Shown here: one piece after another, positions 1 to 64,000 of the stretch | Layout: every line of letters starts with the position of its first letter | How positions within the stretch are numbered: position 1 is the stretch's first letter | NCBI RefSeq assembly: GCF_900111025.1 | Contig: NZ_FOFN01000001.1 | Coordinates: 744,001 to 808,000 of the forward strand | Direction: 5' to 3' | DNA from: Hyunsoonleella jejuensis | GTDB taxonomy: Bacteria; Bacteroidota; Bacteroidia; Flavobacteriales; Flavobacteriaceae | DNA: 64,000 nt | Made by a program: the position numbers and the translations under genes | Notes under the pieces: model-generated | Told to the model about the DNA's origin: nothing | Database searches by the model: none | What the model saw: the letters and a program-made list of their open reading frames with translations, nothing else

Positions 1-1
1 A

Positions 2-1093
2 AACATTGATGTTCTTGGAGCTCAAGGCTGGACTGTAGGTTCTGCAAATGTACAAGGTTCAGGGTTTCAAAGTGGAGCATTTGCCAATGAGGATTGGTTG
101 ATTTCTCCTGAAATTGATTTAACAGGTCAAACAGGTTTGAGGTTTCAGATTAATCAAGAAATTGATTTATTTGGTAGTCCTGTAGACCTATTTGATATTA
201 TAATATCAACAAATTACACAACTGGTACAGACCCTATGGCTGCAACTTGGACTGCATTAGATTTTGATAAGACCGCATACGGTAACTTAACTCTATCTCC
301 AGATCTAGATTTTTCTGCTTATGATGGTCAAACTATTCATGTAGCATTTAAATATACATCTACAGATGATGTGTCTCCAAGATGGAGAATAGAGTCCTTC
401 TCTATTAAAACAGTTGGTGTTGAAGGAGATACTAATAGAAAGGGCGCCTACTATGCGTATAATGGTTCACGTTGGGAATTAGACACTAATTCATATTATC
501 TAAGTGGTTCAGATTATGATAGTATGGGTGAAAGTAGAGATAGACCAGGAAGATTTGATAATTTCAGTAGCTCGGTTCGACCAGAAGATTATCTTCCAAG
601 ATTTTTAGACAATACACCGCCATACAATTTCGCACAGGAAGAGGATCAAATCTTCTTAATATATAGGTTTTTTAACGGTAGTACAGTATTAAGAGGCAAT
701 TCTTATACTTTTACTAATGGTGTATGGACACCGCACCAAACAAAACTGCAATTCGGTCATGATGGAAAGAAATGGGTTCCAGATAATACAATAAAGTATG
801 TTATGGGGTCTTCCGATTATACTAATATTGTAGAAGCACTTTCTACCAAATATCCAGATGCAACAAGTAGCATGAAAAATTTTGGAAACATGGATAGAAG
901 AGCTGGGAATAGTGCAGAATGGACTAATGATATGGTACTGGAAGCTATTGCAGTTGTTTTAGATATTATAAACCCTACTGCAGCTGCAGGTCAGAAATAC
1001 ATAGTTACAATTGATGTTTTCAACGGATCTAGAACTACAGAAGATTTTGCAGTAATCAAAGATGAAACTACTGGCGAGTGGATTTACCAATAA
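2..1093 (+). CDS. Choice-of-anchor J domain protein with duplicated C-terminal domain (5' truncated)
   Basis: The frame is open from base 2, so the gene starts before the window; 363 codons are visible. The first ~140 visible residues form a choice-of-anchor J (jelly-roll, adhesin-like) domain: DWLISPEIDL, then HVAFKYTSTDD and WRIESFSI. The remainder looks like two copies of one ~100-residue unit, beginning at about base 446 (YNGSRWELD...SGSDYDSMG) and base 752 (HDGKKWVPD...MGSSDYTNI). Such proteins are normally exported, surface-associated lipoproteins in Flavobacteriia, often with an N-terminal DUF5689 domain that would lie outside the window. Only 23 bases separate it from the endonuclease I gene, so the two are probably co-transcribed. 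The domain call is good; the function is unknown. Confidence 0.8.
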   Translation, partial: NIDVLGAQGWTVGSANVQGSGFQSGAFANEDWLISPEIDLTGQTGLRFQINQEIDLFGSPVDLFDIIISTNYTTGTDPMAATWTALDFDKTAYGNLTLSPDLDFSAYDGQTIHVAFKYTSTDDVSPRWRIESFSIKTVGVEGDTNRKGAYYAYNGSRWELDTNSYYLSGSDYDSMGESRDRPGRFDNFSSSVRPEDYLPRFLDNTPPYNFAQEEDQIFLIYRFFNGSTVLRGNSYTFTNGVWTPHQTKLQFGHDGKKWVPDNTIKYVMGSSDYTNIVEALSTKYPDATSSMKNFGNMDRRAGNSAEWTNDMVLEAIAVVLDIINPTAAAGQKYIVTIDVFNGSRTTEDFAVIKDETTGEWIYQ

Positions 1094-1116
1094 TAATGAA
1101 TACTAATTATAATTAT

Positions 1117-1881
1117 ATGAAAAAATTAATTTTAATATTTGTCTCTCTTTGTTTTGTTGCATGTGTTAACAACGACCGCGTAGCACCAGAAGTGGGTTTA
1201 GGATTAAATGTACCCGAAGATTTAGAATTGTATTATGCTACACTTAAATTGACGCAAGATAACGAAGAAAACTATGATGCTTTAAGAAAGCTTACAGTTG
1301 ATAACCATACTAACATTTTATCTTACGGTAGAAGGCATGATTATCTATATAACGCAGATGAAGATCTTTCTAATCCAGATAACGTAACTTTAATGTATAC
1401 AGGTGAAAGCAGGTATTGGGAAGAATATACATCTAGTAGTAATGACTACAATCCGCAAACGTTTAATACAGAACATGTATATCCGCAGTCTTTATTGCGA
1501 CTTTCTGATGCTGTAACAGACTTACATCATTTAAGATCTGTTGATGCTGATGTAAATAGCGACAGAAGCAACCTTCCTTTTGTTGATGGTAGTGGGGCCA
1601 ACCAAAGAATTGGAGATGGTTGGTATCCAGGGGATGAGTGGAAAGGCGATGTAGCTAGAATGATATTGTATTTAAATGTTAGATATCGAGAAAAAATTGA
1701 AAAAGTAGGAACTGCAGAATTATTCTTAAAATGGAATGTAGAAGACCCTGTTTCAGCTTTTGAAATGCAACGTAACGAAGTTATTTTTTCTGCTCAAGGT
1801 AACCGCAATCCATTTATAGATAATCCTTATTTGGCAACATTAATTTGGGGAGGCGACGCTGCTGAAAACAAATGGGAATAG
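1117..1881 (+). CDS. Endonuclease I family lipoprotein (EndA/NucM-like)
   Basis: A predicted secreted non-specific DNA/RNA endonuclease of 254 residues. The start at 1117 gives a clean lipoprotein signal (MKKLILIFVSLCFVAC, lipid Cys16). In-frame codons upstream (GTG 1078, ATG 1096) only add a tail without signal character. Endonuclease I motifs are present: TEHVYPQS near residues 118-125 with the catalytic His, DLHHLRSVDADVNSDRSN at about 135-152, and an ARMILYLNVRY helix. The family cleaves nucleic acid with a divalent metal; the lipid anchor predicts action at the cell surface or periplasm. It follows the anchor-J gene closely and is ended by a strong terminator, so the pair is likely one transcript dedicated to extracellular nucleic acid. 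Confidence 0.9.
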   Translation: MKKLILIFVSLCFVACVNNDRVAPEVGLGLNVPEDLELYYATLKLTQDNEENYDALRKLTVDNHTNILSYGRRHDYLYNADEDLSNPDNVTLMYTGESRYWEEYTSSSNDYNPQTFNTEHVYPQSLLRLSDAVTDLHHLRSVDADVNSDRSNLPFVDGSGANQRIGDGWYPGDEWKGDVARMILYLNVRYREKIEKVGTAELFLKWNVEDPVSAFEMQRNEVIFSAQGNRNPFIDNPYLATLIWGGDAAENKWE

Positions 1882-1902
1882 GCTAAATGCTATGATAAAT
1901 TT

Positions 1903-1935
1903 AAACCGCTTCTTTTCATGAGGCGGTTTTTTTAT
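1903..1935 (+). terminator. Rho-independent terminator after endonuclease I
   Basis: Stem AAACCGC/GCGGTTT with a ten-base-range loop, followed by a T run, 22 bases after the endonuclease I stop codon. Confidence 0.85.
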
Positions 1936-1948
1936 AAACTAAAATCAC

Positions 1949-1956
1949 TATTTTTG
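1949..1956 (+). promoter_or_regulatory. Bacteroidota -7 box before the four-helix membrane protein
   Basis: TATTTTTG matches TAnnTTTG and lies 24 bases before the ATG at 1981, just past the upstream terminator. No TTG -33 element is visible at the usual distance, so this is a moderate call. Confidence 0.5.
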
Positions 1957-1980
1957 AAATCAGAATAAAATAAAACGATC

Positions 1981-2421
1981 ATGTACGAAACAATTCAAGT
2001 ATTACATTCCTATTGGGCATATCTTGTTCTTTTAATATTAGTTCTAGCAACTGGAAATGCTATTGTAAAATCTATTGGAGGAAAAGAATACAGTGCAAAG
2101 GATTTCAGAATTTCATTATTTACTTTAATTGTGTCGCACATTCAATTATTAATAGGTTTGATTTTATATTTCGTTTCACCAAGATTAGCGCTTTTTGGAG
2201 AATTGGGCATGGGTGGTGTAATGGGTGATTCTATAAACAGGTTGTACTTGGTAGAGCACCCTCTAATAAATATTATCGCGGTAGCTTTAATTACAATAGG
2301 ATACTCTAAGCATAAAAAGAAATTAACTTCAGCACCAAAACTTAAAACAATAGCAATTTTTTATTCTATTGCGTTGATCTTATTCTTATCAAGAATTCCT
2401 TGGGATGCTTGGTTAGGCTAG
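1981..2421 (+). CDS. Small four-helix membrane protein, cytochrome b-like
   Basis: 146 residues with four hydrophobic helices (roughly 12-30, 43-65, 88-106 and 122-140). Conserved-looking His residues lie in or beside helices (HSYW, SHIQLLIG, EHPLIN), compatible with haem ligation as in small cytochrome b-like proteins. Flavobacterial homologues carry names such as cytochrome B and, wrongly, ribosomal protein L27; the genuine L27 is at 59747-60007 here. It has its own promoter-like box and ends 8 bases from the convergent nuclease gene. Haem binding is an inference from His placement; the function is unknown. Confidence 0.75.
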   Translation: MYETIQVLHSYWAYLVLLILVLATGNAIVKSIGGKEYSAKDFRISLFTLIVSHIQLLIGLILYFVSPRLALFGELGMGGVMGDSINRLYLVEHPLINIIAVALITIGYSKHKKKLTSAPKLKTIAIFYSIALILFLSRIPWDAWLG

Positions 2422-2429
2422 AAATGGTT

Positions 2430-3503
2430 CTATTTTACTTCTTTAATCAAATACATATAAACTGGAAAATGGTCGCTAAAACCATTGCTAAACCCGCCGT
2501 CATTCCAGCTTCTGAAAGGGTAACCCTTGTATTTTCCATTTGAAGTGATGAGGTAATTTTTATTGAAAACACCTGCCTTATAATACCTAAAGGACGAATA
2601 TTCTTTCTCAAGAAATGATTTGGATATAATGATTTGATCAAACAAACTCCAATTATCACGATAGGCTGTAGTGCCTAATCCACCTCTATAATAGTTTTCA
2701 AAAGGATTGTAAAGATTGTTAGTATTTACTTTATTACGTTTTCGTTTTGTTTTTAAAGCGTCTTTTAAACTAGCGTTATTGGGGTTGTCGTTCAAATCTC
2801 CCATAACAATTACTTTGGCATAAGGGTTTTCAGATTGAAGCGAATCTATGATATGCCTATTTAATTTTGCAGCAGCAATGCGTTTGGGTTCGCTTCTAGT
2901 TTCACCACCACGTCGCGATGGCCAATGGTTAACGATAATATGAATTAAATCGTCTTCCAGTTTGCCACTTACCAATAATTGATCTCTGGTCGTAATACGT
3001 TTTCCGTCCTGGTCATCATAAATTTTTAACTCGTAAGTTTTAGAACCAGTAGGTGTGAAGAGTTTTTTTTGATACAACAACCCAACATCAATGCCTCTTG
3101 CATCAGGCGAATCGTAATGTACAATACCGTAATCTTTTTCAATTAAGGTAGAATCATTCACAATATCATCTAAAACAGTTTTGTTTTCAACTTCACAAAC
3201 ACCGATAATTGCGGGTGTGTTTTGGGTAACTTCTTTTCCAATTTCAGAAATTACCCAAGCCATATTTTTCACTTTCTGATAGTATGCTTTTTTTCGATTT
3301 GTCTTGAGTTCCATAATAGGGCTATACTCATCAAACTTCAAAGGGTCATTTATAGTATCAAAAAGATTTTCAAGATTATAAAACGCAATAGTGTGAATTT
3401 TGAACGTTTTCTCTTGGCTATTAGCAAATATTGATATACTAAAAGCCCATAGAAATAAGAGCAATTTTAAAAAATTCATATAGTACATCTGAAAAATTTT
3501 CAT
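2430..3503 (-). CDS. Secreted endonuclease/exonuclease/phosphatase (EEP) family protein
   Basis: 357 residues. An N-terminal signal peptide (hydrophobic stretch 10-27, cleavage near FANSQ) predicts export. The EEP (DNase I-like) fold is indicated by FYNLENLFD (41-49), GVCEVEN (101-107, metal-binding Glu), VNHWPSRRGG (191-200), MGDLNDNP (234-241) and SDHFPVY near the C-terminus, so all catalytic positions look intact. The family includes DNases, AP endonucleases and phosphodiesterases. Export next to endonuclease I and a TonB receptor suggests extracellular nucleic-acid or phosphoester degradation. It is a paralogue of the non-exported EEP protein at 8965-9933. Internal Met6 or Met9 are alternative starts. 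Confidence 0.87.
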   Translation of the reverse strand: MKIFQMYYMNFLKLLLFLWAFSISIFANSQEKTFKIHTIAFYNLENLFDTINDPLKFDEYSPIMELKTNRKKAYYQKVKNMAWVISEIGKEVTQNTPAIIGVCEVENKTVLDDIVNDSTLIEKDYGIVHYDSPDARGIDVGLLYQKKLFTPTGSKTYELKIYDDQDGKRITTRDQLLVSGKLEDDLIHIIVNHWPSRRGGETRSEPKRIAAAKLNRHIIDSLQSENPYAKVIVMGDLNDNPNNASLKDALKTKRKRNKVNTNNLYNPFENYYRGGLGTTAYRDNWSLFDQIIISKSFLEKEYSSFRYYKAGVFNKNYLITSNGKYKGYPFRSWNDGGFSNGFSDHFPVYMYLIKEVK

Positions 3504-3526
3504 AAAGCTATGAGCAAATCTTAAGC

Positions 3527-3534
3527 CAAAGTTA
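3527..3534 (-). promoter_or_regulatory. -7 box upstream of the secreted EEP nuclease
   Basis: On the minus strand TAACTTTG matches TAnnTTTG, 23 bases upstream of the start codon at 3503. A TTG exists further upstream, but at 26 bases it is more widely spaced than usual. Confidence 0.5.
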
Positions 3535-3603
3535 GCCTATTGATTTAAATTTATTAGAATCAATAAGTTACTTTTTCTTATTATTGGTGTCATAAAAGTG
3601 TAC

Positions 3604-6405
3604 ATGGATAAAATAACCCTTATTTTATTATTCGCAATTTTTTCATTTTTTGGGTTTTCCCAGCAAACTATTATTAAGGGAAGCGTTAAAGATGCCGTGT
3701 CCTTGCAGCCCATATTAAATGTTACTATTGAGTTGGAAGGCACAGAATTAGTAGTGCTATCAGATGTTCAAGGTGAGTTTAGTTTTAATACTAATGTGCC
3801 CCTAGGAGAGCAAATTCTCAAAATTTCCAAAACGGGATATAATATCAAACGTTTCCCGATTATTGTAAATAAAGGACAAACGATTGATATTTCAGATATG
3901 ACTTTAGAGCGCGATTTGTCGCAAAGTCAAGATTTGTTTACCATTACATTATCTGATGATGAGTTGGATAACGATGCTATTGGAGCAGACAACATTACAG
4001 GTTTGTTATCTTCTTCTTTAGATGTTTTTCAGCGTACGGCTGCTTTTGAATTTAGTCAGTCGTTTTTTAGATTAAGAGGTTTAGATTCTGAAAACGGTAG
4101 TGTTCTTATTAATGGAATACCAATGAATAAATTGTTTAATGGACGACCACAATGGAGTAATTGGGGCGGATTAAATGATGTAATGCGAAATCAAGAGTTA
4201 ACCACTGGTTTAGCACCTTCCGATTATAATTTTGGAGGCATTTTAGGAACCACTAATATTAATGTTAGGGCATCACAAGCAAGACAAGGAGGGCGACTTA
4301 CCTATTCTTCATCCAATAGGAGCTACTCCAATCGGTTAATGGCAACCTATGCTTCAGGATTATTAAAAAATAATTGGGCTTATACCCTTTCTTTGGGTAG
4401 ACGTTGGGGAAATGAAGGCTATCAAGAAGGGACGTTGTATGATGCAAATTCTATTTTTATTTCTGTTGAAAAGAAACTTAATGACAAACACAGTTTAAAT
4501 TTTACAGGGATTTATGCACCAAATCGGAGAGGAAAATCATCACCAAATACGCAGGAGGTTTTTGATATAAAAGGAATAAGATATAATGAGTATTGGGGAT
4601 GGCAAGATGGTGAACAACGTAATTCTCGTATCAAAGAGGTAGAAGAACCTATTGTAATGTTGAATCATTATTGGGACATATCTTCGAAAACAAGATTAAA
4701 TACTAATGTAGCCTATCAATTTGGAAAATTAGGCAATAGCCGATTGGACAATAATGGCACCGATTTGGTAAACGGTGTGCCAGAAGGTGGTGGCGCAAAT
4801 CCAAGTCCTAGCTATTACCAAAAATTACCAAGTTATTTTGAACGCAATTTTCCTGATGATTTGCAGTTTGCCTATTTAGCACTTCAGGAGTTTCAAAACA
4901 ATGGTCAAATTGATTGGAATTCTTTATATGAAGCTAATATTTCGAATGCTCAAACAGGAGGAAATGCGCGATACGCGTTGTATGAAGATCGTGTAGATGA
5001 TACTCAATTTACCTTTAATTCTGTTTTAAATTCAGAATTGAATGACAACGTATTTTTAAATGCAGGTGCAAGTCTTCAAAGGTTAAAGTCAGAGAATTTT
5101 GCTGAGGTTTTGGATTTATTGGGAGCCTCAACGTATTTGGATATAGATCAATTTGCTGAGGATGTTAATGAAGCACAGAACGATTTACAAAATCCGAATA
5201 GACTGGTTGGTGTGGGCGATACCTTTAAATATAATTACAACCTATTTGCAAATGTGATTAATGGATTTGCACAAGCCCAATTTCGATATAACAAGTTAGA
5301 TGTCTTCTTATCTGGTAGCCTAACAAGCACACAATACCAGCGAGAGGGATTGTACCAAAATGGTGCATTTCCAGATAATTCTTTAGGGAAAGGTGAGACA
5401 TTAAACTTCTTAGGTTTCGGCTTAAAAGGTGGCGTTACCTATAAAATTTCGGGAAAGCATTTATTAAATGTCAATAGTGGGTATCTCACTAAAGCGCCTT
5501 CCTTGAGAAACACGTATTCCAATTCAAGAGAAAATCATAATGTGGTGCCAAATATTACAGAAGAAAAAATACTGTCTGCGGATGCGAGTTACATCTTCCG
5601 ATCGCCCATTATAAAAGCAAAATTAACGGGGTACTATACCAAGATTCAAGATGCAAATGAAATCTCTTTTTTCTTTGCTGATGGTATTGGTGGCGATAAT
5701 GTAGCATTTATTCAAGAAATTTTACAGGGTATTGATAAGCAACACATCGGTACAGAATTGGGCATTGAAGCGCAAGTAACACCTACAATTAAATTGAAAG
5801 GTGTAGCATCGGTTGGTCAGTTTACTTACGCTAATAATCCTAATTTATATTTAACTACAGAAGCGGATGATGAATCTATTGCTGCTGGTTTTGTTGATGG
5901 GTTTAAGGATTTTGGACAAGCAAATCTTAAAAACTATAAAATTGCTGCTGGTCCGCATCGCGCCTATTCTGTTGGTTTTGAATATCGAGATCCTGATTTT
6001 TGGTGGTTTGGTGCTACTGTAAACTTTTTTACAAATACGTATATTGATGTGAGTCCGTTAACCCGTTCTTCAAATTTCACTACAGATTTTGATGGTAATG
6101 TATTTAACGATTATGATGAAGCATTGGCTAGAGAGCTTTTAAGGCAAGAGCGTTTTGATGATTATATGGTAGTGAATTTGGTGGGTGGAAAATCTTGGAA
6201 AATAGGAAGTAAATATATAAGTGTTTTTGCAAGTATAAATAATTTGTTAGATGAAGTTTTTAAAACTGGCGGATTTGAACAGGGCAGAAATGCGAATTAT
6301 AGAGAGTTGAGAAATGATAAAGCTTTAGATACTCCAGTTTTCGGACCGAAATACTGGTATGGACGTGGTGCAACCTATTTTTTGAATGTGAATTATAGAT
6401 TTTGA
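3604..6405 (+). CDS. TonB-dependent receptor with carboxypeptidase-regulatory-like domain
   Basis: 933 residues. The ATG at 3604 gives a signal peptide (MDKITLILLFAIFSFFGFSQ); a GTG two codons earlier is unlikely. Residues ~22-100 form a carboxypeptidase-regulatory-like beta domain (GSVKDAVSLQPILNVTIELEG), followed by the plug (~120-230, with FRLRGLDSENGSVLINGIPMN) and a long outer-membrane barrel ending in an aromatic residue (NVNYRF). It would import a ligand too large for porins using TonB energy. No SusD partner follows; instead a DUF5689/anchor-J lipoprotein is next, and secreted nucleases precede it on the other strand. That context suggests nucleic-acid fragments or phosphate compounds as substrate, but substrate identity is inference. 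Confidence 0.92.
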   Translation: MDKITLILLFAIFSFFGFSQQTIIKGSVKDAVSLQPILNVTIELEGTELVVLSDVQGEFSFNTNVPLGEQILKISKTGYNIKRFPIIVNKGQTIDISDMTLERDLSQSQDLFTITLSDDELDNDAIGADNITGLLSSSLDVFQRTAAFEFSQSFFRLRGLDSENGSVLINGIPMNKLFNGRPQWSNWGGLNDVMRNQELTTGLAPSDYNFGGILGTTNINVRASQARQGGRLTYSSSNRSYSNRLMATYASGLLKNNWAYTLSLGRRWGNEGYQEGTLYDANSIFISVEKKLNDKHSLNFTGIYAPNRRGKSSPNTQEVFDIKGIRYNEYWGWQDGEQRNSRIKEVEEPIVMLNHYWDISSKTRLNTNVAYQFGKLGNSRLDNNGTDLVNGVPEGGGANPSPSYYQKLPSYFERNFPDDLQFAYLALQEFQNNGQIDWNSLYEANISNAQTGGNARYALYEDRVDDTQFTFNSVLNSELNDNVFLNAGASLQRLKSENFAEVLDLLGASTYLDIDQFAEDVNEAQNDLQNPNRLVGVGDTFKYNYNLFANVINGFAQAQFRYNKLDVFLSGSLTSTQYQREGLYQNGAFPDNSLGKGETLNFLGFGLKGGVTYKISGKHLLNVNSGYLTKAPSLRNTYSNSRENHNVVPNITEEKILSADASYIFRSPIIKAKLTGYYTKIQDANEISFFFADGIGGDNVAFIQEILQGIDKQHIGTELGIEAQVTPTIKLKGVASVGQFTYANNPNLYLTTEADDESIAAGFVDGFKDFGQANLKNYKIAAGPHRAYSVGFEYRDPDFWWFGATVNFFTNTYIDVSPLTRSSNFTTDFDGNVFNDYDEALARELLRQERFDDYMVVNLVGGKSWKIGSKYISVFASINNLLDEVFKTGGFEQGRNANYRELRNDKALDTPVFGPKYWYGRGATYFLNVNYRF

Positions 6406-6410
6406 AACAG

Positions 6411-6440
6411 AAGCCGCACCTAACCTCCCCAAAGGGGAAG
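6411..6440. repeat. CCTCCCC/GGGG palindromic repeat, copy 1
   Basis: Contains CCTAACCTCCCC-AAA-GGGGAAG, a small palindrome with a flanking CCTAACC, just after the TonB receptor stop. The reverse complement of the copy at 6541-6574 has the same CCCTAACC and CCTCC...GGAGG organisation, so the two copies face each other across the start of the next gene. Such sequences are dispersed in many Bacteroidota genomes. Confidence 0.7.
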
Positions 6441-6516
6441 AACTCTAACTCTTGAGGAATGGAGTACTTAAAAAAGGGAAGGGCATTTGAAATTAAGAGT
6501 TTAAAATATTTTGAAT

Positions 6517-7980
6517 ATGAGTAAAAAGATAAAAGTAAGCATTCCCCTCCTTATGGAGGGGTTAGGGGAGGCCTTTTTGATTGGAATACTTTTAGTTTGC
6601 TTTTCCTGCGTAAACGACGACGATTTTGGAGTGCCAAATATCACGAGTGAAGACCCAATGATTCCAGCTGAAAAGCTAACAACGTTTAAGGCTATAAAAT
6701 CGCTTTACGAACAGACGGTTAATGGCGGAAATACAACGGTAATTATTGAAGATGATATTTATATTGAAGGTTATGTGGTGTCTTCAGATGAAGGTGGTAA
6801 CTTTTTTGAAGAATTGATTGTTCAGAATAAAACGGATAACAGCAATCCTGATAACGATCCACGATTAGGGTTTAAAATTGATATTAATCAAAGTAGTTTA
6901 TCAGACACTTATCAGTTTGGTCAAAAGGTGTTTGTGAAAATGCAAGGGTTGACTATTGGTGAAACGAGCGGTGTGGTTACCATTGGAAAAGGTAATGGAA
7001 CTAGTGTGCAACAAATTCAGCCTTCGGAATATAAAGATATTGTATTGCGAACCAATACTATTGTAGAAATACAACCTAAAATAGCAGAACCTCAAGATTT
7101 GACTGAGGCAGACTTAAGCACATTCATTCAGCTCAACAATATGCAACTTAATCGGTTTGAATTAGGTGCCACATTTGCCAGTGAATCTTTTGATGAATTT
7201 GATGGCTTGCGACTCATGGAAAGTTGTGATTCTGGTGTACAAATCATTATGCAAACTAGTACCTTTTCAGATTTTAAATCGCTGATTGTACCACAAGGAA
7301 ATGGTAGCATTACTGGGATTTTTAGTCGCGATTTTAGAGATGATTTTAATGTGATTTTGCCTAAAAGTTCTTCTGATATTAATTTTGAAAGTGATGACAG
7401 ATGCGACCCATTAGAGTTTTCTTGTGGTCTTGCCTCAACAGTAGGATCACAGAATTTATTGTATGAAGATTTTGAGTCGCAACGAAATAATAGACCCATT
7501 GAAATTGATGGTTGGACAAATTATATTGAAGCAGGAACGGAAGCTTGGGAGGGTTATTCTTCAACATCGTCAAATGCGTCTTTAGGGCGTTCTTGTAGAT
7601 TTCAATCGGCTAGTTCTGGTGATGAAAGTAATATTGGTTGGTTAATAACTCCTCCAATAGATTTGGATGCGCAAGATGGCGAGTCCTTGCGCTTCAAAAC
7701 CTCAAACAGTTTAGCCGATAGCAGTTATATGGAAGTGTTTTATGCTGATGACTGGGATGGTACCGAAGCAGGTGTTACAGCTGCAACGTGGCAAATTTTA
7801 AGTGACGCTTATGTTGTAAAAGATTCTGATTCTTTTGCGGAATGGTTTAGCTCTGGTAATGTAGATTTATCCTGCCTTTCTGGAACCATTCATATCGCAT
7901 TTAAATATACGGGAAGCGGGCAATCTACATTTGATGGCGTTTATGAGTTGGATGAAATTAGTGTAGATTATACGCCATAG
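6517..7980 (+). CDS. DUF5689 and choice-of-anchor J lipoprotein
   Basis: 487 residues from the ATG at 6517 (an upstream TTG at 6511 is unlikely). A lipoprotein signal ends at LLVCFSC (lipid Cys31), but its n-region carries an unusual acidic insert (IPLLMEGLGEA) encoded by a palindromic repeat. Residues ~45-250 match DUF5689, with the OB-like IYIEGYVVSSDEGGNFFEEL opening; ~310-487 are a choice-of-anchor J domain (GWLITPPIDLDAQDG, FDGVYELDEISVDY). It lies directly downstream of the TonB receptor and probably acts as its surface partner. OB-fold relatives bind nucleic acid, which fits the neighbouring nucleases but is not shown here. Confidence 0.85.
   Translation: MSKKIKVSIPLLMEGLGEAFLIGILLVCFSCVNDDDFGVPNITSEDPMIPAEKLTTFKAIKSLYEQTVNGGNTTVIIEDDIYIEGYVVSSDEGGNFFEELIVQNKTDNSNPDNDPRLGFKIDINQSSLSDTYQFGQKVFVKMQGLTIGETSGVVTIGKGNGTSVQQIQPSEYKDIVLRTNTIVEIQPKIAEPQDLTEADLSTFIQLNNMQLNRFELGATFASESFDEFDGLRLMESCDSGVQIIMQTSTFSDFKSLIVPQGNGSITGIFSRDFRDDFNVILPKSSSDINFESDDRCDPLEFSCGLASTVGSQNLLYEDFESQRNNRPIEIDGWTNYIEAGTEAWEGYSSTSSNASLGRSCRFQSASSGDESNIGWLITPPIDLDAQDGESLRFKTSNSLADSSYMEVFYADDWDGTEAGVTAATWQILSDAYVVKDSDSFAEWFSSGNVDLSCLSGTIHIAFKYTGSGQSTFDGVYELDEISVDYTP
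6541..6574. repeat. CCCCTCC-TTAT-GGAGGGG palindromic repeat, copy 2, inside a signal peptide
   Basis: A perfect 7-base stem (CCCCTCC/GGAGGGG) followed by TTAGGGGAGG. It lies inside the first 20 codons of the DUF5689 lipoprotein and is translated in frame as IPLLMEGLGEA, separating the basic n-region (MSKKIKVS) from the hydrophobic core (FLIGILLVCFSC). It is related to, and inverted relative to, the copy at 6411-6440. Confidence 0.8.
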
Positions 7981-8004
7981 AAACTACTTGTAATTGTTTA
8001 TAAA

Positions 8005-8952
8005 TTACCAGTCATCTTGTTGCGTTTTATCTAAAAATGTCCAAGCCACTAGACGACTTATTTTATTGCCTTGACCCATTGAAAGTGTCTTTACTTCTTT
8101 GGCTTCTACTTTTTTTAAAGTGTTATAAATAGATCGAAGGTTAGACTCTTTTGATACTAAAGTAGTAAACCAAAAGCAAGATGTTTTAAATTTTCTGCTT
8201 TCAAATATCATATCTTTAACAAACTTTGCTTCTCCACCTTTGCACCAAAGCTCATTAGGTTTTCCACCAAAATTTAAGACAGGTTTTATCGGTTTTTGCT
8301 TTGTAAGATTTTTTATTTTACGAATTGCACTAGCCTCAGCTTCTTCTGCAGATGAATGAAAAGGTGGATTACAAATGGTAACATCAAATTTTTCATTTGT
8401 GCGGATAACACCATCAAAAATATGTCTTGGTGTGTTTTGTAATCGCAATTCAATAGCATCCTTTAGACCAGGATTTTGCTCCACTATTTTTCTAGCTGAG
8501 GCAATAGCAACGGCATCAACATCTGAACCAATAAACGACCAATTGTATTCATGGTTTCCTATGATGGGATAGATACAATTAGCACCTACACCAATATCCA
8601 AGCACGTTATGTTTTTTCCTTTTGGAATTATACCCTCGTTTGATGAAGCTAATAGATCTGCTATATTGTGAATATAATCGGCTCTTCCTGGTATTGGAGG
8701 GCATAGGTAATACTTCGGAATATCCCAGTATTTTATATTATAGTATTGCTTAAGCAATGCTATATTTAGTGTTTTTACAGCTGCGGGATCAAAAAAGTTT
8801 ATAGATTGATTTCCATATTTATTGGGCTTAACAAATTGTGCTAACTCAGGGGAAGTGTCTATTAATTTAGCAAATTCATAACGACCACGATGCTTATTAC
8901 GAGGGTGTAATTGCGTTTTCTCTTTGGGTAATTGATTTTTTTTCGATTGCAT
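8005..8952 (-). CDS. rlmF: 23S rRNA (adenine(1618)-N(6))-methyltransferase
   Basis: 315 residues, the usual length of RlmF, which methylates A1618 of 23S rRNA with S-adenosylmethionine. Visible features: a basic N-terminus with HPRNKHRGRY, the RlmF-specific DIPKYYLCPPIPGRADYIH, a SAM-binding CLDIGVGANCIYP, and the catalytic N6-adenine motif ICNPPFHSS. The start is 12 bases downstream of the EEP gene stop, so both are probably expressed from the EEP promoter at 9938-9945. No sign of decay. Confidence 0.92.
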   Translation of the reverse strand: MQSKKNQLPKEKTQLHPRNKHRGRYEFAKLIDTSPELAQFVKPNKYGNQSINFFDPAAVKTLNIALLKQYYNIKYWDIPKYYLCPPIPGRADYIHNIADLLASSNEGIIPKGKNITCLDIGVGANCIYPIIGNHEYNWSFIGSDVDAVAIASARKIVEQNPGLKDAIELRLQNTPRHIFDGVIRTNEKFDVTICNPPFHSSAEEAEASAIRKIKNLTKQKPIKPVLNFGGKPNELWCKGGEAKFVKDMIFESRKFKTSCFWFTTLVSKESNLRSIYNTLKKVEAKEVKTLSMGQGNKISRLVAWTFLDKTQQDDW

Positions 8953-8964
8953 CCAACAGAATCC

Positions 8965-9933
8965 TTATTTCTTCAAAATAGTATAAACAGGAAAATGGTC
9001 GCTATACCCACCTTTATATTTTTTTCCAACATAAGTTCTAAAAGGCGAACCTTTAAAAGGGCCTTTAAACTGTTTTAAAAAATCAACATCCAAAATATTG
9101 GCCTTGAAAAACTCAAATTCACTTTTTGAACTTTTAAAAAAATTGGTTGAAATTAAAATTTGGTCAAAAACGAACCATTGGCGCTTGTGTTTTACCGTGC
9201 CACGTGTAAAAGAACGCAACGTTTCAAAAGGGTTGAATAAATCATGATCCTCCACCAACCGCTTTAAACTTTCATTCTCCGGATTGTCATTAAAATCTCC
9301 TAAAATCAATATTTTAGCATCTTTGTCATCTCTTGTAATGGAAGAAATAATTTCACTTACCTTTTCAGAAGCGGCCAAACGCTTAAATTCTGTTTCTTTT
9401 AACCCTTCTCGTCTTGATGACCAATGATTCATGATAAGATGAACTTTTTCACCATCCAAATGTCCTGAGACTAATAAAATATCTCGGGTATAGTCTGGAA
9501 ATCCATCTAAATCCATTAATTCCACCTTAAATGTTTCCGTGTGCGAAGGTTCAAAAACATTAGTGTCATATAACATGGCAACATCAATACCACGTTCGTC
9601 TAAAGAATCAAAATGCACATATTCATAATTTAAGTCTTCTAAATGTTTAGAGTTTAGCAAATCCTCCAGAACTCTGGCGTTTTCAACTTCGGCTAAACCA
9701 ATTATAGCAGGATGTTTGCCTGTTTCTTGTAAGCCAATATTAGAAATGGCAAATCCTAGTTTTCGTAACTTATTTTTATATCTTTTGGGTGTCCATCGTT
9801 TTACGGATTCCGGCAAAAAATCGCCATCATTGGTAAATTTGCTATCTCGTAAATCAAATAAATTTTCAATATTGTAAAATGCCACAGTTTGCATATCGTG
9901 GCGTACGGTAATATCTTCGATGTTTTCTGTCAT
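8965..9933 (-). CDS. EEP family nuclease/phosphatase, non-exported
   Basis: 322 residues with the same motifs as the secreted EEP at 2430-3503: FYNIENLFDLRD (19-30), GLAEVENARV, NHWSSRREG, ILGDFNDNPE and SDHFPVY. There is no signal peptide; the protein starts MTENIEDITVRHDMQ, so it should be cytoplasmic. It is probably a DNA repair or RNA/phosphoester-processing enzyme of the DNase I-like superfamily; the substrate is unknown. It heads a two-gene unit with rlmF and is divergent from hflX over only 50 bases. A -7 box sits four bases from its ATG, predicting a leaderless mRNA. Confidence 0.85.
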   Translation of the reverse strand: MTENIEDITVRHDMQTVAFYNIENLFDLRDSKFTNDGDFLPESVKRWTPKRYKNKLRKLGFAISNIGLQETGKHPAIIGLAEVENARVLEDLLNSKHLEDLNYEYVHFDSLDERGIDVAMLYDTNVFEPSHTETFKVELMDLDGFPDYTRDILLVSGHLDGEKVHLIMNHWSSRREGLKETEFKRLAASEKVSEIISSITRDDKDAKILILGDFNDNPENESLKRLVEDHDLFNPFETLRSFTRGTVKHKRQWFVFDQILISTNFFKSSKSEFEFFKANILDVDFLKQFKGPFKGSPFRTYVGKKYKGGYSDHFPVYTILKK

Positions 9934-9937
9934 GACT

Positions 9938-9945
9938 CAAAAATA
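9938..9945 (-). promoter_or_regulatory. -7 box four bases before the EEP start codon (leaderless candidate)
   Basis: The minus strand reads TATTTTTG-AGTC-ATG. With the Bacteroidota -7 box ending about four bases before the transcription start, the first transcribed base would be the A of the ATG at 9933. Confidence 0.6.
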
Positions 9946-9971
9946 TAAAAATAAAAATGACTTCAATTATG

Positions 9972-9979
9972 TAACTTTG
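9972..9979 (+). promoter_or_regulatory. -7 box four bases before hflX (leaderless candidate)
   Basis: TAACTTTG-TACT-ATG places the box exactly four bases before the hflX start codon. The start is firm because HflX homology begins at once, so the transcript probably has little or no 5' leader. No TTG -33 element is evident. Confidence 0.6.
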
Positions 9980-9983
9980 TACT

Positions 9984-11195
9984 ATGATTGAAAAGAAAGA
10001 GATTGGTTTAGAAAAGACTGTGTTGCTTGGAATAATTACCCAAGATCAGGATGAAGAGAAGTTAAAGGAATATCTGGATGAACTAGAGTTTTTAACTTAT
10101 ACTGCTGGTGGAAATGCTGTGGCAAGATTTACGCAAAAAATGGATAAACCAGACCCAAAAACATTTTTAGGTTCTGGAAAAATGGAACAGGTGAGGCACT
10201 ACGTTGAAGAGAATGAGGTGAGCACCGCTATTTTTGACGATGAATTGTCTGCTACTCAAGAACGTAATATTAGTAAAATACTGGGGTGCAAGGTTTTAGA
10301 CAGAACGAACTTGATTTTAGATATTTTTGCCCAACGTGCGCAGACGAGTTATGCCAGAACACAAGTAGAATTGGCGCAGTACGAATATTTGCTCCCACGA
10401 TTAAGAGGTATGTGGACGCATTTAGAGCGCCAGCGAGGTGGTATAGGTATGCGTGGTCCTGGTGAAACAGAGATTGAAACTGATAGGCGTATTGTTCGAG
10501 ATAAAATTTCTCAATTAAAGGAACGTATTAAAACAATCGACAAGCAAATGGCAGTGCAACGCGGTAACCGTGGAAAAATGGTTCGTGTGGCACTAGTAGG
10601 ATATACCAATGTTGGAAAATCCACATTAATGAATGTCATTAGTAAAAGCGACGTCTTCGCTGAAAATAAGCTGTTTGCAACGCTTGATACTACGGTTAGA
10701 AAAGTAGTAATTCAAAACTTACCGTTTTTATTAAGCGATACTGTTGGATTCATTAGAAAGTTGCCTACACAATTGGTTGAGAGTTTTAAAAGCACATTAG
10801 ATGAGGTAAGAGAGGCAGACTTGTTGTTGCATGTTGTAGATATTTCACACCCAAATTTTGAAGAGCATATTGCGTCCGTTAATAAAATTTTAGGTGAAAT
10901 AGATAGCAGTGATAAACCCACCATAATGGTATTTAATAAAATTGATGCCTACGAACCAGAACCTTTGGGCGAAGAAGAAGATGAGAAAACGGCTAAGCAT
11001 TATACTTTAGGTGAATGGAAAAAAACATGGATGGGGAAGGTAGGCAACAACGCATTATTCATTTCCGCGTTAAATAAAGATAATTTAGAAGATTTTAAAA
11101 AACGCGTTTACGACGAAGTGCGAGAAATTCATGTCACACGTTTTCCGTATAATCAATTTTTATATCCAGATTATAACTACGAAGATATGTCGTAA
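9984..11195 (+). CDS. hflX: Ribosome-associated GTPase HflX
   Basis: 403 residues. HflX binds ribosomes and splits or rescues stalled 70S particles under stress. The N-terminal HflX domain shows FLTYTAGGNAVARF and PDPKTFLGSGK; the linker shows LPRLRGMWTHLERQRGG and GMRGPGETEIETDRR. The G domain has G1 GYTNVGKSTLMN (~residues 207-218), G3 DTVGFIRKLP and G4 FNKIDAYE. The C-terminus is the shorter Bacteroidota form. It is monocistronic, followed by an odd hairpin-forming spacer and a bidirectional terminator, and apparently uses a leaderless promoter. Confidence 0.95.
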   Translation: MIEKKEIGLEKTVLLGIITQDQDEEKLKEYLDELEFLTYTAGGNAVARFTQKMDKPDPKTFLGSGKMEQVRHYVEENEVSTAIFDDELSATQERNISKILGCKVLDRTNLILDIFAQRAQTSYARTQVELAQYEYLLPRLRGMWTHLERQRGGIGMRGPGETEIETDRRIVRDKISQLKERIKTIDKQMAVQRGNRGKMVRVALVGYTNVGKSTLMNVISKSDVFAENKLFATLDTTVRKVVIQNLPFLLSDTVGFIRKLPTQLVESFKSTLDEVREADLLLHVVDISHPNFEEHIASVNKILGEIDSSDKPTIMVFNKIDAYEPEPLGEEEDEKTAKHYTLGEWKKTWMGKVGNNALFISALNKDNLEDFKKRVYDEVREIHVTRFPYNQFLYPDYNYEDMS

Positions 11196-11212
11196 TTGGG
11201 TTCCCGTGCTCT

Positions 11213-11299
11213 AGCGATTAAGGGCTGTTTGTTAATAGTCTCCGAAGCTCCATTTGTAGATACTTTGGTTGTGGACTGACTATTACACTATCCCTAATA
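11213..11299. other. Extended imperfect inverted repeat downstream of hflX
   Basis: GATTAAGGG (11216-11224) and TTAATAGTC (11232-11240) are mirrored by GACTATTA (11278-11285) and TCCCTAAT (11291-11298), giving an imperfect hairpin with a ~37-base loop. It could be a decayed dispersed repeat or a structured 3' end of the hflX transcript. There is no coding potential. Confidence 0.45.
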
Positions 11300-11300
11300 C

Positions 11301-11340
11301 AAAAAATGCGCTTCCTTTTTTCTAGGAAGCGCATTTTTTA
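11301..11340. terminator. Bidirectional terminator between hflX and the DUF3078 gene
   Basis: Perfect stem AAATGCGCTTCCT/AGGAAGCGCATTT with A and T runs on both sides, placed between two convergent genes. Confidence 0.9.
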
Positions 11341-11377
11341 TGAAGTTCAATTTATAAATTTATAAGAAATATAAATA

Positions 11378-12316
11378 TTAGAATTTATAGCTTAAACCAA
11401 ATGTGTAGTACGTCTGCAAATCGTTATCAACCGTTTCAAAAGTAGCATTTGGATCGCCTCCATCGGCAGGAGCAAGTGTTTGGATATAATTTAAAGCTTC
11501 CTGTTTATTGCTTCTTAAACCAAAATCAAAACCTACACCAATCATTTTCCATAATGTATAGCTAAACGAATTGGTCCAGGTCCAGTTAGATAAGTCGCTA
11601 GATTTATAACTTTGGAATGCAGATAAATTCGTTTTAAATGCAATTGCACCTATTTGTCGTGTATAATCGGCGACAATTTTGGCACCTAAAGACGATTCGA
11701 AAACGGCATCGTTATCGGCAAAAACAAAGTTGTAGTTTAATGGGTGTACAACTACTACTAAATTTTCAATAGGTGTCCATGTACCACCAATACCAACATC
11801 GAGATAGCCAGGGTTGTTAAAGTTATTTAAAATTGTGGTTCTGTATTCCATAAGAGCAGAAGCCGCTAAATTTTTAACAACATTTCTACCATATAAAGAT
11901 GATATGTTAAATACATCAGTAGTTGGCTCAAAACTGTCGCTATCGGTAGCAATATCCTTATTATCAAGTTTAACCCAATTTAAGTTTGTAGTTAAGGAGT
12001 TTCTCCAAAAATATTTGTCTTGAATTAAATTAGCAAAACCGTTAAGCGTAAAACCTATATTACCAGAACTGTTATTTGGGGCACCTTGTGCATACCAATT
12101 ATTAAAGTTTGATATGCTACCGCCAATAACTCCAAAGGCACCAGTCCTCCAACCAGGGAGGGCATCTATTTTAGCTTGTAAAGCATCTGCCTCTGCTTGT
12201 GCAGCATCAGCTTCAGCCTGTTTTTCAGCTTTTTGTGTTTCTAATTCTTCCTTTGTCTGAGCACTAATAGCTGAAAGACTAAGACATAATACTGTAAGAA
12301 ATAGTAGTTTTTTCAT
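11378..12316 (-). CDS. DUF3078 outer-membrane barrel protein with N-terminal coiled coil
   Basis: 312 residues from the ATG at 12316; the signal peptide is MKKLLFLTVLCLSLSAISAQ. A more upstream Met at 12346 lies inside the -7 box and is rejected. After cleavage a Glu/Ala-rich coiled coil (~20-50, KEELETQKAEKQAEADA) is followed by DUF3078 features: GGSISNFNNWYAQGAPN, then alternating strands to the terminal TFGLSYKF, typical of an outer-membrane beta barrel. Function unknown. It is downstream of the suf operon and DUF2480 but has its own promoter-like box, so it is probably independent. Confidence 0.8.
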   Translation of the reverse strand: MKKLLFLTVLCLSLSAISAQTKEELETQKAEKQAEADAAQAEADALQAKIDALPGWRTGAFGVIGGSISNFNNWYAQGAPNNSSGNIGFTLNGFANLIQDKYFWRNSLTTNLNWVKLDNKDIATDSDSFEPTTDVFNISSLYGRNVVKNLAASALMEYRTTILNNFNNPGYLDVGIGGTWTPIENLVVVVHPLNYNFVFADNDAVFESSLGAKIVADYTRQIGAIAFKTNLSAFQSYKSSDLSNWTWTNSFSYTLWKMIGVGFDFGLRSNKQEALNYIQTLAPADGGDPNATFETVDNDLQTYYTFGLSYKF

Positions 12317-12343
12317 TATAATTAGTTTTTTTAAATGTGTGAG

Positions 12344-12351
12344 CAAATATA
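12344..12351 (-). promoter_or_regulatory. -7 box for the DUF3078 gene
   Basis: TATATTTG on the minus strand, 27 bases before the chosen ATG at 12316. It overlaps the alternative upstream Met codon and so decides the start. Confidence 0.55.
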
Positions 12352-12419
12352 AATTAATTTTAACAAATGTTAAGATGATAGTTAAAATTAAACCTCTTAA
12401 GATTCGATATTATATACCA

Positions 12420-12926
12420 TTATTTCTTTTTATACAGCGGCACTGAAGAACAAGCCTCTCCATACATAATGGATTTTGCAATAGGTTTTAGTTTACTGCT
12501 TAGCATGATATAAGCATTTTGTGGTACAGGCTTATTTGAGCAGCCCTTTACAATAATTGGTTTGTCTTTATACTGCGAAACATCAAGATTGTTAATGACA
12601 TCTTGATAAATTGAAGTTTCCAGTTGTTCTAGATTGCCAACAATTATTTTTTTGGCATAAGGTTCTAAGTTGATGCTAAGTAACATATATGCCCAACCTG
12701 GAATAATGGCATCTGTACTGCAAGTTAGCGCGATATAATTGTCTTGATATTTACTCCAATCAAATTCAGAAACTTGTTGCCTGAAATCTTTTTCACGAAG
12801 CACAAATTCTTCAAATAACCAATCTTTAATATCAAATATTACTCGATTTCCTTTAGGATAAAAATCTTCAAGGTCTATAGTAACTAATTTGCTATTCGCT
12901 ACGCGATTTATAATTTCATCTGCCAT
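12420..12926 (-). CDS. DUF2480 family protein
   Basis: 168 residues, recognised as DUF2480 from MADEIINRVANSKLVTIDLEDFYP..., ALTCSTDAIIPGWAYMLL and the later GCSNKPVPQNAYIML, which look like two versions of one motif in the two halves. There is no signal peptide. The family is almost confined to Bacteroidota and is typically the last gene of the suf cluster, as here (53 bases after the sufT-like gene). A role in Fe-S assembly or delivery is therefore guilt by association. Conserved Cys in CSTDA and GCSNK could be functional. Confidence 0.85.
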   Translation of the reverse strand: MADEIINRVANSKLVTIDLEDFYPKGNRVIFDIKDWLFEEFVLREKDFRQQVSEFDWSKYQDNYIALTCSTDAIIPGWAYMLLSINLEPYAKKIIVGNLEQLETSIYQDVINNLDVSQYKDKPIIVKGCSNKPVPQNAYIMLSSKLKPIAKSIMYGEACSSVPLYKKK

Positions 12927-12979
12927 AATAAAATTTTAAGTTTATAGTCCGTGCATACTGCAACTGATGCAAACCTAAA

Positions 12980-13306
12980 TTAAAGCATTCCTAATTCTAA
13001 CTTCGCTTCTTCACTCATTAAATCCTGAGACCAAGGCGGATCAAAAGTAATTTCTACTTCAGCGTCATTTACATCGTTCAACGATTTTACCTTTTCTTCA
13101 ACTTCTAGTGGTAGTGTTTCGGCCACGGGACAGTTGGGAGTAGTCAACGTCATTAAAATCTTAACGTCATAATCTTCGTTTACAAATACATCATAAATCA
13201 ACCCTAATTCGTAAATATCAACTGGTATTTCGGGGTCGTAAATGGTTTTTAAAACATTTACTATTTTTTCGCCTAATTCGGCCGTGTCTATTGTTGTTTC
13301 GCTCAT
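12980..13306 (-). CDS. SufT-like DUF59/MIP18 iron-sulfur maturation protein
   Basis: 108 residues of the MIP18/DUF59 family: TIYDPEIPVDIYELGLIYDV and MTLTTPNCPVAETLPLEV with the conserved reactive Cys (CPVAE). Members of this family (SufT in Firmicutes, CIAO2 in eukaryotes) help hand Fe-S clusters to apo-targets. It lies in the suf operon between sufE and DUF2480. The form here is the short, single-domain type. Assignment to the family is firm; the SufT name is by analogy, so no symbol is given. Confidence 0.9.
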   Translation of the reverse strand: MSETTIDTAELGEKIVNVLKTIYDPEIPVDIYELGLIYDVFVNEDYDVKILMTLTTPNCPVAETLPLEVEEKVKSLNDVNDAEVEITFDPPWSQDLMSEEAKLELGML

Positions 13307-13364
13307 TTTATTAATTGTTTAAGCGTTTATTCGTTGAGTTGTTTAAACGCATCAACGATTAAAC

Positions 13365-13805
13365 TTAATTCAATTGTGTTTGGTACGCTATGGCATACAT
13401 TTTTAATTGCTTCACCATACTTACTAATCCGTTAGCTCTAGTAGGTGATAGATGTTCTTTCAAGCCAATTTTATCAATAAAGCTGGTATCGGCATCAATA
13501 ATGTCTTTGGGGTGCTGATTTGAAAATACACGTATTAAAATAGCGATAATACCTTTAGTTATTATAGCATCACTATCAGCGGTAAACGTTACTTTATCAT
13601 CGTTCATTTCAGCATGTACCCAAACCTTGCTTTGGCAACCTTTTATAATGTTATTGTCGGTTTTATATTGGTCGTCAATTAAGGGTAAATCCTTTCCTAG
13701 ATCAATCATATATTGGTACCGTTCTTCCCAATCTTCAAACATTGAGAATTCGTCTATAATTTCGTTTTGAATGTCTTCAATACTCATACGTTCAATTTTA
13801 TACAA
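13365..13805 (-). CDS. sufE: Cysteine desulfuration protein SufE
   Basis: 146 residues. SufE accepts persulfide from SufS on a conserved Cys and passes sulfur to the SufBCD scaffold. Visible motifs: FSMFEDWEERYQYMIDLGK, then NNIIKGCQSKVWVHAE with the acceptor Cys (~residue 53), and HLSPTRANGLVSMV. An in-frame extended N-terminus (MYKIERMSIEDIQNEI) makes Met7 an alternative start. It is in the suf operon, 20 bases after the META-domain gene. Confidence 0.93.
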   Translation of the reverse strand: MYKIERMSIEDIQNEIIDEFSMFEDWEERYQYMIDLGKDLPLIDDQYKTDNNIIKGCQSKVWVHAEMNDDKVTFTADSDAIITKGIIAILIRVFSNQHPKDIIDADTSFIDKIGLKEHLSPTRANGLVSMVKQLKMYAIAYQTQLN

Positions 13806-13825
13806 AAATACAATAAGAAATATTG

Positions 13826-14620
13826 CTATTCAATGTTTTCGGTGGATGATAAGATTTCTTTAACTAATGAAGCAATTTCTTTTGGAGGATTGCCATGATC
13901 AAAAGGGGTAGATTCATAAATTTTTCCATTGGAAATAATTTTAAGATGTGCTATTGCGGCGCCATCATACTGAAATGCTTTACTTGGTGCTTCAAGATCT
14001 GATATGTTTTCAAGATTTATATCGTCATAAAGTTTTATTAATGTACTCCAATATGGCCTACTACATGCAATTTTTAAAGATGTGGCGTTTCTCTTTTTTG
14101 AAAAACGAATAGTATCCTTTTCTATTTTAATATGCTTATAAGTGCCTCTGGAAGTAGCAGAATATTCGAAAATAACTTGTTTTTCCAAGGTTGTTTTAAC
14201 GGCAGACAATAACAGAGTTTTTTTGTTAAATAATGAAAATCCATTTTCTGAAAAGAATACAGTATCGGCATTTTCAAGGGCATTTAAAACTTGAGTTTCT
14301 AATGTATTTTTATCCTCAGAACACAGCATTCGTGTTGCTCCTAAAGGACTGAATTTTAATGAGTTTTCACTTAAGGTATATGATCCAAAAAAACGATTGC
14401 ATCCTGAAAATCCTGATACTTGTTGAGTGCTGTCGTTAAATGAAATACTCAAATTATAAGCTGTAACATCTTCATTGTTTAAAGTATTTATGTTGTAAAT
14501 ACCGTTAAGCTCTTTTAAAATTATATTGGTGTTTTGTTTGTCTTGCATGATTTGATATTCATTTGGCCCCCAACAGCAACGCAGTATGACTAGGCCAATA
14601 AGTAATGCTATATATTTCAT
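13826..14620 (-). CDS. META-domain lipoprotein in the suf operon
   Basis: 264 residues. The N-terminus MKYIALLIGLVILRCC resembles a short lipoprotein signal with Cys15 or Cys16. Residues ~33-130 match the META/HslJ domain (FSGCNRFFGSYTLSENSL, LGATRMLCSEDKN). The C-terminal half ends in a conserved-looking module (FQYDGAAIAHLKIISNGK...FDHGNPPKEI) that I do not recognise. META proteins are periplasmic or outer-membrane proteins linked to stress and novobiocin resistance in E. coli. Its place between sufS and sufE puts an envelope protein in a cytoplasmic Fe-S operon. A 144-base gap precedes it, so it may also have its own promoter. Confidence 0.75.
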   Translation of the reverse strand: MKYIALLIGLVILRCCWGPNEYQIMQDKQNTNIILKELNGIYNINTLNNEDVTAYNLSISFNDSTQQVSGFSGCNRFFGSYTLSENSLKFSPLGATRMLCSEDKNTLETQVLNALENADTVFFSENGFSLFNKKTLLLSAVKTTLEKQVIFEYSATSRGTYKHIKIEKDTIRFSKKRNATSLKIACSRPYWSTLIKLYDDINLENISDLEAPSKAFQYDGAAIAHLKIISNGKIYESTPFDHGNPPKEIASLVKEILSSTENIE

Positions 14621-14764
14621 TTATACATATTTTTAATTTATAAAGGTGAACATACAAAAAAGACACCAAAGTTTATAAAACTTTTAATTTTCTTCTTTTG
14701 ATGTTTTACAGTAATGTAACTATTGTGTTTAGTTGTTCTCTCCAGAAAGAGTGGGTGTATTATT

Positions 14765-15979
14765 TTAAGACAGCATCATTTTAGCTTTCTTAACACCTTC
14801 AACTAGCGCATCAATTTCTAGCTTTGTGTTGTAGAATGCGAATGACGCACGAATGGTTCCCGGAATTTTGTAGAAATCCATAATGGGTTGTGCGCAATGG
14901 TGTCCTGTTCTAACGGCAATTCCTAATTTATCTAAAATGGTACCAACATCATACGGGTGAATGCCTTCTAGATTAAATGAAATTACAGACGTTTTGTGCT
15001 TTGACGTACCGTATATTTTTAAACCTTCAATTTCTAGAAGTTTTGCAGTGGCATATTCCAAAAGTTCGTTTTCGTAGGTTGCAATATTGTCAAAACCAAC
15101 ACTATTCATATAATCAATAGCTGCACCAAATGCAATACCACCACAAATATTAGGAGTTCCAGCTTCAAATTTATGCGGTAAATCTGCGTAAGTTGTTTTT
15201 TTAAAAGTAACTTCGGCTATCATTTCACCACCACCTTGGTATGGGGGTAATTTGTTAAGCCATTTTTCTTTTCCGTAAAGCATTCCCACACCGGTAGGCC
15301 CGCATATTTTATGAGCTGAGGTTACATAAAAGTCAGCATCTAAAGCTTGAACATCTGGCACTAAATGTGGTACAGATTGGGCGCCATCGATTAATACTGC
15401 AGCTCCTACGTCATGAGCTTTTCCAATAATGTATTCTATAGGGTTTATGGTGCCTAACGCGTTTGATATATGGTTGACAAACACCAACTTGGTAGTTTTG
15501 GATAATAGAGCATCAAATTCTGAAAGGATAAGTTCCCCATTTTCATTCATTGGGATTACCTTCAAGGTTGCCCCAGTGCGTTCACACAACATTTGCCACG
15601 GCACAATATTACTATGATGTTCTAGTGCTGAAACAATAACGTCATCGCCTTTCTTTAGAAATGAAGAAAAACCATTGGCCACCAAATTAATGCCGTGTGT
15701 TGTACCTGATGTAAAGATGATTTCATGAGGGAACTTCGCGTTAAAATGTTGCCGTATCTTTTGTCTTGAAGCTTCGTATAAATCGGTAGCTTCCTGACTT
15801 AATGTATGAACTCCACGATGTATGTTGGCGTTGTAATTTGAATAATAATCTACAATGACATCTATAACCTGTTGAGGTGTTTGGGATGTTGCAGCATTAT
15901 CCAAATACACCAAAGGTTTCCCATTTACTTTGCGAGAAAGTATCGGGAAGTCTTTTCGTATGTCTTCTACATTGAACAT
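14765..15979 (-). CDS. sufS: Cysteine desulfurase SufS
   Basis: 404 residues, PLP-dependent class V aminotransferase fold. It converts cysteine to alanine and supplies persulfide to SufE. Seen: NAATSQTP near the N-terminus, ALEHHSN (119-124), the PLP Lys224 in YVTSAHKICGPTG, and catalytic Cys362 in RTGHHCAQPIM, the group II (SufS) pattern. It follows sufD after a 95-base gap occupied by a dispersed repeat, so operon continuity depends on read-through of that palindrome. Confidence 0.96.
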   Translation of the reverse strand: MFNVEDIRKDFPILSRKVNGKPLVYLDNAATSQTPQQVIDVIVDYYSNYNANIHRGVHTLSQEATDLYEASRQKIRQHFNAKFPHEIIFTSGTTHGINLVANGFSSFLKKGDDVIVSALEHHSNIVPWQMLCERTGATLKVIPMNENGELILSEFDALLSKTTKLVFVNHISNALGTINPIEYIIGKAHDVGAAVLIDGAQSVPHLVPDVQALDADFYVTSAHKICGPTGVGMLYGKEKWLNKLPPYQGGGEMIAEVTFKKTTYADLPHKFEAGTPNICGGIAFGAAIDYMNSVGFDNIATYENELLEYATAKLLEIEGLKIYGTSKHKTSVISFNLEGIHPYDVGTILDKLGIAVRTGHHCAQPIMDFYKIPGTIRASFAFYNTKLEIDALVEGVKKAKMMLS

Positions 15980-15990
15980 GGCAGATAATT

Positions 15991-16060
15991 TAGCCCCGAT
16001 AGAAGCGGCATCCTTTTTTGAGGAACGAGAAAAAGATACAGCGGATAGCGGGAAATAGCT
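15991..16060. repeat. AGCGG-type palindromic repeat between sufD and sufS
   Basis: AGCCCCGATAGAAGCGGCATCC...AAAGATACAGCGGATAGCGGG is an imperfect palindrome of about 70 bases with a Ts/As-rich centre. Closely similar blocks are dispersed in intergenic regions of many Flavobacteriaceae. Its AGCGG-(CTTTT/AAAAG)-AGCGGA core is also present in the composite element at 50446-50558. Confidence 0.75.
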
Positions 16061-16074
16061 TCAAATAAAACTTA

Positions 16075-17388
16075 TTATAGATCGAATCCAATATTTACCC
16101 CTAATTTATTGGCAATAATCTTGGTGATACGTTGTTTTAATTCAGGAATTTTAACGGATTCTAGAACATTGTTACTAAAAGCAAACATTAACAAAGCGCG
16201 GGCTTCTTTCTTTGGAATGCCGCGTGAACGCATGTAAAACATAGCGCTTTCATCTAACTGACCAATAGTACAACCGTGCGAACATTTTACATCATCGGCA
16301 AAAATCTCTAACTGAGGTTTGGTGTTTATGGATGCTTTATCGCTGATTAAAATATTGTTATTAGCTTGAAAGGCATTGGTTTTTTGGGCTTCTTTTTCTA
16401 CAATTACTTTCCCGTTGAAAACGCCCGTAGAGCGGTCGCCAAAAATACCTTTATAGTCTTGATGACTTTCGCAATTTGGTTCTATATGATGCACCAAAGT
16501 GTTGTGGTCTACATGCTGTTTTTCGCCAATAATGGTAATGCCTTTTAAGGTAGAATCGATACGTTCACCTTCTTGATAAAAGTTTAAGTTGTTACGCGTT
16601 AATTTACCTCCAAAGGAAAATGTATGCACCGATGCTAAACTTTCTCTTTTTTGCTTGATAAAGGTATTATCAATTAAAGATGCGGTGGCTTTATCGTTTT
16701 GAATTTTGTAATAGTCTACGATAGCACGTTTGCTTGCGAAAACTTCGGTAACGCTATTGGTTAAAACAGGGTTATCGGTTAAGCTTTGATGACGTTCGAT
16801 AATCTGTACATGCGAATTCTCACCAACTACAACCAAATTACGAGGTTGCAGCATAGTTGCGGATTCATTTCCAGTAGAAAAGTGAATGATTTGAATTGGT
16901 TTTTCTACAATTTTATTTTTTGGAATATGAATATAAGCGCCTTCTTGAGAAAATGCTGTGTTTAATGCTGATAAACTATCTTTTTCTGCAGCTTTATTGA
17001 AGTAGTTCTCTATAACCAATTGGTATTTAGGCTTACTTAATGCGGCCGACATTAGGCAAACATCAATACCGTCGTGCGTTGTTTGCGATAGGTGGGATGA
17101 ATACTTACCATCAATAAATATAATTTTGTAAGTATCAATATCATGAATAAAATATTTTTTTACTTCATGATAATCTAGCGCGTTTTCTTGCTTTGGAAAA
17201 ACGCTATAGTCTTCCTTTAAGATACTATTTAACGATGTGTATTTCCAAGCTTCCTCCTTTTTTGATGGAAACCCCTTTTCTTCAAATATTTTTATGGCTT
17301 CAGACCTAACATCGTGGGCATAGGCATCTACATCCACTCTATTTTCGAATGCTAAAAATGATGAAACTAATTTATCTTTTAAATCCAT
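16075..17388 (-). CDS. sufD: Fe-S cluster assembly scaffold protein SufD
   Basis: 437 residues, usual length. SufD pairs with SufB in the SufBC2D scaffold, where clusters form. The N-terminal helical region contains EKGFPSKKEEAWKYTSLN; the beta-helix core has VVVGENSHVQIIERH; and the C-terminus has the family signature VKCSHGCTIGQLDESAMFYMRSRGI with the conserved Cys and His. It lies 84 bases downstream of sufC across a spacer made of TTCAGTA tandem repeats. Confidence 0.95.
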   Translation of the reverse strand: MDLKDKLVSSFLAFENRVDVDAYAHDVRSEAIKIFEEKGFPSKKEEAWKYTSLNSILKEDYSVFPKQENALDYHEVKKYFIHDIDTYKIIFIDGKYSSHLSQTTHDGIDVCLMSAALSKPKYQLVIENYFNKAAEKDSLSALNTAFSQEGAYIHIPKNKIVEKPIQIIHFSTGNESATMLQPRNLVVVGENSHVQIIERHQSLTDNPVLTNSVTEVFASKRAIVDYYKIQNDKATASLIDNTFIKQKRESLASVHTFSFGGKLTRNNLNFYQEGERIDSTLKGITIIGEKQHVDHNTLVHHIEPNCESHQDYKGIFGDRSTGVFNGKVIVEKEAQKTNAFQANNNILISDKASINTKPQLEIFADDVKCSHGCTIGQLDESAMFYMRSRGIPKKEARALLMFAFSNNVLESVKIPELKQRITKIIANKLGVNIGFDL

Positions 17389-17392
17389 GTTT

Positions 17393-17420
17393 TTCAGTAT
17401 TCAGTATTCAGTATTCAGTA
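17393..17420. repeat. Four tandem copies of TTCAGTA between sufC and sufD
   Basis: Perfect head-to-tail 7-mers at 17393, 17400, 17407 and 17414, followed by a degenerate TTATATTCAG. They fill part of the 84-base sufC-sufD gap. The 7-base unit and lack of spacers exclude CRISPR. Confidence 0.85.
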
Positions 17421-17472
17421 TTATATTCAGTTTCGGTGAACACTTACTGCGACTGTATACTGGTTACTGGCG

Positions 17473-18225
17473 CTATGCGCCAACTTCCTCTTTAATCCAA
17501 TCGTAACCTTTTGCTTCTAGCTCGTGTGCCAATTCTTTTGATCCAGATTTTACAATTCTGCCATTGTGTAAAACGTGCACATAATCAGGAACAATATAAT
17601 CTAACAAACGCTGATAGTGCGTAATTACAACAACGGCATTATCTTTGCTTTTTAGTTTATTCACGCCATTTGCTACAATACGAAGCGCGTCGATATCCAA
17701 ACCAGAGTCTGTTTCATCAAGAATTGCCAATTTTGGTTCTAACATGGCCATTTGAAAGATCTCATTACGCTTCTTTTCTCCACCAGAAAACCCTTCGTTT
17801 AAAGAACGCGATAAAAACTTGCGGTCTATTTCTAACATCTCCGATTTTTCACGAATAAGTTTTAACATATCCTTTGCAGCCATTTCTTCCAATCCTCTTG
17901 CTTTACGAGATTCGTTGATGGCTGTTTTCATAAAGTTGGTAACGGACACACCCGGAATTTCTACAGGATACTGGAATGACAAAAACACACCTTTGTGTGC
18001 GCGTTCTTCAGCGGCTAGTTCTTCAATATCCTCACCTTCAAAAATGATATTTCCTTCAGTAACTTCGTAATCTTCTCTTCCAGCAATAACAGATGCTAAC
18101 GTGCTCTTTCCAGAGCCGTTAGGTCCCATGATAGCATGAACTTCTCCTGGTTTTACTTCAAGATTAACACCTCTTAAGATAGTCTTATCTTCAACGCTTG
18201 CGTGTAAATTGTTTATTTTTAACAT
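17473..18225 (-). CDS. sufC: Fe-S cluster assembly ATPase SufC
   Basis: 250 residues, ABC-type ATPase of the SufBC2D complex. Walker A IMGPNGSGKST (~33-43), Q-loop FLSFQYPVEIPGV, signature GFSGGEKKRNEI, Walker B PKLAILDETDSGLD and the H-switch VVVITHYQRLL are all intact. It is cytoplasmic and drives conformational change of SufB-SufD during cluster assembly. It is separated from the upstream lipoprotein by ~104 bases rich in AATTCCAAAT repeats. Confidence 0.97.
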   Translation of the reverse strand: MLKINNLHASVEDKTILRGVNLEVKPGEVHAIMGPNGSGKSTLASVIAGREDYEVTEGNIIFEGEDIEELAAEERAHKGVFLSFQYPVEIPGVSVTNFMKTAINESRKARGLEEMAAKDMLKLIREKSEMLEIDRKFLSRSLNEGFSGGEKKRNEIFQMAMLEPKLAILDETDSGLDIDALRIVANGVNKLKSKDNAVVVITHYQRLLDYIVPDYVHVLHNGRIVKSGSKELAHELEAKGYDWIKEEVGA

Positions 18226-18238
18226 AGTTTATTTTTGA

Positions 18239-18269
18239 AATTCCAAATATCAAAAACAAAATTCCAAAT
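18239..18269. repeat. Direct repeats of AATTCCAAAT between the suf lipoprotein and sufC
   Basis: AATTCCAAAT occurs at 18239-18248 and 18260-18269 within a low-complexity AT spacer that also holds TTTTTGAAAT twice. It may be a simple low-complexity filler; no promoter box is evident. Confidence 0.5.
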
Positions 18270-18329
18270 TATTACTCTTGTTTATATTTTTGAAATTTAG
18301 GGTTTGCTATTTGTGATTTAATTTTATAA

Positions 18330-18746
18330 TTAGCTTCCTAATTTTATTATATTGTTTTCTTCTTTAGAGCCTGGTTTTACATCTATTATTTCTAGGATCT
18401 CCACCTTGTTTTCCCAAAGAATGGTTTCGTGTTTTTCGTTTGTTATTTTTGCCCTCACTTCCACCTGAACCATATCTGTAGAAGCGGTTTTAAAACTTTC
18501 TGCTTTCTCATTGAGCTCATTAAATTTATGTGTTGGTAAAACGCCATAAATTTCTGAATTCGTTTGTAAAACTGCAGCACCTCCATGATAGACATAATCT
18601 CCTTTCAAAAGTGTAAGACCATCATTTTGCTTTTCAGTTCGTTGATTTGTTTCCTCAGAGACGACATCTTTCGTTTCTGATTTTGAATCGTTTTTACAAC
18701 TTAAAAGTGCTGAAAAAGTTAGCACTAGAATGAATGCTTTTTTCAT
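18330..18746 (-). CDS. Uncharacterised lipoprotein within the suf operon
   Basis: 138 residues from the ATG at 18746, giving a textbook lipoprotein signal (MKKAFILVLTFSALLSC, lipid Cys17); an upstream Met at 18767 overlaps sufB and is less likely. A charged linker follows (KNDSKSETKDVVSEETNQ), then a compact ~85-residue domain (DYVYHGGAAVLQTNSEIYGVLPTH, VQVEVRAKIT, ENKVEILEI) of probable beta structure. I do not recognise the family. It starts 10 bases after the sufB stop, inside an operon for cytoplasmic Fe-S assembly, so it must be co-transcribed with it. The domain could be an OB-like fold. Confidence 0.75.
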   Translation of the reverse strand: MKKAFILVLTFSALLSCKNDSKSETKDVVSEETNQRTEKQNDGLTLLKGDYVYHGGAAVLQTNSEIYGVLPTHKFNELNEKAESFKTASTDMVQVEVRAKITNEKHETILWENKVEILEIIDVKPGSKEENNIIKLGS

Positions 18747-18756
18747 TTTTATTAAT

Positions 18757-20205
18757 TTAACCAACACTTCCTTCTAAACTTATTTCTAATAATTTTTGAG
18801 CCTCTACAGCAAATTCCATTGGGAGTTTGTTTAATACTTCCTTGCTGAAACCATTTACAATTAAAGCAATAGCTTTTTCGGTATCAATACCACGCTGGTT
18901 ACAATAAAAAATTTGATCTTCACCAATTTTACTAGTTGTAGCTTCATGCTCAATTTTAGCCGATTGATTCTTTGCCTCAATATATGGGAAGGTATGTGCA
19001 CCACATTCATTACCCATCAATAAACTATCACACTGTGAAAAATTACGAGCGTTTTCGGCTCTGGAATTTACCTGAACCAAACCACGATAGCTGTTTTGAG
19101 ATTTTCCTGCTGAAATACCTTTTGATATAATGGTTGACTTCGTATTTTTTCCTAAGTGAATCATTTTTGTTCCTGTATCAGCTTGTTGGTAATTGTTCGT
19201 TACTGCAATAGAGTAGAATTCTCCAACTGAGTTATCTCCCTTTAATACACACGATGGATATTTCCAAGTTACTGCAGAACCTGTCTCTACTTGTGTCCAA
19301 GAGATTTTTGCATTCGTTTCACATAAACCGCGTTTGGTCACAAAATTGTAAACACCACCTTTACCTTCTGCATTACCTGGAAACCAGTTTTGCACTGTGG
19401 AATATTTTATTTCAGCATCATCTAAAGCTATAAGCTCGACAACGGCAGCGTGCAATTGGTTTTCATCACGACTTGGTGCTGTACAACCTTCTAGATAACT
19501 CACATAACTACCTTCATCAGCAATTACTAAAGTTCTTTCGAATTGCCCTGTACCAGCTTGGTTTATTCTAAAATATGTTGAAAGTTCCATTGGGCATCTT
19601 ACCCCTTTTGGAATATAGCAAAACGAGCCATCACTAAATACGGCAGAGTTTAATGCTGCATAAAAATTATCTTTTCTGGGAACAACGGTGCCAATATATT
19701 TTTTAACTAGTTCAGGATGCTCTTTTATAGCTTCTGAAATACTCATGAAAATAATACCTTTTTCACCTAAAGTTTTCTTGAATGTTGTTGCTACAGAAAC
19801 CGAGTCTACAACTACATCCATAGCTACACCAGCCAATTTCTTTTGTTCATCTAACGAAATACCTAGTTTCTCAAAAGTTGCTAATAATTCTGGGTCAACT
19901 TCGTCAATACTATCATATTTGGGTTTGCTATTTGGAGCAGAGTAGTAAGAGATGCCTTGAAAATCAGGCTTTTTATAACGCACGTTTGCCCATTCTGGTT
20001 CTTCCATGTTTTCCCAAATACGAAATGCCTCCAAGCGCCATTCCGTCATCCATTCTGGTTCTTCTTTCTTTTTAGAGATAGCGCGAACAATATCTTCGTT
20101 TAAACCATTTGGAAACGTATCCGATGCAATATCTGTATAAAAACCATATTCGTATTCCTTGGTTTTTAGTTCTTCGCGAAGATCATCTTCAGTATATTTA
20201 GACAT
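18757..20205 (-). CDS. sufB: Fe-S cluster assembly protein SufB
   Basis: 482 residues, full length. SufB is the main scaffold subunit on which the nascent cluster is built from SufE-delivered sulfur. Motifs include [14 protein letters not shown], the conserved SYLEGCTAP with Cys, and [20 protein letters not shown] and [21 protein letters not shown] near the C-terminus. It starts 14 bases downstream of the sufA stop. Second gene of the operon. Confidence 0.97.
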
Positions 20206-20219
20206 AAATTTTTCTTGTT

Positions 20220-20549
20220 TTATAATGAAAACGATTCACCGCAACCGCAAGTTCTATTTGCGTTGGGATTATTAAAAACAAAACCTGTTCCGTTTAATCC
20301 ACCGGAGTATTCAAGGGTTGTTCCAATCAGGTATAAAAAACTTTTTTTGTCAACAATAATTTTCACACCATTATCTTCAAAAACCTTATCGCCTTCTTGC
20401 TGTTCTTTATCAAATTTCAAGTCGTAGGATAAACCCGAACAACCGCCACTTTTTACACCTACGCGAATATAATCGGTAGTTGCGTTGTAACCGTCATCAG
20501 CCATAAGTTCAATAACTTTTTTCTTAGCTGTATCAGAGACTTTTATCAT
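20220..20549 (-). CDS. HesB/IscA family Fe-S carrier (SufA-like)
   Basis: 109 residues, A-type carrier that receives clusters from SufBCD and passes them to targets. The three cluster-binding Cys are in the family pattern: [13 protein letters not shown] and [10 protein letters not shown]. First gene of the suf operon, with its promoter box at 20615-20622. Function as SufA is inferred from position; IscA and ErpA are close relatives. Confidence 0.93.
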
Positions 20550-20614
20550 ATTCTTTCTAATTAAATTTAGTAGTGTATTAATATTTTTTATTAAGACAGT
20601 TTCTAAATAGAGGA

Positions 20615-20622
20615 CAAATATA
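20615..20622 (-). promoter_or_regulatory. -7 box for the suf operon
   Basis: The minus strand reads TATATTTG, 65 bases before the sufA ATG. No convincing TTG at -33, and no obvious dyad that would indicate an IscR or Fur operator was found. Confidence 0.55.
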
Positions 20623-20764
20623 CAATATAAGTCATTTAATTAAGCATAACCTAACATTATATTAGCATATAGGTTTATAGGTTTTTACTATGATAAAAAA
20701 TGGAAAGTATGAACCGGTAGTAGTGCCTTTGAAATCAATAAAATAACTGATTTTTCTTAAAAGC

Positions 20765-21013
20765 TTATAACTCGTAACCTATATGGTTTAATAGGTTTGC
20801 TGTTCTTTTACTTTTGAAGTAATTTGAAAAAGAGTTCGTTTCACCGAAAGCAGAAAGATTCATAATATTACCACTATCTGTTGAAATAAAATGATTGTTG
20901 CAGCATTTGCAAACCAGCTCAGATGTGTCCTCATCGATTTTTGACACTAAGGTAAAATTATGGCCAAATATGGCGCAGAATCTATTGATAGGTGTTTCAA
21001 ACATCATTATCAT
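20765..21013 (-). CDS. Small zinc-ribbon-like protein, paralogue A
   Basis: About 82 residues from a Met at 21013, chosen because its two paralogues (26881-27132, 27208-27471) start shortly before the same motif; an in-frame Met at 21091 is possible. Shared pattern: C-x2-FGHN, then ELVCKCC (C-x2-C type), then a Thr/Asp-Ser-Gly-Asn-I/L segment. The paired Cys and the His of FGHN suggest a structural zinc site, somewhat like phage DUF1660 proteins. No transmembrane segment. Function unknown; it is isolated between the suf and mbn operons. Confidence 0.65.
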   Translation of the reverse strand: MIMMFETPINRFCAIFGHNFTLVSKIDEDTSELVCKCCNNHFISTDSGNIMNLSAFGETNSFSNYFKSKRTANLLNHIGYEL

Positions 21014-21133
21014 GCTAAATTTGGGGTATTCAAATATCGTAAATACTTTAGTTATTATCGGTAAAATGTATTTTTTTTCGACGAAATACATATTTTTTTA
21101 AGATGTATCGCTTAAAGAAGAGTTTCAATTTTA

Positions 21134-22198
21134 CTAATTGGAAAAACTTGGGTTGTTTACAAACGCATCATCAGATAATGTAAGAAGGAAGGCTTTTAAG
21201 TCTGTTTTGTCCTTTTCTGAAAGGTTCACGCCACCCTGTGCTACTTTTTTCATTAAAGGGTCTATAGTTGAAGAGTTTTTTAAGCCTTCACTGTAATGGT
21301 TAATTACTTCTTCAAGCGTATTAAATCTCCCGTCATGCATGTATGGCGCGGTAAATTTTAAGTTTCGAAGAGATGGCGATCTAAATTTTCCGTTATCAGC
21401 GGGATCTCCCGTAACAGCACCCAAGCCTAAATCGGTAAACGTTTCGTCTAAGCCGTTGTTATGAAAAGCATTGTCTGTCCATAAAGGATTTTTATCACTA
21501 CCATGGCAATGAAAACAGTCGCCTCTAGCTTCATCCATAAATACATCAAAACCATTTTGCTCCTCAGGTGTTAATTGTGCTTCACCTAAAAGAAACTTAT
21601 CAAATTTTGAGTTTGCTGAAATTAGTGTGCGCTCAAATTGCGCAATAGCCTTGGTTACTAACGTTGAGTCGATTCGTGAAGTGCCAAACGCTTGTTGAAA
21701 TAATATTGGGTACTCTACGTGTTCTTGTAGTTTTTTTTCAACCTCGGCCCAAGTGCTTTTCATTTCGCTAGGATCAGTTACAGGACTAAATGCTTGATGT
21801 TCTAGACTAAATGATTTGCCGTCCCAAAAGAATTTTTCATCGTAATTCCAAGCAAGATTAAATAATGGCATTGCGTTTCTGTTTCCCAAAGTGCCATCGA
21901 TACCATCGCTAAATCTAGCGGTATCAGTAAATGCATTTTTTGGCGCGTGGCAATCGGCACAAGCTTGTGTGTTATTTCCTGAAAGTATAGGGTCAAAAAA
22001 CAGTTTTTTCCCCAATGCAACACCTTCAGTTGTTTGAGGGTTGTTATTTGGAATTACCGGGGCTATAATATTGTCTTGAAACAGCTTGGGGATATTTAAT
22101 GCGCTTGGTGTGGGAGCATAACTTTCAGTACTTTCATTAGAGCAGGAACAGTAAAAGAAAGCCATTATAAGCATGATATGTATGTGCCATTTCTTCAA
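21134..22198 (-). CDS. MauG/MbnH-like di-haem cytochrome c peroxidase family lipoprotein
   Basis: 354 residues with a lipoprotein signal (MKKWHIHIMLIMAFFYCSC). Two haem c sites are visible: QACADCHAPKNAFTD (~80-95) and RGDCFHCHGSDKNPLW, plus the family C-terminal TAPYMHDGRFNTLEEVINHY. Members either reduce H2O2 or, as MauG and MbnH do, oxidise residues of a partner protein through a bis-Fe(IV) state. Because it is encoded 6 bases after an MbnP protein, the MbnH role (oxidising a Trp of MbnP to kynurenine) is likely but inferred. It is the last gene of a four-gene operon. Confidence 0.88.
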   Translation of the reverse strand: MKKWHIHIMLIMAFFYCSCSNESTESYAPTPSALNIPKLFQDNIIAPVIPNNNPQTTEGVALGKKLFFDPILSGNNTQACADCHAPKNAFTDTARFSDGIDGTLGNRNAMPLFNLAWNYDEKFFWDGKSFSLEHQAFSPVTDPSEMKSTWAEVEKKLQEHVEYPILFQQAFGTSRIDSTLVTKAIAQFERTLISANSKFDKFLLGEAQLTPEEQNGFDVFMDEARGDCFHCHGSDKNPLWTDNAFHNNGLDETFTDLGLGAVTGDPADNGKFRSPSLRNLKFTAPYMHDGRFNTLEEVINHYSEGLKNSSTIDPLMKKVAQGGVNLSEKDKTDLKAFLLTLSDDAFVNNPSFSN

Positions 22199-22204
22199 AA
22201 TATA

Positions 22205-22969
22205 TTACTCTACAGAAATTAAACTGAATACGTTTTGTCCGTTTTCAAACATTAAAACTTGGGCATCAAAATTAGGCATTAGCATTGTATTCAGTACATT
22301 TAAATCCCAAATGTTAGGGTTGTTAAACCATTCGGCAATATTCATTTCTATATTAATATTTGTACCATCAGAAATGGTGATTTCTCCTAAATCTATCTCA
22401 AAAAATGTATCTTGGAACTTAGGAGGGCTCACAGAATTATCTATAGCCCTAATAGCATGATAAGCATAACCAGTTTCTGTACTGGTGTTGTCTATAAATT
22501 TACCTTCCAACTGCATATAATGATAACCGCCTCCTAATTGTGAGGGCACATTCCAAGATGCAGCATTTAAATCTTGATAGTTGTTATAATTATCATCATT
22601 ATTAAAGCCAAATATAAAAGAGACGTTCTTGTAATTTCCTGATGGAATAGTGAGACTTGGGTTAAATGATAAATTTTGGCTGTTCTCTACATCAATCAAT
22701 TTATATTCGTTTAAAACGAGCTTTTCGTTATTAAAGGTTGTGAAGGTTATATCTGAAACAAGATACCGCAAGCGCTCTATACTCAATTGATCCCCTTTGG
22801 CATTGGTGAATTTTATAGTGTTAAAATCTGCTTGCGTTACGGGCATATTATCCCATGCATGAGAAAAACTGAATGAGATATTAGCTTCGGCATTGGTTGT
22901 GTTGGTGGAGTCGCTTTCACATCTCAGCAATAAAAAAGAAAGGATAAGAATATAAGTTATATGCTTCAT
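22205..22969 (-). CDS. MbnP family copper-homeostasis lipoprotein
   Basis: 254 residues with a lipoprotein signal ending LLLRC (Cys17). MbnP hallmarks: SFSHAWDNMPV, RLRYLVSDI, the fully typical GGGYHYMQLEGKF, then GYAYHAIRA, and MNIAEWFNNPNIWD at the C-terminus. Several conserved Trp and His are available for modification and metal binding. In characterised systems MbnP contains kynurenine made by MbnH and binds copper. Its ATG overlaps the stop of the preceding propeller gene by 4 bases (translational coupling), and the MauG-like gene follows directly. Confidence 0.9.
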   Translation of the reverse strand: MKHITYILILSFLLLRCESDSTNTTNAEANISFSFSHAWDNMPVTQADFNTIKFTNAKGDQLSIERLRYLVSDITFTTFNNEKLVLNEYKLIDVENSQNLSFNPSLTIPSGNYKNVSFIFGFNNDDNYNNYQDLNAASWNVPSQLGGGYHYMQLEGKFIDNTSTETGYAYHAIRAIDNSVSPPKFQDTFFEIDLGEITISDGTNINIEMNIAEWFNNPNIWDLNVLNTMLMPNFDAQVLMFENGQNVFSLISVE

Positions 22970-24315
22970 TGTAAAGGTATTTTAAATAGTAATACATCTG
23001 TAAATCCTTTGTTTGTAGTAATGTCTTGATCGGAACTACTGGATTCCCCAACAGCAATAATTGCATCGTTATTAAGCTGAATAGCGTCAAAGGCAAAATC
23101 AACATTGGACCCTCCAATTGAGGTTCGCCATTCCAAATCACCATTAGCGCCAATCTTAAAAACCCAAGCATCATTCTGACCGTTGTTTTTTGAAAGGTCT
23201 CCATCAGAACTTCTCGAACTTCCTGAAATGATAAAGCCGCCATCTGAAGCTTTTGAGACCGAACGTGCCGTATCAAAACTTGTGCCTCCATACGTTTTTG
23301 TCCACAACAGGTCGCCATTTGATGTGATTTTGGTGATGAGCACATCGGCAGCACCGTTATTACTAGAAACGTCCTTATCCTTGCTTCTAGTGTCTCCAAC
23401 GATGACAAAATTACCGTCAATAGTGCCTGTAATGCCCCAAGCTTCATCAATTTCAGAGCCGCCTACAGATTTTTCCCAGATGAGATTGCCTGTATCTGAT
23501 AGTTTCACTATCCAAAAATCGTAAGTGCCTTTGTTGTTTTTTATATCCACATCATCACTATCCGATGAGCCTACAATAATAAAATTGTTGTCCTCGGTTT
23601 CAACAACATCATAAGGTGTATCGGTAAATGTGCCACCAAAAAACTTGCTCCATTCTTTCTCACCGTTTACGTTTAGTTTTATTGCCCAATAATCACCTCC
23701 TGCATGTAATGAAGCCAATGTTTTACTGTTGCCTTGGCCTCCAGAAGCTGAGACGTCTAAAACGCCCGTCACTAAAAAGCCGCCATTATTTGTTTCTGTT
23801 AAAGCATAACCAATATCTGCTCCTAAAAACCCAAATGATTTTTGCCAAATAATATTTCCCGAAACATCCAATTTAGCAATCCAAAAATCATGTGCTCCAG
23901 CATTTTCAGAAACATCGCCATCTGTACTTTTACTATAACCCAAAATCGCGTATCCGCCATTTGTAGTTTCAATGATATCTAGCCCTCTATCGTCATCACT
24001 TCCGCCATATGTGTTTTGCCATTGCAATGCGTCATTACCATCAAATTTTAGAAGCCAAAAATCGAAAGATTCGTTTGTTTTATTTTGAATATCACCATCT
24101 AAACTTTGTGTATGGCCTAAAATGGCATAACCGCCATCTGATGTTTTAATGACTGACTGTGCGCTTTCATTTAAACTGCCTCCAAGAGTTTTTACAAACT
24201 CAGTAGATTTACTAATAATTGTATTGGAAGCATTATCATCAGTTTTCGAGCAATTTACAAGGATGAAAAAGGATATAAAAAAGAATACTACGTTATGTGA
24301 AACACTGTTTTTCAT
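22966..24315 (-). CDS. Seven-repeat beta-propeller lipoprotein
   Basis: 449 residues with a lipoprotein signal (FFILVNC). The mature part is seven copies of a ~57-residue unit with the pattern GGS-x2-D...T-x-DGG-Y/F-x-I-x-G...S-x-DGD-x4-N-x-G...D-x-W-x2-K...G-x3-W. Units start at about residues 45, 102, 160, 225, 283, 341 and 399. Seven units suggest a seven-bladed propeller. The DGD and SDxD loops look calcium- or metal-friendly. Third-party relatives are annotated only as lipoproteins or T9SS proteins. It sits between the anchor-B gene (20 bases) and mbnP (4-base overlap), so it belongs to the same surface system; the molecular role is unknown. Confidence 0.82.
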   Translation of the reverse strand: MKNSVSHNVVFFFISFFILVNCSKTDDNASNTIISKSTEFVKTLGGSLNESAQSVIKTSDGGYAILGHTQSLDGDIQNKTNESFDFWLLKFDGNDALQWQNTYGGSDDDRGLDIIETTNGGYAILGYSKSTDGDVSENAGAHDFWIAKLDVSGNIIWQKSFGFLGADIGYALTETNNGGFLVTGVLDVSASGGQGNSKTLASLHAGGDYWAIKLNVNGEKEWSKFFGGTFTDTPYDVVETEDNNFIIVGSSDSDDVDIKNNKGTYDFWIVKLSDTGNLIWEKSVGGSEIDEAWGITGTIDGNFVIVGDTRSKDKDVSSNNGAADVLITKITSNGDLLWTKTYGGTSFDTARSVSKASDGGFIISGSSRSSDGDLSKNNGQNDAWVFKIGANGDLEWRTSIGGSNVDFAFDAIQLNNDAIIAVGESSSSDQDITTNKGFTDVLLFKIPLQ

Positions 24316-24335
24316 TTGGGGTATGGTAAACGTAA

Positions 24336-25694
24336 TTACTCACTTTTCCGAACTATAAAAAGTCCACGATTTATGTCGCTAATTACAATATTTCCGCTTG
24401 TAAAATAAGGGTACACATTCCAAGCGCCATCAAAAGCGGTCGCGTCGTCTTGAGGATAGGTGTCGAAAAAACCAACTTCAGTATAAGATTTATTGTCTAT
24501 GTTACTAATATCAAGAACACGCATCCCTGCTCTATAGCTAGCTTGAAAATAGGTATCGCCTTTAACGTAGCCATTGTGGTCTATGGAAGGGTTGTTAGCT
24601 AAATAATCGAAATGGTACAAGGGATTATCTAAATCAGAAAAATCAAAAGTGATAATCCTTGTATTGTTCCCAACACGCACTTCATCTAACTCATCACCTA
24701 AAATAAAATATCGCATATCTTCTGTAAACCATCCTTGATGTGCATACCTGACATTTGGATAGGAAATCGTTGCTATTTTTATAGGATTAGATTTGTCAGT
24801 CACATCTGCAATAACTACTTCATTTTCGTTGCTTCCAATTAAAATTTCTTTACCTGTATAATCGGTATCAGGCCCTGTGTAAGTTACAACTTGCGCGTCA
24901 TGAGAATAGCCCCCTTCTGAAAAACCACCTTCAATAACTGGAGATTTAGGGTTTTGAATGTTAATAAAAATAGGTCCTCCAGCATAAGTATTGTTGCGGT
25001 TACCGCCTACGGTGTAAGCATATCCGCTATCTTCATTAATAACCACATTGTGCGCTCTACCAATATCTTCCAAACGAGCATCTGGAGTAAAAACTTCGGG
25101 CGGATTCGCAACTGTTCTAAGACGTGTTAAATCAAAAACCTGTAAACCATGACTGTCTTCACCTTGGTTGTTATCTGCCACGATAAATGCATGATTCTGG
25201 TAAACCTTTACATCTCGCCAGGGACTCGCCGTAGTCGCTGTTGGCACATTTCCCAAATACAACGGGTTTTCAATATCTGAAATATCAATAAATGCCGTAT
25301 TTCTGTCAGTAGCAATAAGGGCATATTCTTTACCTGTATCGGGATCTGTCCATCCCCAAGAATCATTTGCGGCAGTTGCTCCAAAAGTCGATAAAGGCAA
25401 ATACGCCATTAAATCGTAACCGCTACATGGATAAATATCGGCCAAACCATTTTCGCAAATAGCCAAAGGTGCACCAGCATTATTTTGGCAAATATCGCCT
25501 ATGCCGTCATTGTTGCTATCTTCTTGATTGGGGTTTGGTGCGTCGACACAGTTATCAATAGCATCAGCAACACCGTCATTGTCAGTGTCTGCAATAGCGA
25601 TACGTTCTACGGGTTCGCTATTACAAGAAGACAATAGTGATGAAATAGCAAAAGAGACAAAAAATACTTTCGCCAAGTTTTTAATAACGTTCAT
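24336..25694 (-). CDS. Choice-of-anchor B (LVIVD repeat) lipoprotein
   Basis: 452 residues, first gene of the mbn-like operon. Lipoprotein signal FAISSLLSSC. Residues ~35-72 are thrombospondin type 3-like calcium repeats (DTDNDGVADAIDNC, DSNNDGIGD). The rest is a choice-of-anchor B propeller with LVIVD-type blades: AFIDISDIENPLYLG, LQVFDLTRL, IFINIQNPKSP, VVIADVTDKSNPIKIA, MRVLDISNID, LFIVRKSE, and conserved GRAHNVVINEDSGYAYTVGG and SHDAQVVTY. These proteins are surface-exposed. Linkage to MbnP and MauG-like proteins suggests it helps bind or present a metal or redox partner; this is inference. Confidence 0.88.
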   Translation of the reverse strand: MNVIKNLAKVFFVSFAISSLLSSCNSEPVERIAIADTDNDGVADAIDNCVDAPNPNQEDSNNDGIGDICQNNAGAPLAICENGLADIYPCSGYDLMAYLPLSTFGATAANDSWGWTDPDTGKEYALIATDRNTAFIDISDIENPLYLGNVPTATTASPWRDVKVYQNHAFIVADNNQGEDSHGLQVFDLTRLRTVANPPEVFTPDARLEDIGRAHNVVINEDSGYAYTVGGNRNNTYAGGPIFINIQNPKSPVIEGGFSEGGYSHDAQVVTYTGPDTDYTGKEILIGSNENEVVIADVTDKSNPIKIATISYPNVRYAHQGWFTEDMRYFILGDELDEVRVGNNTRIITFDFSDLDNPLYHFDYLANNPSIDHNGYVKGDTYFQASYRAGMRVLDISNIDNKSYTEVGFFDTYPQDDATAFDGAWNVYPYFTSGNIVISDINRGLFIVRKSE

Positions 25695-25773
25695 AAAGTG
25701 CTGGTTTTCTTTTTCAATGCCTAAGCAAAACGCTAAGTGCTTATTTAATATTGCAGTAAACTACGATAGTGCA

Positions 25774-25781
25774 CAAATTTA
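25774..25781 (-). promoter_or_regulatory. -7 box for the anchor-B/propeller/MbnP/MauG operon
   Basis: TAAATTTG on the minus strand, 79 bases upstream of the start at 25694. No good -33 element. It lies 51 bases from the divergent thiL box. Confidence 0.45.
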
Positions 25782-25832
25782 ACGTATTAAAATTAAATGA
25801 TTTAATTAATAAATTAAATTAAAAAGCCTTCT

Positions 25833-25840
25833 TATTTTTG
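25833..25840 (+). promoter_or_regulatory. -7 box four bases before thiL (leaderless candidate)
   Basis: TATTTTTG-CAGT-ATG: the same four-base spacing as at hflX and the EEP gene, so transcription should begin at or next to the start codon. Confidence 0.6.
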
Positions 25841-25844
25841 CAGT

Positions 25845-26891
25845 ATGATAGAAGATAAAAACCAATCGCGGACCGATTTGAGTAATTTGGGTGAATTTGC
25901 ACTCATTGAGCACTTAACAAAACAATTTAAAATTAATCATAAATCCACCATAAAGGGTATTGGAGATGATGCCGCGGTATTAGATTTTAAGGATAAAAAA
26001 GTAGTTGTTACTACTGATCTGTTAGTTGAAGGTGTGCATTTTGATCTCAGTTATATGCCATTAAAGCATTTAGGGTATAAAGCAGTAATGGTAAATTTAT
26101 CGGATGTGTATGCTATGAATGCTGAAGCCACACAAATTACAGTTTCCATAGCGGTCTCTAACAGGTTTCCTTTAGAAGCTTTGGAAGAAATATATGCAGG
26201 GATTGAAACGGCCGCAAACTTATATAATATTGATGTTGTAGGAGGAGACACCACGTCTTCAACCAAGGGCTTGTTAATATCTGTTACTGCATTAGGTGAA
26301 GTTTCTAATACTGATGTGGTTTACAGAAGTGGGGCAAAACCTAATGATTTGTTAGTGGTTTCAGGAGATTTAGGAGCTGCCTACATGGGTTTACAGGTTT
26401 TAGAACGTGAAAAGGAGGTTTATAAGGTTAACCCCAATAGCCAACCAGATTTAGAGCCTTACACTTATATTATCGAACGACAACTGAAGCCTGAGGCTAG
26501 AAAGGATATCGTTAAACTGTTAAAAGACTTAGAGGTGAAACCTACATCAATGATTGATATTAGCGATGGTTTGTCTTCAGAAATTATTCATTTATGTACA
26601 AATAGTAAAGTAGGATGTGATTTGTATGAAAATAAAATCCCGCTGGATCCTCAAGTGATTTCTACTTGTGAAGAATTCAATATCGATAGTACTACTGTAG
26701 CGTTAAACGGAGGTGAAGATTACGAATTGTTGTTTACGATTTCCCAAGAAGATTTTCCTAAAATAAAGGCGAACCCGAATTTATCTGTCATAGGATATAT
26801 TACGGAAGTTTCTGCTGGAATGCATTTAGTGACCAGAGCCGAGACAAAAATTGAGCTAAAAGCGCAAGGATGGAAGAATTTTAATGCGTAA
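25845..26891 (+). CDS. thiL: Thiamine-phosphate kinase ThiL
   Basis: 348 residues. ThiL phosphorylates thiamine monophosphate to thiamine diphosphate, the last step of cofactor synthesis. Motifs: KGIGDDAAVLDF and TTDLLVEGVHFDL (metal/substrate), VNLSDVYAMNAE, VVGGDTTSS, ISVTALGEV, MIDISDGLSSEI and NGGEDYELLFTI. A flavobacterial N-terminal extension (QSRTDLSNLGEFALIEHLTK) precedes the AIRS fold. It is monocistronic, with no room for a TPP riboswitch because the -7 box sits at the ATG. Its stop overlaps the convergent small gene by 11 bases. Confidence 0.95.
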   Translation: MIEDKNQSRTDLSNLGEFALIEHLTKQFKINHKSTIKGIGDDAAVLDFKDKKVVVTTDLLVEGVHFDLSYMPLKHLGYKAVMVNLSDVYAMNAEATQITVSIAVSNRFPLEALEEIYAGIETAANLYNIDVVGGDTTSSTKGLLISVTALGEVSNTDVVYRSGAKPNDLLVVSGDLGAAYMGLQVLEREKEVYKVNPNSQPDLEPYTYIIERQLKPEARKDIVKLLKDLEVKPTSMIDISDGLSSEIIHLCTNSKVGCDLYENKIPLDPQVISTCEEFNIDSTTVALNGGEDYELLFTISQEDFPKIKANPNLSVIGYITEVSAGMHLVTRAETKIELKAQGWKNFNA

Positions 26892-27132
26892 AAACAAGCA
26901 ATTCAGAATTGTATTCCTTTGTCTTTAATCTAACTCTATTCTTTTTTTGGTGAATGCGTTCTAAAACGTCATTTATTTCTTTGAACTTAGGAGTAAGTTC
27001 GGTTAAGTTGCCTTTGCCGTTAGTAGTAAGCTGTTTTTTGCAGTTGCAACAGGTGTATTCTTTTACATGGTATGTTACATGTCTAGACACTTTATAGTTG
27101 TGTCCAAAAACTTTGCAATGGATATTCTTCAT
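26881..27132 (-). CDS. Small zinc-ribbon-like protein, paralogue B
   Basis: 83 residues: MKNIHCKVFGHNYKV, then YTCCNCKKQLTTNGKGNLTELTPKF, then a basic helix-rich tail (EINDVLERIHQKKNRVRLK). The Cys in HC-x2-FGHN and the TCCNC cluster suggest a zinc-binding fold. It is a close tandem paralogue of 27208-27471 (same FGHNY, KKQLTT, EINxxLERIHQ) and more distant from 20765-21013. Basic charge and size would fit a nucleic-acid- or ribosome-associated factor, but nothing proves it. Confidence 0.75.
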   Translation of the reverse strand: MKNIHCKVFGHNYKVSRHVTYHVKEYTCCNCKKQLTTNGKGNLTELTPKFKEINDVLERIHQKKNRVRLKTKEYNSELLVFTH

Positions 27133-27207
27133 TTTGTTCGCATATTAATAATTTTAGTGAGAGAAGTGTGAAATTATTAAAAACGAACTATAAATGTTAA
27201 TAAACGG

Positions 27208-27471
27208 TTAATAAATCGACGAAGCGAATGTTTTCTTCTTTAAACGATTCATTCTAGATTGATGAATACGCTCTAGAATAGCATTTATTTCTTGAAATTT
27301 CGGTGTAAGTTCAACCAAATTCCCGTTGCTGCTAGTGGTTAATTGCTTTTTACAATGTGCGCATGTATATTCTTTGACGTGGCGCGTTACTCTTTTAGTA
27401 ACTTGATAGTTGTGACCAAAAATGTTGCAATACATCTTAGGTATAAAAGCGGAGTTAGTACTTTTTTGCAT
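27208..27471 (-). CDS. Small zinc-ribbon-like protein, paralogue C
   Basis: 87 residues. YCNIFGHNYQVTKRVTRHVKEYTCAHCKKQLTTSSNGNL followed by the same EINAILERIHQ helix as paralogue B. Met13 (27435), directly before the motif, is an alternative start. Paralogue B follows 75 bases downstream on the same strand, a recent-looking tandem duplication with divergent tails. Confidence 0.75.
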   Translation of the reverse strand: MQKSTNSAFIPKMYCNIFGHNYQVTKRVTRHVKEYTCAHCKKQLTTSSNGNLVELTPKFQEINAILERIHQSRMNRLKKKTFASSIY

Positions 27472-27549
27472 AGGTTAAGTTTTATCAATTCAACTAAAAT
27501 AGGACCTAAACATACTAAATATTTATCAATTATTCGACATAAAGCTTAA

Positions 27550-28323
27550 TTATTCGATGAAACGCATTATTTTTTGTAGTAATTCTTCTTTATTTTCAAT
27601 ATAGCTCATGTGCCCATCGGGAAATAGTACAATTTCTATGTCGGTATTTTTAGTTTGATCGACCAAAAGTTTATAATCTAAAACGGGGTCTTCTTTTCCC
27701 AAAATTAGCATTTTATTAAAACTACCGTTTTTAAATACATCCTCTCTGTTCTTTCTTATCTTCATGCCTTCTAATGCTGCAATAATACCTTGCAATGGCG
27801 TTTTTTGTGCATCTAGAGTTAATGCATTTATTTCTTTGGAAAACACACTGCGATTTTTCAGGCTGAATAAATTAGAGATTGCGATTCGTATGAAGGTTCT
27901 GTGATTTTCTTTTACAGCTAAAATTGCTCTATCTCTGTTCTTTTGCTTTTCCCTGGTGTCAGCACTTGCCGTAGAATTTATCAAACATAAACCTCTTACT
28001 TCATTTTGATATTTATCCGCAAAGGCCAATGCTACGTAACCTCCCATAGAGTGTCCCAATACATAGGAGTGTTGTATCCTTAAATGCTTTAAAATAGCTT
28101 TTACAGCCTCAGCCATTTGTTCCATAGTATGTATATATCCCAAACAACCAGATTTTCCGTGCCCTAACAAATCAATACAAATTACTCTATTTTTTTTCTT
28201 TAAGGCAGGTACAAATGGATTCCAAATACTGCTATTTTCTAAAAATCCATGTAGCAGCACTATTGGCTGTCCTTCCCCGTTATCTGTATAAAAAATGGGA
28301 GTGCCTTTGTGTTCTAAAACCAT
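27550..28323 (-). CDS. Alpha/beta-fold hydrolase
   Basis: 257 residues. Classical hydrolase: oxyanion segment VLLHGFLENSSIW, nucleophile elbow YVLGHSMGGYVAL with Ser, acid in LILGKEDPVLDYK and catalytic His in FPDGHMSYIE. The lid is ~130-185. Length and motifs are like esterases or MenH-type hydrolases, but no men genes are nearby, so the substrate is open. Own -7 box at 28341-28348; divergent from brnQ. Confidence 0.88.
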   Translation of the reverse strand: MVLEHKGTPIFYTDNGEGQPIVLLHGFLENSSIWNPFVPALKKKNRVICIDLLGHGKSGCLGYIHTMEQMAEAVKAILKHLRIQHSYVLGHSMGGYVALAFADKYQNEVRGLCLINSTASADTREKQKNRDRAILAVKENHRTFIRIAISNLFSLKNRSVFSKEINALTLDAQKTPLQGIIAALEGMKIRKNREDVFKNGSFNKMLILGKEDPVLDYKLLVDQTKNTDIEIVLFPDGHMSYIENKEELLQKIMRFIE

Positions 28324-28340
28324 AATTAATTTATCTTGGG

Positions 28341-28348
28341 CAAAGATA
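28341..28348 (-). promoter_or_regulatory. -7 box for the alpha/beta hydrolase
   Basis: The minus strand reads TATCTTTG, 17 bases before the ATG at 28323, predicting a short leader of about a dozen bases. Confidence 0.55.
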
Positions 28349-28358
28349 AAATCATCCT

Positions 28359-29654
28359 ATGAATAAAACTAAGGCATTGGCAATTACTAGTTTTGCTTTA
28401 TTTTCCCTTTTTTTCGGAGCTGGCAATTTATTATTGCCGCCACTTCTAGGTTATAATTCTGGAGACCATTGGCTGTGGGTAAGTATTGGCTTTATGCTTA
28501 CGGCAGTTTTTGTACCTATTTTGGGTATTTATGCACATTCTAAACTACAAGGCACTCTGTTTGATTTTGGAAAAAAAGTATCCCCCAGCTTTAGTTTTTT
28601 ATATTGTGTAATTATTTATATTATCGCAGTTGCCATTCCGTCGCCACGAACTGCTGCGGCAACATACGAAATTGCGATTGCACCAAATTTTAATGTTGGC
28701 GCACTCAGCACTAGTCTTGTATACTTTGCGTTTGTTTTGGTTTTTGTCTTTAATCGCTCTAAGATTCTACAGTTGATAGGTAAATATTTAACTCCTGTTA
28801 TTGTAATTATTTTATTGCTTGTTATACTAGTCAGTCTTTTTACTTTAGATTTTAGAGTTGCTTCTGTTCCTATGGAGTTTCCTTTGCTAAATGGAGTTTT
28901 TGAGGGGTATCAAACATTTGATGCTATTGGTTCTGTTGTGGTAGGCGCGGTAATTATCATTTCAATAAACCAAAAATTTGATTATTCTTTTGAGGAAAAG
29001 AAAGCGCTTATTAAAAAATCAGGAATTATTTCAGGATTAGGACTGTTTTTAATTTATCTAGGATTAATTGCTACAGGTGCTTTTTTCAGTGCGGAAATTG
29101 ATTTGGATGATACCTTGAGCAACAATATGCAGCGAGCCAATCTATTGAGACACATAAGCAATAATGCTTTAGGAAATATTGGCGGTTCTGTTTTAAGTAT
29201 TTTGATAGGTTTAGCCTGTTTTACTACCGCTGTTGGCATAGTTACTGGAGCTGCAGATTACTTTAAAGGGTTGTTTAAAAATTCTAAAACCGTTTATGTT
29301 ATTGCGGCAATTTTAGCATGTGTTTTTGGTGTTGTAGTAGGGCAGTTAAATTTTAACGCTATTATCGTTATCGCCATCCCGTTTTTGTTATTTATTTATC
29401 CTATAACTATTATTTTAATCTTGCTAAATGCTATTCCAGAACGTTTTGCATCAGTACTAGTATTTCGTTTGGTGGTATTGGTAACATTTCTTTTTAGTAT
29501 TCCAGATGTAATTGGATTTATTTTGCCTTCTGAAACTTTAGAAGGAATAATCGCCTATATCCCATTAGCAGAACATAGTTTTGGGTGGGTTTTACCAGCT
29601 TTTATAACCTTTATTTTGGTGAATGTGCTTTCAAGGAAGGGCTTGTCGGTTTAA
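28359..29654 (+). CDS. brnQ: Branched-chain amino acid transporter BrnQ
   Basis: 431 residues, about twelve transmembrane helices, LIVCS family Na+/branched-chain amino acid symporter of the inner membrane. The family N-terminus (TSFALFSLFFGAGNLLLPPLLG) is exact; VAIPSPRTAAATYE and the later GLACFTTAVGIVTGAADYF are also typical. Divergent from the hydrolase over 35 bases. Its TAA overlaps the stop codon of the convergent ACT-like gene (shared TTAA). Confidence 0.93.
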   Translation: MNKTKALAITSFALFSLFFGAGNLLLPPLLGYNSGDHWLWVSIGFMLTAVFVPILGIYAHSKLQGTLFDFGKKVSPSFSFLYCVIIYIIAVAIPSPRTAAATYEIAIAPNFNVGALSTSLVYFAFVLVFVFNRSKILQLIGKYLTPVIVIILLLVILVSLFTLDFRVASVPMEFPLLNGVFEGYQTFDAIGSVVVGAVIIISINQKFDYSFEEKKALIKKSGIISGLGLFLIYLGLIATGAFFSAEIDLDDTLSNNMQRANLLRHISNNALGNIGGSVLSILIGLACFTTAVGIVTGAADYFKGLFKNSKTVYVIAAILACVFGVVVGQLNFNAIIVIAIPFLLFIYPITIILILLNAIPERFASVLVFRLVVLVTFLFSIPDVIGFILPSETLEGIIAYIPLAEHSFGWVLPAFITFILVNVLSRKGLSV

Positions 29655-30307
29655 GATTTTACTTTTTTTATTGCTGTAAAGGCCTTGTCTACAAATTCGT
29701 CTTCTACTAAAATAGTGAATTCATTAGTAGTGGAAAGCACTTCATATAATACAACACCTTCCCAAGCTAATCGCTTAAAAAAGTGATAATAAAGACCAGC
29801 GATTTTGGAGTTGTCCTGAGGTAAATTAATACTTATTGCCGAAAGATTTTCTTGAATAACAATAAAATGTTCCTGAATTAAATGTTCATTCACAAAATCA
29901 TTTAAACTACTGGAAACTATAATATTACTTTCGTGAATACCCCTAGTAAAGGTGTAAAAAAACTTATCTTCTTGGTTAATGCGTTCCAGTATTTTCGCAT
30001 GATTATCTATTAAAGTCGCTGAATTTTTTACTGTAAAATCCGTAAGATTAGAGCGCACTGTAATGTCACCTAAGTTTTGGATAACACGTTTCATTTTTAC
30101 CGTATTCCCTAATGTTGGCGGTGGATTATAACGCCTTAAAGCCATCATTATAGCCCCAGGCTTCACATCTTTTTTTAGCATTTTACTTATAGGTTCGGTA
30201 AGTTCTACCGCCAGAGCGCTAAAGTTAATTATGTTTCGCGCCAACGCTTCCTCTAGATAAGGTTGCGTAATTAAAATGTCTTCAACGCAATTAGATACAG
30301 TTTTCAT
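29651..30307 (-). CDS. ACT-domain-like protein divergent from aspartokinase
   Basis: 218 residues, soluble, no signal. The N-terminal ~80 residues resemble a winged-helix/helical segment (VEDILITQPYLEEALARNIINFSALAVEL, KPGAIMMALRRYNPPP). The C-terminal half has two ACT-like pieces (ITVRSNLTDFTVKNSATL; LSAISINLPQDNSKIAGLYYHFFKRLAWEGV), close to the regulatory part of aspartokinase. Homologues in Flavobacteriia are often labelled aspartate kinase although no kinase domain exists. The position next to lysC and brnQ suggests an amino-acid-sensing regulator; function unproven. Confidence 0.75.
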   Translation of the reverse strand: MKTVSNCVEDILITQPYLEEALARNIINFSALAVELTEPISKMLKKDVKPGAIMMALRRYNPPPTLGNTVKMKRVIQNLGDITVRSNLTDFTVKNSATLIDNHAKILERINQEDKFFYTFTRGIHESNIIVSSSLNDFVNEHLIQEHFIVIQENLSAISINLPQDNSKIAGLYYHFFKRLAWEGVVLYEVLSTTNEFTILVEDEFVDKAFTAIKKVKS

Positions 30308-30379
30308 GTTAATTATTTAACAATTTGTGTAAAAATAAACATTTTTTTACATAAATATGTCATGTTTGTAGATGTGTTC

Positions 30380-30387
30380 TACTTTTG
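30380..30387 (+). promoter_or_regulatory. -7 box for aspartokinase
   Basis: TACTTTTG, 18 bases before the ATG at 30406. It rules out the more upstream codon at 30385, which lies inside the box. Confidence 0.55.
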
Positions 30388-30405
30388 CGCTTCAAAATAA
30401 TGATA

Positions 30406-31734
30406 ATGAAGGTTTTAAAATTTGGAGGAACATCTGTTGGGTCTGTTGAAAACATGGCTAATGTAAAACAGATTATCAACGATGGCGATAAAAAAATAGT
30501 TGTACTTTCTGCAATGTCTGGTACAACCAATAGTTTAGTTGAAATAGCTAAAAATATTAAAGATTCTAATTCGGAAAAGGCGTTAGAGACTATTAATTTA
30601 CTTCATGAGAAATACACAACAGTAATTAACGAGCTTTTACCAAATCAACGGTTAAACTCATTAACAAAAAGCTATATTTCAGAGCGTTTTAACTTCTTAG
30701 TAGAATGCACTTACAAAACGTTTTCTCAAGTATTAGAAAATGAAATTTTGGCTCAAGGTGAGTTGATGTCAACATTTATGTTTCATACATTTTTAGAGCA
30801 AGAAGGTATCAGTTCTGCCTTATTACCTGCTTTGGATTTTATGAGAATAGATGAGCATAAAGAACCATCGTTTCATTATATAAAACAAAATTTAAGTAAA
30901 GTTTTAACAGAAGCAGGTAATGCTGAAATATACATTACCCAAGGCTTTATATGTTTGGATGATAATGGCGAGGTTTCAAACTTACAAAGAGGTGGAAGTG
31001 ATTATACGGCTACAATAATTGGAGCAGCAATTAAAGCCGAAGAAGTGCAGATTTGGACTGATATTGATGGCATGCATAATAACGACCCTAGGTTTGTTGA
31101 GGGTACTAAGCCTATTTCGGACCTGTCATTTGATGAGGCGGCGGAGTTGGCTTATTTTGGTGCTAAAATCTTGCACCCACAAACCGTTTTGCCAGTTAGG
31201 GAAGATGGAATTCCTGTACGTTTAAAAAACACCATGGATCCAGAGGCCAAGGGTACTTCTATTACCAGCAGCCATTTTGAAACCGGTATAAAAGCCATAG
31301 CTGCAAAGGATAACATTACAGCCATTAAAATAAAGTCTGGAAGAATGCTTCAAGCGCATGGGTTTTTGAAAAAGGTGTTTGAAATTTTTGAAACTTATGA
31401 AACGTCAATAGATATGATTACAACATCAGAAGTGGCAGTATCATTAACTATTGATGACGACAAGAATTTAGATAAAATAATATCAGAATTGGAAGCTTTT
31501 GCTTCAATAGAGGTAGATAAAAATCAAAGTATTATATGTTTGGTCGGTCACTCTATTGTAAACCATGAGAAGACCTATAAGCTATTTAAAATACTTAAGG
31601 ATGTTAAGATAAGGATGATATCGTATGGCGGAAGTAGAAATAATATCTCCTTACTTGTCGACACTACAAATAAAGTAACCACATTGCAAAAACTAAATAA
31701 TTATTTATTTGAATTAGTCACTCTACAACAATAA
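30406..31734 (+). CDS. lysC: Aspartate kinase (monofunctional)
   Basis: 443 residues from MKVLKFGGTSVGS. It catalyses ATP-dependent phosphorylation of aspartate, the first step to Lys, Thr, Met and diaminopimelate. Catalytic features: KFGGTSVGS, LSAMSGTTNSL, AQGELMSTFMF, LQRGGSDYTATIIGAA, IWTDIDGMHNNDPR. Two C-terminal ACT domains (ITAIKIKSGRMLQAHGFLKKVF; IICLVGHSIV) should give allosteric feedback. ATG 30400 is two codons earlier and possible. It is monocistronic and divergent from an ACT-like protein. Confidence 0.9.
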   Translation: MKVLKFGGTSVGSVENMANVKQIINDGDKKIVVLSAMSGTTNSLVEIAKNIKDSNSEKALETINLLHEKYTTVINELLPNQRLNSLTKSYISERFNFLVECTYKTFSQVLENEILAQGELMSTFMFHTFLEQEGISSALLPALDFMRIDEHKEPSFHYIKQNLSKVLTEAGNAEIYITQGFICLDDNGEVSNLQRGGSDYTATIIGAAIKAEEVQIWTDIDGMHNNDPRFVEGTKPISDLSFDEAAELAYFGAKILHPQTVLPVREDGIPVRLKNTMDPEAKGTSITSSHFETGIKAIAAKDNITAIKIKSGRMLQAHGFLKKVFEIFETYETSIDMITTSEVAVSLTIDDDKNLDKIISELEAFASIEVDKNQSIICLVGHSIVNHEKTYKLFKILKDVKIRMISYGGSRNNISLLVDTTNKVTTLQKLNNYLFELVTLQQ

Positions 31735-31745
31735 TTTTAGTTAAC

Positions 31746-31775
31746 AAAAAAGAGGCGCTAAGCCTCTTTTTTTAT
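31746..31775. terminator. Bidirectional terminator between lysC and pepP
   Basis: AAAAAGAGGC-GCTA-AGCCTCTTTTT, a perfect 10-base stem with a four-base loop and T/A runs, between convergent genes. Confidence 0.9.
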
Positions 31776-33064
31776 GCATTCATAATGGTTTCGATTTCAT
31801 CAATTTCAATCGGGATGTTTTTCATAAGATTAATGGGCTCTCCAGTGTTTTGAATTACAACATCATCTTCTAGCCTAACCCCAAAACCTTCCTCAGGAAT
31901 ATAGATTCCAGGTTCAACAGTAAATACCATATTTGCTTGCATTGGCTCTGTTAAAATACCATAGTCATGCGTGTCTAATCCCATATGGTGACTCGTTCCA
32001 TGCATAAAGTATTTTTTATAGGCGGGCCATTCAGGGTTTTCATTTTTCACGTCAGCTTTATCAAGCAACCCCAAGTCTAACAATTCAGATGTCATAAGTT
32101 TACCTACTTCAACATGATAGTCGCCCCAATATGCGCCTGGAACCAACATTTTAGTAGCTTCATTCTTTACGTTTAGAACAGCATTGTAAACGGCTTTTTG
32201 TCTTTCAGAAAAGCGACCTGAAACAGGTACGGTTCTTGTCATATCACTAGCATAGTTCGCATATTCTGCCCCAACATCCATTAAAATTAAATCGCCTGCT
32301 TTACATTTCTGGTTGTTCTCAACATAATGTAATACATTCGCGTTGTTTCCAGAAGCTATAATGGGTGTATATGCGAAGCCTTTAGACCGACTTCTTATAA
32401 ATTCGTGAATGAACTCCGCTTCAATTTCATATTCCGTAACTCCAGGTTTTATAAAATTTAAAATACGCTTGAAACCCTTTTCTGTAATATTACATGCTTT
32501 CTGAATGAGTTCAATTTCTACATCTTCTTTAACCGAACGTAAGCGTTGTAAAATAGGATTACTTTTAGCTACAGAATGAGCTGGGTATTTTTCTTTTAAC
32601 CATTTTGTAAAGCGGTCTTCACGAGTTTCTACTTCAACCGAGGCTCTATAATGTTCGTTAGTGTTGATGTAAACCGTATCGCACTGCGTCATGATCTCAA
32701 AAAGCACTTTTTCTAGATCTTGTAGCCAATACACCGTTTTTACACCGCTTGTTTCAAACGCTTTTTCTTTTGTTAATTTCTCGCCTTCCCACACAGCAAT
32801 ATGTTCATTAGTTTCACGTAGAAACAAAATTTCTTTGTGTTTCTCTTTGGGGCAATCAGGAAAAATCACCAAAATGCTTTCTTCTTGATCTACACCGCTC
32901 AAATAGAAAATATCTCGGTGTTGTTGAAAGGGCATGGTGCTGTCTGCGCTTATGGGATATATATCGTTTGAGTTGAAAATGGCTAAACTGTTGGGCTTCA
33001 TTTTAGAAGCAAATTTGGCTCTGTTATTTATAAATAATTGATTGTCTATTGCAGAATATTTCAT
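31772..33064 (-). CDS. pepP: Aminopeptidase P family protein (Xaa-Pro aminopeptidase)
   Basis: 430 residues. The N-terminal creatinase-like domain (DIYPISADSTMPFQQHRDIFYLSGV) is followed by the M24 pita-bread catalytic domain with the five metal ligands: LILMDVGAEYANYASDMTRT (two Asp), HGTSHHMGLDTHD (His), VFTVEPGIYIPEEG (Glu) and GVRLEDDVVI (Glu). No signal peptide, so cytoplasmic. It removes N-terminal residues preceding proline using Mn2+. Monocistronic; the stop lies just inside the terminator region. Confidence 0.93.
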   Translation of the reverse strand: MKYSAIDNQLFINNRAKFASKMKPNSLAIFNSNDIYPISADSTMPFQQHRDIFYLSGVDQEESILVIFPDCPKEKHKEILFLRETNEHIAVWEGEKLTKEKAFETSGVKTVYWLQDLEKVLFEIMTQCDTVYINTNEHYRASVEVETREDRFTKWLKEKYPAHSVAKSNPILQRLRSVKEDVEIELIQKACNITEKGFKRILNFIKPGVTEYEIEAEFIHEFIRSRSKGFAYTPIIASGNNANVLHYVENNQKCKAGDLILMDVGAEYANYASDMTRTVPVSGRFSERQKAVYNAVLNVKNEATKMLVPGAYWGDYHVEVGKLMTSELLDLGLLDKADVKNENPEWPAYKKYFMHGTSHHMGLDTHDYGILTEPMQANMVFTVEPGIYIPEEGFGVRLEDDVVIQNTGEPINLMKNIPIEIDEIETIMNA

Positions 33065-33130
33065 GTGCTTGTTGCGTTGATTTCTTTAATTAAGGTAAAA
33101 GTATAAATAAAAAAACAGATTTTTATTCGT

Positions 33131-33138
33131 TATATTTG
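33131..33138 (+). promoter_or_regulatory. -7 box for the T9SS metalloprotease
   Basis: TATATTTG, 45 bases before the ATG at 33184, supporting that start rather than an earlier in-frame codon at 33136. Confidence 0.55.
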
Positions 33139-33183
33139 AAACTTTACCTCGACCTAATTAATAAATCACAATACCTAAAACGA

Positions 33184-35025
33184 ATGAGAAAAACCCCACT
33201 TTTAAGTCTTTTATGTTTGATGTTTTTATACCTATTCTTACCTAATCATATTGTAGCCCAAGTATTGATAGAAAAAATACCCTTACGAACACAAATCGAA
33301 AATTCAGATTTAGTTGTTGAAGGAGAAGTTATAGGAAAAATATCTACTTGGGATGATAACCATAACCTTATTTATACAATAAATACTATAGAGGTATTTA
33401 AGGTTTTTAAGGGCACAACAGCTTCTACCATAGAGGTGATTACCGTAGGTGGAACAGTTGGCATGCAGGCTTTAGTTGCGCATCCTAGTTTAAAATTGCG
33501 TAAAGGAGATGTTGGTGTGTTTACCTTAGAAAATAACAACTTATCTTTTTCAAAAAGAGCAAACTCCAAAACACCAAAGTTTAAACCCTATGGCTTATCC
33601 CAAGGGTTTTATAAATATAACTTATCAGAAGATTTAGCGGCTAATCCTTTTGTGAGGAAGCAAAATATTAGCGGCGATTTTTACAACGAAATTCAACAAT
33701 ATTCAAAATCTCATTTTGTTGAACTTAAAGCATTTGAAGCTAAAGAAAGTTTTTCTAAAAATGCAACAGGTAAAGTGTTTTTGCCACCAAGTGCTCTTAC
33801 TCTAAATAAAACAACGGTAACAGCTGGAACAAAAGACCCATTAACCATCACAGGATCTGGGTTTGGCGCGGTACAAGGAAAAGTACAGTTTAGAAATGCT
33901 GATGATGGTGGTGCAACATTTATTGATGCCTTGGATACACAGGTGATAAGTTGGGCAGACGATCAAATAGTGGTTGAGGTGCCTTCTGATGCGGGAACGG
34001 GTACAGTTAAGGTTAGAGATGATAATGGAGCTCTATCCCCTGAATCATCAACACTAACAGTGCTTTATGCTGAAATAAATGTGGTGACAACTGCTGGGGG
34101 TAACCCAGAAACCGCGTATCAAGTGCAACATGTAGGGCAAAATATTAGTGGGGGTATGACCTGGCGTATGCAAACTGATTTTTTTAATGATACAGAAGTT
34201 CCAGGAGCAAAAGCAGCGTTTACACGAGCATTTAATAACTGGATATGTGAAACAGGAATTAATTATGAAATAGGGACGAGCCCCACTACGGTAGACTCGG
34301 CTGGTGGTTCAACAGATGGGACTAATGTTATACGATTTGATAATGGAAGTGAGCTTGATTCTGGCACATTAGGGGTATGCTATTCTTTTTTTTCCGGATG
34401 TAGTGATGGAGGGGGCTCATTTAATTGGTATGTTTCAGAGCTTGATTTAGTATTTAACGACACAACAAACTGGTACACGGGAACAGGTGCTCCTGCTTCA
34501 GGACAAATTGATTTTGAAAGTATTGCATTACATGAATTAGGGCACAGCCATCAATTGGCACATATTATTGATCCCAATAATAATACGGTAGGTAATAATG
34601 CAGAAGATGTAATGCATTATGCTTTTAGTAATGGAGAGTTTCAAAGACTAATTACCGCAAATAATAGTACTGCCGCAAATGTGATACAAGATAGGAGTAC
34701 TGCATCAAACCCATGTCCACCTTTTGTACTAGCTCCAATGAGTGATGCTGCTTGTGCGCTAAGTGTTGAAAACGCTATTTTAGAAAATGGAGTAAAGCTT
34801 TATCCCAACCCTACAGACAACATGTTGTTTATTAAAAACTCATCATACTTAACGTTAAAACGGGCTTTAATCTATGATTTAAGCGGACGCCGTATTGTTG
34901 AGTTCGATATTTCAAAAGGTCTAAAAGTTAAGACCATAAATCTATCTAACATCTCTAGCGGTGTTTATTTTATAAAAATAGCATCTGATGAAGCTTCTGT
35001 TGTAAGGAAGATAGTAATTCAATAA
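33184..35025 (+). CDS. T9SS-secreted matrixin-like metalloprotease with IPT/TIG domain
   Basis: 613 residues from the ATG at 33184. Signal peptide MRKTPLLSLLCLMFLYLF...VAQ; an N-terminal ~180-residue region with LVVEGEVIGKISTWDD; an IPT/TIG domain (~200-305, LTITGSGFGAVQGKVQF); then a metalloprotease domain with the zinc motif ALHELGHSHQLAH (HExxH plus third His) and DVMHYAF as Met-turn candidate. The C-terminus is a T9SS type A sorting domain (LYPNPTDNMLFI...DLSGRRI...SSGVYFIKI). It should be exported across the outer membrane and anchored or released as an extracellular peptidase. Confidence 0.88.
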   Translation: MRKTPLLSLLCLMFLYLFLPNHIVAQVLIEKIPLRTQIENSDLVVEGEVIGKISTWDDNHNLIYTINTIEVFKVFKGTTASTIEVITVGGTVGMQALVAHPSLKLRKGDVGVFTLENNNLSFSKRANSKTPKFKPYGLSQGFYKYNLSEDLAANPFVRKQNISGDFYNEIQQYSKSHFVELKAFEAKESFSKNATGKVFLPPSALTLNKTTVTAGTKDPLTITGSGFGAVQGKVQFRNADDGGATFIDALDTQVISWADDQIVVEVPSDAGTGTVKVRDDNGALSPESSTLTVLYAEINVVTTAGGNPETAYQVQHVGQNISGGMTWRMQTDFFNDTEVPGAKAAFTRAFNNWICETGINYEIGTSPTTVDSAGGSTDGTNVIRFDNGSELDSGTLGVCYSFFSGCSDGGGSFNWYVSELDLVFNDTTNWYTGTGAPASGQIDFESIALHELGHSHQLAHIIDPNNNTVGNNAEDVMHYAFSNGEFQRLITANNSTAANVIQDRSTASNPCPPFVLAPMSDAACALSVENAILENGVKLYPNPTDNMLFIKNSSYLTLKRALIYDLSGRRIVEFDISKGLKVKTINLSNISSGVYFIKIASDEASVVRKIVIQ

Positions 35026-35146
35026 GTCAGTTCACGAAATTAATTTTTAAGACATACTGAATTGAATTCCTTTTTTAAGGTTTTCATCAAGTTTTAGGAA
35101 CGTTAATTAAAACCATTCTAAATAATGAAAACATAGCATTTGAGAG

Positions 35147-35177
35147 TTGTCTAAGAGCGTGTCCATAACTACCTTTG
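35147..35177 (+). promoter_or_regulatory. Full Bacteroidota promoter (-33 TTG, -7 TACCTTTG) for sdhCAB
   Basis: TTG at 35147-35149, 20-base spacer, TACCTTTG at 35170-35177. One of the best sigma-A type promoters in the window, 24 bases before the sdhC ATG. Confidence 0.75.
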
Positions 35178-35201
35178 TGTAAATTAAAATTTTAATAAAC
35201 A

Positions 35202-35879
35202 ATGGCCGGATTTTTTAAATCTTCGATTGGAAGAAAAGTAGCTATGGCACTTTCTGCTTTTTTCCTTATGTTCTTCTTAATTATCCATTTAGCTGTAAAT
35301 ATTACATCACTATTTAGTGCAGATTTATTTAACGAATTATCTCATTTTATGGGAACAAATCCGTTAGTGCAATTTGCATTGCAACCTGTTTTAATTGTTG
35401 GTGTGGTATTTCATTTTGTAATGGGTTTTATTTTAGAGATTCAAAATAAAAAAGCAAACGGTGTAAGTTATGCCAGAAACAATGGGGCAGCCAACTCGTC
35501 ATGGGTGAGTAGAAATATGATTTATAGCGGCTTGGTAGTTTTAGCATTTTTAGTGTTGCACTTTATCGATTTTTGGATACCAGAAATTAATACCAAATAT
35601 ATTGTTGGGGATATGTCTGGAATGCATGATGGAGAATATCGTTATTTCCATGAGCTTGTAGAGAAATTTCAAAGTCCGTTAAGAGTAGCAGCATATGTTA
35701 TCTCTTTTGTACTTTTAGGTTTGCATTTAGCACACGGTTTTACATCGGCATTCCAATCTGTAGGTTCTTCTGCAGGACGTAAAAAAACGTTACAACAAAT
35801 TGGTAAGGCATATTCAATTATTATCCCGTTAGGATTTATAATTATTGCAGTGTATCATCATTTAAATCCACACCATTAA
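35202..35879 (+). CDS. sdhC: Succinate dehydrogenase cytochrome b subunit (type B)
   Basis: 225 residues, five transmembrane helices; the single membrane subunit of the Bacteroidota-type succinate:quinone oxidoreductase, carrying haem b and the menaquinone site. Family landmarks: [19 protein letters not shown] at the N-terminus, His residues in helices ([42 protein letters not shown]). First gene of sdhCAB, 11 bases before sdhA. Strong upstream promoter. Confidence 0.95.
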
Positions 35880-35890
35880 TCTTAAATATT

Positions 35891-37888
35891 ATGGCTTTAG
35901 ATTCAAAAGTACCAGAAGGTCCAATTCAAGATAAATGGACAGACTATAAAAATAAAATTAATCTTGTAAATCCTGCCAACAAGCGTCATATTGATGTTAT
36001 TGTGGTTGGAACAGGTTTAGCAGGAGGTTCTGCAGCTGCTACATTGGCCGAATTAGGTTACAATGTAAAAGCATTTGCTTACCAAGATTCTCCAAGACGT
36101 GCACACTCTATTGCTGCACAAGGAGGTATTAACGCTGCTAAAAATTATCAGGGTGACGGTGACTCCACTTACAGATTATTTTATGATACAGTAAAGGGAG
36201 GCGATTACCGTTCGCGTGAAGCCAATGTATATAGGTTAGCAGAGGTTTCGGCAAATATTATCGACCAATGTGTAGCACAAGGTGTTCCATTTGCGCGTGA
36301 TTATGGTGGTTTGTTAGATAATCGTTCTTTTGGCGGGGTGTTAGTGTCAAGAACATTTTATGCTAAAGGACAAACAGGTCAGCAATTATTGTTAGGGGCT
36401 TATTCTGCTATGAACCGTCAAATAGCGCGTGGTAAGATTGAAATGTTTAACCGCCACGAGATGTTAGATGTTGTTATTGTTGATGGAAAGGCTCGAGGTA
36501 TTATTGCAAGAAATTTAATTACCGGTGAAATAGAGCGTCATTCAGCACATGCCGTTGTTGTGGGTACGGGCGGATATGGTAATGTATATTTCTTATCAAC
36601 CAATGCAATGGGTAGTAATGTTACTGCTGCTTGGAAAATCCATAAAAAAGGCGCGTATTTCGCTAACCCTTGTTATACTCAAATTCACCCAACTTGTATT
36701 CCACGTTCGGGAGATTATCAATCAAAACTGACTTTGATGTCGGAGTCGCTTCGTAACGACGGACGTATTTGGGTGCCAGCGAAACTAGAAGATGCTAAAG
36801 CGATTAGAGAAGGCAAGAAGAAACCGACAGATTTATCAGAAGAGGAAAGAGACTACTATTTAGAACGTCGCTATCCAGCGTTTGGAAACCTAGTGCCAAG
36901 AGACGTGGCTTCAAGAGCTGCTAAAGAACGTTGTGATGCAGGATTTGGTGTGAATGCCACTGGAGAAGCGGTGTATTTAGATTTTGCTGATGCGATTAAC
37001 CGTTATGGAAGTGAGCAAGCTAAAATCCATAATATCTCAAATCCTTCAAAAGCAAAAATATACGAATTAGGTAAAGCTATAGTTGAAGCTAAATATGGGA
37101 ACCTATTTCAAATGTATGAGAAGATTGTAGATGAAAACCCGTATGAAACTCCTATGATGATTTATCCAGCGGTACATTATACTATGGGAGGTGTTTGGGT
37201 AGATTATAACTTAATGACTACTGTACCAGGATTGTATTGCATTGGAGAAGCAAATTTCTCTGATCACGGTGCAAACCGACTTGGAGCCTCTGCATTAATG
37301 CAAGGTTTGGCCGATGGTTATTTTGTATTGCCATACACTATTGGAGACTACCTAGCCGATGATATTAGAACTGGTAAAATCCCAACGGATACAAAAGAGT
37401 TTGATGAAGCAGAGAAAGAAGTTAAAGATAGAATTGAATTCTTTACCACTAATAATGGGACAAAATCTGTAGATTATTTTCATAAGAAACTTGGAAAGGT
37501 AATGTGGGATAAATGCGGTATGTCTAGAAATGAAAAAGGGCTTAAAGAAGCTATAAAAGAAATAAAAGAAATTCGTGAAGAATTTTGGAAAGATGTAAAA
37601 GTTCCAGGAAAGGCCGATGAAATGAACCCTGAATTAGAAAAGGCAGGACGTGTTGCCGATTTCTTAGAACTAGGAGAGTTATTTGCTAAGGATGCCTTGG
37701 TAAGAGAAGAATCTGCTGGAGGTCACTTTAGGGAAGAATATCAAACTCCAGAGGGAGAGGCAAAACGCAGAAAAGAGTTTCAATATGTTTCTGCTTGGGA
37801 ATATGTAGGAGAGCCAAGTGAGGCTAAATTACATAAAGAACCTCTGGTTTATGAAAATATTGAAGTAAAAGAAAGAAGTTACAAATAA
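35891..37888 (+). CDS. sdhA: Succinate dehydrogenase/fumarate reductase flavoprotein subunit
   Basis: 665 residues. It oxidises succinate to fumarate in the TCA cycle, on the cytoplasmic face of the membrane. FAD-binding [21 protein letters not shown] (Rossmann), the flavinylated His in [32 protein letters not shown], and [20 protein letters not shown] and [12 protein letters not shown] later. Long (type B) form typical of the phylum. Coupled to sdhB 10 bases downstream. Confidence 0.97.
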
Positions 37889-37898
37889 AAAAGACGCT

Positions 37899-38639
37899 AT
37901 GAATTTAACGCTTAAAATTTGGAGACAAAAAGACTCGAATGCAAAGGGTCAGATGGTAGATTATAAAGTTACAGATATTTCAGAACACATGTCTTTTTTA
38001 GAAATGATGGACGTGTTGAACGAACAACTTGTAGGGAAAGGAGAAGAACCTGTAGCTTTCGATCATGATTGTAGAGAAGGTATTTGTGGTATGTGCTCTA
38101 TGTATATAAATGGAGAGGCACATGGTCCAGATAGAGGTATTACAACATGCCAGTTGCACATGAGAATGTTTAAGGATGGAGACACTATAACTATTGAACC
38201 ATTTAGAGCAGCAGCATTTCCTGTTATCAAAGATTTAGTAGTAGATAGAACCGCTTTTGAACGGATTCAGCAGGCAGGAGGTTTTATTTCTGTAAATACT
38301 TCAGGAAATACCCAGGATGCCAATTCAATTCCTATTTCTAAACATGCTGCCGATGAGGCGATGGATGCCGCTACTTGTATTGGTTGTGGCGCTTGTGTTG
38401 CCACATGTAAAAACTCTAGTGCAATGTTGTTTGTTGGTGCCAAAGTATCGCAATACGCTTTACTGCCACAAGGACAAGTTGAAGCAGCAGATCGTGTGAA
38501 GAACATGGTAGCTCAAATGGATTTAGAAGGTTTTGGTAACTGTACAAATACAGGAGCTTGTGAAGTGGAATGTCCAAAAGGCATTTCGTTGGATAATATT
38601 GCCAGAATGAATCGTGAGTTAATAAAAGCTTCCGTATAA
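37899..38639 (+). CDS. sdhB: Succinate dehydrogenase iron-sulfur subunit
   Basis: 246 residues. Cys motifs for three clusters: 2Fe-2S in [12 protein letters not shown], then [13 protein letters not shown] and [14 protein letters not shown] for 4Fe-4S and 3Fe-4S. Transfers electrons from SdhA to the haem/menaquinone of SdhC. It ends the operon just before a terminator. Confidence 0.97.
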
Positions 38640-38661
38640 ACGAATTTACTAAGATAATTTA

Positions 38662-38692
38662 GGCTCATAGCAAAACTATGGGCCTTTTTTTA
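38662..38692 (+). terminator. Terminator of the sdhCAB operon
   Basis: GGCTCATAG-CAAAA-CTATGGGCC (one G-T pair) followed by a seven-T run, 23 bases after sdhB. Confidence 0.88.
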
Positions 38693-38722
38693 TACCTTCA
38701 TTTTCGTTTTAATTTAACTACA

Positions 38723-39625
38723 ATGAGATGTAAAGTCCTTTTTTACTGTTTATTATTCGTTGTTTTATCTGCCTGTGCTCAGGGTAAAACTATGTTTGAT
38801 GCTGATCTATTGTTATCAGACGTTAAAATATTAGCTTCTGATATGTTTGAAGGCAGAAAAACTGGAACGGAGGGTTCAAAAAAAGCACGTAACTACATCA
38901 TAAACCAGTTTGAAACATTAGAAGTAAAACCACTTATTAATGCCTTTGAACAAGGATTTGACTTTTCATACGCCAACCAAAAATATACAGGAACAAATGT
39001 ATTAGGGATTATTCATGGAGCTACCAAACCCGAAGAGTATATAGTTATTAGTGCACATTACGATCATTTAGGAATTCAAAATAGCACAGTCTATAATGGG
39101 GCTGATGATAATGCATCAGGAGTATCTGCGCTACTAGCATTTGCCCAATATTTTAAGAAAAACCCACCAAAACATTCAGTGATTTTAGCTGCTTTTGATG
39201 CCGAAGAACTTGGTTTGGAAGGTTCAAAGTATTACGTAAAGCATCCTATTGTTTCAGAAGATAAAATTGTGTGCAATATTAATATGGATATGATTAGTAG
39301 AAGTAATAATAGCGAGCTGTTTATTGTGGGCGCTAAGACGCATAAATCATTAGAAGCACTTTTAAATGAATTTACATCCGCATCAAAAAAGGTAAAATTA
39401 ACTTTAGGGCATGATGGTTCTGATAATTTAGAAGATTGGACATATTCGTCCGACCATGCATCATTTTATAGAAAGGAAATTCCCTTTTTGTATTTTGGTG
39501 TTGCAGACCATAAGGATTATCATAAACATACGGACGATTACGACAAGATTCACCCAGATTTTTATAAAGAGGTAGTTCGTCAAATTATTCTATTGTTTAA
39601 TAAAATAGACCAAATTACTTTTTAA
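38723..39625 (+). CDS. M28 family metallopeptidase lipoprotein
   Basis: 301-codon frame from the ATG at 38723; an upstream in-frame start at 38678 would run through the sdh terminator and is rejected. Lipoprotein signal FVVLSAC. Two-zinc aminopeptidase ligands in order: ISAHYDHLG (His), GADDNASGVSA (bridging Asp), DAEELGLEGS (Glu pair), NMDMISR (Asp) and SSDHASF (His). Periplasmic or outer-membrane exopeptidase for peptide nutrition. Its stop codon overlaps the convergent barrel gene stop by 4 bases. Confidence 0.9.
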   Translation: MRCKVLFYCLLFVVLSACAQGKTMFDADLLLSDVKILASDMFEGRKTGTEGSKKARNYIINQFETLEVKPLINAFEQGFDFSYANQKYTGTNVLGIIHGATKPEEYIVISAHYDHLGIQNSTVYNGADDNASGVSALLAFAQYFKKNPPKHSVILAAFDAEELGLEGSKYYVKHPIVSEDKIVCNINMDMISRSNNSELFIVGAKTHKSLEALLNEFTSASKKVKLTLGHDGSDNLEDWTYSSDHASFYRKEIPFLYFGVADHKDYHKHTDDYDKIHPDFYKEVVRQIILLFNKIDQITF

Positions 39626-42600
39626 AAATAAGCCTTCAACTGAATATTCCCTGTATGGATAGTTTTACTAGTCTCAGTTTTTCTTCCGAAGTAACTCAAA
39701 TTCAAATCTAAGAATTTTGTCAGTTTTTTTTGGGCTAATAGCGTCCATGTAAAATTATTGCCTGGTTGTAAACCTTCCAACATTTGAAATGCTACAGGTG
39801 TATTTGGATTGCCATCAAAGTTGTTTAAAAAGTAATTTACTTCACCATTTACGGCGCCCTTTTCATTTTTAGATAAATTGAAGCCTACGCCAAATTTTTG
39901 TTGAGACAACGCTTCCAGCCCACCAATGGTATTATCTTTTGTGGTGTATTGATAAAAGATATCAAAACGGCTATTTTCATTGAATAAATAGGATAGTTTT
40001 GGGTTAAGCAATGCTTCATCAAACTTAAAGTTTTTACTTGTGAAGTTTTCACTTGAGCTTTCGTTAGAACCTACTGCAGATTGAAACGTAATCAACCAAC
40101 TTTCTTGTATTTTATGATTGAAATTCAATTGATGGCTTCTTAGATTATTTTCTAACAAACCAACCGAAAGTGTGTTGCTCGATTTGTTGGAAAGATATGT
40201 GTAAGAGGTAGTATACTTTTGTTTTCCTCGATTAAAAAACAGAACATTTCTAAAATTTAATTGTAAGCCTAATTGGTTTTCGGCATTACTTTCAAACGGA
40301 TTCAAATTGAAATTACTACCATTTCTTCTAATTTTTCTATCGATTAAATAACTGGTTTGATTGTAAAAATGCGACCAAAATTTCTTTGATTTTTCTTCTG
40401 AAACACGCCACTGCGCAGGATTGATAGTTAAAGTTTGGCTAAACCTATTTTGATGTGTTCTAATAAAAACACGATTTGGCAGTAATACTCTAATGTAATT
40501 GCCTTGATCTTGAAACTGAGCAATCTCGAATTCCTCTAATTCTTGAATACCGTTATTGTTGTAATCAATCCAGGTATAGGTGCCCTGTCCTGCTTCTACT
40601 TCTACATAGGTGAAATCTTGTTGCGGTAAAAATCCTGAATTGGTCTCAAATACCGTGTTGCTTTGTACAATATTCTTAAATAGTTTCTGATTGTATTGTA
40701 ATCTAGAATTTAAAGAATTCTCGTCTTGAATGGTGTCACTTTCATGAGTTAAAGTTCTGTAATTGGCATACAACGAGAGGTTGGTATTTTTATTTTGAAT
40801 GATACGCGAATCAACATAAAACGTATTTGAAGTATTTACTTTTTGAAGTTGATTATTCCTAATACTATCATTTACGCGATGTTTATAGCCAAATTGCGCA
40901 AAAACTTTAGTGCTATCACCAACACCAACAAAGGTTTCGTAAGCTATAAATTTCTGGCTTAAAGGCGTTAATGTTTTTGTGGCTATTTCGGCTTGCTCGT
41001 TGTCTTCAATTGACAATTTTGCGCCTACCCAACTTTTGCTCATACCGTAGGTTAGAGTATTATGAGATCTTAAAAATGTTGAGGTATTAATGCTGGATTC
41101 TGCATTTAAAAAACTGGTTCTGGAGTTTATCCGAAAGCGATTCAGAAGTAAATTAGCAATGGCAATATGTCTACTGCCATTGAAACCTGAAGCAAAATTT
41201 AAATATTCAAACTGATAATTGATGCGCCCTTTTTTTAAGTGCGAAAAATTAAGACCGGAATTTAAAAAAGTTTGTGTACCCAAATCGCCCACGCGTTGAT
41301 TTCCTCTGGGTTGTTCTAAATTCCAGTCACGATTAAATTCTGCATTATACAGAATTTCAATACTTCTAAAATTGTCTTGAATGTAATCGGTATTGATATA
41401 TGCGTTTAAATTCCACAAACTATCATTTTTAATAATACTCTGTTTTAGATTAAATCTACCTGCAAAACCGTCATTATCGTCATCGTCTATTGCTGAAAAC
41501 AAGTTTAAATCATTTTTACTTCCAGCCAACTCAAAATCAATTTGAGTTTTTTCAGAAGGTGTATAATTGCCATTTACAACCGCCATTTGTAGTTTCGTAG
41601 GTGCAATAAGTTGTACAATTGGGGCATAATTTCCTTGTAATTCACCAGCATATTCGTAGATGTTATTAATGGCGTTGGTGCTACTTAGAACATAATCTCC
41701 TTGATTAGGGCCAACTAGTGTAAAGGATACTCTGAATAATTCCTCGTTTGGATTATTAGAGAATACAAAAACCTCATTGCCACCAACAATGTCCTTTCGG
41801 TACAAAATTCTATTCTCACTAAAAGACTCTTGGATTTCAGAAGGCGCAGACATTTGTGTTCGGTCATCTCCGGCATTAGATAAAACTTGAACTTGTGCTT
41901 CCGATAGATTTTGTTGTAACGGTTGATTTTTAGCATCATTTTCAGAATATACCGAAACACCAATCTTTAATTTTTCATTTTTAAAATTCCCACCGCCATA
42001 AGCTACCAATCGCGAATAGTTTCGATCACTAAATTGATAATCTACTGTAATTCGCATTTCTGAAGTAATAGGAAATGTAGTATTAAAAATAATTTCGCCA
42101 GCATTATAATCAATAATATAATCCTTGTCTTCGCCACGCTCTAAAGGAATTCCATTAACATAAACCGTTTCGCTTCCAGAGACTATTAATACAAATAATT
42201 CACCGTTTTGCCCTTGTAATTTATAAGGCCCTTGGTTGCCTTCTTGGGCAATAAACTGGCTTGTAGTAAACTGTCCGCGAACCAATGCTCCAGCGGCAAA
42301 TACTTGTGTTTGGGTATCCGTTCCGCCTAAATTTGCATTAATGGATAACCCTTGTACACGTTTGGAAAACGCACCAAAGAAAGAATTGGTGTTTTGTAAA
42401 TCGATATCACCTGCGCGAATATTCCAATTGTCACTAAACAGTTCAATAAATACTTGATCAAATTCATCCAAACGTTGGCTATACCCGCTCTCTTGTAAGG
42501 GAATATTCGCGTCTTGAATAGATGCTCTTAATGATACCTTCTCGTTTAGTTTCCCTGTAATTTGTAAATCTAATTCACTATTCAACACAGAGTTTTGATT

Positions 42601-43044
42601 GTTTCCAACGGTAACACCTCTAGAGATACTTCCAGAGGTAGTTAATCCATCAAAAGGCACAAAATTTCTTGAGGTATTGGATTGGGAAAGCTGATATAGT
42701 TTTTCAACGCCTTCGTTATTTTTTACAATAATGCTTTCGTCTAATTGCTTATAGGTTTTGGTTAAAAATTCAGGAAATTTTAAATAGTTAATGATAATAG
42801 AGTCACTAGCAACTGGTTTTTTAAACGTTAATTTCGCAGTAGGAAAATCGATGTTATAAAATGAAGAGTCTAAAATTTTATTATTTTTTGTTTTAACCGA
42901 AAACCAACTGGAATTAATACTTACGCTATCTACCAAAATGGTATCTCTTACTGCTACTTTTTTAGTTTTGTATTTGCTGTTTTGGCTTTGGGCAAAACCA
43001 CCAAAACTTAACAATACAAACGTAATTAGTAGGACGTACTTCAT
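39622..43044 (-). CDS. Large outer-membrane beta-barrel protein with SprA-like N-terminal segment
   Basis: 1140 residues with signal peptide (MKYVLLITFVLLSFGGFAQ). Residues ~20-130 form a soluble region; ~135-235 (SGSISRGVTVGNNQNSVLNS, then DLQITGKLNEKVSLRASIQD, QRLDEFDQVFIELF) strongly recall the SprA/T9SS translocon barrel, where the same RGVTVGNNQ and RLDEFDQVFIE phrasing occurs. The rest is rich in alternating aromatic strands, ending FGRKTETSKTIHTGNIQLKAYF, compatible with a many-stranded barrel. It is less than half the length of SprA. Probably an outer-membrane channel or assembly protein; function unknown. Divergent from xth. Confidence 0.78.
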   Translation of the reverse strand: MKYVLLITFVLLSFGGFAQSQNSKYKTKKVAVRDTILVDSVSINSSWFSVKTKNNKILDSSFYNIDFPTAKLTFKKPVASDSIIINYLKFPEFLTKTYKQLDESIIVKNNEGVEKLYQLSQSNTSRNFVPFDGLTTSGSISRGVTVGNNQNSVLNSELDLQITGKLNEKVSLRASIQDANIPLQESGYSQRLDEFDQVFIELFSDNWNIRAGDIDLQNTNSFFGAFSKRVQGLSINANLGGTDTQTQVFAAGALVRGQFTTSQFIAQEGNQGPYKLQGQNGELFVLIVSGSETVYVNGIPLERGEDKDYIIDYNAGEIIFNTTFPITSEMRITVDYQFSDRNYSRLVAYGGGNFKNEKLKIGVSVYSENDAKNQPLQQNLSEAQVQVLSNAGDDRTQMSAPSEIQESFSENRILYRKDIVGGNEVFVFSNNPNEELFRVSFTLVGPNQGDYVLSSTNAINNIYEYAGELQGNYAPIVQLIAPTKLQMAVVNGNYTPSEKTQIDFELAGSKNDLNLFSAIDDDDNDGFAGRFNLKQSIIKNDSLWNLNAYINTDYIQDNFRSIEILYNAEFNRDWNLEQPRGNQRVGDLGTQTFLNSGLNFSHLKKGRINYQFEYLNFASGFNGSRHIAIANLLLNRFRINSRTSFLNAESSINTSTFLRSHNTLTYGMSKSWVGAKLSIEDNEQAEIATKTLTPLSQKFIAYETFVGVGDSTKVFAQFGYKHRVNDSIRNNQLQKVNTSNTFYVDSRIIQNKNTNLSLYANYRTLTHESDTIQDENSLNSRLQYNQKLFKNIVQSNTVFETNSGFLPQQDFTYVEVEAGQGTYTWIDYNNNGIQELEEFEIAQFQDQGNYIRVLLPNRVFIRTHQNRFSQTLTINPAQWRVSEEKSKKFWSHFYNQTSYLIDRKIRRNGSNFNLNPFESNAENQLGLQLNFRNVLFFNRGKQKYTTSYTYLSNKSSNTLSVGLLENNLRSHQLNFNHKIQESWLITFQSAVGSNESSSENFTSKNFKFDEALLNPKLSYLFNENSRFDIFYQYTTKDNTIGGLEALSQQKFGVGFNLSKNEKGAVNGEVNYFLNNFDGNPNTPVAFQMLEGLQPGNNFTWTLLAQKKLTKFLDLNLSYFGRKTETSKTIHTGNIQLKAYF

Positions 43045-43167
43045 TAGGTATTTAAACTATATTTAGCTTAAAATATTATGTTAATAGAATTCGTTATAAC
43101 TCCTTAGGTGAATTATGGTGTAAAAGTAACGTATTATTTATTTTAGCTGAAATTCTTAAAGAGGCTA

Positions 43168-43929
43168 ATGAAGATTATTTCCTATAACGTAAATGGCATT
43201 CGTGCTGCTATAAACAAAGGTTTTATTAACTGGTTAAAAAGTGCAAGTCCAGACGTTGTTTGTTTGCAAGAAATAAAGGCCATGAAAGACCAGTTAGACT
43301 TAAGTCTGTTTGAAGAAGCAGGCTATACCTATAACTATTGGTTTAGTGCTCAAAAAAAGGGCTATAGTGGCGTGGCAATTTTAAGCAAATTTGAACCTCG
43401 GCATGTGGAATATGGAACAGGTATTGAGTCGATGGATTTTGAAGGACGTAACCTAAGAGTTGATTTTGATGGGGTTTCCGTAATGAGTTTGTATTTGCCT
43501 TCAGGTACTAATGATGCACGTCTAAATCATAAGCTAGAGTATATGGATATGTTTCAAGAGTATATCGATAACTTGAAAAAAGATATTCCAAAATTGGTGA
43601 TTTGCGGCGATTACAACATTTGTCATGAAGAAATTGATATTCATAATCCAAAAATGAAAGGTGTATCAGGATTTCTTCCCGTAGAACGCGAATGGATTGG
43701 AAATTTTATTGATAGTGGGTTTATCGATTCCTTCCGGTACCTTAACCCAGACCGACAAGAGTATAGCTGGTGGAGTTACAGAGCCAATGCACGTGCCAAC
43801 AATAAAGGTTGGCGACTAGATTATGCAATGGTTTCACAGCCATTACAAGAAAATATAAAAAGAGCCGTTATACTAACCGAAGCGGTGCATAGCGACCACT
43901 GTCCAATTTTATTGGAAATAGAACGTTAA
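43168..43929 (+). CDS. xth: Exodeoxyribonuclease III
   Basis: 253 residues. AP endonuclease/3'-5' exonuclease for base-excision repair, cytoplasmic. Motifs: IISYNVNGIRAAINKGF, VVCLQEIKA (metal Glu), VMSLYLPSG, ICGDYNICHEEIDIHNPK, WWSYRANARANNKGWRLDY and SDHCPILLEI. Closest to ExoA-type Xth enzymes. It is followed after 31 bases by the OmpA lipoprotein, possibly co-transcribed. Confidence 0.95.
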   Translation: MKIISYNVNGIRAAINKGFINWLKSASPDVVCLQEIKAMKDQLDLSLFEEAGYTYNYWFSAQKKGYSGVAILSKFEPRHVEYGTGIESMDFEGRNLRVDFDGVSVMSLYLPSGTNDARLNHKLEYMDMFQEYIDNLKKDIPKLVICGDYNICHEEIDIHNPKMKGVSGFLPVEREWIGNFIDSGFIDSFRYLNPDRQEYSWWSYRANARANNKGWRLDYAMVSQPLQENIKRAVILTEAVHSDHCPILLEIER

Positions 43930-43960
43930 GCCTATAAATCAAATTAAAATATCCTAAACA

Positions 43961-44917
43961 ATGATGAAACAAAGTTTATTAATCTTTATCCTTTTGGTAT
44001 TTACAACCTCTTGTGTCTCACCTAAAATATATAAAGATTTAGAGAGTAAATATGCCACTTTAAAACAAGAAAACAGAAAGCTGACTAAGGAAAACGAATC
44101 ACTTTTAGCAGGAAAAACAAGTGCAGAAAACGATTTAAAACAGTTACAAGCAGCTTATGACGAAGCTATTGCTGAACGCAACCGCTTAAGAAGTGATTAT
44201 GCGGCGACTAAATCTAATCTTGATAATTTAAAAGCATCTTACGCTGCTTTGGAAAAGAATAGCTCAGAGGCGATTACAAAAAATTCTAAAAAAAACAGGG
44301 AATTGTTAGCAGAACTGGAAGCTAAGGAACAGGCTCTAGCAGCTGAAAGCGAGCGTTTACAGAAACTTAAACAAGCCTTGGAAGAGCGTTCTAACCGCAT
44401 AGCAGAATTAGAAAATGTAATTGCAACAAAAGACGCGGCGATGACACAGTTAAAAAATGCGATTTCAAGAGCCCTAACAGATTTTGAAGGCAAAGGCTTA
44501 ACTGTTGAGCAACGCGGTGGCAAGGTATATGTATCTATGGAAAACAAATTGTTATTCCAATCAGGGAGTTGGGCAGTGAATGCTGATGGAAAAACTGCAG
44601 TTAGAAGTCTTGGAAATGTATTATCCGAAAACCCTGATATTGCTGTACTTATAGAGGGTCATACAGATAACATACCTTATTCTGGTAATGGTGCACTTAC
44701 GAGCAATTGGGATTTATCCACAAAACGTGCCACTGCTATCGTAAATATTTTACGGGAAAATACAGCGATAAATCCAGAAAACTTAACCGCAGCCGGTCGT
44801 GGTGAATATGCACCGGTTGCCTCGAACGACACGGAGGAAGGTAGAGCAAAAAACAGACGAATCGAAGTAATTCTAACGCCTAAATTAGATGAATTGTCTC
44901 GCTTATTGAACGAGTAG
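43961..44917 (+). CDS. OmpA family lipoprotein with coiled coil
   Basis: 318 residues. Lipoprotein signal FTTSC (Cys18-19). Residues ~25-165 form a long Lys/Glu/Ala-rich coiled coil; ~185-310 form the OmpA C-terminal peptidoglycan-binding domain (LLFQSGSWAVNADGK, LIEGHTDNIPYSG, NWDLSTKRATAIVNIL, AAGRGEYAPVASND, RAKNRRIEVIL). It would link the outer membrane to the cell wall. Start codon duplicated (ATGATG), so one residue is ambiguous. Downstream of xth and upstream of a composite repeat. Confidence 0.92.
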   Translation: MMKQSLLIFILLVFTTSCVSPKIYKDLESKYATLKQENRKLTKENESLLAGKTSAENDLKQLQAAYDEAIAERNRLRSDYAATKSNLDNLKASYAALEKNSSEAITKNSKKNRELLAELEAKEQALAAESERLQKLKQALEERSNRIAELENVIATKDAAMTQLKNAISRALTDFEGKGLTVEQRGGKVYVSMENKLLFQSGSWAVNADGKTAVRSLGNVLSENPDIAVLIEGHTDNIPYSGNGALTSNWDLSTKRATAIVNILRENTAINPENLTAAGRGEYAPVASNDTEEGRAKNRRIEVILTPKLDELSRLLNE

Positions 44918-44922
44918 TAGCA

Positions 44923-45098
44923 GGGCGTTACCCCGCTTGGTCGCTGAGGCTCTCGAAGCGGGGTAGGGCTTTACTCATTGGTTTATATTTAAATTAAAGA
45001 ATTCGTGAATGTAAACAACATTTCACTAGTTGCTCTCTGCGAGGAACTCCAACATATAGCCTGCACTGAGCGCAGTCAAAGTGTTCAATCCCTAACGC
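44923..45098 (-). repeat. Modular intergenic repeat element, copy 1 (long interior)
   Basis: Read on the minus strand it starts with GCGTTAGGGATTGA (45085-45098) and ends with a module AAAGCCC-TACCCCGCTT...AAGCGGGGTAACGCCC (44923-44970) that folds as a 9-base stem. The interior (~110 bases) holds a CACTGAGCGCAGTCAAAGTG-type short repeat (45063-45082). The hairpin module also occurs, nearly identical, in copy 2 at 50507-50556. Confidence 0.75.
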
Positions 45099-45100
45099 AT

Positions 45101-45142
45101 AAAAAACCGTTAATAAGGGTAATAGGCTCTTAACGGTTTTTT
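45101..45142. terminator. Terminator upstream of the aldo/keto reductase
   Basis: AAAAAACCGTTAA...TTAACGGTTTTTT, a 12-13 base stem with T/A runs on both sides; it can end transcription from the xth/ompA side. Confidence 0.85.
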
Positions 45143-45196
45143 ATCTTTACACTTCGCCTAGAAATTCAAGATGTCTAACATGACTAATCATCTAAA

Positions 45197-46237
45197 ATGA
45201 AATACACTAAAATACCTAATACCGATATAGAAGTAAGTAAAATATGCCTTGGCACCATGACGTGGGGAAACCAAAACACGCAAGACGAAGGCTTTAAACA
45301 AATGGACTATGCCTTAGATAGCGGAGTGAATTTCTTTGATACTGCTGAATTATATCCCGTTCCTGCAAATGCTGAAACCTATGCAGAAACCGAAAGAATT
45401 ATCGGCAATTGGTTCAGGAAAACAGGCTATAGAGATAAGATTGTACTAGCATCAAAAATTTGCGGTCCAGGGGATTATACAGCTCATGTTCGGAAAACGG
45501 GATTTAGTACAAATGCTCTAAATGAAGCTTTAGATAATAGTTTAAAACGCTTACAAACCGATTATATCGATTTGTATCAATTGCATTGGCCAGAGCGACA
45601 AACCAATTATTTTGGACAGCGAGATTTCAAATATAATCCAAATGATGCTTGGGAAGATAACTTTCATGAAATACTACAAACTTTAAATGGTTTTGTTAAA
45701 GCTGGAAAAGTAAGAGAAATAGGAATTTCGAACGAGAGGTCATGGGGAGTAATGCGTTATTTGGAAGAATCTAAAACAAATAACTTACCGAGAGTAAAGA
45801 CCATACAAAACCCCTACTCTTTGCTGAATCGCACTTTTGAAAGTGATTTAGCTGAAATGTCCATTAGAGAAAATATTGGGCTTTTGGCATATTCGCCATT
45901 GGCATCTGGTTCGCTTTCTGGTAAATATATTGATGGCAAACTACCAAAAAACTCAAGATTTGATTTGTTTCCGAGATTTGCAGGGCGTTATAATAGCCCA
46001 CAAGCTTTAGAAGCCACAAAACGCTATTTTAAAATAGCCGAAAAACATGGTTTGTCTTTAACTCAAATGTCATTGGCATTTATAAATCAACAACCATTTT
46101 TAACTGGAAATATTATTGGGGCAACAACGCTTGAGCAGCTTAAAGAAAATATTGATAGTATTCATATAGATTTAAGTGAAGACATTATCAAGGAGATTAA
46201 TGCGGTGCATAATGCTATTCCTAATCCTGCACCTTAA
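45197..46237 (+). CDS. NADP(H)-dependent aldo/keto reductase, Tas-like
   Basis: 346 residues, TIM-barrel oxidoreductase. The catalytic tetrad is visible: NFFDTAELYPV (Asp, Tyr), VLASKICGPGD (Lys), YQLHWPER (His). Cofactor region: GATTLEQLKENID. The ELYPVPANAETYAETERIIGNW stretch is characteristic of the E. coli Tas group. Cytoplasmic; the natural substrate is unknown. Monocistronic between two terminators. Confidence 0.9.
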   Translation: MKYTKIPNTDIEVSKICLGTMTWGNQNTQDEGFKQMDYALDSGVNFFDTAELYPVPANAETYAETERIIGNWFRKTGYRDKIVLASKICGPGDYTAHVRKTGFSTNALNEALDNSLKRLQTDYIDLYQLHWPERQTNYFGQRDFKYNPNDAWEDNFHEILQTLNGFVKAGKVREIGISNERSWGVMRYLEESKTNNLPRVKTIQNPYSLLNRTFESDLAEMSIRENIGLLAYSPLASGSLSGKYIDGKLPKNSRFDLFPRFAGRYNSPQALEATKRYFKIAEKHGLSLTQMSLAFINQQPFLTGNIIGATTLEQLKENIDSIHIDLSEDIIKEINAVHNAIPNPAP

Positions 46238-46272
46238 GTTTTTGATAAATTTAGTGTTGTGTATCTAAAAAC

Positions 46273-46310
46273 AAAAAACCCGCAAACTTAAAAAGTAGCG
46301 GGTTTTTTTT
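46273..46310. terminator. Bidirectional terminator between the aldo/keto reductase and rng
   Basis: AAAACCCGC...GCGGGTTTT with an eight-T run, between convergent genes. Confidence 0.88.
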
Positions 46311-46312
46311 AA

Positions 46313-47860
46313 TTATTTAATTTGATTACCATTTTTATCAAAAAAATGATATTCTAAATATGTGTAAGCATCGCGGGGTAAAATCTTCACCCATTTTTTG
46401 TGTTCTAAAAACCATTTAGAACGTATAGATGGAAAGCCTTTGGTTAAAAAGGCCGCTATAAAAGGATGTGTGTTTAGGGTCACCTTCTTATAGTCTTTTT
46501 TAAATAGTATTTCAAGATCATGGTTTATTTTTTGCACCAAACTTATAGGTGCTTCTACCTCAGAACCGTTTATAATCTCATCAGGATTCTCCTCACGAGT
46601 TTTTATATTCATTTCGGGGCGTGTACGTTGTCTTGTAATTTGTATCAAACCAAATTTACTTGGTGGCAGTATTTTATGTTTTGCTCTATCGTCCTTCATT
46701 TCATCGCGAAGGTGATTAAAGAGTTTCTGCCTATTTTCAGACTTTGTCATGTCTATAAAATCAATTACAATGATGCCGCCCATATCCCGCAAACGCAGTT
46801 GGCGTGCAATTTCTGTAGCTGAAATTAAGTTAACTTCTAAGGCTGTTTCCTCTTGGTTGTTAGATTTGTTAGATCTGTTGCCGCTGTTTACATCTATAAC
46901 ATGCAGCGCTTCGGTGTGTTCTATTACCAAATAGGCGCCTTTTGTCATGGAAACAGTTTTTCCAAAAGAGGTTTTTATCTGTCTTTCAATTCCGAATTTT
47001 TCGAAAATTGGAACTTTAGATTGATACAATTTAACTATTGCTTCTTTTTTAGGTGCAATTTCTTGCAAGTAATCTTTAATTTGGTAGTACAGCGTTTCAT
47101 CATCTACTGTTATTCCAGTAAAGGAATCATTAAATATGTCTCGTAAGATTGACGAGGCCTTGTTCATTTCCCCTAATACTTTACTAGGGTGATGCGCTTT
47201 GTACAATTTTTTACACATTGCATTCCAACGATGGAGCAAATTCTGTAAATCTTTATCTAATTCGGCTACTTTTTTGCCTTGTGCTACAGTGCGAACTATT
47301 ATACCAAAACCTTGTGGTGTAATACTTTTTACCAATCGTTTTAAGCGGTCTTTTTCTTCACGATCCTCTATCTTTTGTGAAATAGAAATTCGGTTGGAAA
47401 AAGGCATTAAAACAATATATCTACCAGCTACCGATAACTCTGAGGTTATCCGCGGCCCTTTTGTAGATATGGGTTCTTTAACAATTTGTACTAATAGCGA
47501 TTGATTGGATTTTAAGACGTCGGCAATTTTGCCATCTTTCTCAATATCCTTTTCAAATGGGAAGTTTTTTAAAGAAAAATCTTTTAATTTACCTGTGCTT
47601 ACACGTTTTGTGAATTTTAAAAGTGAAGGTAATTTAGGCCCTAAATCATGATAGTGCAAAAAAGCATCTTTATCATACCCTACATTTACAAATGCAGCGT
47701 TTAGTCCTGGAACAGTTTTACGAATTTTGGCGATAAACACGTCGCCAACCGAAAAATTGTTATCATCTTCATCCTTTTGTAATTCAATAAGTTTTCCATC
47801 TTTTAATAAGGCAAAATCAACAGCTTCTGAATTAGATCGAATAATCAATTCTTTATCCAT
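46313..47860 (-). CDS. rng: Ribonuclease E/G family protein
   Basis: 515 residues from the ATG at 47860 (MDKELIIRSNSEAVDFALL); a Met eight codons upstream is unlikely. Single-strand endoribonuclease for rRNA maturation and mRNA decay. The S1 domain (~35-130: VGDVFIAKIRKTVPGLNAAFVNVG) is followed by the catalytic DNase I-like region with Asp residues in HVIDVNSGNRS and IIVIDFIDM, and the QITRQRTRP motif. The C-terminus is the short RNase G type, without RNase E scaffold extension. The 30-residue basic-protein and HU genes lie upstream on the same strand. Confidence 0.93.
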   Translation of the reverse strand: MDKELIIRSNSEAVDFALLKDGKLIELQKDEDDNNFSVGDVFIAKIRKTVPGLNAAFVNVGYDKDAFLHYHDLGPKLPSLLKFTKRVSTGKLKDFSLKNFPFEKDIEKDGKIADVLKSNQSLLVQIVKEPISTKGPRITSELSVAGRYIVLMPFSNRISISQKIEDREEKDRLKRLVKSITPQGFGIIVRTVAQGKKVAELDKDLQNLLHRWNAMCKKLYKAHHPSKVLGEMNKASSILRDIFNDSFTGITVDDETLYYQIKDYLQEIAPKKEAIVKLYQSKVPIFEKFGIERQIKTSFGKTVSMTKGAYLVIEHTEALHVIDVNSGNRSNKSNNQEETALEVNLISATEIARQLRLRDMGGIIVIDFIDMTKSENRQKLFNHLRDEMKDDRAKHKILPPSKFGLIQITRQRTRPEMNIKTREENPDEIINGSEVEAPISLVQKINHDLEILFKKDYKKVTLNTHPFIAAFLTKGFPSIRSKWFLEHKKWVKILPRDAYTYLEYHFFDKNGNQIK

Positions 47861-48011
47861 TGTGTTAATTTTAATCCATTGCACGAAGGCGCAACAGATG
47901 GATTATACATTATTTTTTCACAGGATTTTAATCCGTGGAGTTCAAAATACACTAGTTGTAGTGTTAAAAATATATGAACTCATTTCAAAGAACTTTGTTG
48001 TTGTTACAATC

Positions 48012-48040
48012 AAAAAAAGTAGCTATCTTAACTACTTTTT
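48012..48040 (-). terminator. Terminator after the 30-residue basic protein gene
   Basis: On the minus strand, AAAAAGTAG...CTACTTTTTTT: a 9-base stem followed by a T run, ending 4 bases below the small gene stop. Confidence 0.85.
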
Positions 48041-48044
48041 CGAT

Positions 48045-48137
48045 TTATTTTTTCTTTTTGTGACGGTTAGCGCGTCTACGTTTTTTACGCTTATGCGTCG
48101 CTACCTTATGTCTTTTGCGTTTTTTACCACTTGGCAT
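48045..48137 (-). CDS. 30-residue highly basic conserved protein (possible ribosomal protein)
   Basis: A 30-codon gene with 22 Lys/Arg/His-type residues: it begins MPSGKKRKRHKVATHKRK and ends RHKKKK. I recall near-identical peptides in the same place (between rng and HU) across Flavobacteriia, where they are usually annotated hypothetical. Composition is that of a ribosomal RNA-binding extension peptide. A novel ribosomal protein, bL38, was reported from the Flavobacterium johnsoniae ribosome; whether this gene is bL38 I cannot confirm from sequence alone. It has its own terminator directly after the stop and 39 bases to the HU stop upstream, so HU and this gene are probably one transcript. 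Confidence 0.8.
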   Translation of the reverse strand: MPSGKKRKRHKVATHKRKKRRRANRHKKKK

Positions 48138-48176
48138 AAATAGTGTCTTTTTAAATTAATAATTTATCTTGATATT

Positions 48177-48467
48177 TTACTTAACTTCTACATTAGATTT
48201 AACACCTTCAACAAAAACTTTTGCAGGCTTAAATGCAGGTATGTTATGTGCCGGAATTTTTATAGTAGTATTTTTAGAGATATTTCTTCCAGTTTTTTCT
48301 GCTCTTGTTTTAATTATAAAGCTTCCAAAACCTCTTAAATATACATTATCACCACTTTCAAGTGACGTTTTTACTTCTTCCATAAATGTTTCAACGGTTG
48401 CTTGAACATCTCCTTTTTCTATTCCTAATTTCTCAGAAATTTTTGCTACTAAATCAGCCTTTGTCAT
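48177..48467 (-). CDS. HU family DNA-binding protein
   Basis: 96 residues, histone-like dimeric DNA-bending protein. MTKADLVAKISEKLGIEKGDVQATVETFMEEV helices, then VYLRGFGSFIIKTRAEKTGRNISKNTTIKIPAHNIPAFKPAK, the DNA-binding arm with the Pro intercalation region. Typical of the flavobacterial HU/IHF group. Strong promoter at 48514-48545; divergent from mutY. Confidence 0.95.
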   Translation of the reverse strand: MTKADLVAKISEKLGIEKGDVQATVETFMEEVKTSLESGDNVYLRGFGSFIIKTRAEKTGRNISKNTTIKIPAHNIPAFKPAKVFVEGVKSNVEVK

Positions 48468-48513
48468 TTTTAATCTTTTTATTATTCGGGTTATATAAAT
48501 TCTAAAAGGGATG

Positions 48514-48546
48514 CAAATATATGCATTTAATATTCAATATTTCAAA
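48514..48546 (-). promoter_or_regulatory. Full Bacteroidota promoter for HU
   Basis: On the minus strand: TTG (48543-48545, preceded by T's partner GGTTTG), a 21-base spacer, and TATATTTG (48514-48521). It lies 46 bases before the HU start codon. Confidence 0.7.
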
Positions 48547-48608
48547 CCTAATTCATTAAAATTTAAGATTATAAACGTTTATTTTAGCACTTCGTAGAAA
48601 ATTAATCC

Positions 48609-49646
48609 ATGGCTTTTTCAGAAATTTTAATTCGCTGGTATTCAAGCAATAAAAGATGTTTGCCTTGGCGCGAAACCCAAAACCCATATTTTATTTGGCT
48701 ATCGGAAATTATTTTACAGCAAACACAGGTGAAACAAGGATTGCCGTATTACGAAGCTTTTACTGAACATTTTCCAACGGTTTTTGATTTGGCAAACGCA
48801 AAGGAAAGTGAGGTGTTAAAACTCTGGCAAGGACTTGGATATTATTCTCGTGCTAGGAACTTACATTTTACGGCGAAATACGTGGTAAATGAATGTAATG
48901 GCGTTTTTCCTAAGACCTATAAAGACCTTTTAAACCTGAAAGGTGTTGGCGATTACACTGCCAGTGCCATAGCATCTATTTGTTTTAATGAAGCTACTGC
49001 AGTTGTAGATGGTAACGTGTACCGTGTGTTATCCCGTTATTTTGGTATTAAAACACCAATAAATTCCACAGCAGGCATTAAAGCGTTTAAAACTTTAGCC
49101 CAAGAACTACTAGATAAAAAAGACCCCGCAACGTTTAACCAAGCCATTATGGAATTTGGTGCGACACAATGTAGGCCCAAGAATCCAGAGTGCATGTTTT
49201 GTCCGTTTCAAGAATCTTGTGTCGCATATAATAAGGGTAAGGTTGATGAACTTCCTGTGAAGTTAAAAAAGCTTAAAGTAAAGCAGCGCTATTTTAATTT
49301 TTTGGTGTTTCTATCGGAAGACAAAAAAACCGTTTTAGAAAAACGAGAAGGAAAGGGTATTTGGCAGAATCTGTATCAGTTCCCTTTGATAGAAACGGAT
49401 AAGAATATGAATTATAATCAGTTTTTAAAATTAGTTGAGAGTCATCCAATCCCTAAAGGAAAATCTTTTGAACTGCATCAATATAATGACGTACCGAAAG
49501 TTCATAAGTTATCCCATCAACATTTGAATACGACCTTTTGGATAGTTAGTATTGATTCGGTTGAGAATGGTGTGCCTTTTGAAACAATTACTAAATACCC
49601 TGTACCTATTTTGATTGGGAAGTTTATTGAGGAGTTTGAAAGTTAG
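48609..49646 (+). CDS. mutY: A/G-specific adenine glycosylase MutY
   Basis: 345 residues. Removes A mispaired with 8-oxoG. Catalytic region: PWRETQNPYFIWLSEIILQQTQV with Glu, and the helix-hairpin-helix NLKGVGDYTASAIASICF with the catalytic Asp region VVDGNVYRVLSR. The 4Fe-4S loop CRPKNPECMFCPFQESC has four Cys (C-x6-C-x2-C-x5-C). The C-terminal NUDIX-like domain recognises 8-oxoG. In relatives mutY is followed by ssb; here two minus-strand genes and a repeat intervene. Confidence 0.96.
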   Translation: MAFSEILIRWYSSNKRCLPWRETQNPYFIWLSEIILQQTQVKQGLPYYEAFTEHFPTVFDLANAKESEVLKLWQGLGYYSRARNLHFTAKYVVNECNGVFPKTYKDLLNLKGVGDYTASAIASICFNEATAVVDGNVYRVLSRYFGIKTPINSTAGIKAFKTLAQELLDKKDPATFNQAIMEFGATQCRPKNPECMFCPFQESCVAYNKGKVDELPVKLKKLKVKQRYFNFLVFLSEDKKTVLEKREGKGIWQNLYQFPLIETDKNMNYNQFLKLVESHPIPKGKSFELHQYNDVPKVHKLSHQHLNTTFWIVSIDSVENGVPFETITKYPVPILIGKFIEEFES

Positions 49647-49692
49647 GGCTTACCTTGACAAGCAAATAGCTAAGATTAAGTGCCTATAATCC

Positions 49693-50082
49693 TTAGTCAT
49701 AACTCCATCCCTTTTCTATCTTGGTAATTTGTCCTTTTCCGTCAAAATATACACTTGAACGATACCATGCAAAATCTCTAATTAAATACTTTATATTACT
49801 CCTTTTGCTTAAAAAAGAATCACGGGTATATAAAAATTGGATTTCATTTTTCAAAGTCCACTTTCGTAATGGTTCCCCAATGAGTTCAACAACTTCTTCC
49901 ATACTTAAGTCCATTTGTATTAAGTCGAACTTTTCAGGGGTGTAGTTTTCAGAAAATTCTGTATCAATGTACGGATCAAATATATTGTAACCCTCCATTA
50001 AAGAAACTCCTCCAAAAAGGAATACAAAAGCGAGAATTGGTATAAATATGATACTAGTAAGTATTTTGTATAGAATTCTCAT
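49693..50082 (-). CDS. Membrane-anchored protein with BamE/SmpA-like domain
   Basis: 129 residues. One N-terminal transmembrane helix (~7-30) and a soluble part containing IQMDLSMEEVVELIGEPLRKW and SVYFDGKGQITKIEKGW, the alpha-alpha-beta-beta pattern of BamE-like (SmpA/OmlA) domains. No lipid Cys, so it is not BamE itself. Its start overlaps the stop of 50079-50363 by 4 bases, so the pair is translationally coupled. Function unknown. Confidence 0.7.
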   Translation of the reverse strand: MRILYKILTSIIFIPILAFVFLFGGVSLMEGYNIFDPYIDTEFSENYTPEKFDLIQMDLSMEEVVELIGEPLRKWTLKNEIQFLYTRDSFLSKRSNIKYLIRDFAWYRSSVYFDGKGQITKIEKGWSYD

Positions 50083-50363
50083 TTAAAAATAACAGGCTGT
50101 AACGCAGTAAACAAATAACCAAAAATAAATAATAGGGCACTTAAGCCAAATGAAAGTTTAAAGCTTTTGATAAAGGATGATTTTCGATTTCGCTTAGACC
50201 AAACGCTAATAGATAAAGATATAACCAAACCTCCAATAATAATAACAGCGCTAATAAATAGTATTAATTTTCCAATATTATAAGGGGCTGCAGCGGCTAC
50301 AGATAAGAGCATTGCTATACAAAACATAAATATGCTAAAAACCCATTTTCTGATGTCCTTCAT
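50079..50363 (-). CDS. Small hypothetical membrane protein
   Basis: 94 residues with three predicted transmembrane helices (~8-26, 30-50, 68-90) separated by a basic loop (SVWSKRNRKSSFIKSFK). I do not recognise the family. Coupled to the BamE-like gene. The pair sits between mutY and ssb in opposite orientation, an apparent insertion in a usually continuous cluster. Confidence 0.65.
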   Translation of the reverse strand: MKDIRKWVFSIFMFCIAMLLSVAAAAPYNIGKLILFISAVIIIGGLVISLSISVWSKRNRKSSFIKSFKLSFGLSALLFIFGYLFTALQPVIFK

Positions 50364-50445
50364 TCGAATTGATATTTGGTTGGATTGATAACGATTAAGT
50401 GAACATAATATTGCTCTTGTTAAACCTAATAGTTGCCGATATCTC

Positions 50446-50558
50446 TGCTTTAGGGATTGCAGCGGTAGCTTTTGGCGAGGCGCATCGCGCCAAAACTATT
50501 AGCGGAAAGCCTGACCCCCGCTTTGAGAGCCTCAGCGACCGAGGGGGTAATGCCCAAA
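50446..50558 (+). repeat. Modular intergenic repeat element, copy 2
   Basis: Starts TTTAGGGATTGCAGCGGTAG, then a hairpin TTTTGGCG...CGCCAAAA (50471-50496), TTAGCGGAAAGCC (50500-50512), and a hairpin module with CCCCCGCTTTGAGAGCCTC ending GGGGGTAATGCCC (50556). The right module is the reverse complement of 44923-44970. Left and right borders also match 61531-61622. Confidence 0.75.
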
Positions 50559-50622
50559 ATATAATATGTCTTAGAATATTCTTATTTTTTTACTAATTTT
50601 AAAAATGTGAAGAATGAATACT

Positions 50623-50630
50623 TACTTTTG
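50623..50630 (+). promoter_or_regulatory. -7 box for ssb-gldE-gldD
   Basis: TACTTTTG, 22 bases before the ssb ATG at 50653. No TTG at -33. Confidence 0.55.
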
Positions 50631-50652
50631 CATTCTCTAAAACATTTAAATT

Positions 50653-51093
50653 ATGGCAGGTTCATTAAATAAAGTAATGCTAATTGGTAATTTGGGCGAT
50701 GATGTTAAAATGCACTATTTTGAAGGTGGTGGTTGCGTAGGGCGTTTTCCCTTGGCAACTAGCGAAACCTACATGAGCAAGCAAACCAACGAACGTATTA
50801 CCAATACCGAATGGCATAATATAGTGGTAAGAAACAAAGGTGCGGAAATTTGCGAAAAGTATTTGAGTAAAGGTGATAAGGTATATATTGAAGGCCGTAT
50901 AAAAACTAGAAAATGGACAGATGATAAGGGTAACGACCGTTATTCTACAGAAATTCAATGTACCGATTTTACGTTTTTATCTACTAAAAAAGAAAGCGAG
51001 GCCAATGCTGCCAATTCTGGTAGTAGTGGACAAGCAAGTCCTTCAGCTCCAAGTCAGCCTCCTGTGGATGATAACGATGATTTACCATTTTAA
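50653..51093 (+). CDS. ssb: Single-stranded DNA-binding protein
   Basis: 146 residues. OB-fold N-terminus (SLNKVMLIGNLGDDVKMHYF, ATSETYMSKQTNERITNTEWHN, KVYIEGRIKTRKW) and a disordered Ser/Pro/Asn tail ending in the partner-binding acidic tip DDNDDLPF. Functions in replication and repair. First gene of the ssb-gldE-gldD transcription unit. Confidence 0.97.
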   Translation: MAGSLNKVMLIGNLGDDVKMHYFEGGGCVGRFPLATSETYMSKQTNERITNTEWHNIVVRNKGAEICEKYLSKGDKVYIEGRIKTRKWTDDKGNDRYSTEIQCTDFTFLSTKKESEANAANSGSSGQASPSAPSQPPVDDNDDLPF

Positions 51094-51120
51094 CCTTAAG
51101 TTTAACTAAATCCGAATTAG

Positions 51121-52425
51121 GTGGATCCTGAACCCCCGAGTTTACATTTTTTATTTTTAGCAATTGATATTCCAGTTGTTTTTGGCTTTGTGTTGCTTTT
51201 TGTACTGTTATGTTGTTCTGCATTAATTTCTGGAGCAGAGGTGGCACTGTTTTCGTTAACAAGAACCGATATTGATAACCATCCTGAAGCAGAAAGCAGG
51301 CCATTTAAAATTATTCTTCAACTATTAGAGCGCCCTAAAAAGCTATTGGCAACAATTTTAGTAGCCAATAATTTCATAAATATTGCCATAGTGCTATTAT
51401 TTGCTTATTTGGGTGATTTTATGTTTGGAGGTGTTACAAATCCAACGGCAAAATTTATTTTAGAAGTTATTGTTGTTACTTTTTTGATTTTGTTATTTGG
51501 TGAAATTTTACCAAAAATTTATGCCAGTAGAAACAACCTTAAATTTGCCGGTATTATGGCCTATCCTCTAAGGGTTTTAGATGTATTGTTATCTCCTGTA
51601 AGCTTACCTATGCGTAGCGTTACTTTAGGTATACATAATAAATTAGGGAAGCAAAAATCTAATTTAAGCGTGGATCAATTATCTCAAGCCTTAGAGTTAA
51701 CAAGTCATGAAGACACTTCAAAAGAAGAAAAGAAAATTTTACAAGGTATAGTTTCATTTGGAAATACAGATACCAAGCAGGTTATGCGCCCGCGTATCGA
51801 TATTTTCGCCTTAAATGCATCGCAAAAATATACAGAGATTATCCCTGAAATTGTTGAGAACGGATATTCTAGAATACCAGTTTACGAAGAAAACATAGAT
51901 CAAATAAAAGGAATTCTTTATGTAAAGGATTTGTTGCCGTACATAGATAGAAAACAATTTGATTGGACAAACCTACTGCGAGAACCGTTCTTCGTGCCAG
52001 AGAATAAAAAGCTGGATGATTTGATGGCGGAGTTCCAAGAGAAAAAAGTGCACTTGGCTGTTGTTGTTGATGAATACGGAGGCACTTCAGGATTAATTTC
52101 TTTAGAAGATATTATTGAAGAAATTGTAGGTGATATTAGCGATGAGTTTGATGATGAAGATTTAAACTACTCTAAGCTAGATGATAAAAATTATGTTTTT
52201 GAAGGAAAAACAGCTTTAAAAGATTTTTACAAAGTGATTAAGCTAGAAGATGATTCTATTTTTGATGATGAAAAAGGTGAAGCCGAAACCATTGCAGGGT
52301 TTGTTTTAGAAATTTCTGGAAGTTTCCCCAAACTACAATCTAAAATATTTTTTAGAGATTACGTTTTCACAATAGAGGCTATGGATAAAAAACGCATAAA
52401 ACGCGTAAAGGTTACAATTATTTAA
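51121..52425 (+). CDS. gldE: Gliding motility-associated protein GldE
   Basis: 434 residues, starting with GTG at 51121, 27 bases after ssb. CNNM-type membrane domain (~20-200, four helices with FGFVLLFVLLCCSALISGAEVALFSL broken over the first), a CBS pair (~215-335: MRPRIDIFALNAS, YSRIPVYEENIDQIKGILYV, VDEYGGTSGLISLEDIIEE) and a CorC/HlyC transporter-associated domain at the end. In Flavobacterium johnsoniae GldE supports gliding together with GldD. CorC-like domains suggest a transport or ion-binding role. The stop is one base from gldD. Confidence 0.93.
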   Translation: MDPEPPSLHFLFLAIDIPVVFGFVLLFVLLCCSALISGAEVALFSLTRTDIDNHPEAESRPFKIILQLLERPKKLLATILVANNFINIAIVLLFAYLGDFMFGGVTNPTAKFILEVIVVTFLILLFGEILPKIYASRNNLKFAGIMAYPLRVLDVLLSPVSLPMRSVTLGIHNKLGKQKSNLSVDQLSQALELTSHEDTSKEEKKILQGIVSFGNTDTKQVMRPRIDIFALNASQKYTEIIPEIVENGYSRIPVYEENIDQIKGILYVKDLLPYIDRKQFDWTNLLREPFFVPENKKLDDLMAEFQEKKVHLAVVVDEYGGTSGLISLEDIIEEIVGDISDEFDDEDLNYSKLDDKNYVFEGKTALKDFYKVIKLEDDSIFDDEKGEAETIAGFVLEISGSFPKLQSKIFFRDYVFTIEAMDKKRIKRVKVTII

Positions 52426-52426
52426 C

Positions 52427-53017
52427 ATGAAGCTACAACTTGGCATATTATTAGGTTTCGTTTTTATTTTCGTGTCTTGCGGCGGGGAAGATTATCTGCC
52501 TAAACCAAAAGCATATTTAAGATTGGATTTTCCTGAAGCGACCTATAAAACACAACATCTACCAAAAATGCCGTTATCTTTTGAAGTGAGTAGTTTGGTT
52601 GAAGATATAAGCGTTAAACCCTTAAAAAGCACAACTGAAAGTTATGGTGTGAACTTGCATTATAAACCATTAAAAGCTACTTTATTTTTAACGTATAAGG
52701 CCATTGAAGGCAAGGAAAAGAACTTGAATGATTTTTTAAGAGATGCCCAAAAACTAACTTTAGAACACACAAAGAAAGCAGATGAAATTCCAGTATATCC
52801 TTATGAAAATGCTGAACGGAGGGTGTATGGTATGCTATCGGAAGTTAAGGGGAATGCTGCTTCTCCAGCGCAGTTTTATGTTACGGACAGTATAAATCAT
52901 TTTTTAACAGGCTCTTTGTATTTTAAGGCGAAACCCAATTACGATTCTATTTTACCTGCAGCGAATTATTTGCAAAAGGATATTCAGCGTATTATAGAAA
53001 CTATCGAGTGGCAATAA
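52427..53017 (+). CDS. gldD: Gliding motility lipoprotein GldD
   Basis: 196 residues, lipoprotein signal LGFVFIFVSCG (Cys18). GldD family: PKPKAYLRLDFPEATYK near the N-terminus, NLHYKPLKATLFLTY and TDSINHFLTGSLYFKAKPNYDSI. Essential for gliding in F. johnsoniae; in the envelope. Last gene of the unit before a strong terminator. Confidence 0.93.
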   Translation: MKLQLGILLGFVFIFVSCGGEDYLPKPKAYLRLDFPEATYKTQHLPKMPLSFEVSSLVEDISVKPLKSTTESYGVNLHYKPLKATLFLTYKAIEGKEKNLNDFLRDAQKLTLEHTKKADEIPVYPYENAERRVYGMLSEVKGNAASPAQFYVTDSINHFLTGSLYFKAKPNYDSILPAANYLQKDIQRIIETIEWQ

Positions 53018-53048
53018 AAAAGCTTCCCTTTTAAGGGAAGCTTTTTTA
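53016..53048. terminator. Terminator after gldD
   Basis: AAAAAAGCTTCCCTT-TTAAGGGAAGCTTTTTT, a near-perfect palindrome overlapping the last stop base region; it works in both directions. Confidence 0.93.
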
Positions 53049-53135
53049 TCAACACTTAATTTTAAAAAAATCAATTCGTAAGATTGATTGCATTATGGGA
53101 TCATTCTCACAAAAGAAGGAATGTCAACATGGGGC

Positions 53136-53645
53136 TTAAGCTTTTTGTGCGCAACAGGCTTTTTTGCAATCTGCCTTACAGGCCATTTTTTCAGTACCTG
53201 TTGCTTTGTTTTTACAACAGTCTTTTTCACAACCAGGTTCGCAGGCTTTAGTTTTAGCTTCATTAGAGAACGCGTCAACCGTTTTCATGTCGCTAACCTT
53301 GTAAGTGTCGGCAACACCTGTAACGGTAGCTTCCAAACTATTAGGAGTTACTTTAGCTTCATCGTACTCCACCATAGCTAATTCGTTTTCAAAATCAACT
53401 TTAGCATAGGTTACACCTTCCATTTTTGCAATTTTCTTTTCAATGGTGGCAGCACAACCTACGGCACATGTCATGCCTTTCACGGTAAATTCAGCTTTAG
53501 CATAGGTTGCGTTTGGGTCTAATTCTTTTTTAGCCTCAGTGGTTTCAACTTCAATGGTTTTTACTTCGGCTTCTTTGTTATTTTTACAGTTTGTCGCCAA
53601 TAGAAAACATAATGTAGCGCCAAGAATGTATGTTATTGTTTTCAT
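53136..53645 (-). CDS. HMA-domain lipoprotein with metallothionein-like Cys-rich tail
   Basis: 169 residues. Lipoprotein signal (CFLLATNC). Residues ~48-112 are a heavy-metal-associated (HMA) domain with GMTCAVGCAATIEKKI, spaced C-x3-C as is common in Bacteroidota, instead of the classical C-x2-C. The tail (~135-169) has eight Cys in two tandem C-x3-C-x3-CC units: CEPGCEKDCC and CKADCKKACC. Such a protein could bind copper or zinc in the envelope. Own -7 box. No P-type ATPase nearby. Confidence 0.82.
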   Translation of the reverse strand: MKTITYILGATLCFLLATNCKNNKEAEVKTIEVETTEAKKELDPNATYAKAEFTVKGMTCAVGCAATIEKKIAKMEGVTYAKVDFENELAMVEYDEAKVTPNSLEATVTGVADTYKVSDMKTVDAFSNEAKTKACEPGCEKDCCKNKATGTEKMACKADCKKACCAQKA

Positions 53646-53673
53646 ATGAAATGGGTATTTTAAAAATATGTTA

Positions 53674-53681
53674 CAAAATTA
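53674..53681 (-). promoter_or_regulatory. -7 box for the HMA lipoprotein
   Basis: TAATTTTG on the minus strand, 28 bases before the start at 53645. Confidence 0.5.
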
Positions 53682-53747
53682 CTAAATAATGCGATTTATT
53701 GGGTTAAAAACTTCACTTTTGTGCCCTTAGAATAATACGTGGTAGTA

Positions 53748-54623
53748 ATGGCTGTAAAATCCGTAAAATGGATATATCTTGTTGTACTTTCTCTTATTTG
53801 GGGAAGTTCGTTCATTTTAATTAAAAAGGGGCTAGTAGGTTTAACCCCTGTGCAACTAGGTGCTATTCGTATTATTTTTACAACGGTTTTTTTATTTGTT
53901 GTTGGTTTTAATCGTATAAAATCTATAAAACTAAAGGAATGGAAATGGGTAATTCTCACGGGGCTTTTAGGTACATTTTTCCCTTCATTTTTATTTGCTT
54001 TTGCAGAAACAGAAATTGATAGCTCTGTAGCTTCTATTTTAAATTCCCTAGTGCCTTTAAACACTATTATACTTGGGTTTTTTGTTTTTAAACTGAAGTC
54101 TACAAGGCGACAGGTTTTGGGAGTATTTATTGGACTTACTGGTACAATGTTGTTGATCTTAAATGGAGCATCCCTGAATCCAAATCAAAACTATCTGTAT
54201 GTTGCATTTGTAATATTAGCTACCTTAATGTATGCAGCGAGCGTAAATATTTTAAAACGCTACTTACAGCATGTGAGCGCCCTTACTATAGCTGTCGGGA
54301 ATTTTGCCGCTATAGTATTGCCAGCAGTTATAATATTGGTGTTTTCAGGGTTTTTTAAACCAGAGGTACTGTCTGCGCCTACTTTAAAACCGGCATTATG
54401 CTACATGCTAATTTTGTCGTTATTCGGTACGGCAATAGCCAAAGTAATGTTTAACAAGTTGGTACACATCGCCACTCCGGTTTTTGCCTCTTCCGTTACG
54501 TATTTAATGCCAATAATTGCAGTTTTTTGGGGTGTGTTAGATGGTGAGCGTTTTGGGATTGTCCAGGGGTTAGCGACGCTAATCATCTTAATTGGCGTGT
54601 ATTTAGCGCATAAGCGTAAGTAG
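53748..54623 (+). CDS. EamA family (DMT) transporter
   Basis: 291 residues from the ATG at 53748; a GTG three codons upstream is possible. Ten transmembrane helices in two EamA halves: the first with SLIWGSSFILIKKGLVGLTPVQLGAIR broken at WGSSF, the second with ILATLMYAASVNILKRYL. Inner-membrane drug/metabolite transporter; the substrate is not predictable. Monocistronic. Confidence 0.9.
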   Translation: MAVKSVKWIYLVVLSLIWGSSFILIKKGLVGLTPVQLGAIRIIFTTVFLFVVGFNRIKSIKLKEWKWVILTGLLGTFFPSFLFAFAETEIDSSVASILNSLVPLNTIILGFFVFKLKSTRRQVLGVFIGLTGTMLLILNGASLNPNQNYLYVAFVILATLMYAASVNILKRYLQHVSALTIAVGNFAAIVLPAVIILVFSGFFKPEVLSAPTLKPALCYMLILSLFGTAIAKVMFNKLVHIATPVFASSVTYLMPIIAVFWGVLDGERFGIVQGLATLIILIGVYLAHKRK

Positions 54624-54731
54624 GTTTTTATCTAAGGAATCACTATTAAATTATTAAAAGTCGTTTTTTTTTACGAACTTTAAGAGATTTGAAAAGTTAA
54701 ACAAACCAATCTATTTTAGAAGTATAACCTA

Positions 54732-54757
54732 TTGTCTTAGGAGATATACTAATTTTG
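54732..54757 (+). promoter_or_regulatory. Possible promoter for the DUF4199 gene
   Basis: TTG at 54732-54734 and TAATTTTG at 54750-54757, with a spacer of only 15 bases, shorter than usual; the -7 box is the more reliable part. Confidence 0.45.
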
Positions 54758-54782
54758 AAATAACCAATAAAATTTAGCTTTT

Positions 54783-55229
54783 ATGAAAAACTTGATTCTT
54801 CCCATTCGTTTTGGCTTAGTTACAAGCGCAGTGCTAATTGCCTATTTTTTGGTGCTCTCTTTATTTGATAAGCATACCAATCCGGCATTTAGTTTAGTTA
54901 ATGCAGCAATAACACTTCTTGGAATTTATGAAGCTGTGAAAATTAGTAAGCTGCAGCATAACTCAGACTTTTCATACGGAGAAGGCTTCAAAACAGGCTT
55001 AGTTACGGGTGCGGTTGCTACTGTTGTTTTTACATTGTTTTTTTTACTATATGCCACCGAAATTAATGCAGAATTCCTACCTGTTTTACTTGAAAAAATG
55101 AATTGGGGCTTTAAATCTCATATTGGTCTAATTGTGTTTGTTGTTGCTATTATGGGATTTTCTACAACATTGGTGTCATCGCTAACGGTAATGCAGCTAT
55201 TTAAGAAATCGCGGAATATTGCTTCATAA
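54783..55229 (+). CDS. DUF4199 domain membrane protein
   Basis: 148 residues, four transmembrane helices (~8-28, 35-52, 70-92, 116-138) with the family FSYGEGFKTGLVTGAVATVVFT motif following helix 2. Widespread in Bacteroidota, function unknown. It ends at the strong hairpin that terminates the convergent M16 operon. Confidence 0.85.
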   Translation: MKNLILPIRFGLVTSAVLIAYFLVLSLFDKHTNPAFSLVNAAITLLGIYEAVKISKLQHNSDFSYGEGFKTGLVTGAVATVVFTLFFLLYATEINAEFLPVLLEKMNWGFKSHIGLIVFVVAIMGFSTTLVSSLTVMQLFKKSRNIAS

Positions 55230-55235
55230 TAGCAT

Positions 55236-55268
55236 ATAAAAAAGCCCAAGAGTAAATATCTTGGGCTT
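55236..55268 (-). terminator. Terminator for the M16 peptidase operon
   Basis: Stem AAGCCCAAGA/TCTTGGGCTT with a 7-base loop. The T run follows on the minus strand (TTTTTTAT), so it mainly serves the minus-strand operon. Confidence 0.85.
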
Positions 55269-55303
55269 CAACTTATTACTTAATGAAGTTGGACTTCTTC
55301 TTT

Positions 55304-57391
55304 TTAATTGAAATCAGCTTCAGAGACTCCATCATTCACTTTGATACTGGTTATTTTCATAGATATATTTTGAGGTCCAGCCATTATACTTATGCTGTGA
55401 GGTACTTTTATGTTATTTACAGAAGTATACTCACTATAATCTACAATAGATGTGATTTTTTGCCCTTGAGTTTCAGTTGTTGATTCCTCGCGTACTAACA
55501 ATCCACTTTCAACACTGTAATAGCGATGCGACGGTTTATCACCAAGCATTACTTTTACTTTGTAAACATCTTTATCCTCAATAGATATGATACTTTCTAA
55601 AGTTATTTGGGCATCTTTATAATGCAGTTCCGGGAATATAGTTTTACCACTTTTCTTTTCTGCAATTTCTTCAGAGGTTAACTCTTTTTTCATGCCTTGT
55701 TGCTCCATATAACCACCCTCTCCATTAAATTTCTGCTTCATAATAACGCCCATACCTTGTGCTGTCATTTCCATAGACTCTTTGTTTGGCGCCATTTCTT
55801 TTATTTCTGCAGTTAACGTAACCGGTACATTTTTAATGCTTACATCAGCAGTTTTATAAAGTGTTTTTACTAACGTAGCATTTTCTTTACCGCCAATTGC
55901 TTTAATGTAATTATCAATTACAGATTGGGCAGTAACACCATCAGGTATTGGTTTTGAGAACTCTGGTTTTGGTACTTCATTGGCATATTTGTCGTAATAA
56001 TTTATAGGAATACCTGTTTTTTCTAGGTTTGATAAAACATCACTTCCTTTACCAACAACAATAATTCGAGCTTGATCTGCCAAGAAATACTTATTAGCTG
56101 CTTTTTGAACATCTTCTATTGTTACAGCATTAATTTTTTCTAGGTAGTTTTTATAGAAATCATCAGGAAGATTATTTAATTTAATATTTAGCGCATAGTT
56201 TGCAATGGTTTGTGGTCTTTCTAAAGCCATAACAAAACTGCCTGCATATGCTGCTTTTGCTGCTGCAAGGGTTTCGGCAGTAACGGGCTCTGTTCTAATG
56301 CGTTTTACCTCCTTTAGCATTTCAACAACTGAGCTATCTGTTACTTCATTTCTTACCTCTGCTGTTGCCAAAAAGCGAGAAGCACCATATCTAGAAGCGC
56401 CAATTCTTGAATAGGAGCCATAGGTATAAGCTTTATCATCTCTTAGATTTTGAAATAAATATCCAGTTGCTCCACCACCAATAATATAATTGGCTATAAG
56501 TGCCGCATAGTAATCCTCATCTCCCATTTTCAATTCTACATTATTTGTAAGTATAATGTTTGACTGAACTGCATTTGGCATGTCAACAAAATTAATTGTT
56601 GTTTCTTTCAGATTAGCATTAGGTTTTGGCATTTCTGGTTGCGCATCAACTGTATTTTTCCATGCTCCAAAATGCTTCTTAATAGTAGACTTAATTTTTT
56701 TTGCATTAACATCACCAATTACAACTAAATAAGCATTTTTAGGGTTGAAATTCCTTTTATAATTATCTACAACATCAGTAAAAGCAATGTTGTTTAAACT
56801 TTCATTGCTAACATATTCACCATAGGGATGACGCATTCCATAAGTTAATGCATCCTGAACACGATCAGCAATTGCTTGAACACTTTTTTCTTGAGTTTTT
56901 AATCCTTCAGATAGTTTATCCTTTTCTTTTTTAAATTCTTCTTCTGTTAGTAAAGGATTTATTGCAGCGTCTGCTAACAATTCTATGATTCTATCTGAGT
57001 ATTTTGATAGAGAACTCGCAAAAGCACTCTGTGAACCAAAGGATAAGCTAGCCCCTAAAAAGTCAATTTCTTCATTAAACTCATCTTTAGGAATAGAGGT
57101 GGTACCATTTCCTAGCATTGTTCCTAAGATATTAGAAACCCCTGCTTTATCACCCTCGGCAGAAGGTGTATTATCTATTCTTAAAGAAAAAGAAACTCTA
57201 GGTAATTTATGATTTTCAACTACCAAAACTGTGAGCCCATTTTTTAATTGAAATTCCTTAGGAGTATCAAGAGAGATTTTTGGCGCAGGCCCTGGTTCTG
57301 GTTGTTTAGTTCTATCTAATTGTGCATTAACGCCAACCGACATTAAAAGCATAATGATTAAAACGTATATATTAGATTTCATAATTTTCAT
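55304..57391 (-). CDS. M16-like peptidase partner subunit lacking HxxEH, with C-terminal beta domain
   Basis: 695 residues with signal peptide (MKIMKSNIYVLIIMLLMSVGVNAQ; Met4 possible). Two M16 halves (~40-460): the place of the zinc motif reads GVSNILGTMLGNGTTSIP, so HxxEH is absent, while substrate-binding RDDKAYTYGSYSR is kept. Residues ~480-695 are an extra domain (AIGGKENATLVKTLYKTADVSI ... VDYSEYTSVNNIKVPHSI) like LolA-type outer-membrane lipoprotein-carrier folds. It should pair with the active M16 protein encoded 7 bases upstream. Confidence 0.88.
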   Translation of the reverse strand: MKIMKSNIYVLIIMLLMSVGVNAQLDRTKQPEPGPAPKISLDTPKEFQLKNGLTVLVVENHKLPRVSFSLRIDNTPSAEGDKAGVSNILGTMLGNGTTSIPKDEFNEEIDFLGASLSFGSQSAFASSLSKYSDRIIELLADAAINPLLTEEEFKKEKDKLSEGLKTQEKSVQAIADRVQDALTYGMRHPYGEYVSNESLNNIAFTDVVDNYKRNFNPKNAYLVVIGDVNAKKIKSTIKKHFGAWKNTVDAQPEMPKPNANLKETTINFVDMPNAVQSNIILTNNVELKMGDEDYYAALIANYIIGGGATGYLFQNLRDDKAYTYGSYSRIGASRYGASRFLATAEVRNEVTDSSVVEMLKEVKRIRTEPVTAETLAAAKAAYAGSFVMALERPQTIANYALNIKLNNLPDDFYKNYLEKINAVTIEDVQKAANKYFLADQARIIVVGKGSDVLSNLEKTGIPINYYDKYANEVPKPEFSKPIPDGVTAQSVIDNYIKAIGGKENATLVKTLYKTADVSIKNVPVTLTAEIKEMAPNKESMEMTAQGMGVIMKQKFNGEGGYMEQQGMKKELTSEEIAEKKSGKTIFPELHYKDAQITLESIISIEDKDVYKVKVMLGDKPSHRYYSVESGLLVREESTTETQGQKITSIVDYSEYTSVNNIKVPHSISIMAGPQNISMKITSIKVNDGVSEADFN

Positions 57392-57398
57392 ATCTTTT

Positions 57399-58730
57399 TT
57401 AATTATCTTTTTTTGGCAAATATTCTAATTCTAAACGCTGATTAGGATTCAAGTATTTCTTTGCAACCCTTTGTATGTCTTCTCTTGTTATAGCGCGATA
57501 AATATCAATTTCAGTATTTATTAAATTGATATCTCCGTATAATAAGTAATAATCTACCAATGAATTTGCAATACCCGAAATGCTTGAGTTCGAGTTTACA
57601 AAATTGTTTTCAAACTGATTTTGTAGCTTTTGAAAGTCTCTTTCAGAAATAAGTTCATTTTGTAATTTTTCTATTTCCTCATCCATTTCAGCTAGTAGCT
57701 CCTTAAGGCTAACCTCACCTAACGGAAGCGCAAATAAAGCATAAATACCAGCATCAACTTGTGTTAGGTTTACTGCTTGTACCGCTAAAGCCTGTTTTTG
57801 TTTGTCAACTAGTTTCTTGTAAAGCACAGAACTTTTACCATTGCTTAAATATGAAGAAATCATATTGAGAACATAACTGTCTTTTTCAGTTTGCGCAGGA
57901 GTTCTGTAGGCTGCAATTATTGCAGGTATTTGAATGTTCGAATCATAAAACTTTTTGTGTATCGTTTCAGTTATAGGCTCATCTTCTGGAAAGTTTCTAA
58001 CAGGTTTTGGGCCAGTTTTTATGTCGCTAAAGTAAGCTTCAATTAATTCTTTTGTCTTGGAAGTTTCAATGTCTCCAGCGACTACCATAACTGAATTTGT
58101 GGGTACATACCACTTATCAAAATAAGCTTGAAATTCTTCTAATGTAGCAGCGTCAAGGTGTTCCATTTCACCAATATTCTTGTTCCTATACGGATGTTTC
58201 TCAAATAAACCCTCAGTTACTGCAAATAATATTTGGCCGTATGGAGAATTGTCGTAACGTAAACGTTTCTCTTCCTTTACAACTTCGTTTTGGGTGTCAA
58301 CTGCATCTTGATCGATAATAGGGTGGAGTAGTCTTTCTGATTCCATCCAAAGCGCCAATTCCAAATTATTAGAAGGAAATGTTTGATAGTAATAGGTTCT
58401 GTCTAAGGATGTATTTGCATTTCCTTGACCGCCATTTGCGGCTCTAATTTTACGCCATGTGCCTTTTTCAATGTTTTTTGTTGGACCAGAGGCCAATAGA
58501 TGCTCAAAAAAATGAGCAAAACCTGTACGTTCTGGATTATTATCTCCCCCGAGGTCTTTACCGCCAACATCGTGCATTACGCCAACGGTGATTACCGGTG
58601 CAGAATTATCTTGGTGCAGAATAACATGTAAGCCATTTTCCAAGGTGTACTCTTCAAAATCTACTTCTTGGGCAGTTGCTGTAAAAGCAGAAAATACCAG
58701 TGAAGCACATAATATTAAGTGTTTTTTCAT
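57399..58730 (-). CDS. Active M16 (pitrilysin-like) metallopeptidase
   Basis: 443 residues with signal peptide (LCASLVFSAFTATAQ). Zinc motif HFFEHLL (HxxEH) at ~residue 72 in TGFAHFFEHLLASG, with the distal Glu in AVDTQNEVVKEEKR, and YRTPAQTEKDSY in the C half. Envelope-located; it cleaves peptides in a chamber with the inactive partner. First gene of a two-gene operon. Confidence 0.92.
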   Translation of the reverse strand: MKKHLILCASLVFSAFTATAQEVDFEEYTLENGLHVILHQDNSAPVITVGVMHDVGGKDLGGDNNPERTGFAHFFEHLLASGPTKNIEKGTWRKIRAANGGQGNANTSLDRTYYYQTFPSNNLELALWMESERLLHPIIDQDAVDTQNEVVKEEKRLRYDNSPYGQILFAVTEGLFEKHPYRNKNIGEMEHLDAATLEEFQAYFDKWYVPTNSVMVVAGDIETSKTKELIEAYFSDIKTGPKPVRNFPEDEPITETIHKKFYDSNIQIPAIIAAYRTPAQTEKDSYVLNMISSYLSNGKSSVLYKKLVDKQKQALAVQAVNLTQVDAGIYALFALPLGEVSLKELLAEMDEEIEKLQNELISERDFQKLQNQFENNFVNSNSSISGIANSLVDYYLLYGDINLINTEIDIYRAITREDIQRVAKKYLNPNQRLELEYLPKKDN

Positions 58731-59034
58731 AGTAAGTTATTATTTAATTAATAAGGTGTTTGTCTTTGCAAAAGGACAATTTGTTACAAAAGAAGATTAA
58801 AAATATTAAAATAATATATAGTATTCAGGCAATTTTAGAGGATTTAATGAAATTTTTACTAGATCGATTTTCTCAGTTGTCGTATTACTGTAGAATACGC
58901 TAAAATTCGTTAAAATAATTTGTCAAAATAAGAGGTTATGATTTGTAGATTAATTAATTAGAATTATATTTGCACCCGCCTTAGAGAAATCTATGGCATT
59001 TATAATTAATAAAAATTAATAAAAACGTTACGCT
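58731..59034. other. Long divergent intergenic region between the M16 operon and rplU
   Basis: 304 bases, AT-rich. It contains the rplU promoter (58943-58972) and a ~55-base rplU leader. Toward the M16 side I see no clear TAnnTTTG box. A 6-base hairpin CGTATT/AATACG lies at 58879-58897. The rplU leader holds a short reading frame of eight codons (58993-59019). No convincing RNA gene. Confidence 0.5.
58943..58972 (+). promoter_or_regulatory. Full Bacteroidota promoter for rplU-rpmA
   Basis: TTG at 58943-58945, 19-base spacer, TATATTTG at 58965-58972, about 62 bases before the rplU ATG. This is a canonical pair. Confidence 0.78.
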
Positions 59035-59709
59035 ATGTACGCAATTGTAGAGATAGCAGGGCATCAATTTAAAGTTGAAAAAGACCAAAAAGTTTTTGTT
59101 AATCGTTTACAAACAGAAGAAGGTAAGAAAGTTTCTTTCGATAATGTTCTTTTAATTGGAGACGGTAACAATGTAACTGTAGGCGCCCCAGCTATAGACG
59201 GAGCACAGGTAAGTGCAAAAGTCTTAAAGCACCTTAAAGGAGATAAGGTGATAGTTTTCAAAAAGAAAAGAAGAAAGGGTTACCGTGTAAAAAACGGACA
59301 TAGACAATCTTTATCTGAAATCGTAATTGAAAGCATCGTAGCTTCTGGAGCTAAAAAAGCAGCTCCAAAAAAGGAAACTATAAAGGCTGAACCTAAAGCA
59401 AAAGTAGAGGTTCAAGCAGCAGCTCCAAAAGCTGAAGCTAAACCAGCTAAAAAAGCAACAGGAAAAGCCGATGATTTAAAGAAAATTGAAGGTGTTGGTC
59501 CTAAAATCGCTTCAACGTTAGTAGAAGCAGGTATTGCAACTTTTGCTGATTTAGCAAAAACTAAACCTGAAGCAATTTCTGAAATCATTTCTGGAGTTCG
59601 TGGAAATCACGTAACCGATACTTGGCCAGCACAAGCTAAATTGGCTGCAGAAGGTAAGTGGGACGAGCTTAAAAAATGGCAAGACGAATTAGATGGTGGT
59701 AAAGCATAA
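59035..59709 (+). CDS. rplU: 50S ribosomal protein L21 with helix-hairpin-helix extension
   Basis: 224 residues. Residues 1-~103 are standard bL21 (MYAIVEIAGHQFKVEKDQK, RRKGYRVKNGHRQ). A Lys/Ala/Pro-rich linker (~104-147) leads to a C-terminal helix-hairpin-helix domain (LKKIEGVGPKIASTLVEAGI, with WPAQAKLAAEGKWDELKKW). This extension is common in Flavobacteriia and more than doubles the usual ~103-residue length. It should bind 23S rRNA near L20; the role of the extension is unknown. It starts the rplU-rpmA pair. Confidence 0.95.
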   Translation: MYAIVEIAGHQFKVEKDQKVFVNRLQTEEGKKVSFDNVLLIGDGNNVTVGAPAIDGAQVSAKVLKHLKGDKVIVFKKKRRKGYRVKNGHRQSLSEIVIESIVASGAKKAAPKKETIKAEPKAKVEVQAAAPKAEAKPAKKATGKADDLKKIEGVGPKIASTLVEAGIATFADLAKTKPEAISEIISGVRGNHVTDTWPAQAKLAAEGKWDELKKWQDELDGGKA

Positions 59710-59746
59710 GCTTTTCATCGTAGTAATAATATAAAATCGAAATAAA

Positions 59747-60007
59747 ATGGCACATAAAAAAGGAGTCGGAAGTTCGAAAAACGGTAGAGAATCAGAATCG
59801 AAACGCTTAGGTGTTAAGATTTTTGGTGGTCAAGCAGCTAAAGCTGGTAATATTATCGTAAGACAAAGAGGGAATACACATCACCCAGGTGAAAACGTAT
59901 ATTCTTCAAAAGATCATACATTACATGCCTATGTAGATGGTATCGTAAAATTTACAAAGAAAAAAGACAACAAGTCTTATGTTTCTATCGAGCCGTTTGA
60001 AGCTTAA
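59747..60007 (+). CDS. rpmA: 50S ribosomal protein L27
   Basis: 86 residues. bL27 signature: [21 protein letters not shown] at the N-terminus and [18 protein letters not shown]. No N-terminal prepeptide of the Firmicutes type, so the mature protein starts directly after Met. 37 bases after rplU, ended by a terminator. Confidence 0.97.
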
Positions 60008-60030
60008 GAAACAATTTCTTTAAAAAGCTC

Positions 60031-60062
60031 AACCCTTTCTGGAAACAGAGAGGGTTTTTTAT
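60031..60062 (+). terminator. Terminator of rplU-rpmA
   Basis: AACCCTTTCT-GGAAAC-AGAGAGGGTT (one G-T pair), then six Ts. It overlaps the stop of the convergent DUF1569 gene. Confidence 0.85.
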
Positions 60063-60529
60063 TTCAACATATCCCGAACAATCTTTAAATGGTGTTTAGT
60101 ATGTATTTCTATAAAGCGGACAGTTTGTTTTTTAGTTAAGTCTCCAAATAGAAAATGTTCGAAATGTGAAGTTTTAGGAAGAGACTTTATTTTTTCTAGA
60201 TTTGTCTTTGCAAGAGCCAGTTGATTTAATAAATTTTCTGAGGTAATAACGTCGGGAGGTAAAACCACTTTAGGCGATTTTCCTTTGCCTCTCGGAAAAT
60301 ATCCAAAAGTGAACATAACGGTTCTCGTAAGATTGAAATTTGAAGTGTATGTCTTTGGGTCAGATGCTTCTAGCATCTTACAAACACCATTTACAACCTT
60401 TAAGGCATGGTCTAATTGCCAACCAATTGTGGATTTTGAGACATGTTCGTTTTTAAAATCTTTCTTTGGAATGTTTTCCTCTATTTCGGCTAATAATTGT
60501 TTTACTTGTTTTATCCTGGAATTGCGCAT
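60059..60529 (-). CDS. DUF1569 / DinB-like four-helix protein
   Basis: 156 residues, all-helical. IGWQLDHALKVVNGV near 35-50 and HFLFGDLTKKQTVRFIEIHTKHHLKIVRD near the C-terminus carry three His positions for the metal-site pattern of the DinB-like superfamily. Function unknown; relatives include bacillithiol S-transferases and uncharacterised damage-inducible proteins. The metal site is inferred. Confidence 0.8.
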   Translation of the reverse strand: MRNSRIKQVKQLLAEIEENIPKKDFKNEHVSKSTIGWQLDHALKVVNGVCKMLEASDPKTYTSNFNLTRTVMFTFGYFPRGKGKSPKVVLPPDVITSENLLNQLALAKTNLEKIKSLPKTSHFEHFLFGDLTKKQTVRFIEIHTKHHLKIVRDMLK

Positions 60530-60579
60530 ATGTTGAAAATATTTTAAAAGATATTAATAAAATTATTAACTTTAAGGTA

Positions 60580-60682
60580 TAGTGATTGTTCGTGCAACGC
60601 AATTTTGAGTGGTTTATAACACAAAACTTCAAAAAATTTCGAATTGAACGAATCCCGTTCTTTGTGGGATTGATTTTTTTAA
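60580..60682 (+). ncRNA. Possible short RNA ending in a rho-independent terminator
   Basis: A box resembling the Bacteroidota -7 element (TAACTTTA, 60567-60574) is followed by ~75 non-conserved-looking bases and a terminator hairpin AATCCC (60651-60656)/GGGATT (60666-60671) with seven Ts. No minus-strand gene reads into it and no plus-strand gene precedes it. Speculative: it could also be the leader/attenuator of the next gene. Confidence 0.3.
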
Positions 60683-60699
60683 CTTCAAATAACTTAATT

Positions 60700-60969
60700 A
60701 TGTTACCGTTTAGATCAGAAATAAGGAACTCCCCAACCCGACCTACAATTAAAATTTTTTTAAGTGATGAATCTTTAGATGGCCGAATCAAAAAACATTT
60801 GCAGCATTTTAAGGAAATCGAGGAAATTGAGATTTGTGATAGTGTTGCACAAAATAGAGCCTGCGAGAGTATCACTGTATTTTTGAAAGATGATGTAGAT
60901 ATCAATAAAATGAAACAGTCTATCGACTCTAGTTTATGGTGGTATTTTGAAGAGGATTTGGTGGATTAA
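60700..60969 (+). CDS. Hypothetical small acidic protein
   Basis: 89 residues from the ATG at 60700 (MLPFRSEIRN). An upstream TTG at 60586 would add a tail encoded by the hairpin-terminator region and is doubted. The core (TIKIFLSDESLDGRIKKHLQ, FKEIEEIEICDSVAQNR, SITVFLKDDVDINKMKQSID) alternates strand and helix like a ferredoxin-like fold. Not recognised. The stop overlaps the Vsr stop by 4 bases; moderate doubt that it is expressed. Confidence 0.5.
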   Translation: MLPFRSEIRNSPTRPTIKIFLSDESLDGRIKKHLQHFKEIEEIEICDSVAQNRACESITVFLKDDVDINKMKQSIDSSLWWYFEEDLVD

Positions 60970-61436
60970 AGAATTTCTCCAGTATCTAAATACATTAGCA
61001 CATCATTTAGGCAAGTGCTCAAATTCTCTTTAATCTCTTTTGTCCAAAACCGAAACACGGTAAATCCCATATCCTTTAATTGTTGGTTGACTTCCCTGTC
61101 ACGTTGCATATTGCGTTCTATTTTGGGTCTCCAAAACTCACGATTGGTTTTTAATTTTGGTTTACGCTCGTCCCAATTGTATCCGTGCCAAAATTCACCA
61201 TCAATAAAAATAGCCAATCTGTGTTTTTTTATGGATACATCTGGTTTTCCGGGAAGCGATTTACTGTCAACTCTATAACGTACACCTTTTGCCCATAGGG
61301 CTTTTCTAAACAAAAGTTCTGGCTTTGTATTTTTCCCTCTAATCTTGCTCATAATTTTTGAGCGTTTTTTAGTGGTGTAAAAACCGGATTCCTCGTTAAA
61401 TCTTGGAACTTGTATTTTTTCTTCAGAATAAGACAT
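60966..61436 (-). CDS. Very short patch repair (Vsr)-like endonuclease
   Basis: 156 residues from MSYSEEKIQVPRF at 61436; an in-frame upstream extension to 61643 is translated repeat and rejected. Vsr core: KKRSKIMSKIRGKNTKPELL, RKALWAKGVRYRVDSKSLPGKPD (catalytic Asp), RLAIFIDGEFWHGYNW, then FWRPKIERNMQRDREVNQQL. Against E. coli Vsr (GCFWHHHHC) the zinc-ligand Cys are missing here. No DNA cytosine methylase lies nearby, so T:G repair at methylated sites is uncertain; it may nick or repair generally. Confidence 0.82.
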   Translation of the reverse strand: MSYSEEKIQVPRFNEESGFYTTKKRSKIMSKIRGKNTKPELLFRKALWAKGVRYRVDSKSLPGKPDVSIKKHRLAIFIDGEFWHGYNWDERKPKLKTNREFWRPKIERNMQRDREVNQQLKDMGFTVFRFWTKEIKENLSTCLNDVLMYLDTGEIL

Positions 61437-61530
61437 TATATATCTATGTAAGTTCGAGTGATTTGTAAAAAGCGAAATCGTATCGAGAACATTTAAGATA
61501 GCCAAATTTACTTGAAAAAGCGTAATTTTC

Positions 61531-61622
61531 GCGTTAGGGATTGAGGGATTTGTTGAAGCTCCCCGACGTAGGAGGGAGCGACTCCCGAAAGCCCGACCTG
61601 ACAAAAGGAAGGTAACGCCCAA
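61531..61622 (+). repeat. Modular intergenic repeat element, copy 3 (short interior)
   Basis: Left border GCGTTAGGGATTGA (61531-61544), interior palindrome CTCCC...GGGAG (61558-61578), then CGAAAGCCCGACC, a short spacer and GGTAACGCCC (61610-61619). The borders match copies 1 and 2. Confidence 0.75.
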
Positions 61623-61652
61623 CTTCTCGATACAATTCCTCATGCTTCGGAA

Positions 61653-61742
61653 TCACTCGAAGTGACAAAAAAACCCAAACATTGCTGCTTGGGATTTGGA
61701 ATTTATTTTTTGGAATTTGAGGATTCCCATCTTCGTGGGAAT
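61653..61742. repeat. Short dispersed palindromes next to repeat copy 3
   Basis: TCACT-CGA-AGTGA at 61653-61665 and ATTCCCA-TCTTCG-TGGGAAT at 61723-61742, separated by AT-rich sequence with GGAATTT direct repeats. Together with copy 3 they form a ~220-base repeat island between ahcY and vsr. Confidence 0.7.
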
Positions 61743-61753
61743 GACAGAATAAA

Positions 61754-63070
61754 TTAGTATCTGTAATACTCTGGCTTAAATGGTCCTTCAACCTTTACAC
61801 CGATATAATCGGCCTGATCTTTACGAAGCTCGGTAAGTTCTACACCAATTTTAGCCAAGTGTAATTTTGCTACTTTTTCATCAAGGTGTTTTGGTAACAT
61901 ATACACATCGTTTTCGTATTTGTCGCTATTGTTCCAAAGCTCTATTTGTGCCAAGGTTTGGTTTGTGAACGAATTACTCATTACAAAACTTGGGTGGCCC
62001 GTAGCACAACCAAGGTTTACCAAACGTCCTTCTGCAAGTATAATAATGTCTTTGCCGTTAACGGTATATTTGTCAACCTGTGGCTTAATAGTGTTTTTGG
62101 TATGGCCATGATTTTTGTTCAACCAAGCCATATCAATTTCATTATCAAAATGCCCAATGTTACACACAATAGCTTTGTCTTTTAAAGCTTCGAAATGTTT
62201 TGCTTGAACGATGTCTTTGTTTCCTGTGGTTGTAATTACAATGTCGGCAACAGGCGCAACAGTTTCTAATTTTTTCACCTCAAAACCATCCATCGCAGCT
62301 TGTAATGCGCAAATTGGGTCTATTTCGGTAACGGTAACAATACTTCCAGCGCCTCTAAAAGATGCAGCCGTACCTTTACCAACATCGCCATAACCACAAA
62401 CTACTACGCGTTTTCCAGCCAACATTACGTCGGTTGCACGACGAATAGCATCTACAGCACTTTCTTTACAGCCGTATTTATTATCAAATTTAGATTTTGT
62501 TACAGAATCGTTTACATTAATAGCAGGCATTGGTAATGTGCCTTTTTTTACACGCTCATATAACCTATGCACCCCGGTTGTAGTTTCTTCACTAAGCCCT
62601 TTAACACCCGAAACTAATTCTGGGTATTTATCTAAAACCATATTAGTTAAATCACCGCCATCATCCAAAATCATGTTTAATGGCTGCCTGTCTTCTCCAA
62701 AGAAAAGCGTTTGTTCTATACACCAATCAAATTCTTCCTCGGTCATGTCTTTCCACGCATATACAGCAGTTCCAGCAGCAGCAATAGCAGCAGCAGCTTG
62801 GTCTTGTGTTGAGAATATATTACAAGAACTCCAAGTAACCTCTGCACCTAGTGCTTGTAAAGTTTCAATCAACACAGCCGTTTGAATCGTCATGTGCAAA
62901 CATCCTGCAATTCTTGCACCTTTTAAAGGTTGTTCGTTTTTGTATTCTTCACGTAAACTCATCAACCCAGGCATTTCAGCTTCGGCTAACTCTATTTCTT
63001 TTCGTCCCCAATCTGCTAAAGAGATATCTTTTACTTTGTGGGCTACGTAAGGCAATGTTTTTGTACTCAT
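61754..63070 (-). CDS. ahcY: Adenosylhomocysteinase
   Basis: 438 residues. Hydrolyses S-adenosylhomocysteine to adenosine and homocysteine, regenerating the methyl cycle. Seen: [20 protein letters not shown] (substrate), the NAD site [22 protein letters not shown] split over [37 protein letters not shown], and a C-terminal [10 protein letters not shown] (conserved KPxxYRY). Own promoter box ~100 bases upstream and a leader with a hairpin. Confidence 0.97.
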
Positions 63071-63122
63071 AGTAACTTTTTTCTTTTGTTTAAAAACCTA
63101 AAGTTGATTGTGATTACTGCGT

Positions 63123-63149
63123 AATTTGGTTAAATTCGCCTACCAAATT
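63123..63149 (-). promoter_or_regulatory. Hairpin in the ahcY leader
   Basis: The minus strand reads AATTTGGT-AGGCGAATTTA-ACCAAATT: an 8-base perfect stem and an 11-base loop, inside the predicted ~95-base leader. Could be a leader regulatory structure. It does not fit the SAH or SAM riboswitch consensus as I know them. Confidence 0.4.
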
Positions 63150-63171
63150 GTTTCATCCGTCTTAGGCGGTG

Positions 63172-63179
63172 CAAAGATA
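63172..63179 (-). promoter_or_regulatory. -7 box for ahcY
   Basis: TATCTTTG on the minus strand, 101 bases upstream of the ahcY start at 63070, giving a leader of about 95 bases. Confidence 0.55.
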
Positions 63180-63202
63180 ACTATTAAGTTTTAGAATATT
63201 AA

Positions 63203-63829
63203 ATGCCGTTATATAAAACCATTACTCCAAATTCACAAACTACTGTTAAAATCTGGAAGATTACAGAAAGTTATGATGAACTAATGGCTATAGTGGATTT
63301 AAAACCCAACTCTTTAGAGCGTGTTTTAGGTATGAAGAGCGAACTGCACCAGCGCGGTTTTTTAAGTGTAAGATGGTTGTTAAGGGAGTTTGGGTACACT
63401 GATAAGGATTTGTTTTATGACGATTTTGGAAAACCCCATTTAAAAGATGGTAAACAAATTTCTATATCGCATTCCTTTAATTTTTCGGCGGTCATTATTA
63501 GTGATTTGATTGTAGGAATTGATATAGAAAAGCAGCGGGATAAAATTTCGATTATCGCTCATAAATTTGTGGATTATGAATTTGATTATTTAGACAAAAC
63601 TTCTGGTGATTACATTAAAAAATTAACCGTGATTTGGTGCGTAAAAGAATCGCTTTATAAATTATATTGCACAACAGGATTGAGTTTTAAAAACCATTGT
63701 TTGGTGGTTCCCTTTACTATTCAAGATGAGGCGACCATTGCTTGGATTGATTATAAGGATGCCAAAAGCCGATACTATGTGGAGTTTATAGAATTTGAAG
63801 GCTTTACTTGTGCCTACGCCATTGCCTGA
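63203..63829 (+). CDS. 4'-phosphopantetheinyl transferase superfamily protein
   Basis: 208 residues. Transfers phosphopantetheine from CoA to carrier proteins. Sfp-like layout: SHSFNFSAVIISD, VGIDIEKQRDK (Mg-binding Asp/Glu), and the C-half IWCVKESLYKLY (WxxKE-like signature) are present. In F. johnsoniae a related gene follows the gld cluster; here it is elsewhere. Overlaps the next gene by one base (TGATG), so translationally coupled. Confidence 0.9.
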   Translation: MPLYKTITPNSQTTVKIWKITESYDELMAIVDLKPNSLERVLGMKSELHQRGFLSVRWLLREFGYTDKDLFYDDFGKPHLKDGKQISISHSFNFSAVIISDLIVGIDIEKQRDKISIIAHKFVDYEFDYLDKTSGDYIKKLTVIWCVKESLYKLYCTTGLSFKNHCLVVPFTIQDEATIAWIDYKDAKSRYYVEFIEFEGFTCAYAIA

Positions 63830-64000
63830 TGTCTATTTATAAAAACATATTAGATGCTATTACTAGGGGTGAAAAACTATTCGCGGTTTTAATTGACCCT
63901 GATAAATTCCCGGTTAGTCGTTCAGAACAGTTTATTAAAAAAGTAAAAGCGTCTATTGCTACTCATATTTTTGTTGGTGGAAGTACTGTCTCGAGTGGTG
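63829..64000 (+). CDS. Geranylgeranylglyceryl/heptaprenylglyceryl phosphate synthase family protein (3' truncated)
   Basis: 57 complete codons visible before the window ends: MSIYKNILDAITRGEKLFAV, LIDPDKFPVSR and HIFVGGSTVSSG. The LIDPDK and VGGST segments are the GGGP-synthase/PcrB family TIM-barrel signature. In Bacteroidota the enzyme joins a prenyl chain to sn-glycerol-1-phosphate. The start overlaps the transferase stop by one base. Family assignment is good, product length unknown. Confidence 0.88.
   Translation, partial: MSIYKNILDAITRGEKLFAVLIDPDKFPVSRSEQFIKKVKASIATHIFVGGSTVSSG

Follow-up and report, generated by a model that had tools for sequence, protein, structure and literature searches.

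A four-gene operon between thiL and suf

What does an MbnP-MbnH pair do beside two propeller proteins and, as the first-pass annotation had said, no methanobactin genes, in a genome that has no match to PF05114 (MbnB)? Such metallo-mystery pairs occur far beyond methanobactin makers, according to the accessible part of PMC3621798. In the 64-kb window, by which we mean the whole stretch of DNA analysed, four ORFs form a tight minus-strand array: ANB, a choice-of-anchor B seven-bladed propeller with a lipoprotein-type N-terminus (24336..25694); PROP, a seven-repeat beta-propeller with a lipoprotein-type Cys22 (22966..24315); MbnP, of the GGGYH subfamily that we call type B (22205..22969); and MbnH, a MauG-like di-haem enzyme with a TTG start (21134..22198). 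All features within these genes lie on the minus strand. The ORF coordinates agree with the earlier description of the array, with gaps of 20 (ANB/PROP), -4 (PROP/MbnP) and 6 bases (MbnP/MbnH), and there is neither a known copper gene nor a transporter among the operon genes.

One flank of this slot is a SufA-type Fe-S gene (20220..20549, minus strand; PF01521), with suf genes in the region at 59/60 loci, and the opposite flank is a thiL-type gene (25845..26891, plus strand; AIRS PF00586), with thiL in the region at 53/60. Across loci, types A and B pooled, the intergenic medians are 6 (ANB-PROP), 4 (PROP-MbnP) and 6 bases (MbnP-MbnH), whereas the set lies a median of 130 bases from sufA. The four genes are therefore one operon, probably separate from suf.

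Conservation of the operon in Flavobacteriaceae

We surveyed 199 Flavobacteriaceae genomes, nearly one per genus, and found a PF20243 match in 99. Eighty regions, picked mainly for lower-scoring PF20243 matches, were fetched and with the window make up 81 loci. Type-B MbnP, defined by a score >150 against P0003, occurred with PROP in the region at 60 of the 81, and the order ANB-PROP-MbnP-MbnH was kept in all 60, with ANB sometimes repeated. The remaining 21 comprise 19 loci with a type-A MbnP and two halves of one operon (G124) split over two contigs. A second scan, of named genomes and with some genomes common to both sets, gave 464 relatives; among the best 80 of these 464, gene order was kept in 80/80, with SufA in the stretch in 73 and ThiL in 76, the genera being Algibacter, Flavivirga, Winogradskyella, Tamlana, Hyunsoonleella and similar ones, plus one MAG labelled Rhodobacteraceae. 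This envelope operon of four genes, with a protein of the copper-binding type and its haem enzyme next to two propellers, is retained by many marine flavobacteria; we found no description of it in the literature searched. Because the flanks are shared, these locus counts are not independent events. The conservation across genomes on which the first-pass annotation had staked its proposal is strong within the family, but outside it the four-gene set was not seen, as 0/19 usable regions (7 with MbnP, 12 with ANB) held ANB and MbnP together. GGGYH-like MbnP and MbnH do occur in other families without ANB or PROP (L152, L153, L156), and there too the first WxW Trp is apparently missing.

The MbnP-MbnH pair behaves as a cassette

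Counted at >=404 bits, PROP is present in 99/199 genomes, all of which have ANB; ANB is found in 105, six of them without PROP at that threshold. Type-B MbnP is present in 61 genomes, each with PROP and ANB, and the association of type-B MbnP with PROP exceeds chance (61/0/38/100 in 199 genomes; Fisher 3e-25, uncorrected for kinship). The shared position of cassette and propellers may be plain synteny, since the whole thiL-suf block is conserved. At ANB/PROP loci without type B, the slot holds either none of the pair or a type-A pair. On a tree of PROP from 99 loci, 61 carry version B, six version A and 32 no cassette; those without it all fall in a single clade (support 0.984; some other nodes are weak, at 0.13 to 0.49), and cassette state requires 5 changes compared with a shuffled mean of 32.7. 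The six type-A MbnHs of the slot form one clade (0.988) and the 61 type-B MbnHs another (0.96). Together, the slot pattern and the MbnH clades indicate that MbnP and MbnH move, or disappear, together.

Type-A pairs also live elsewhere without propellers, there being 29 MbnP genomes without PROP. Outside the slot, four of them (L041, L108, L109, L110) are flanked by c17, a small protein containing Cys, and c25, which is of the CDLCGC type, and in L092 and L101 the pair follows a gene, c19, that is receptor-like by eye. Since 32 loci carry ANB-PROP without the cassette, ANB does not need MbnP. These loci have the same four ANB His residues (described below) and nearly the same Trp residues, and we found no Trp loss in ANB or PROP of cassette-less genomes. 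PROP residues 142, 166 and 168 are His in at least 93% of cassette-less genomes (L112-L145) and mostly not His where MbnP-MbnH is present; this is possibly a replacement metal site, or one clade's habit.

MbnH is a MauG/MbnH-type di-haem enzyme

Window MbnH matches CCP_MauG (PF03150), the only such match in the genome, and scores 256.3 bits against TIGR04039, below the cut-off of 362.85. Among PDB entries, 6e1c (Di-heme enzyme; an MbnH) matches best, at E 9e-53. The residues of haem motif 1, CADCH (21947..21961), are C80, C83 and H84 in 125/125 sequences, and those of motif 2, CFHCH (21503..21517), are C228, C231 and H232 in 124/125, with one gap. Tyr302 (21293..21295; 124/125, one gap) aligns with a Met of the peroxidase 1iqc and with a Tyr of 6e1c, and in MauG this Tyr is the haem ligand. 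Window MbnH has both marks of the MauG/MbnH superfamily, two CXXCH motifs and a Tyr at the peroxidase Met position.

These features bear on a reading that would make type-B MbnH nothing more than a di-haem peroxidase clearing H2O2 at the surface, in an operon that serves redox stress and lies near the Fe-S assembly genes. Its standing as the sole CCP_MauG protein of the genome and the adjoining suf operon are consistent with that role. However, Tyr302 replaces the peroxidase Met, the best structural match is 6e1c, MbnP accompanies type-B MbnH in every locus looked at, and suf lies well beyond the 4 to 6 bases that separate the operon genes. We consider this reading very unlikely.

Type-B MbnP departs from the WxW motif

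Window MbnP scores 88.8 bits against PF20243 (cut-off 27) and has a predicted MbnP fold. The MbnP and MauG/MbnH-like identities proposed earlier stand at the fold and family level. Trp139 (22553..22555) occupies the first-Trp position of WxW in a profile alignment with type A and is W in 102 and F in 23 of 125 type-B sequences. His150 in GGGYH (22520..22522) is present in 125/125, with K, I, R or Q in the type-A rows shown, and the family His, His171 (22457..22459), also in 125/125, is invariant in 22 type-A rows and aligns with a His in 7l6g. Trp221 (22307..22309) is Trp in all 125. The canonical WxW is absent from the window protein, which has WxV; only 11/125 type-B MbnPs have WxW, the second Trp being Val in the other 114. 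The Trp to Phe replacement at position 139 requires 7 changes on one tree, and the MbnH haem residues are kept where it occurs. Judging from these alignments, MbnH was retained while its partner lost, on several occasions, the Trp that enzymes of this kind are known to modify. TIGR04052, the WxW copper-binding model, does not match window MbnP; among 45 type-B members, 44 gave no match and one a weak match, while 22/22 type-A members matched at E 0.001, the one score shown, 51.6, being itself below the cut-off of 140.

The canonical account would have MbnH convert Trp139 to kynurenine, which with two His would bind Cu(I) as in CorA and MopE, leaving the propellers as bystanders or docking partners. 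Window MbnP does keep the first Trp, as do most relatives, and its pair of conserved His is reminiscent of the ligands of CorA (Kyn62, His64, His114 and a WxH motif, in the accessible part of PMC3912023). CorA/MopE with CorB/SACCP likewise combine a surface-associated partner and two conserved His with an adjacent di-haem MauG-like enzyme. In contrast to WxH, His150 lies 11 residues after Trp139, which is itself replaced in some relatives. Because WxW is rare, the first Trp is repeatedly Phe and TIGR04052 is unmatched in nearly all members, the kynurenine chemistry that the first-pass annotation attributed to MbnP cannot safely be transferred, and we regard the canonical account as unlikely here.

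Methanotroph MbnP-MbnH (TIGR04052/TIGR04039) has in common with the pair described here the adjacent genes, the 7l6g MbnP fold and an MbnH-type di-haem enzyme whose ligand position is a Tyr. The operon here differs in mostly lacking WxW, in the extra invariant His150, in having no MbnB-family gene and two propeller partners, and in leaving TIGR04052 unmatched and TIGR04039 below cut-off.

ANB is a probable four-His metalloprotein

ANB scores 537 bits against TIGR04312 (cut-off 100), and in its model (pLDDT 93.2) the strands fit seven four-stranded blades. A thrombospondin type 3-like linker spans residues 36-71 (25482..25589; PF02412 E 5e-6, best stretch 36-57; NCBIfam TSP3-type 35-71), and the motif occurs in 25/133 ANBs, 133 of 138 having passed the length filter for residue counts. 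PROP has seven G-headed repeats, the G being invariant or near-invariant at 45, 104, 162, 227, 285, 343 and 401, and matches CylK and Bagel propeller profile entries; it has no Pfam match above cut-off. These results support the earlier assignment of two propellers, one with thrombospondin type 3 repeats, and go beyond it in that ANB is also predicted to be seven-bladed, as had been said of one propeller.

Four ANB His residues, His215 (25050..25052), His265 (24900..24902), His319 (24738..24740) and His373 (24576..24578), are each present in 133/133 ANBs and in 15/15 from other families. In the model each begins one strand in blades 3, 4, 5 and 6, respectively, and the LVIVD-type repeat suggests that these strands are the innermost ones and look towards the axis. 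This arrangement makes ANB a probable four-His metalloprotein.

SBP56, itself a propeller, gave no match to ANB in the PDB profile search or among the fold-search matches listed. Foldseek placed the TCM1 phosphotriesterase 5hrm first (5e-12; next protein 2e-9), and a second aligner tied it with WD40 propellers, giving it the longest alignment and highest identity (336 residues, 16%) among the 50 matches listed. In the profile search 5hrm was top but weak (E 0.02), with His215 opposite the His in GGFHSVV (stretch 3.8 bits). The published title for the Sphingobium TCM1 enzyme describes a seven-bladed propeller with a binuclear metal centre; the likeness to ANB is limited by His215 being the sole His aligned, and weakly, and by a different gene context. 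The phrase choice-of-anchor B had no match in the literature searched. Separately, loci L033, L038, L058, L059 and L062 have three or four ANB genes in tandem upstream of PROP, some of them cut by the region end; several of these copies have no lipobox and terminate in a T9SS-like tail.

Lipoprotein signals and surface location

The N-terminal Cys is kept in 60/60 MbnPs, 59/60 MbnHs and 98/99 PROPs, and these three are therefore likely lipoproteins. A strict lipobox pattern, which misses part of each family, was found in 59/138 ANB, 79/99 PROP, 74/83 MbnP and 61/84 MbnH. ANBs of relatives without a lipobox often carry T9SS sorting tails (16/58 selected ANBs). Such tails in some ANBs and a lipobox in others assign the protein either to the outer envelope or to the surface. 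Among 74 lipobox MbnPs (types pooled), 62% have at least 3 acidic residues after the Cys, a feature resembling an export signal described in the accessible part of PMC5080379. An MbnP-family protein with a WGW motif, from another family of the phylum and beside MbnH-like genes (L154:4877-5839), has a T9SS-like C-terminal tail, which supports a surface place for MbnP.

The first-pass annotation had raised the possibility of a surface capture system. In a version modelled on BtuG, the two propellers would take up a metal complex or an organic ligand at the surface and hand it over, with MbnP-MbnH either freeing the metal or storing it. The surface part fits the acidic residues and the T9SS tails, and BtuG2 is among the Foldseek matches of ANB. 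However, it ranks 44th, one of many near-tied propellers, and the stretch from thiL to sufA in the window contains neither a TonB receptor nor any other transporter, which a capture system would be expected to need. We find BtuG-like capture improbable.

A proposed working of the operon

We tentatively favour, at a rough probability of 0.42, an envelope operon passed on vertically, in which ANB-PROP forms a propeller pair at the surface and MbnP-MbnH is an exchangeable cassette, attached to that pair, that handles copper. The products would go to the outer surface, where MbnP would use His150 and His171 to bind a metal, putatively Cu(I). Once activated by H2O2, MbnH would oxidise an MbnP Trp to mature the site, this being Trp139 where present and otherwise most likely Trp221. 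MbnP would then store metal for, or deliver it to, the propeller pair, in which ANB may have a catalytic role. The closest precedent in gene content, as an analogy only, is the mtoX-SCO1/SenC-mauG methanethiol oxidase operon, in which the accessible part of PMC5739008 describes a four-His copper enzyme, a copper-handling partner and a MauG-like gene; here there is no SCO1 but MbnP in its place, and the PDB search matched no SBP56 sequence to ANB.

The operon is a variant of MbnP-MbnH in which nature has already run an experiment on the chemistry, and it opens to testing a metallo-mystery pair that had been described only loosely. As the supposed target Trp has been replaced several times with the enzyme kept, comparing species with Trp139 and Phe139 can reveal the real target of MbnH, and choice-of-anchor B proteins (105/199 genomes) become likely four-His surface metalloproteins. 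A more speculative idea, against which we judge the odds to be considerable, is that GGGYH MbnPs escaped kynurenine. Having gained His150 as a Cu(I) ligand, they would have left the WxW Trp free to drift to Phe about seven times (one tree), while MbnH would have been retained because it now modifies Trp221 or a residue of a propeller partner, giving a metalloprotein complex at the surface a protein-derived cofactor of a new kind.

Three small Cys-rich proteins, alike by eye and sharing an HN...C..C motif, lie around the operon (20765-21091, 26881-27132 and 27208-27471); the first two have no Pfam match above cut-off, and relatives of the last two recur in 39/81 loci. Many of these suf operons also carry a small lipoprotein-like gene between sufB and sufC (18330-18767 in the window), whose family is found in 56/81 loci.
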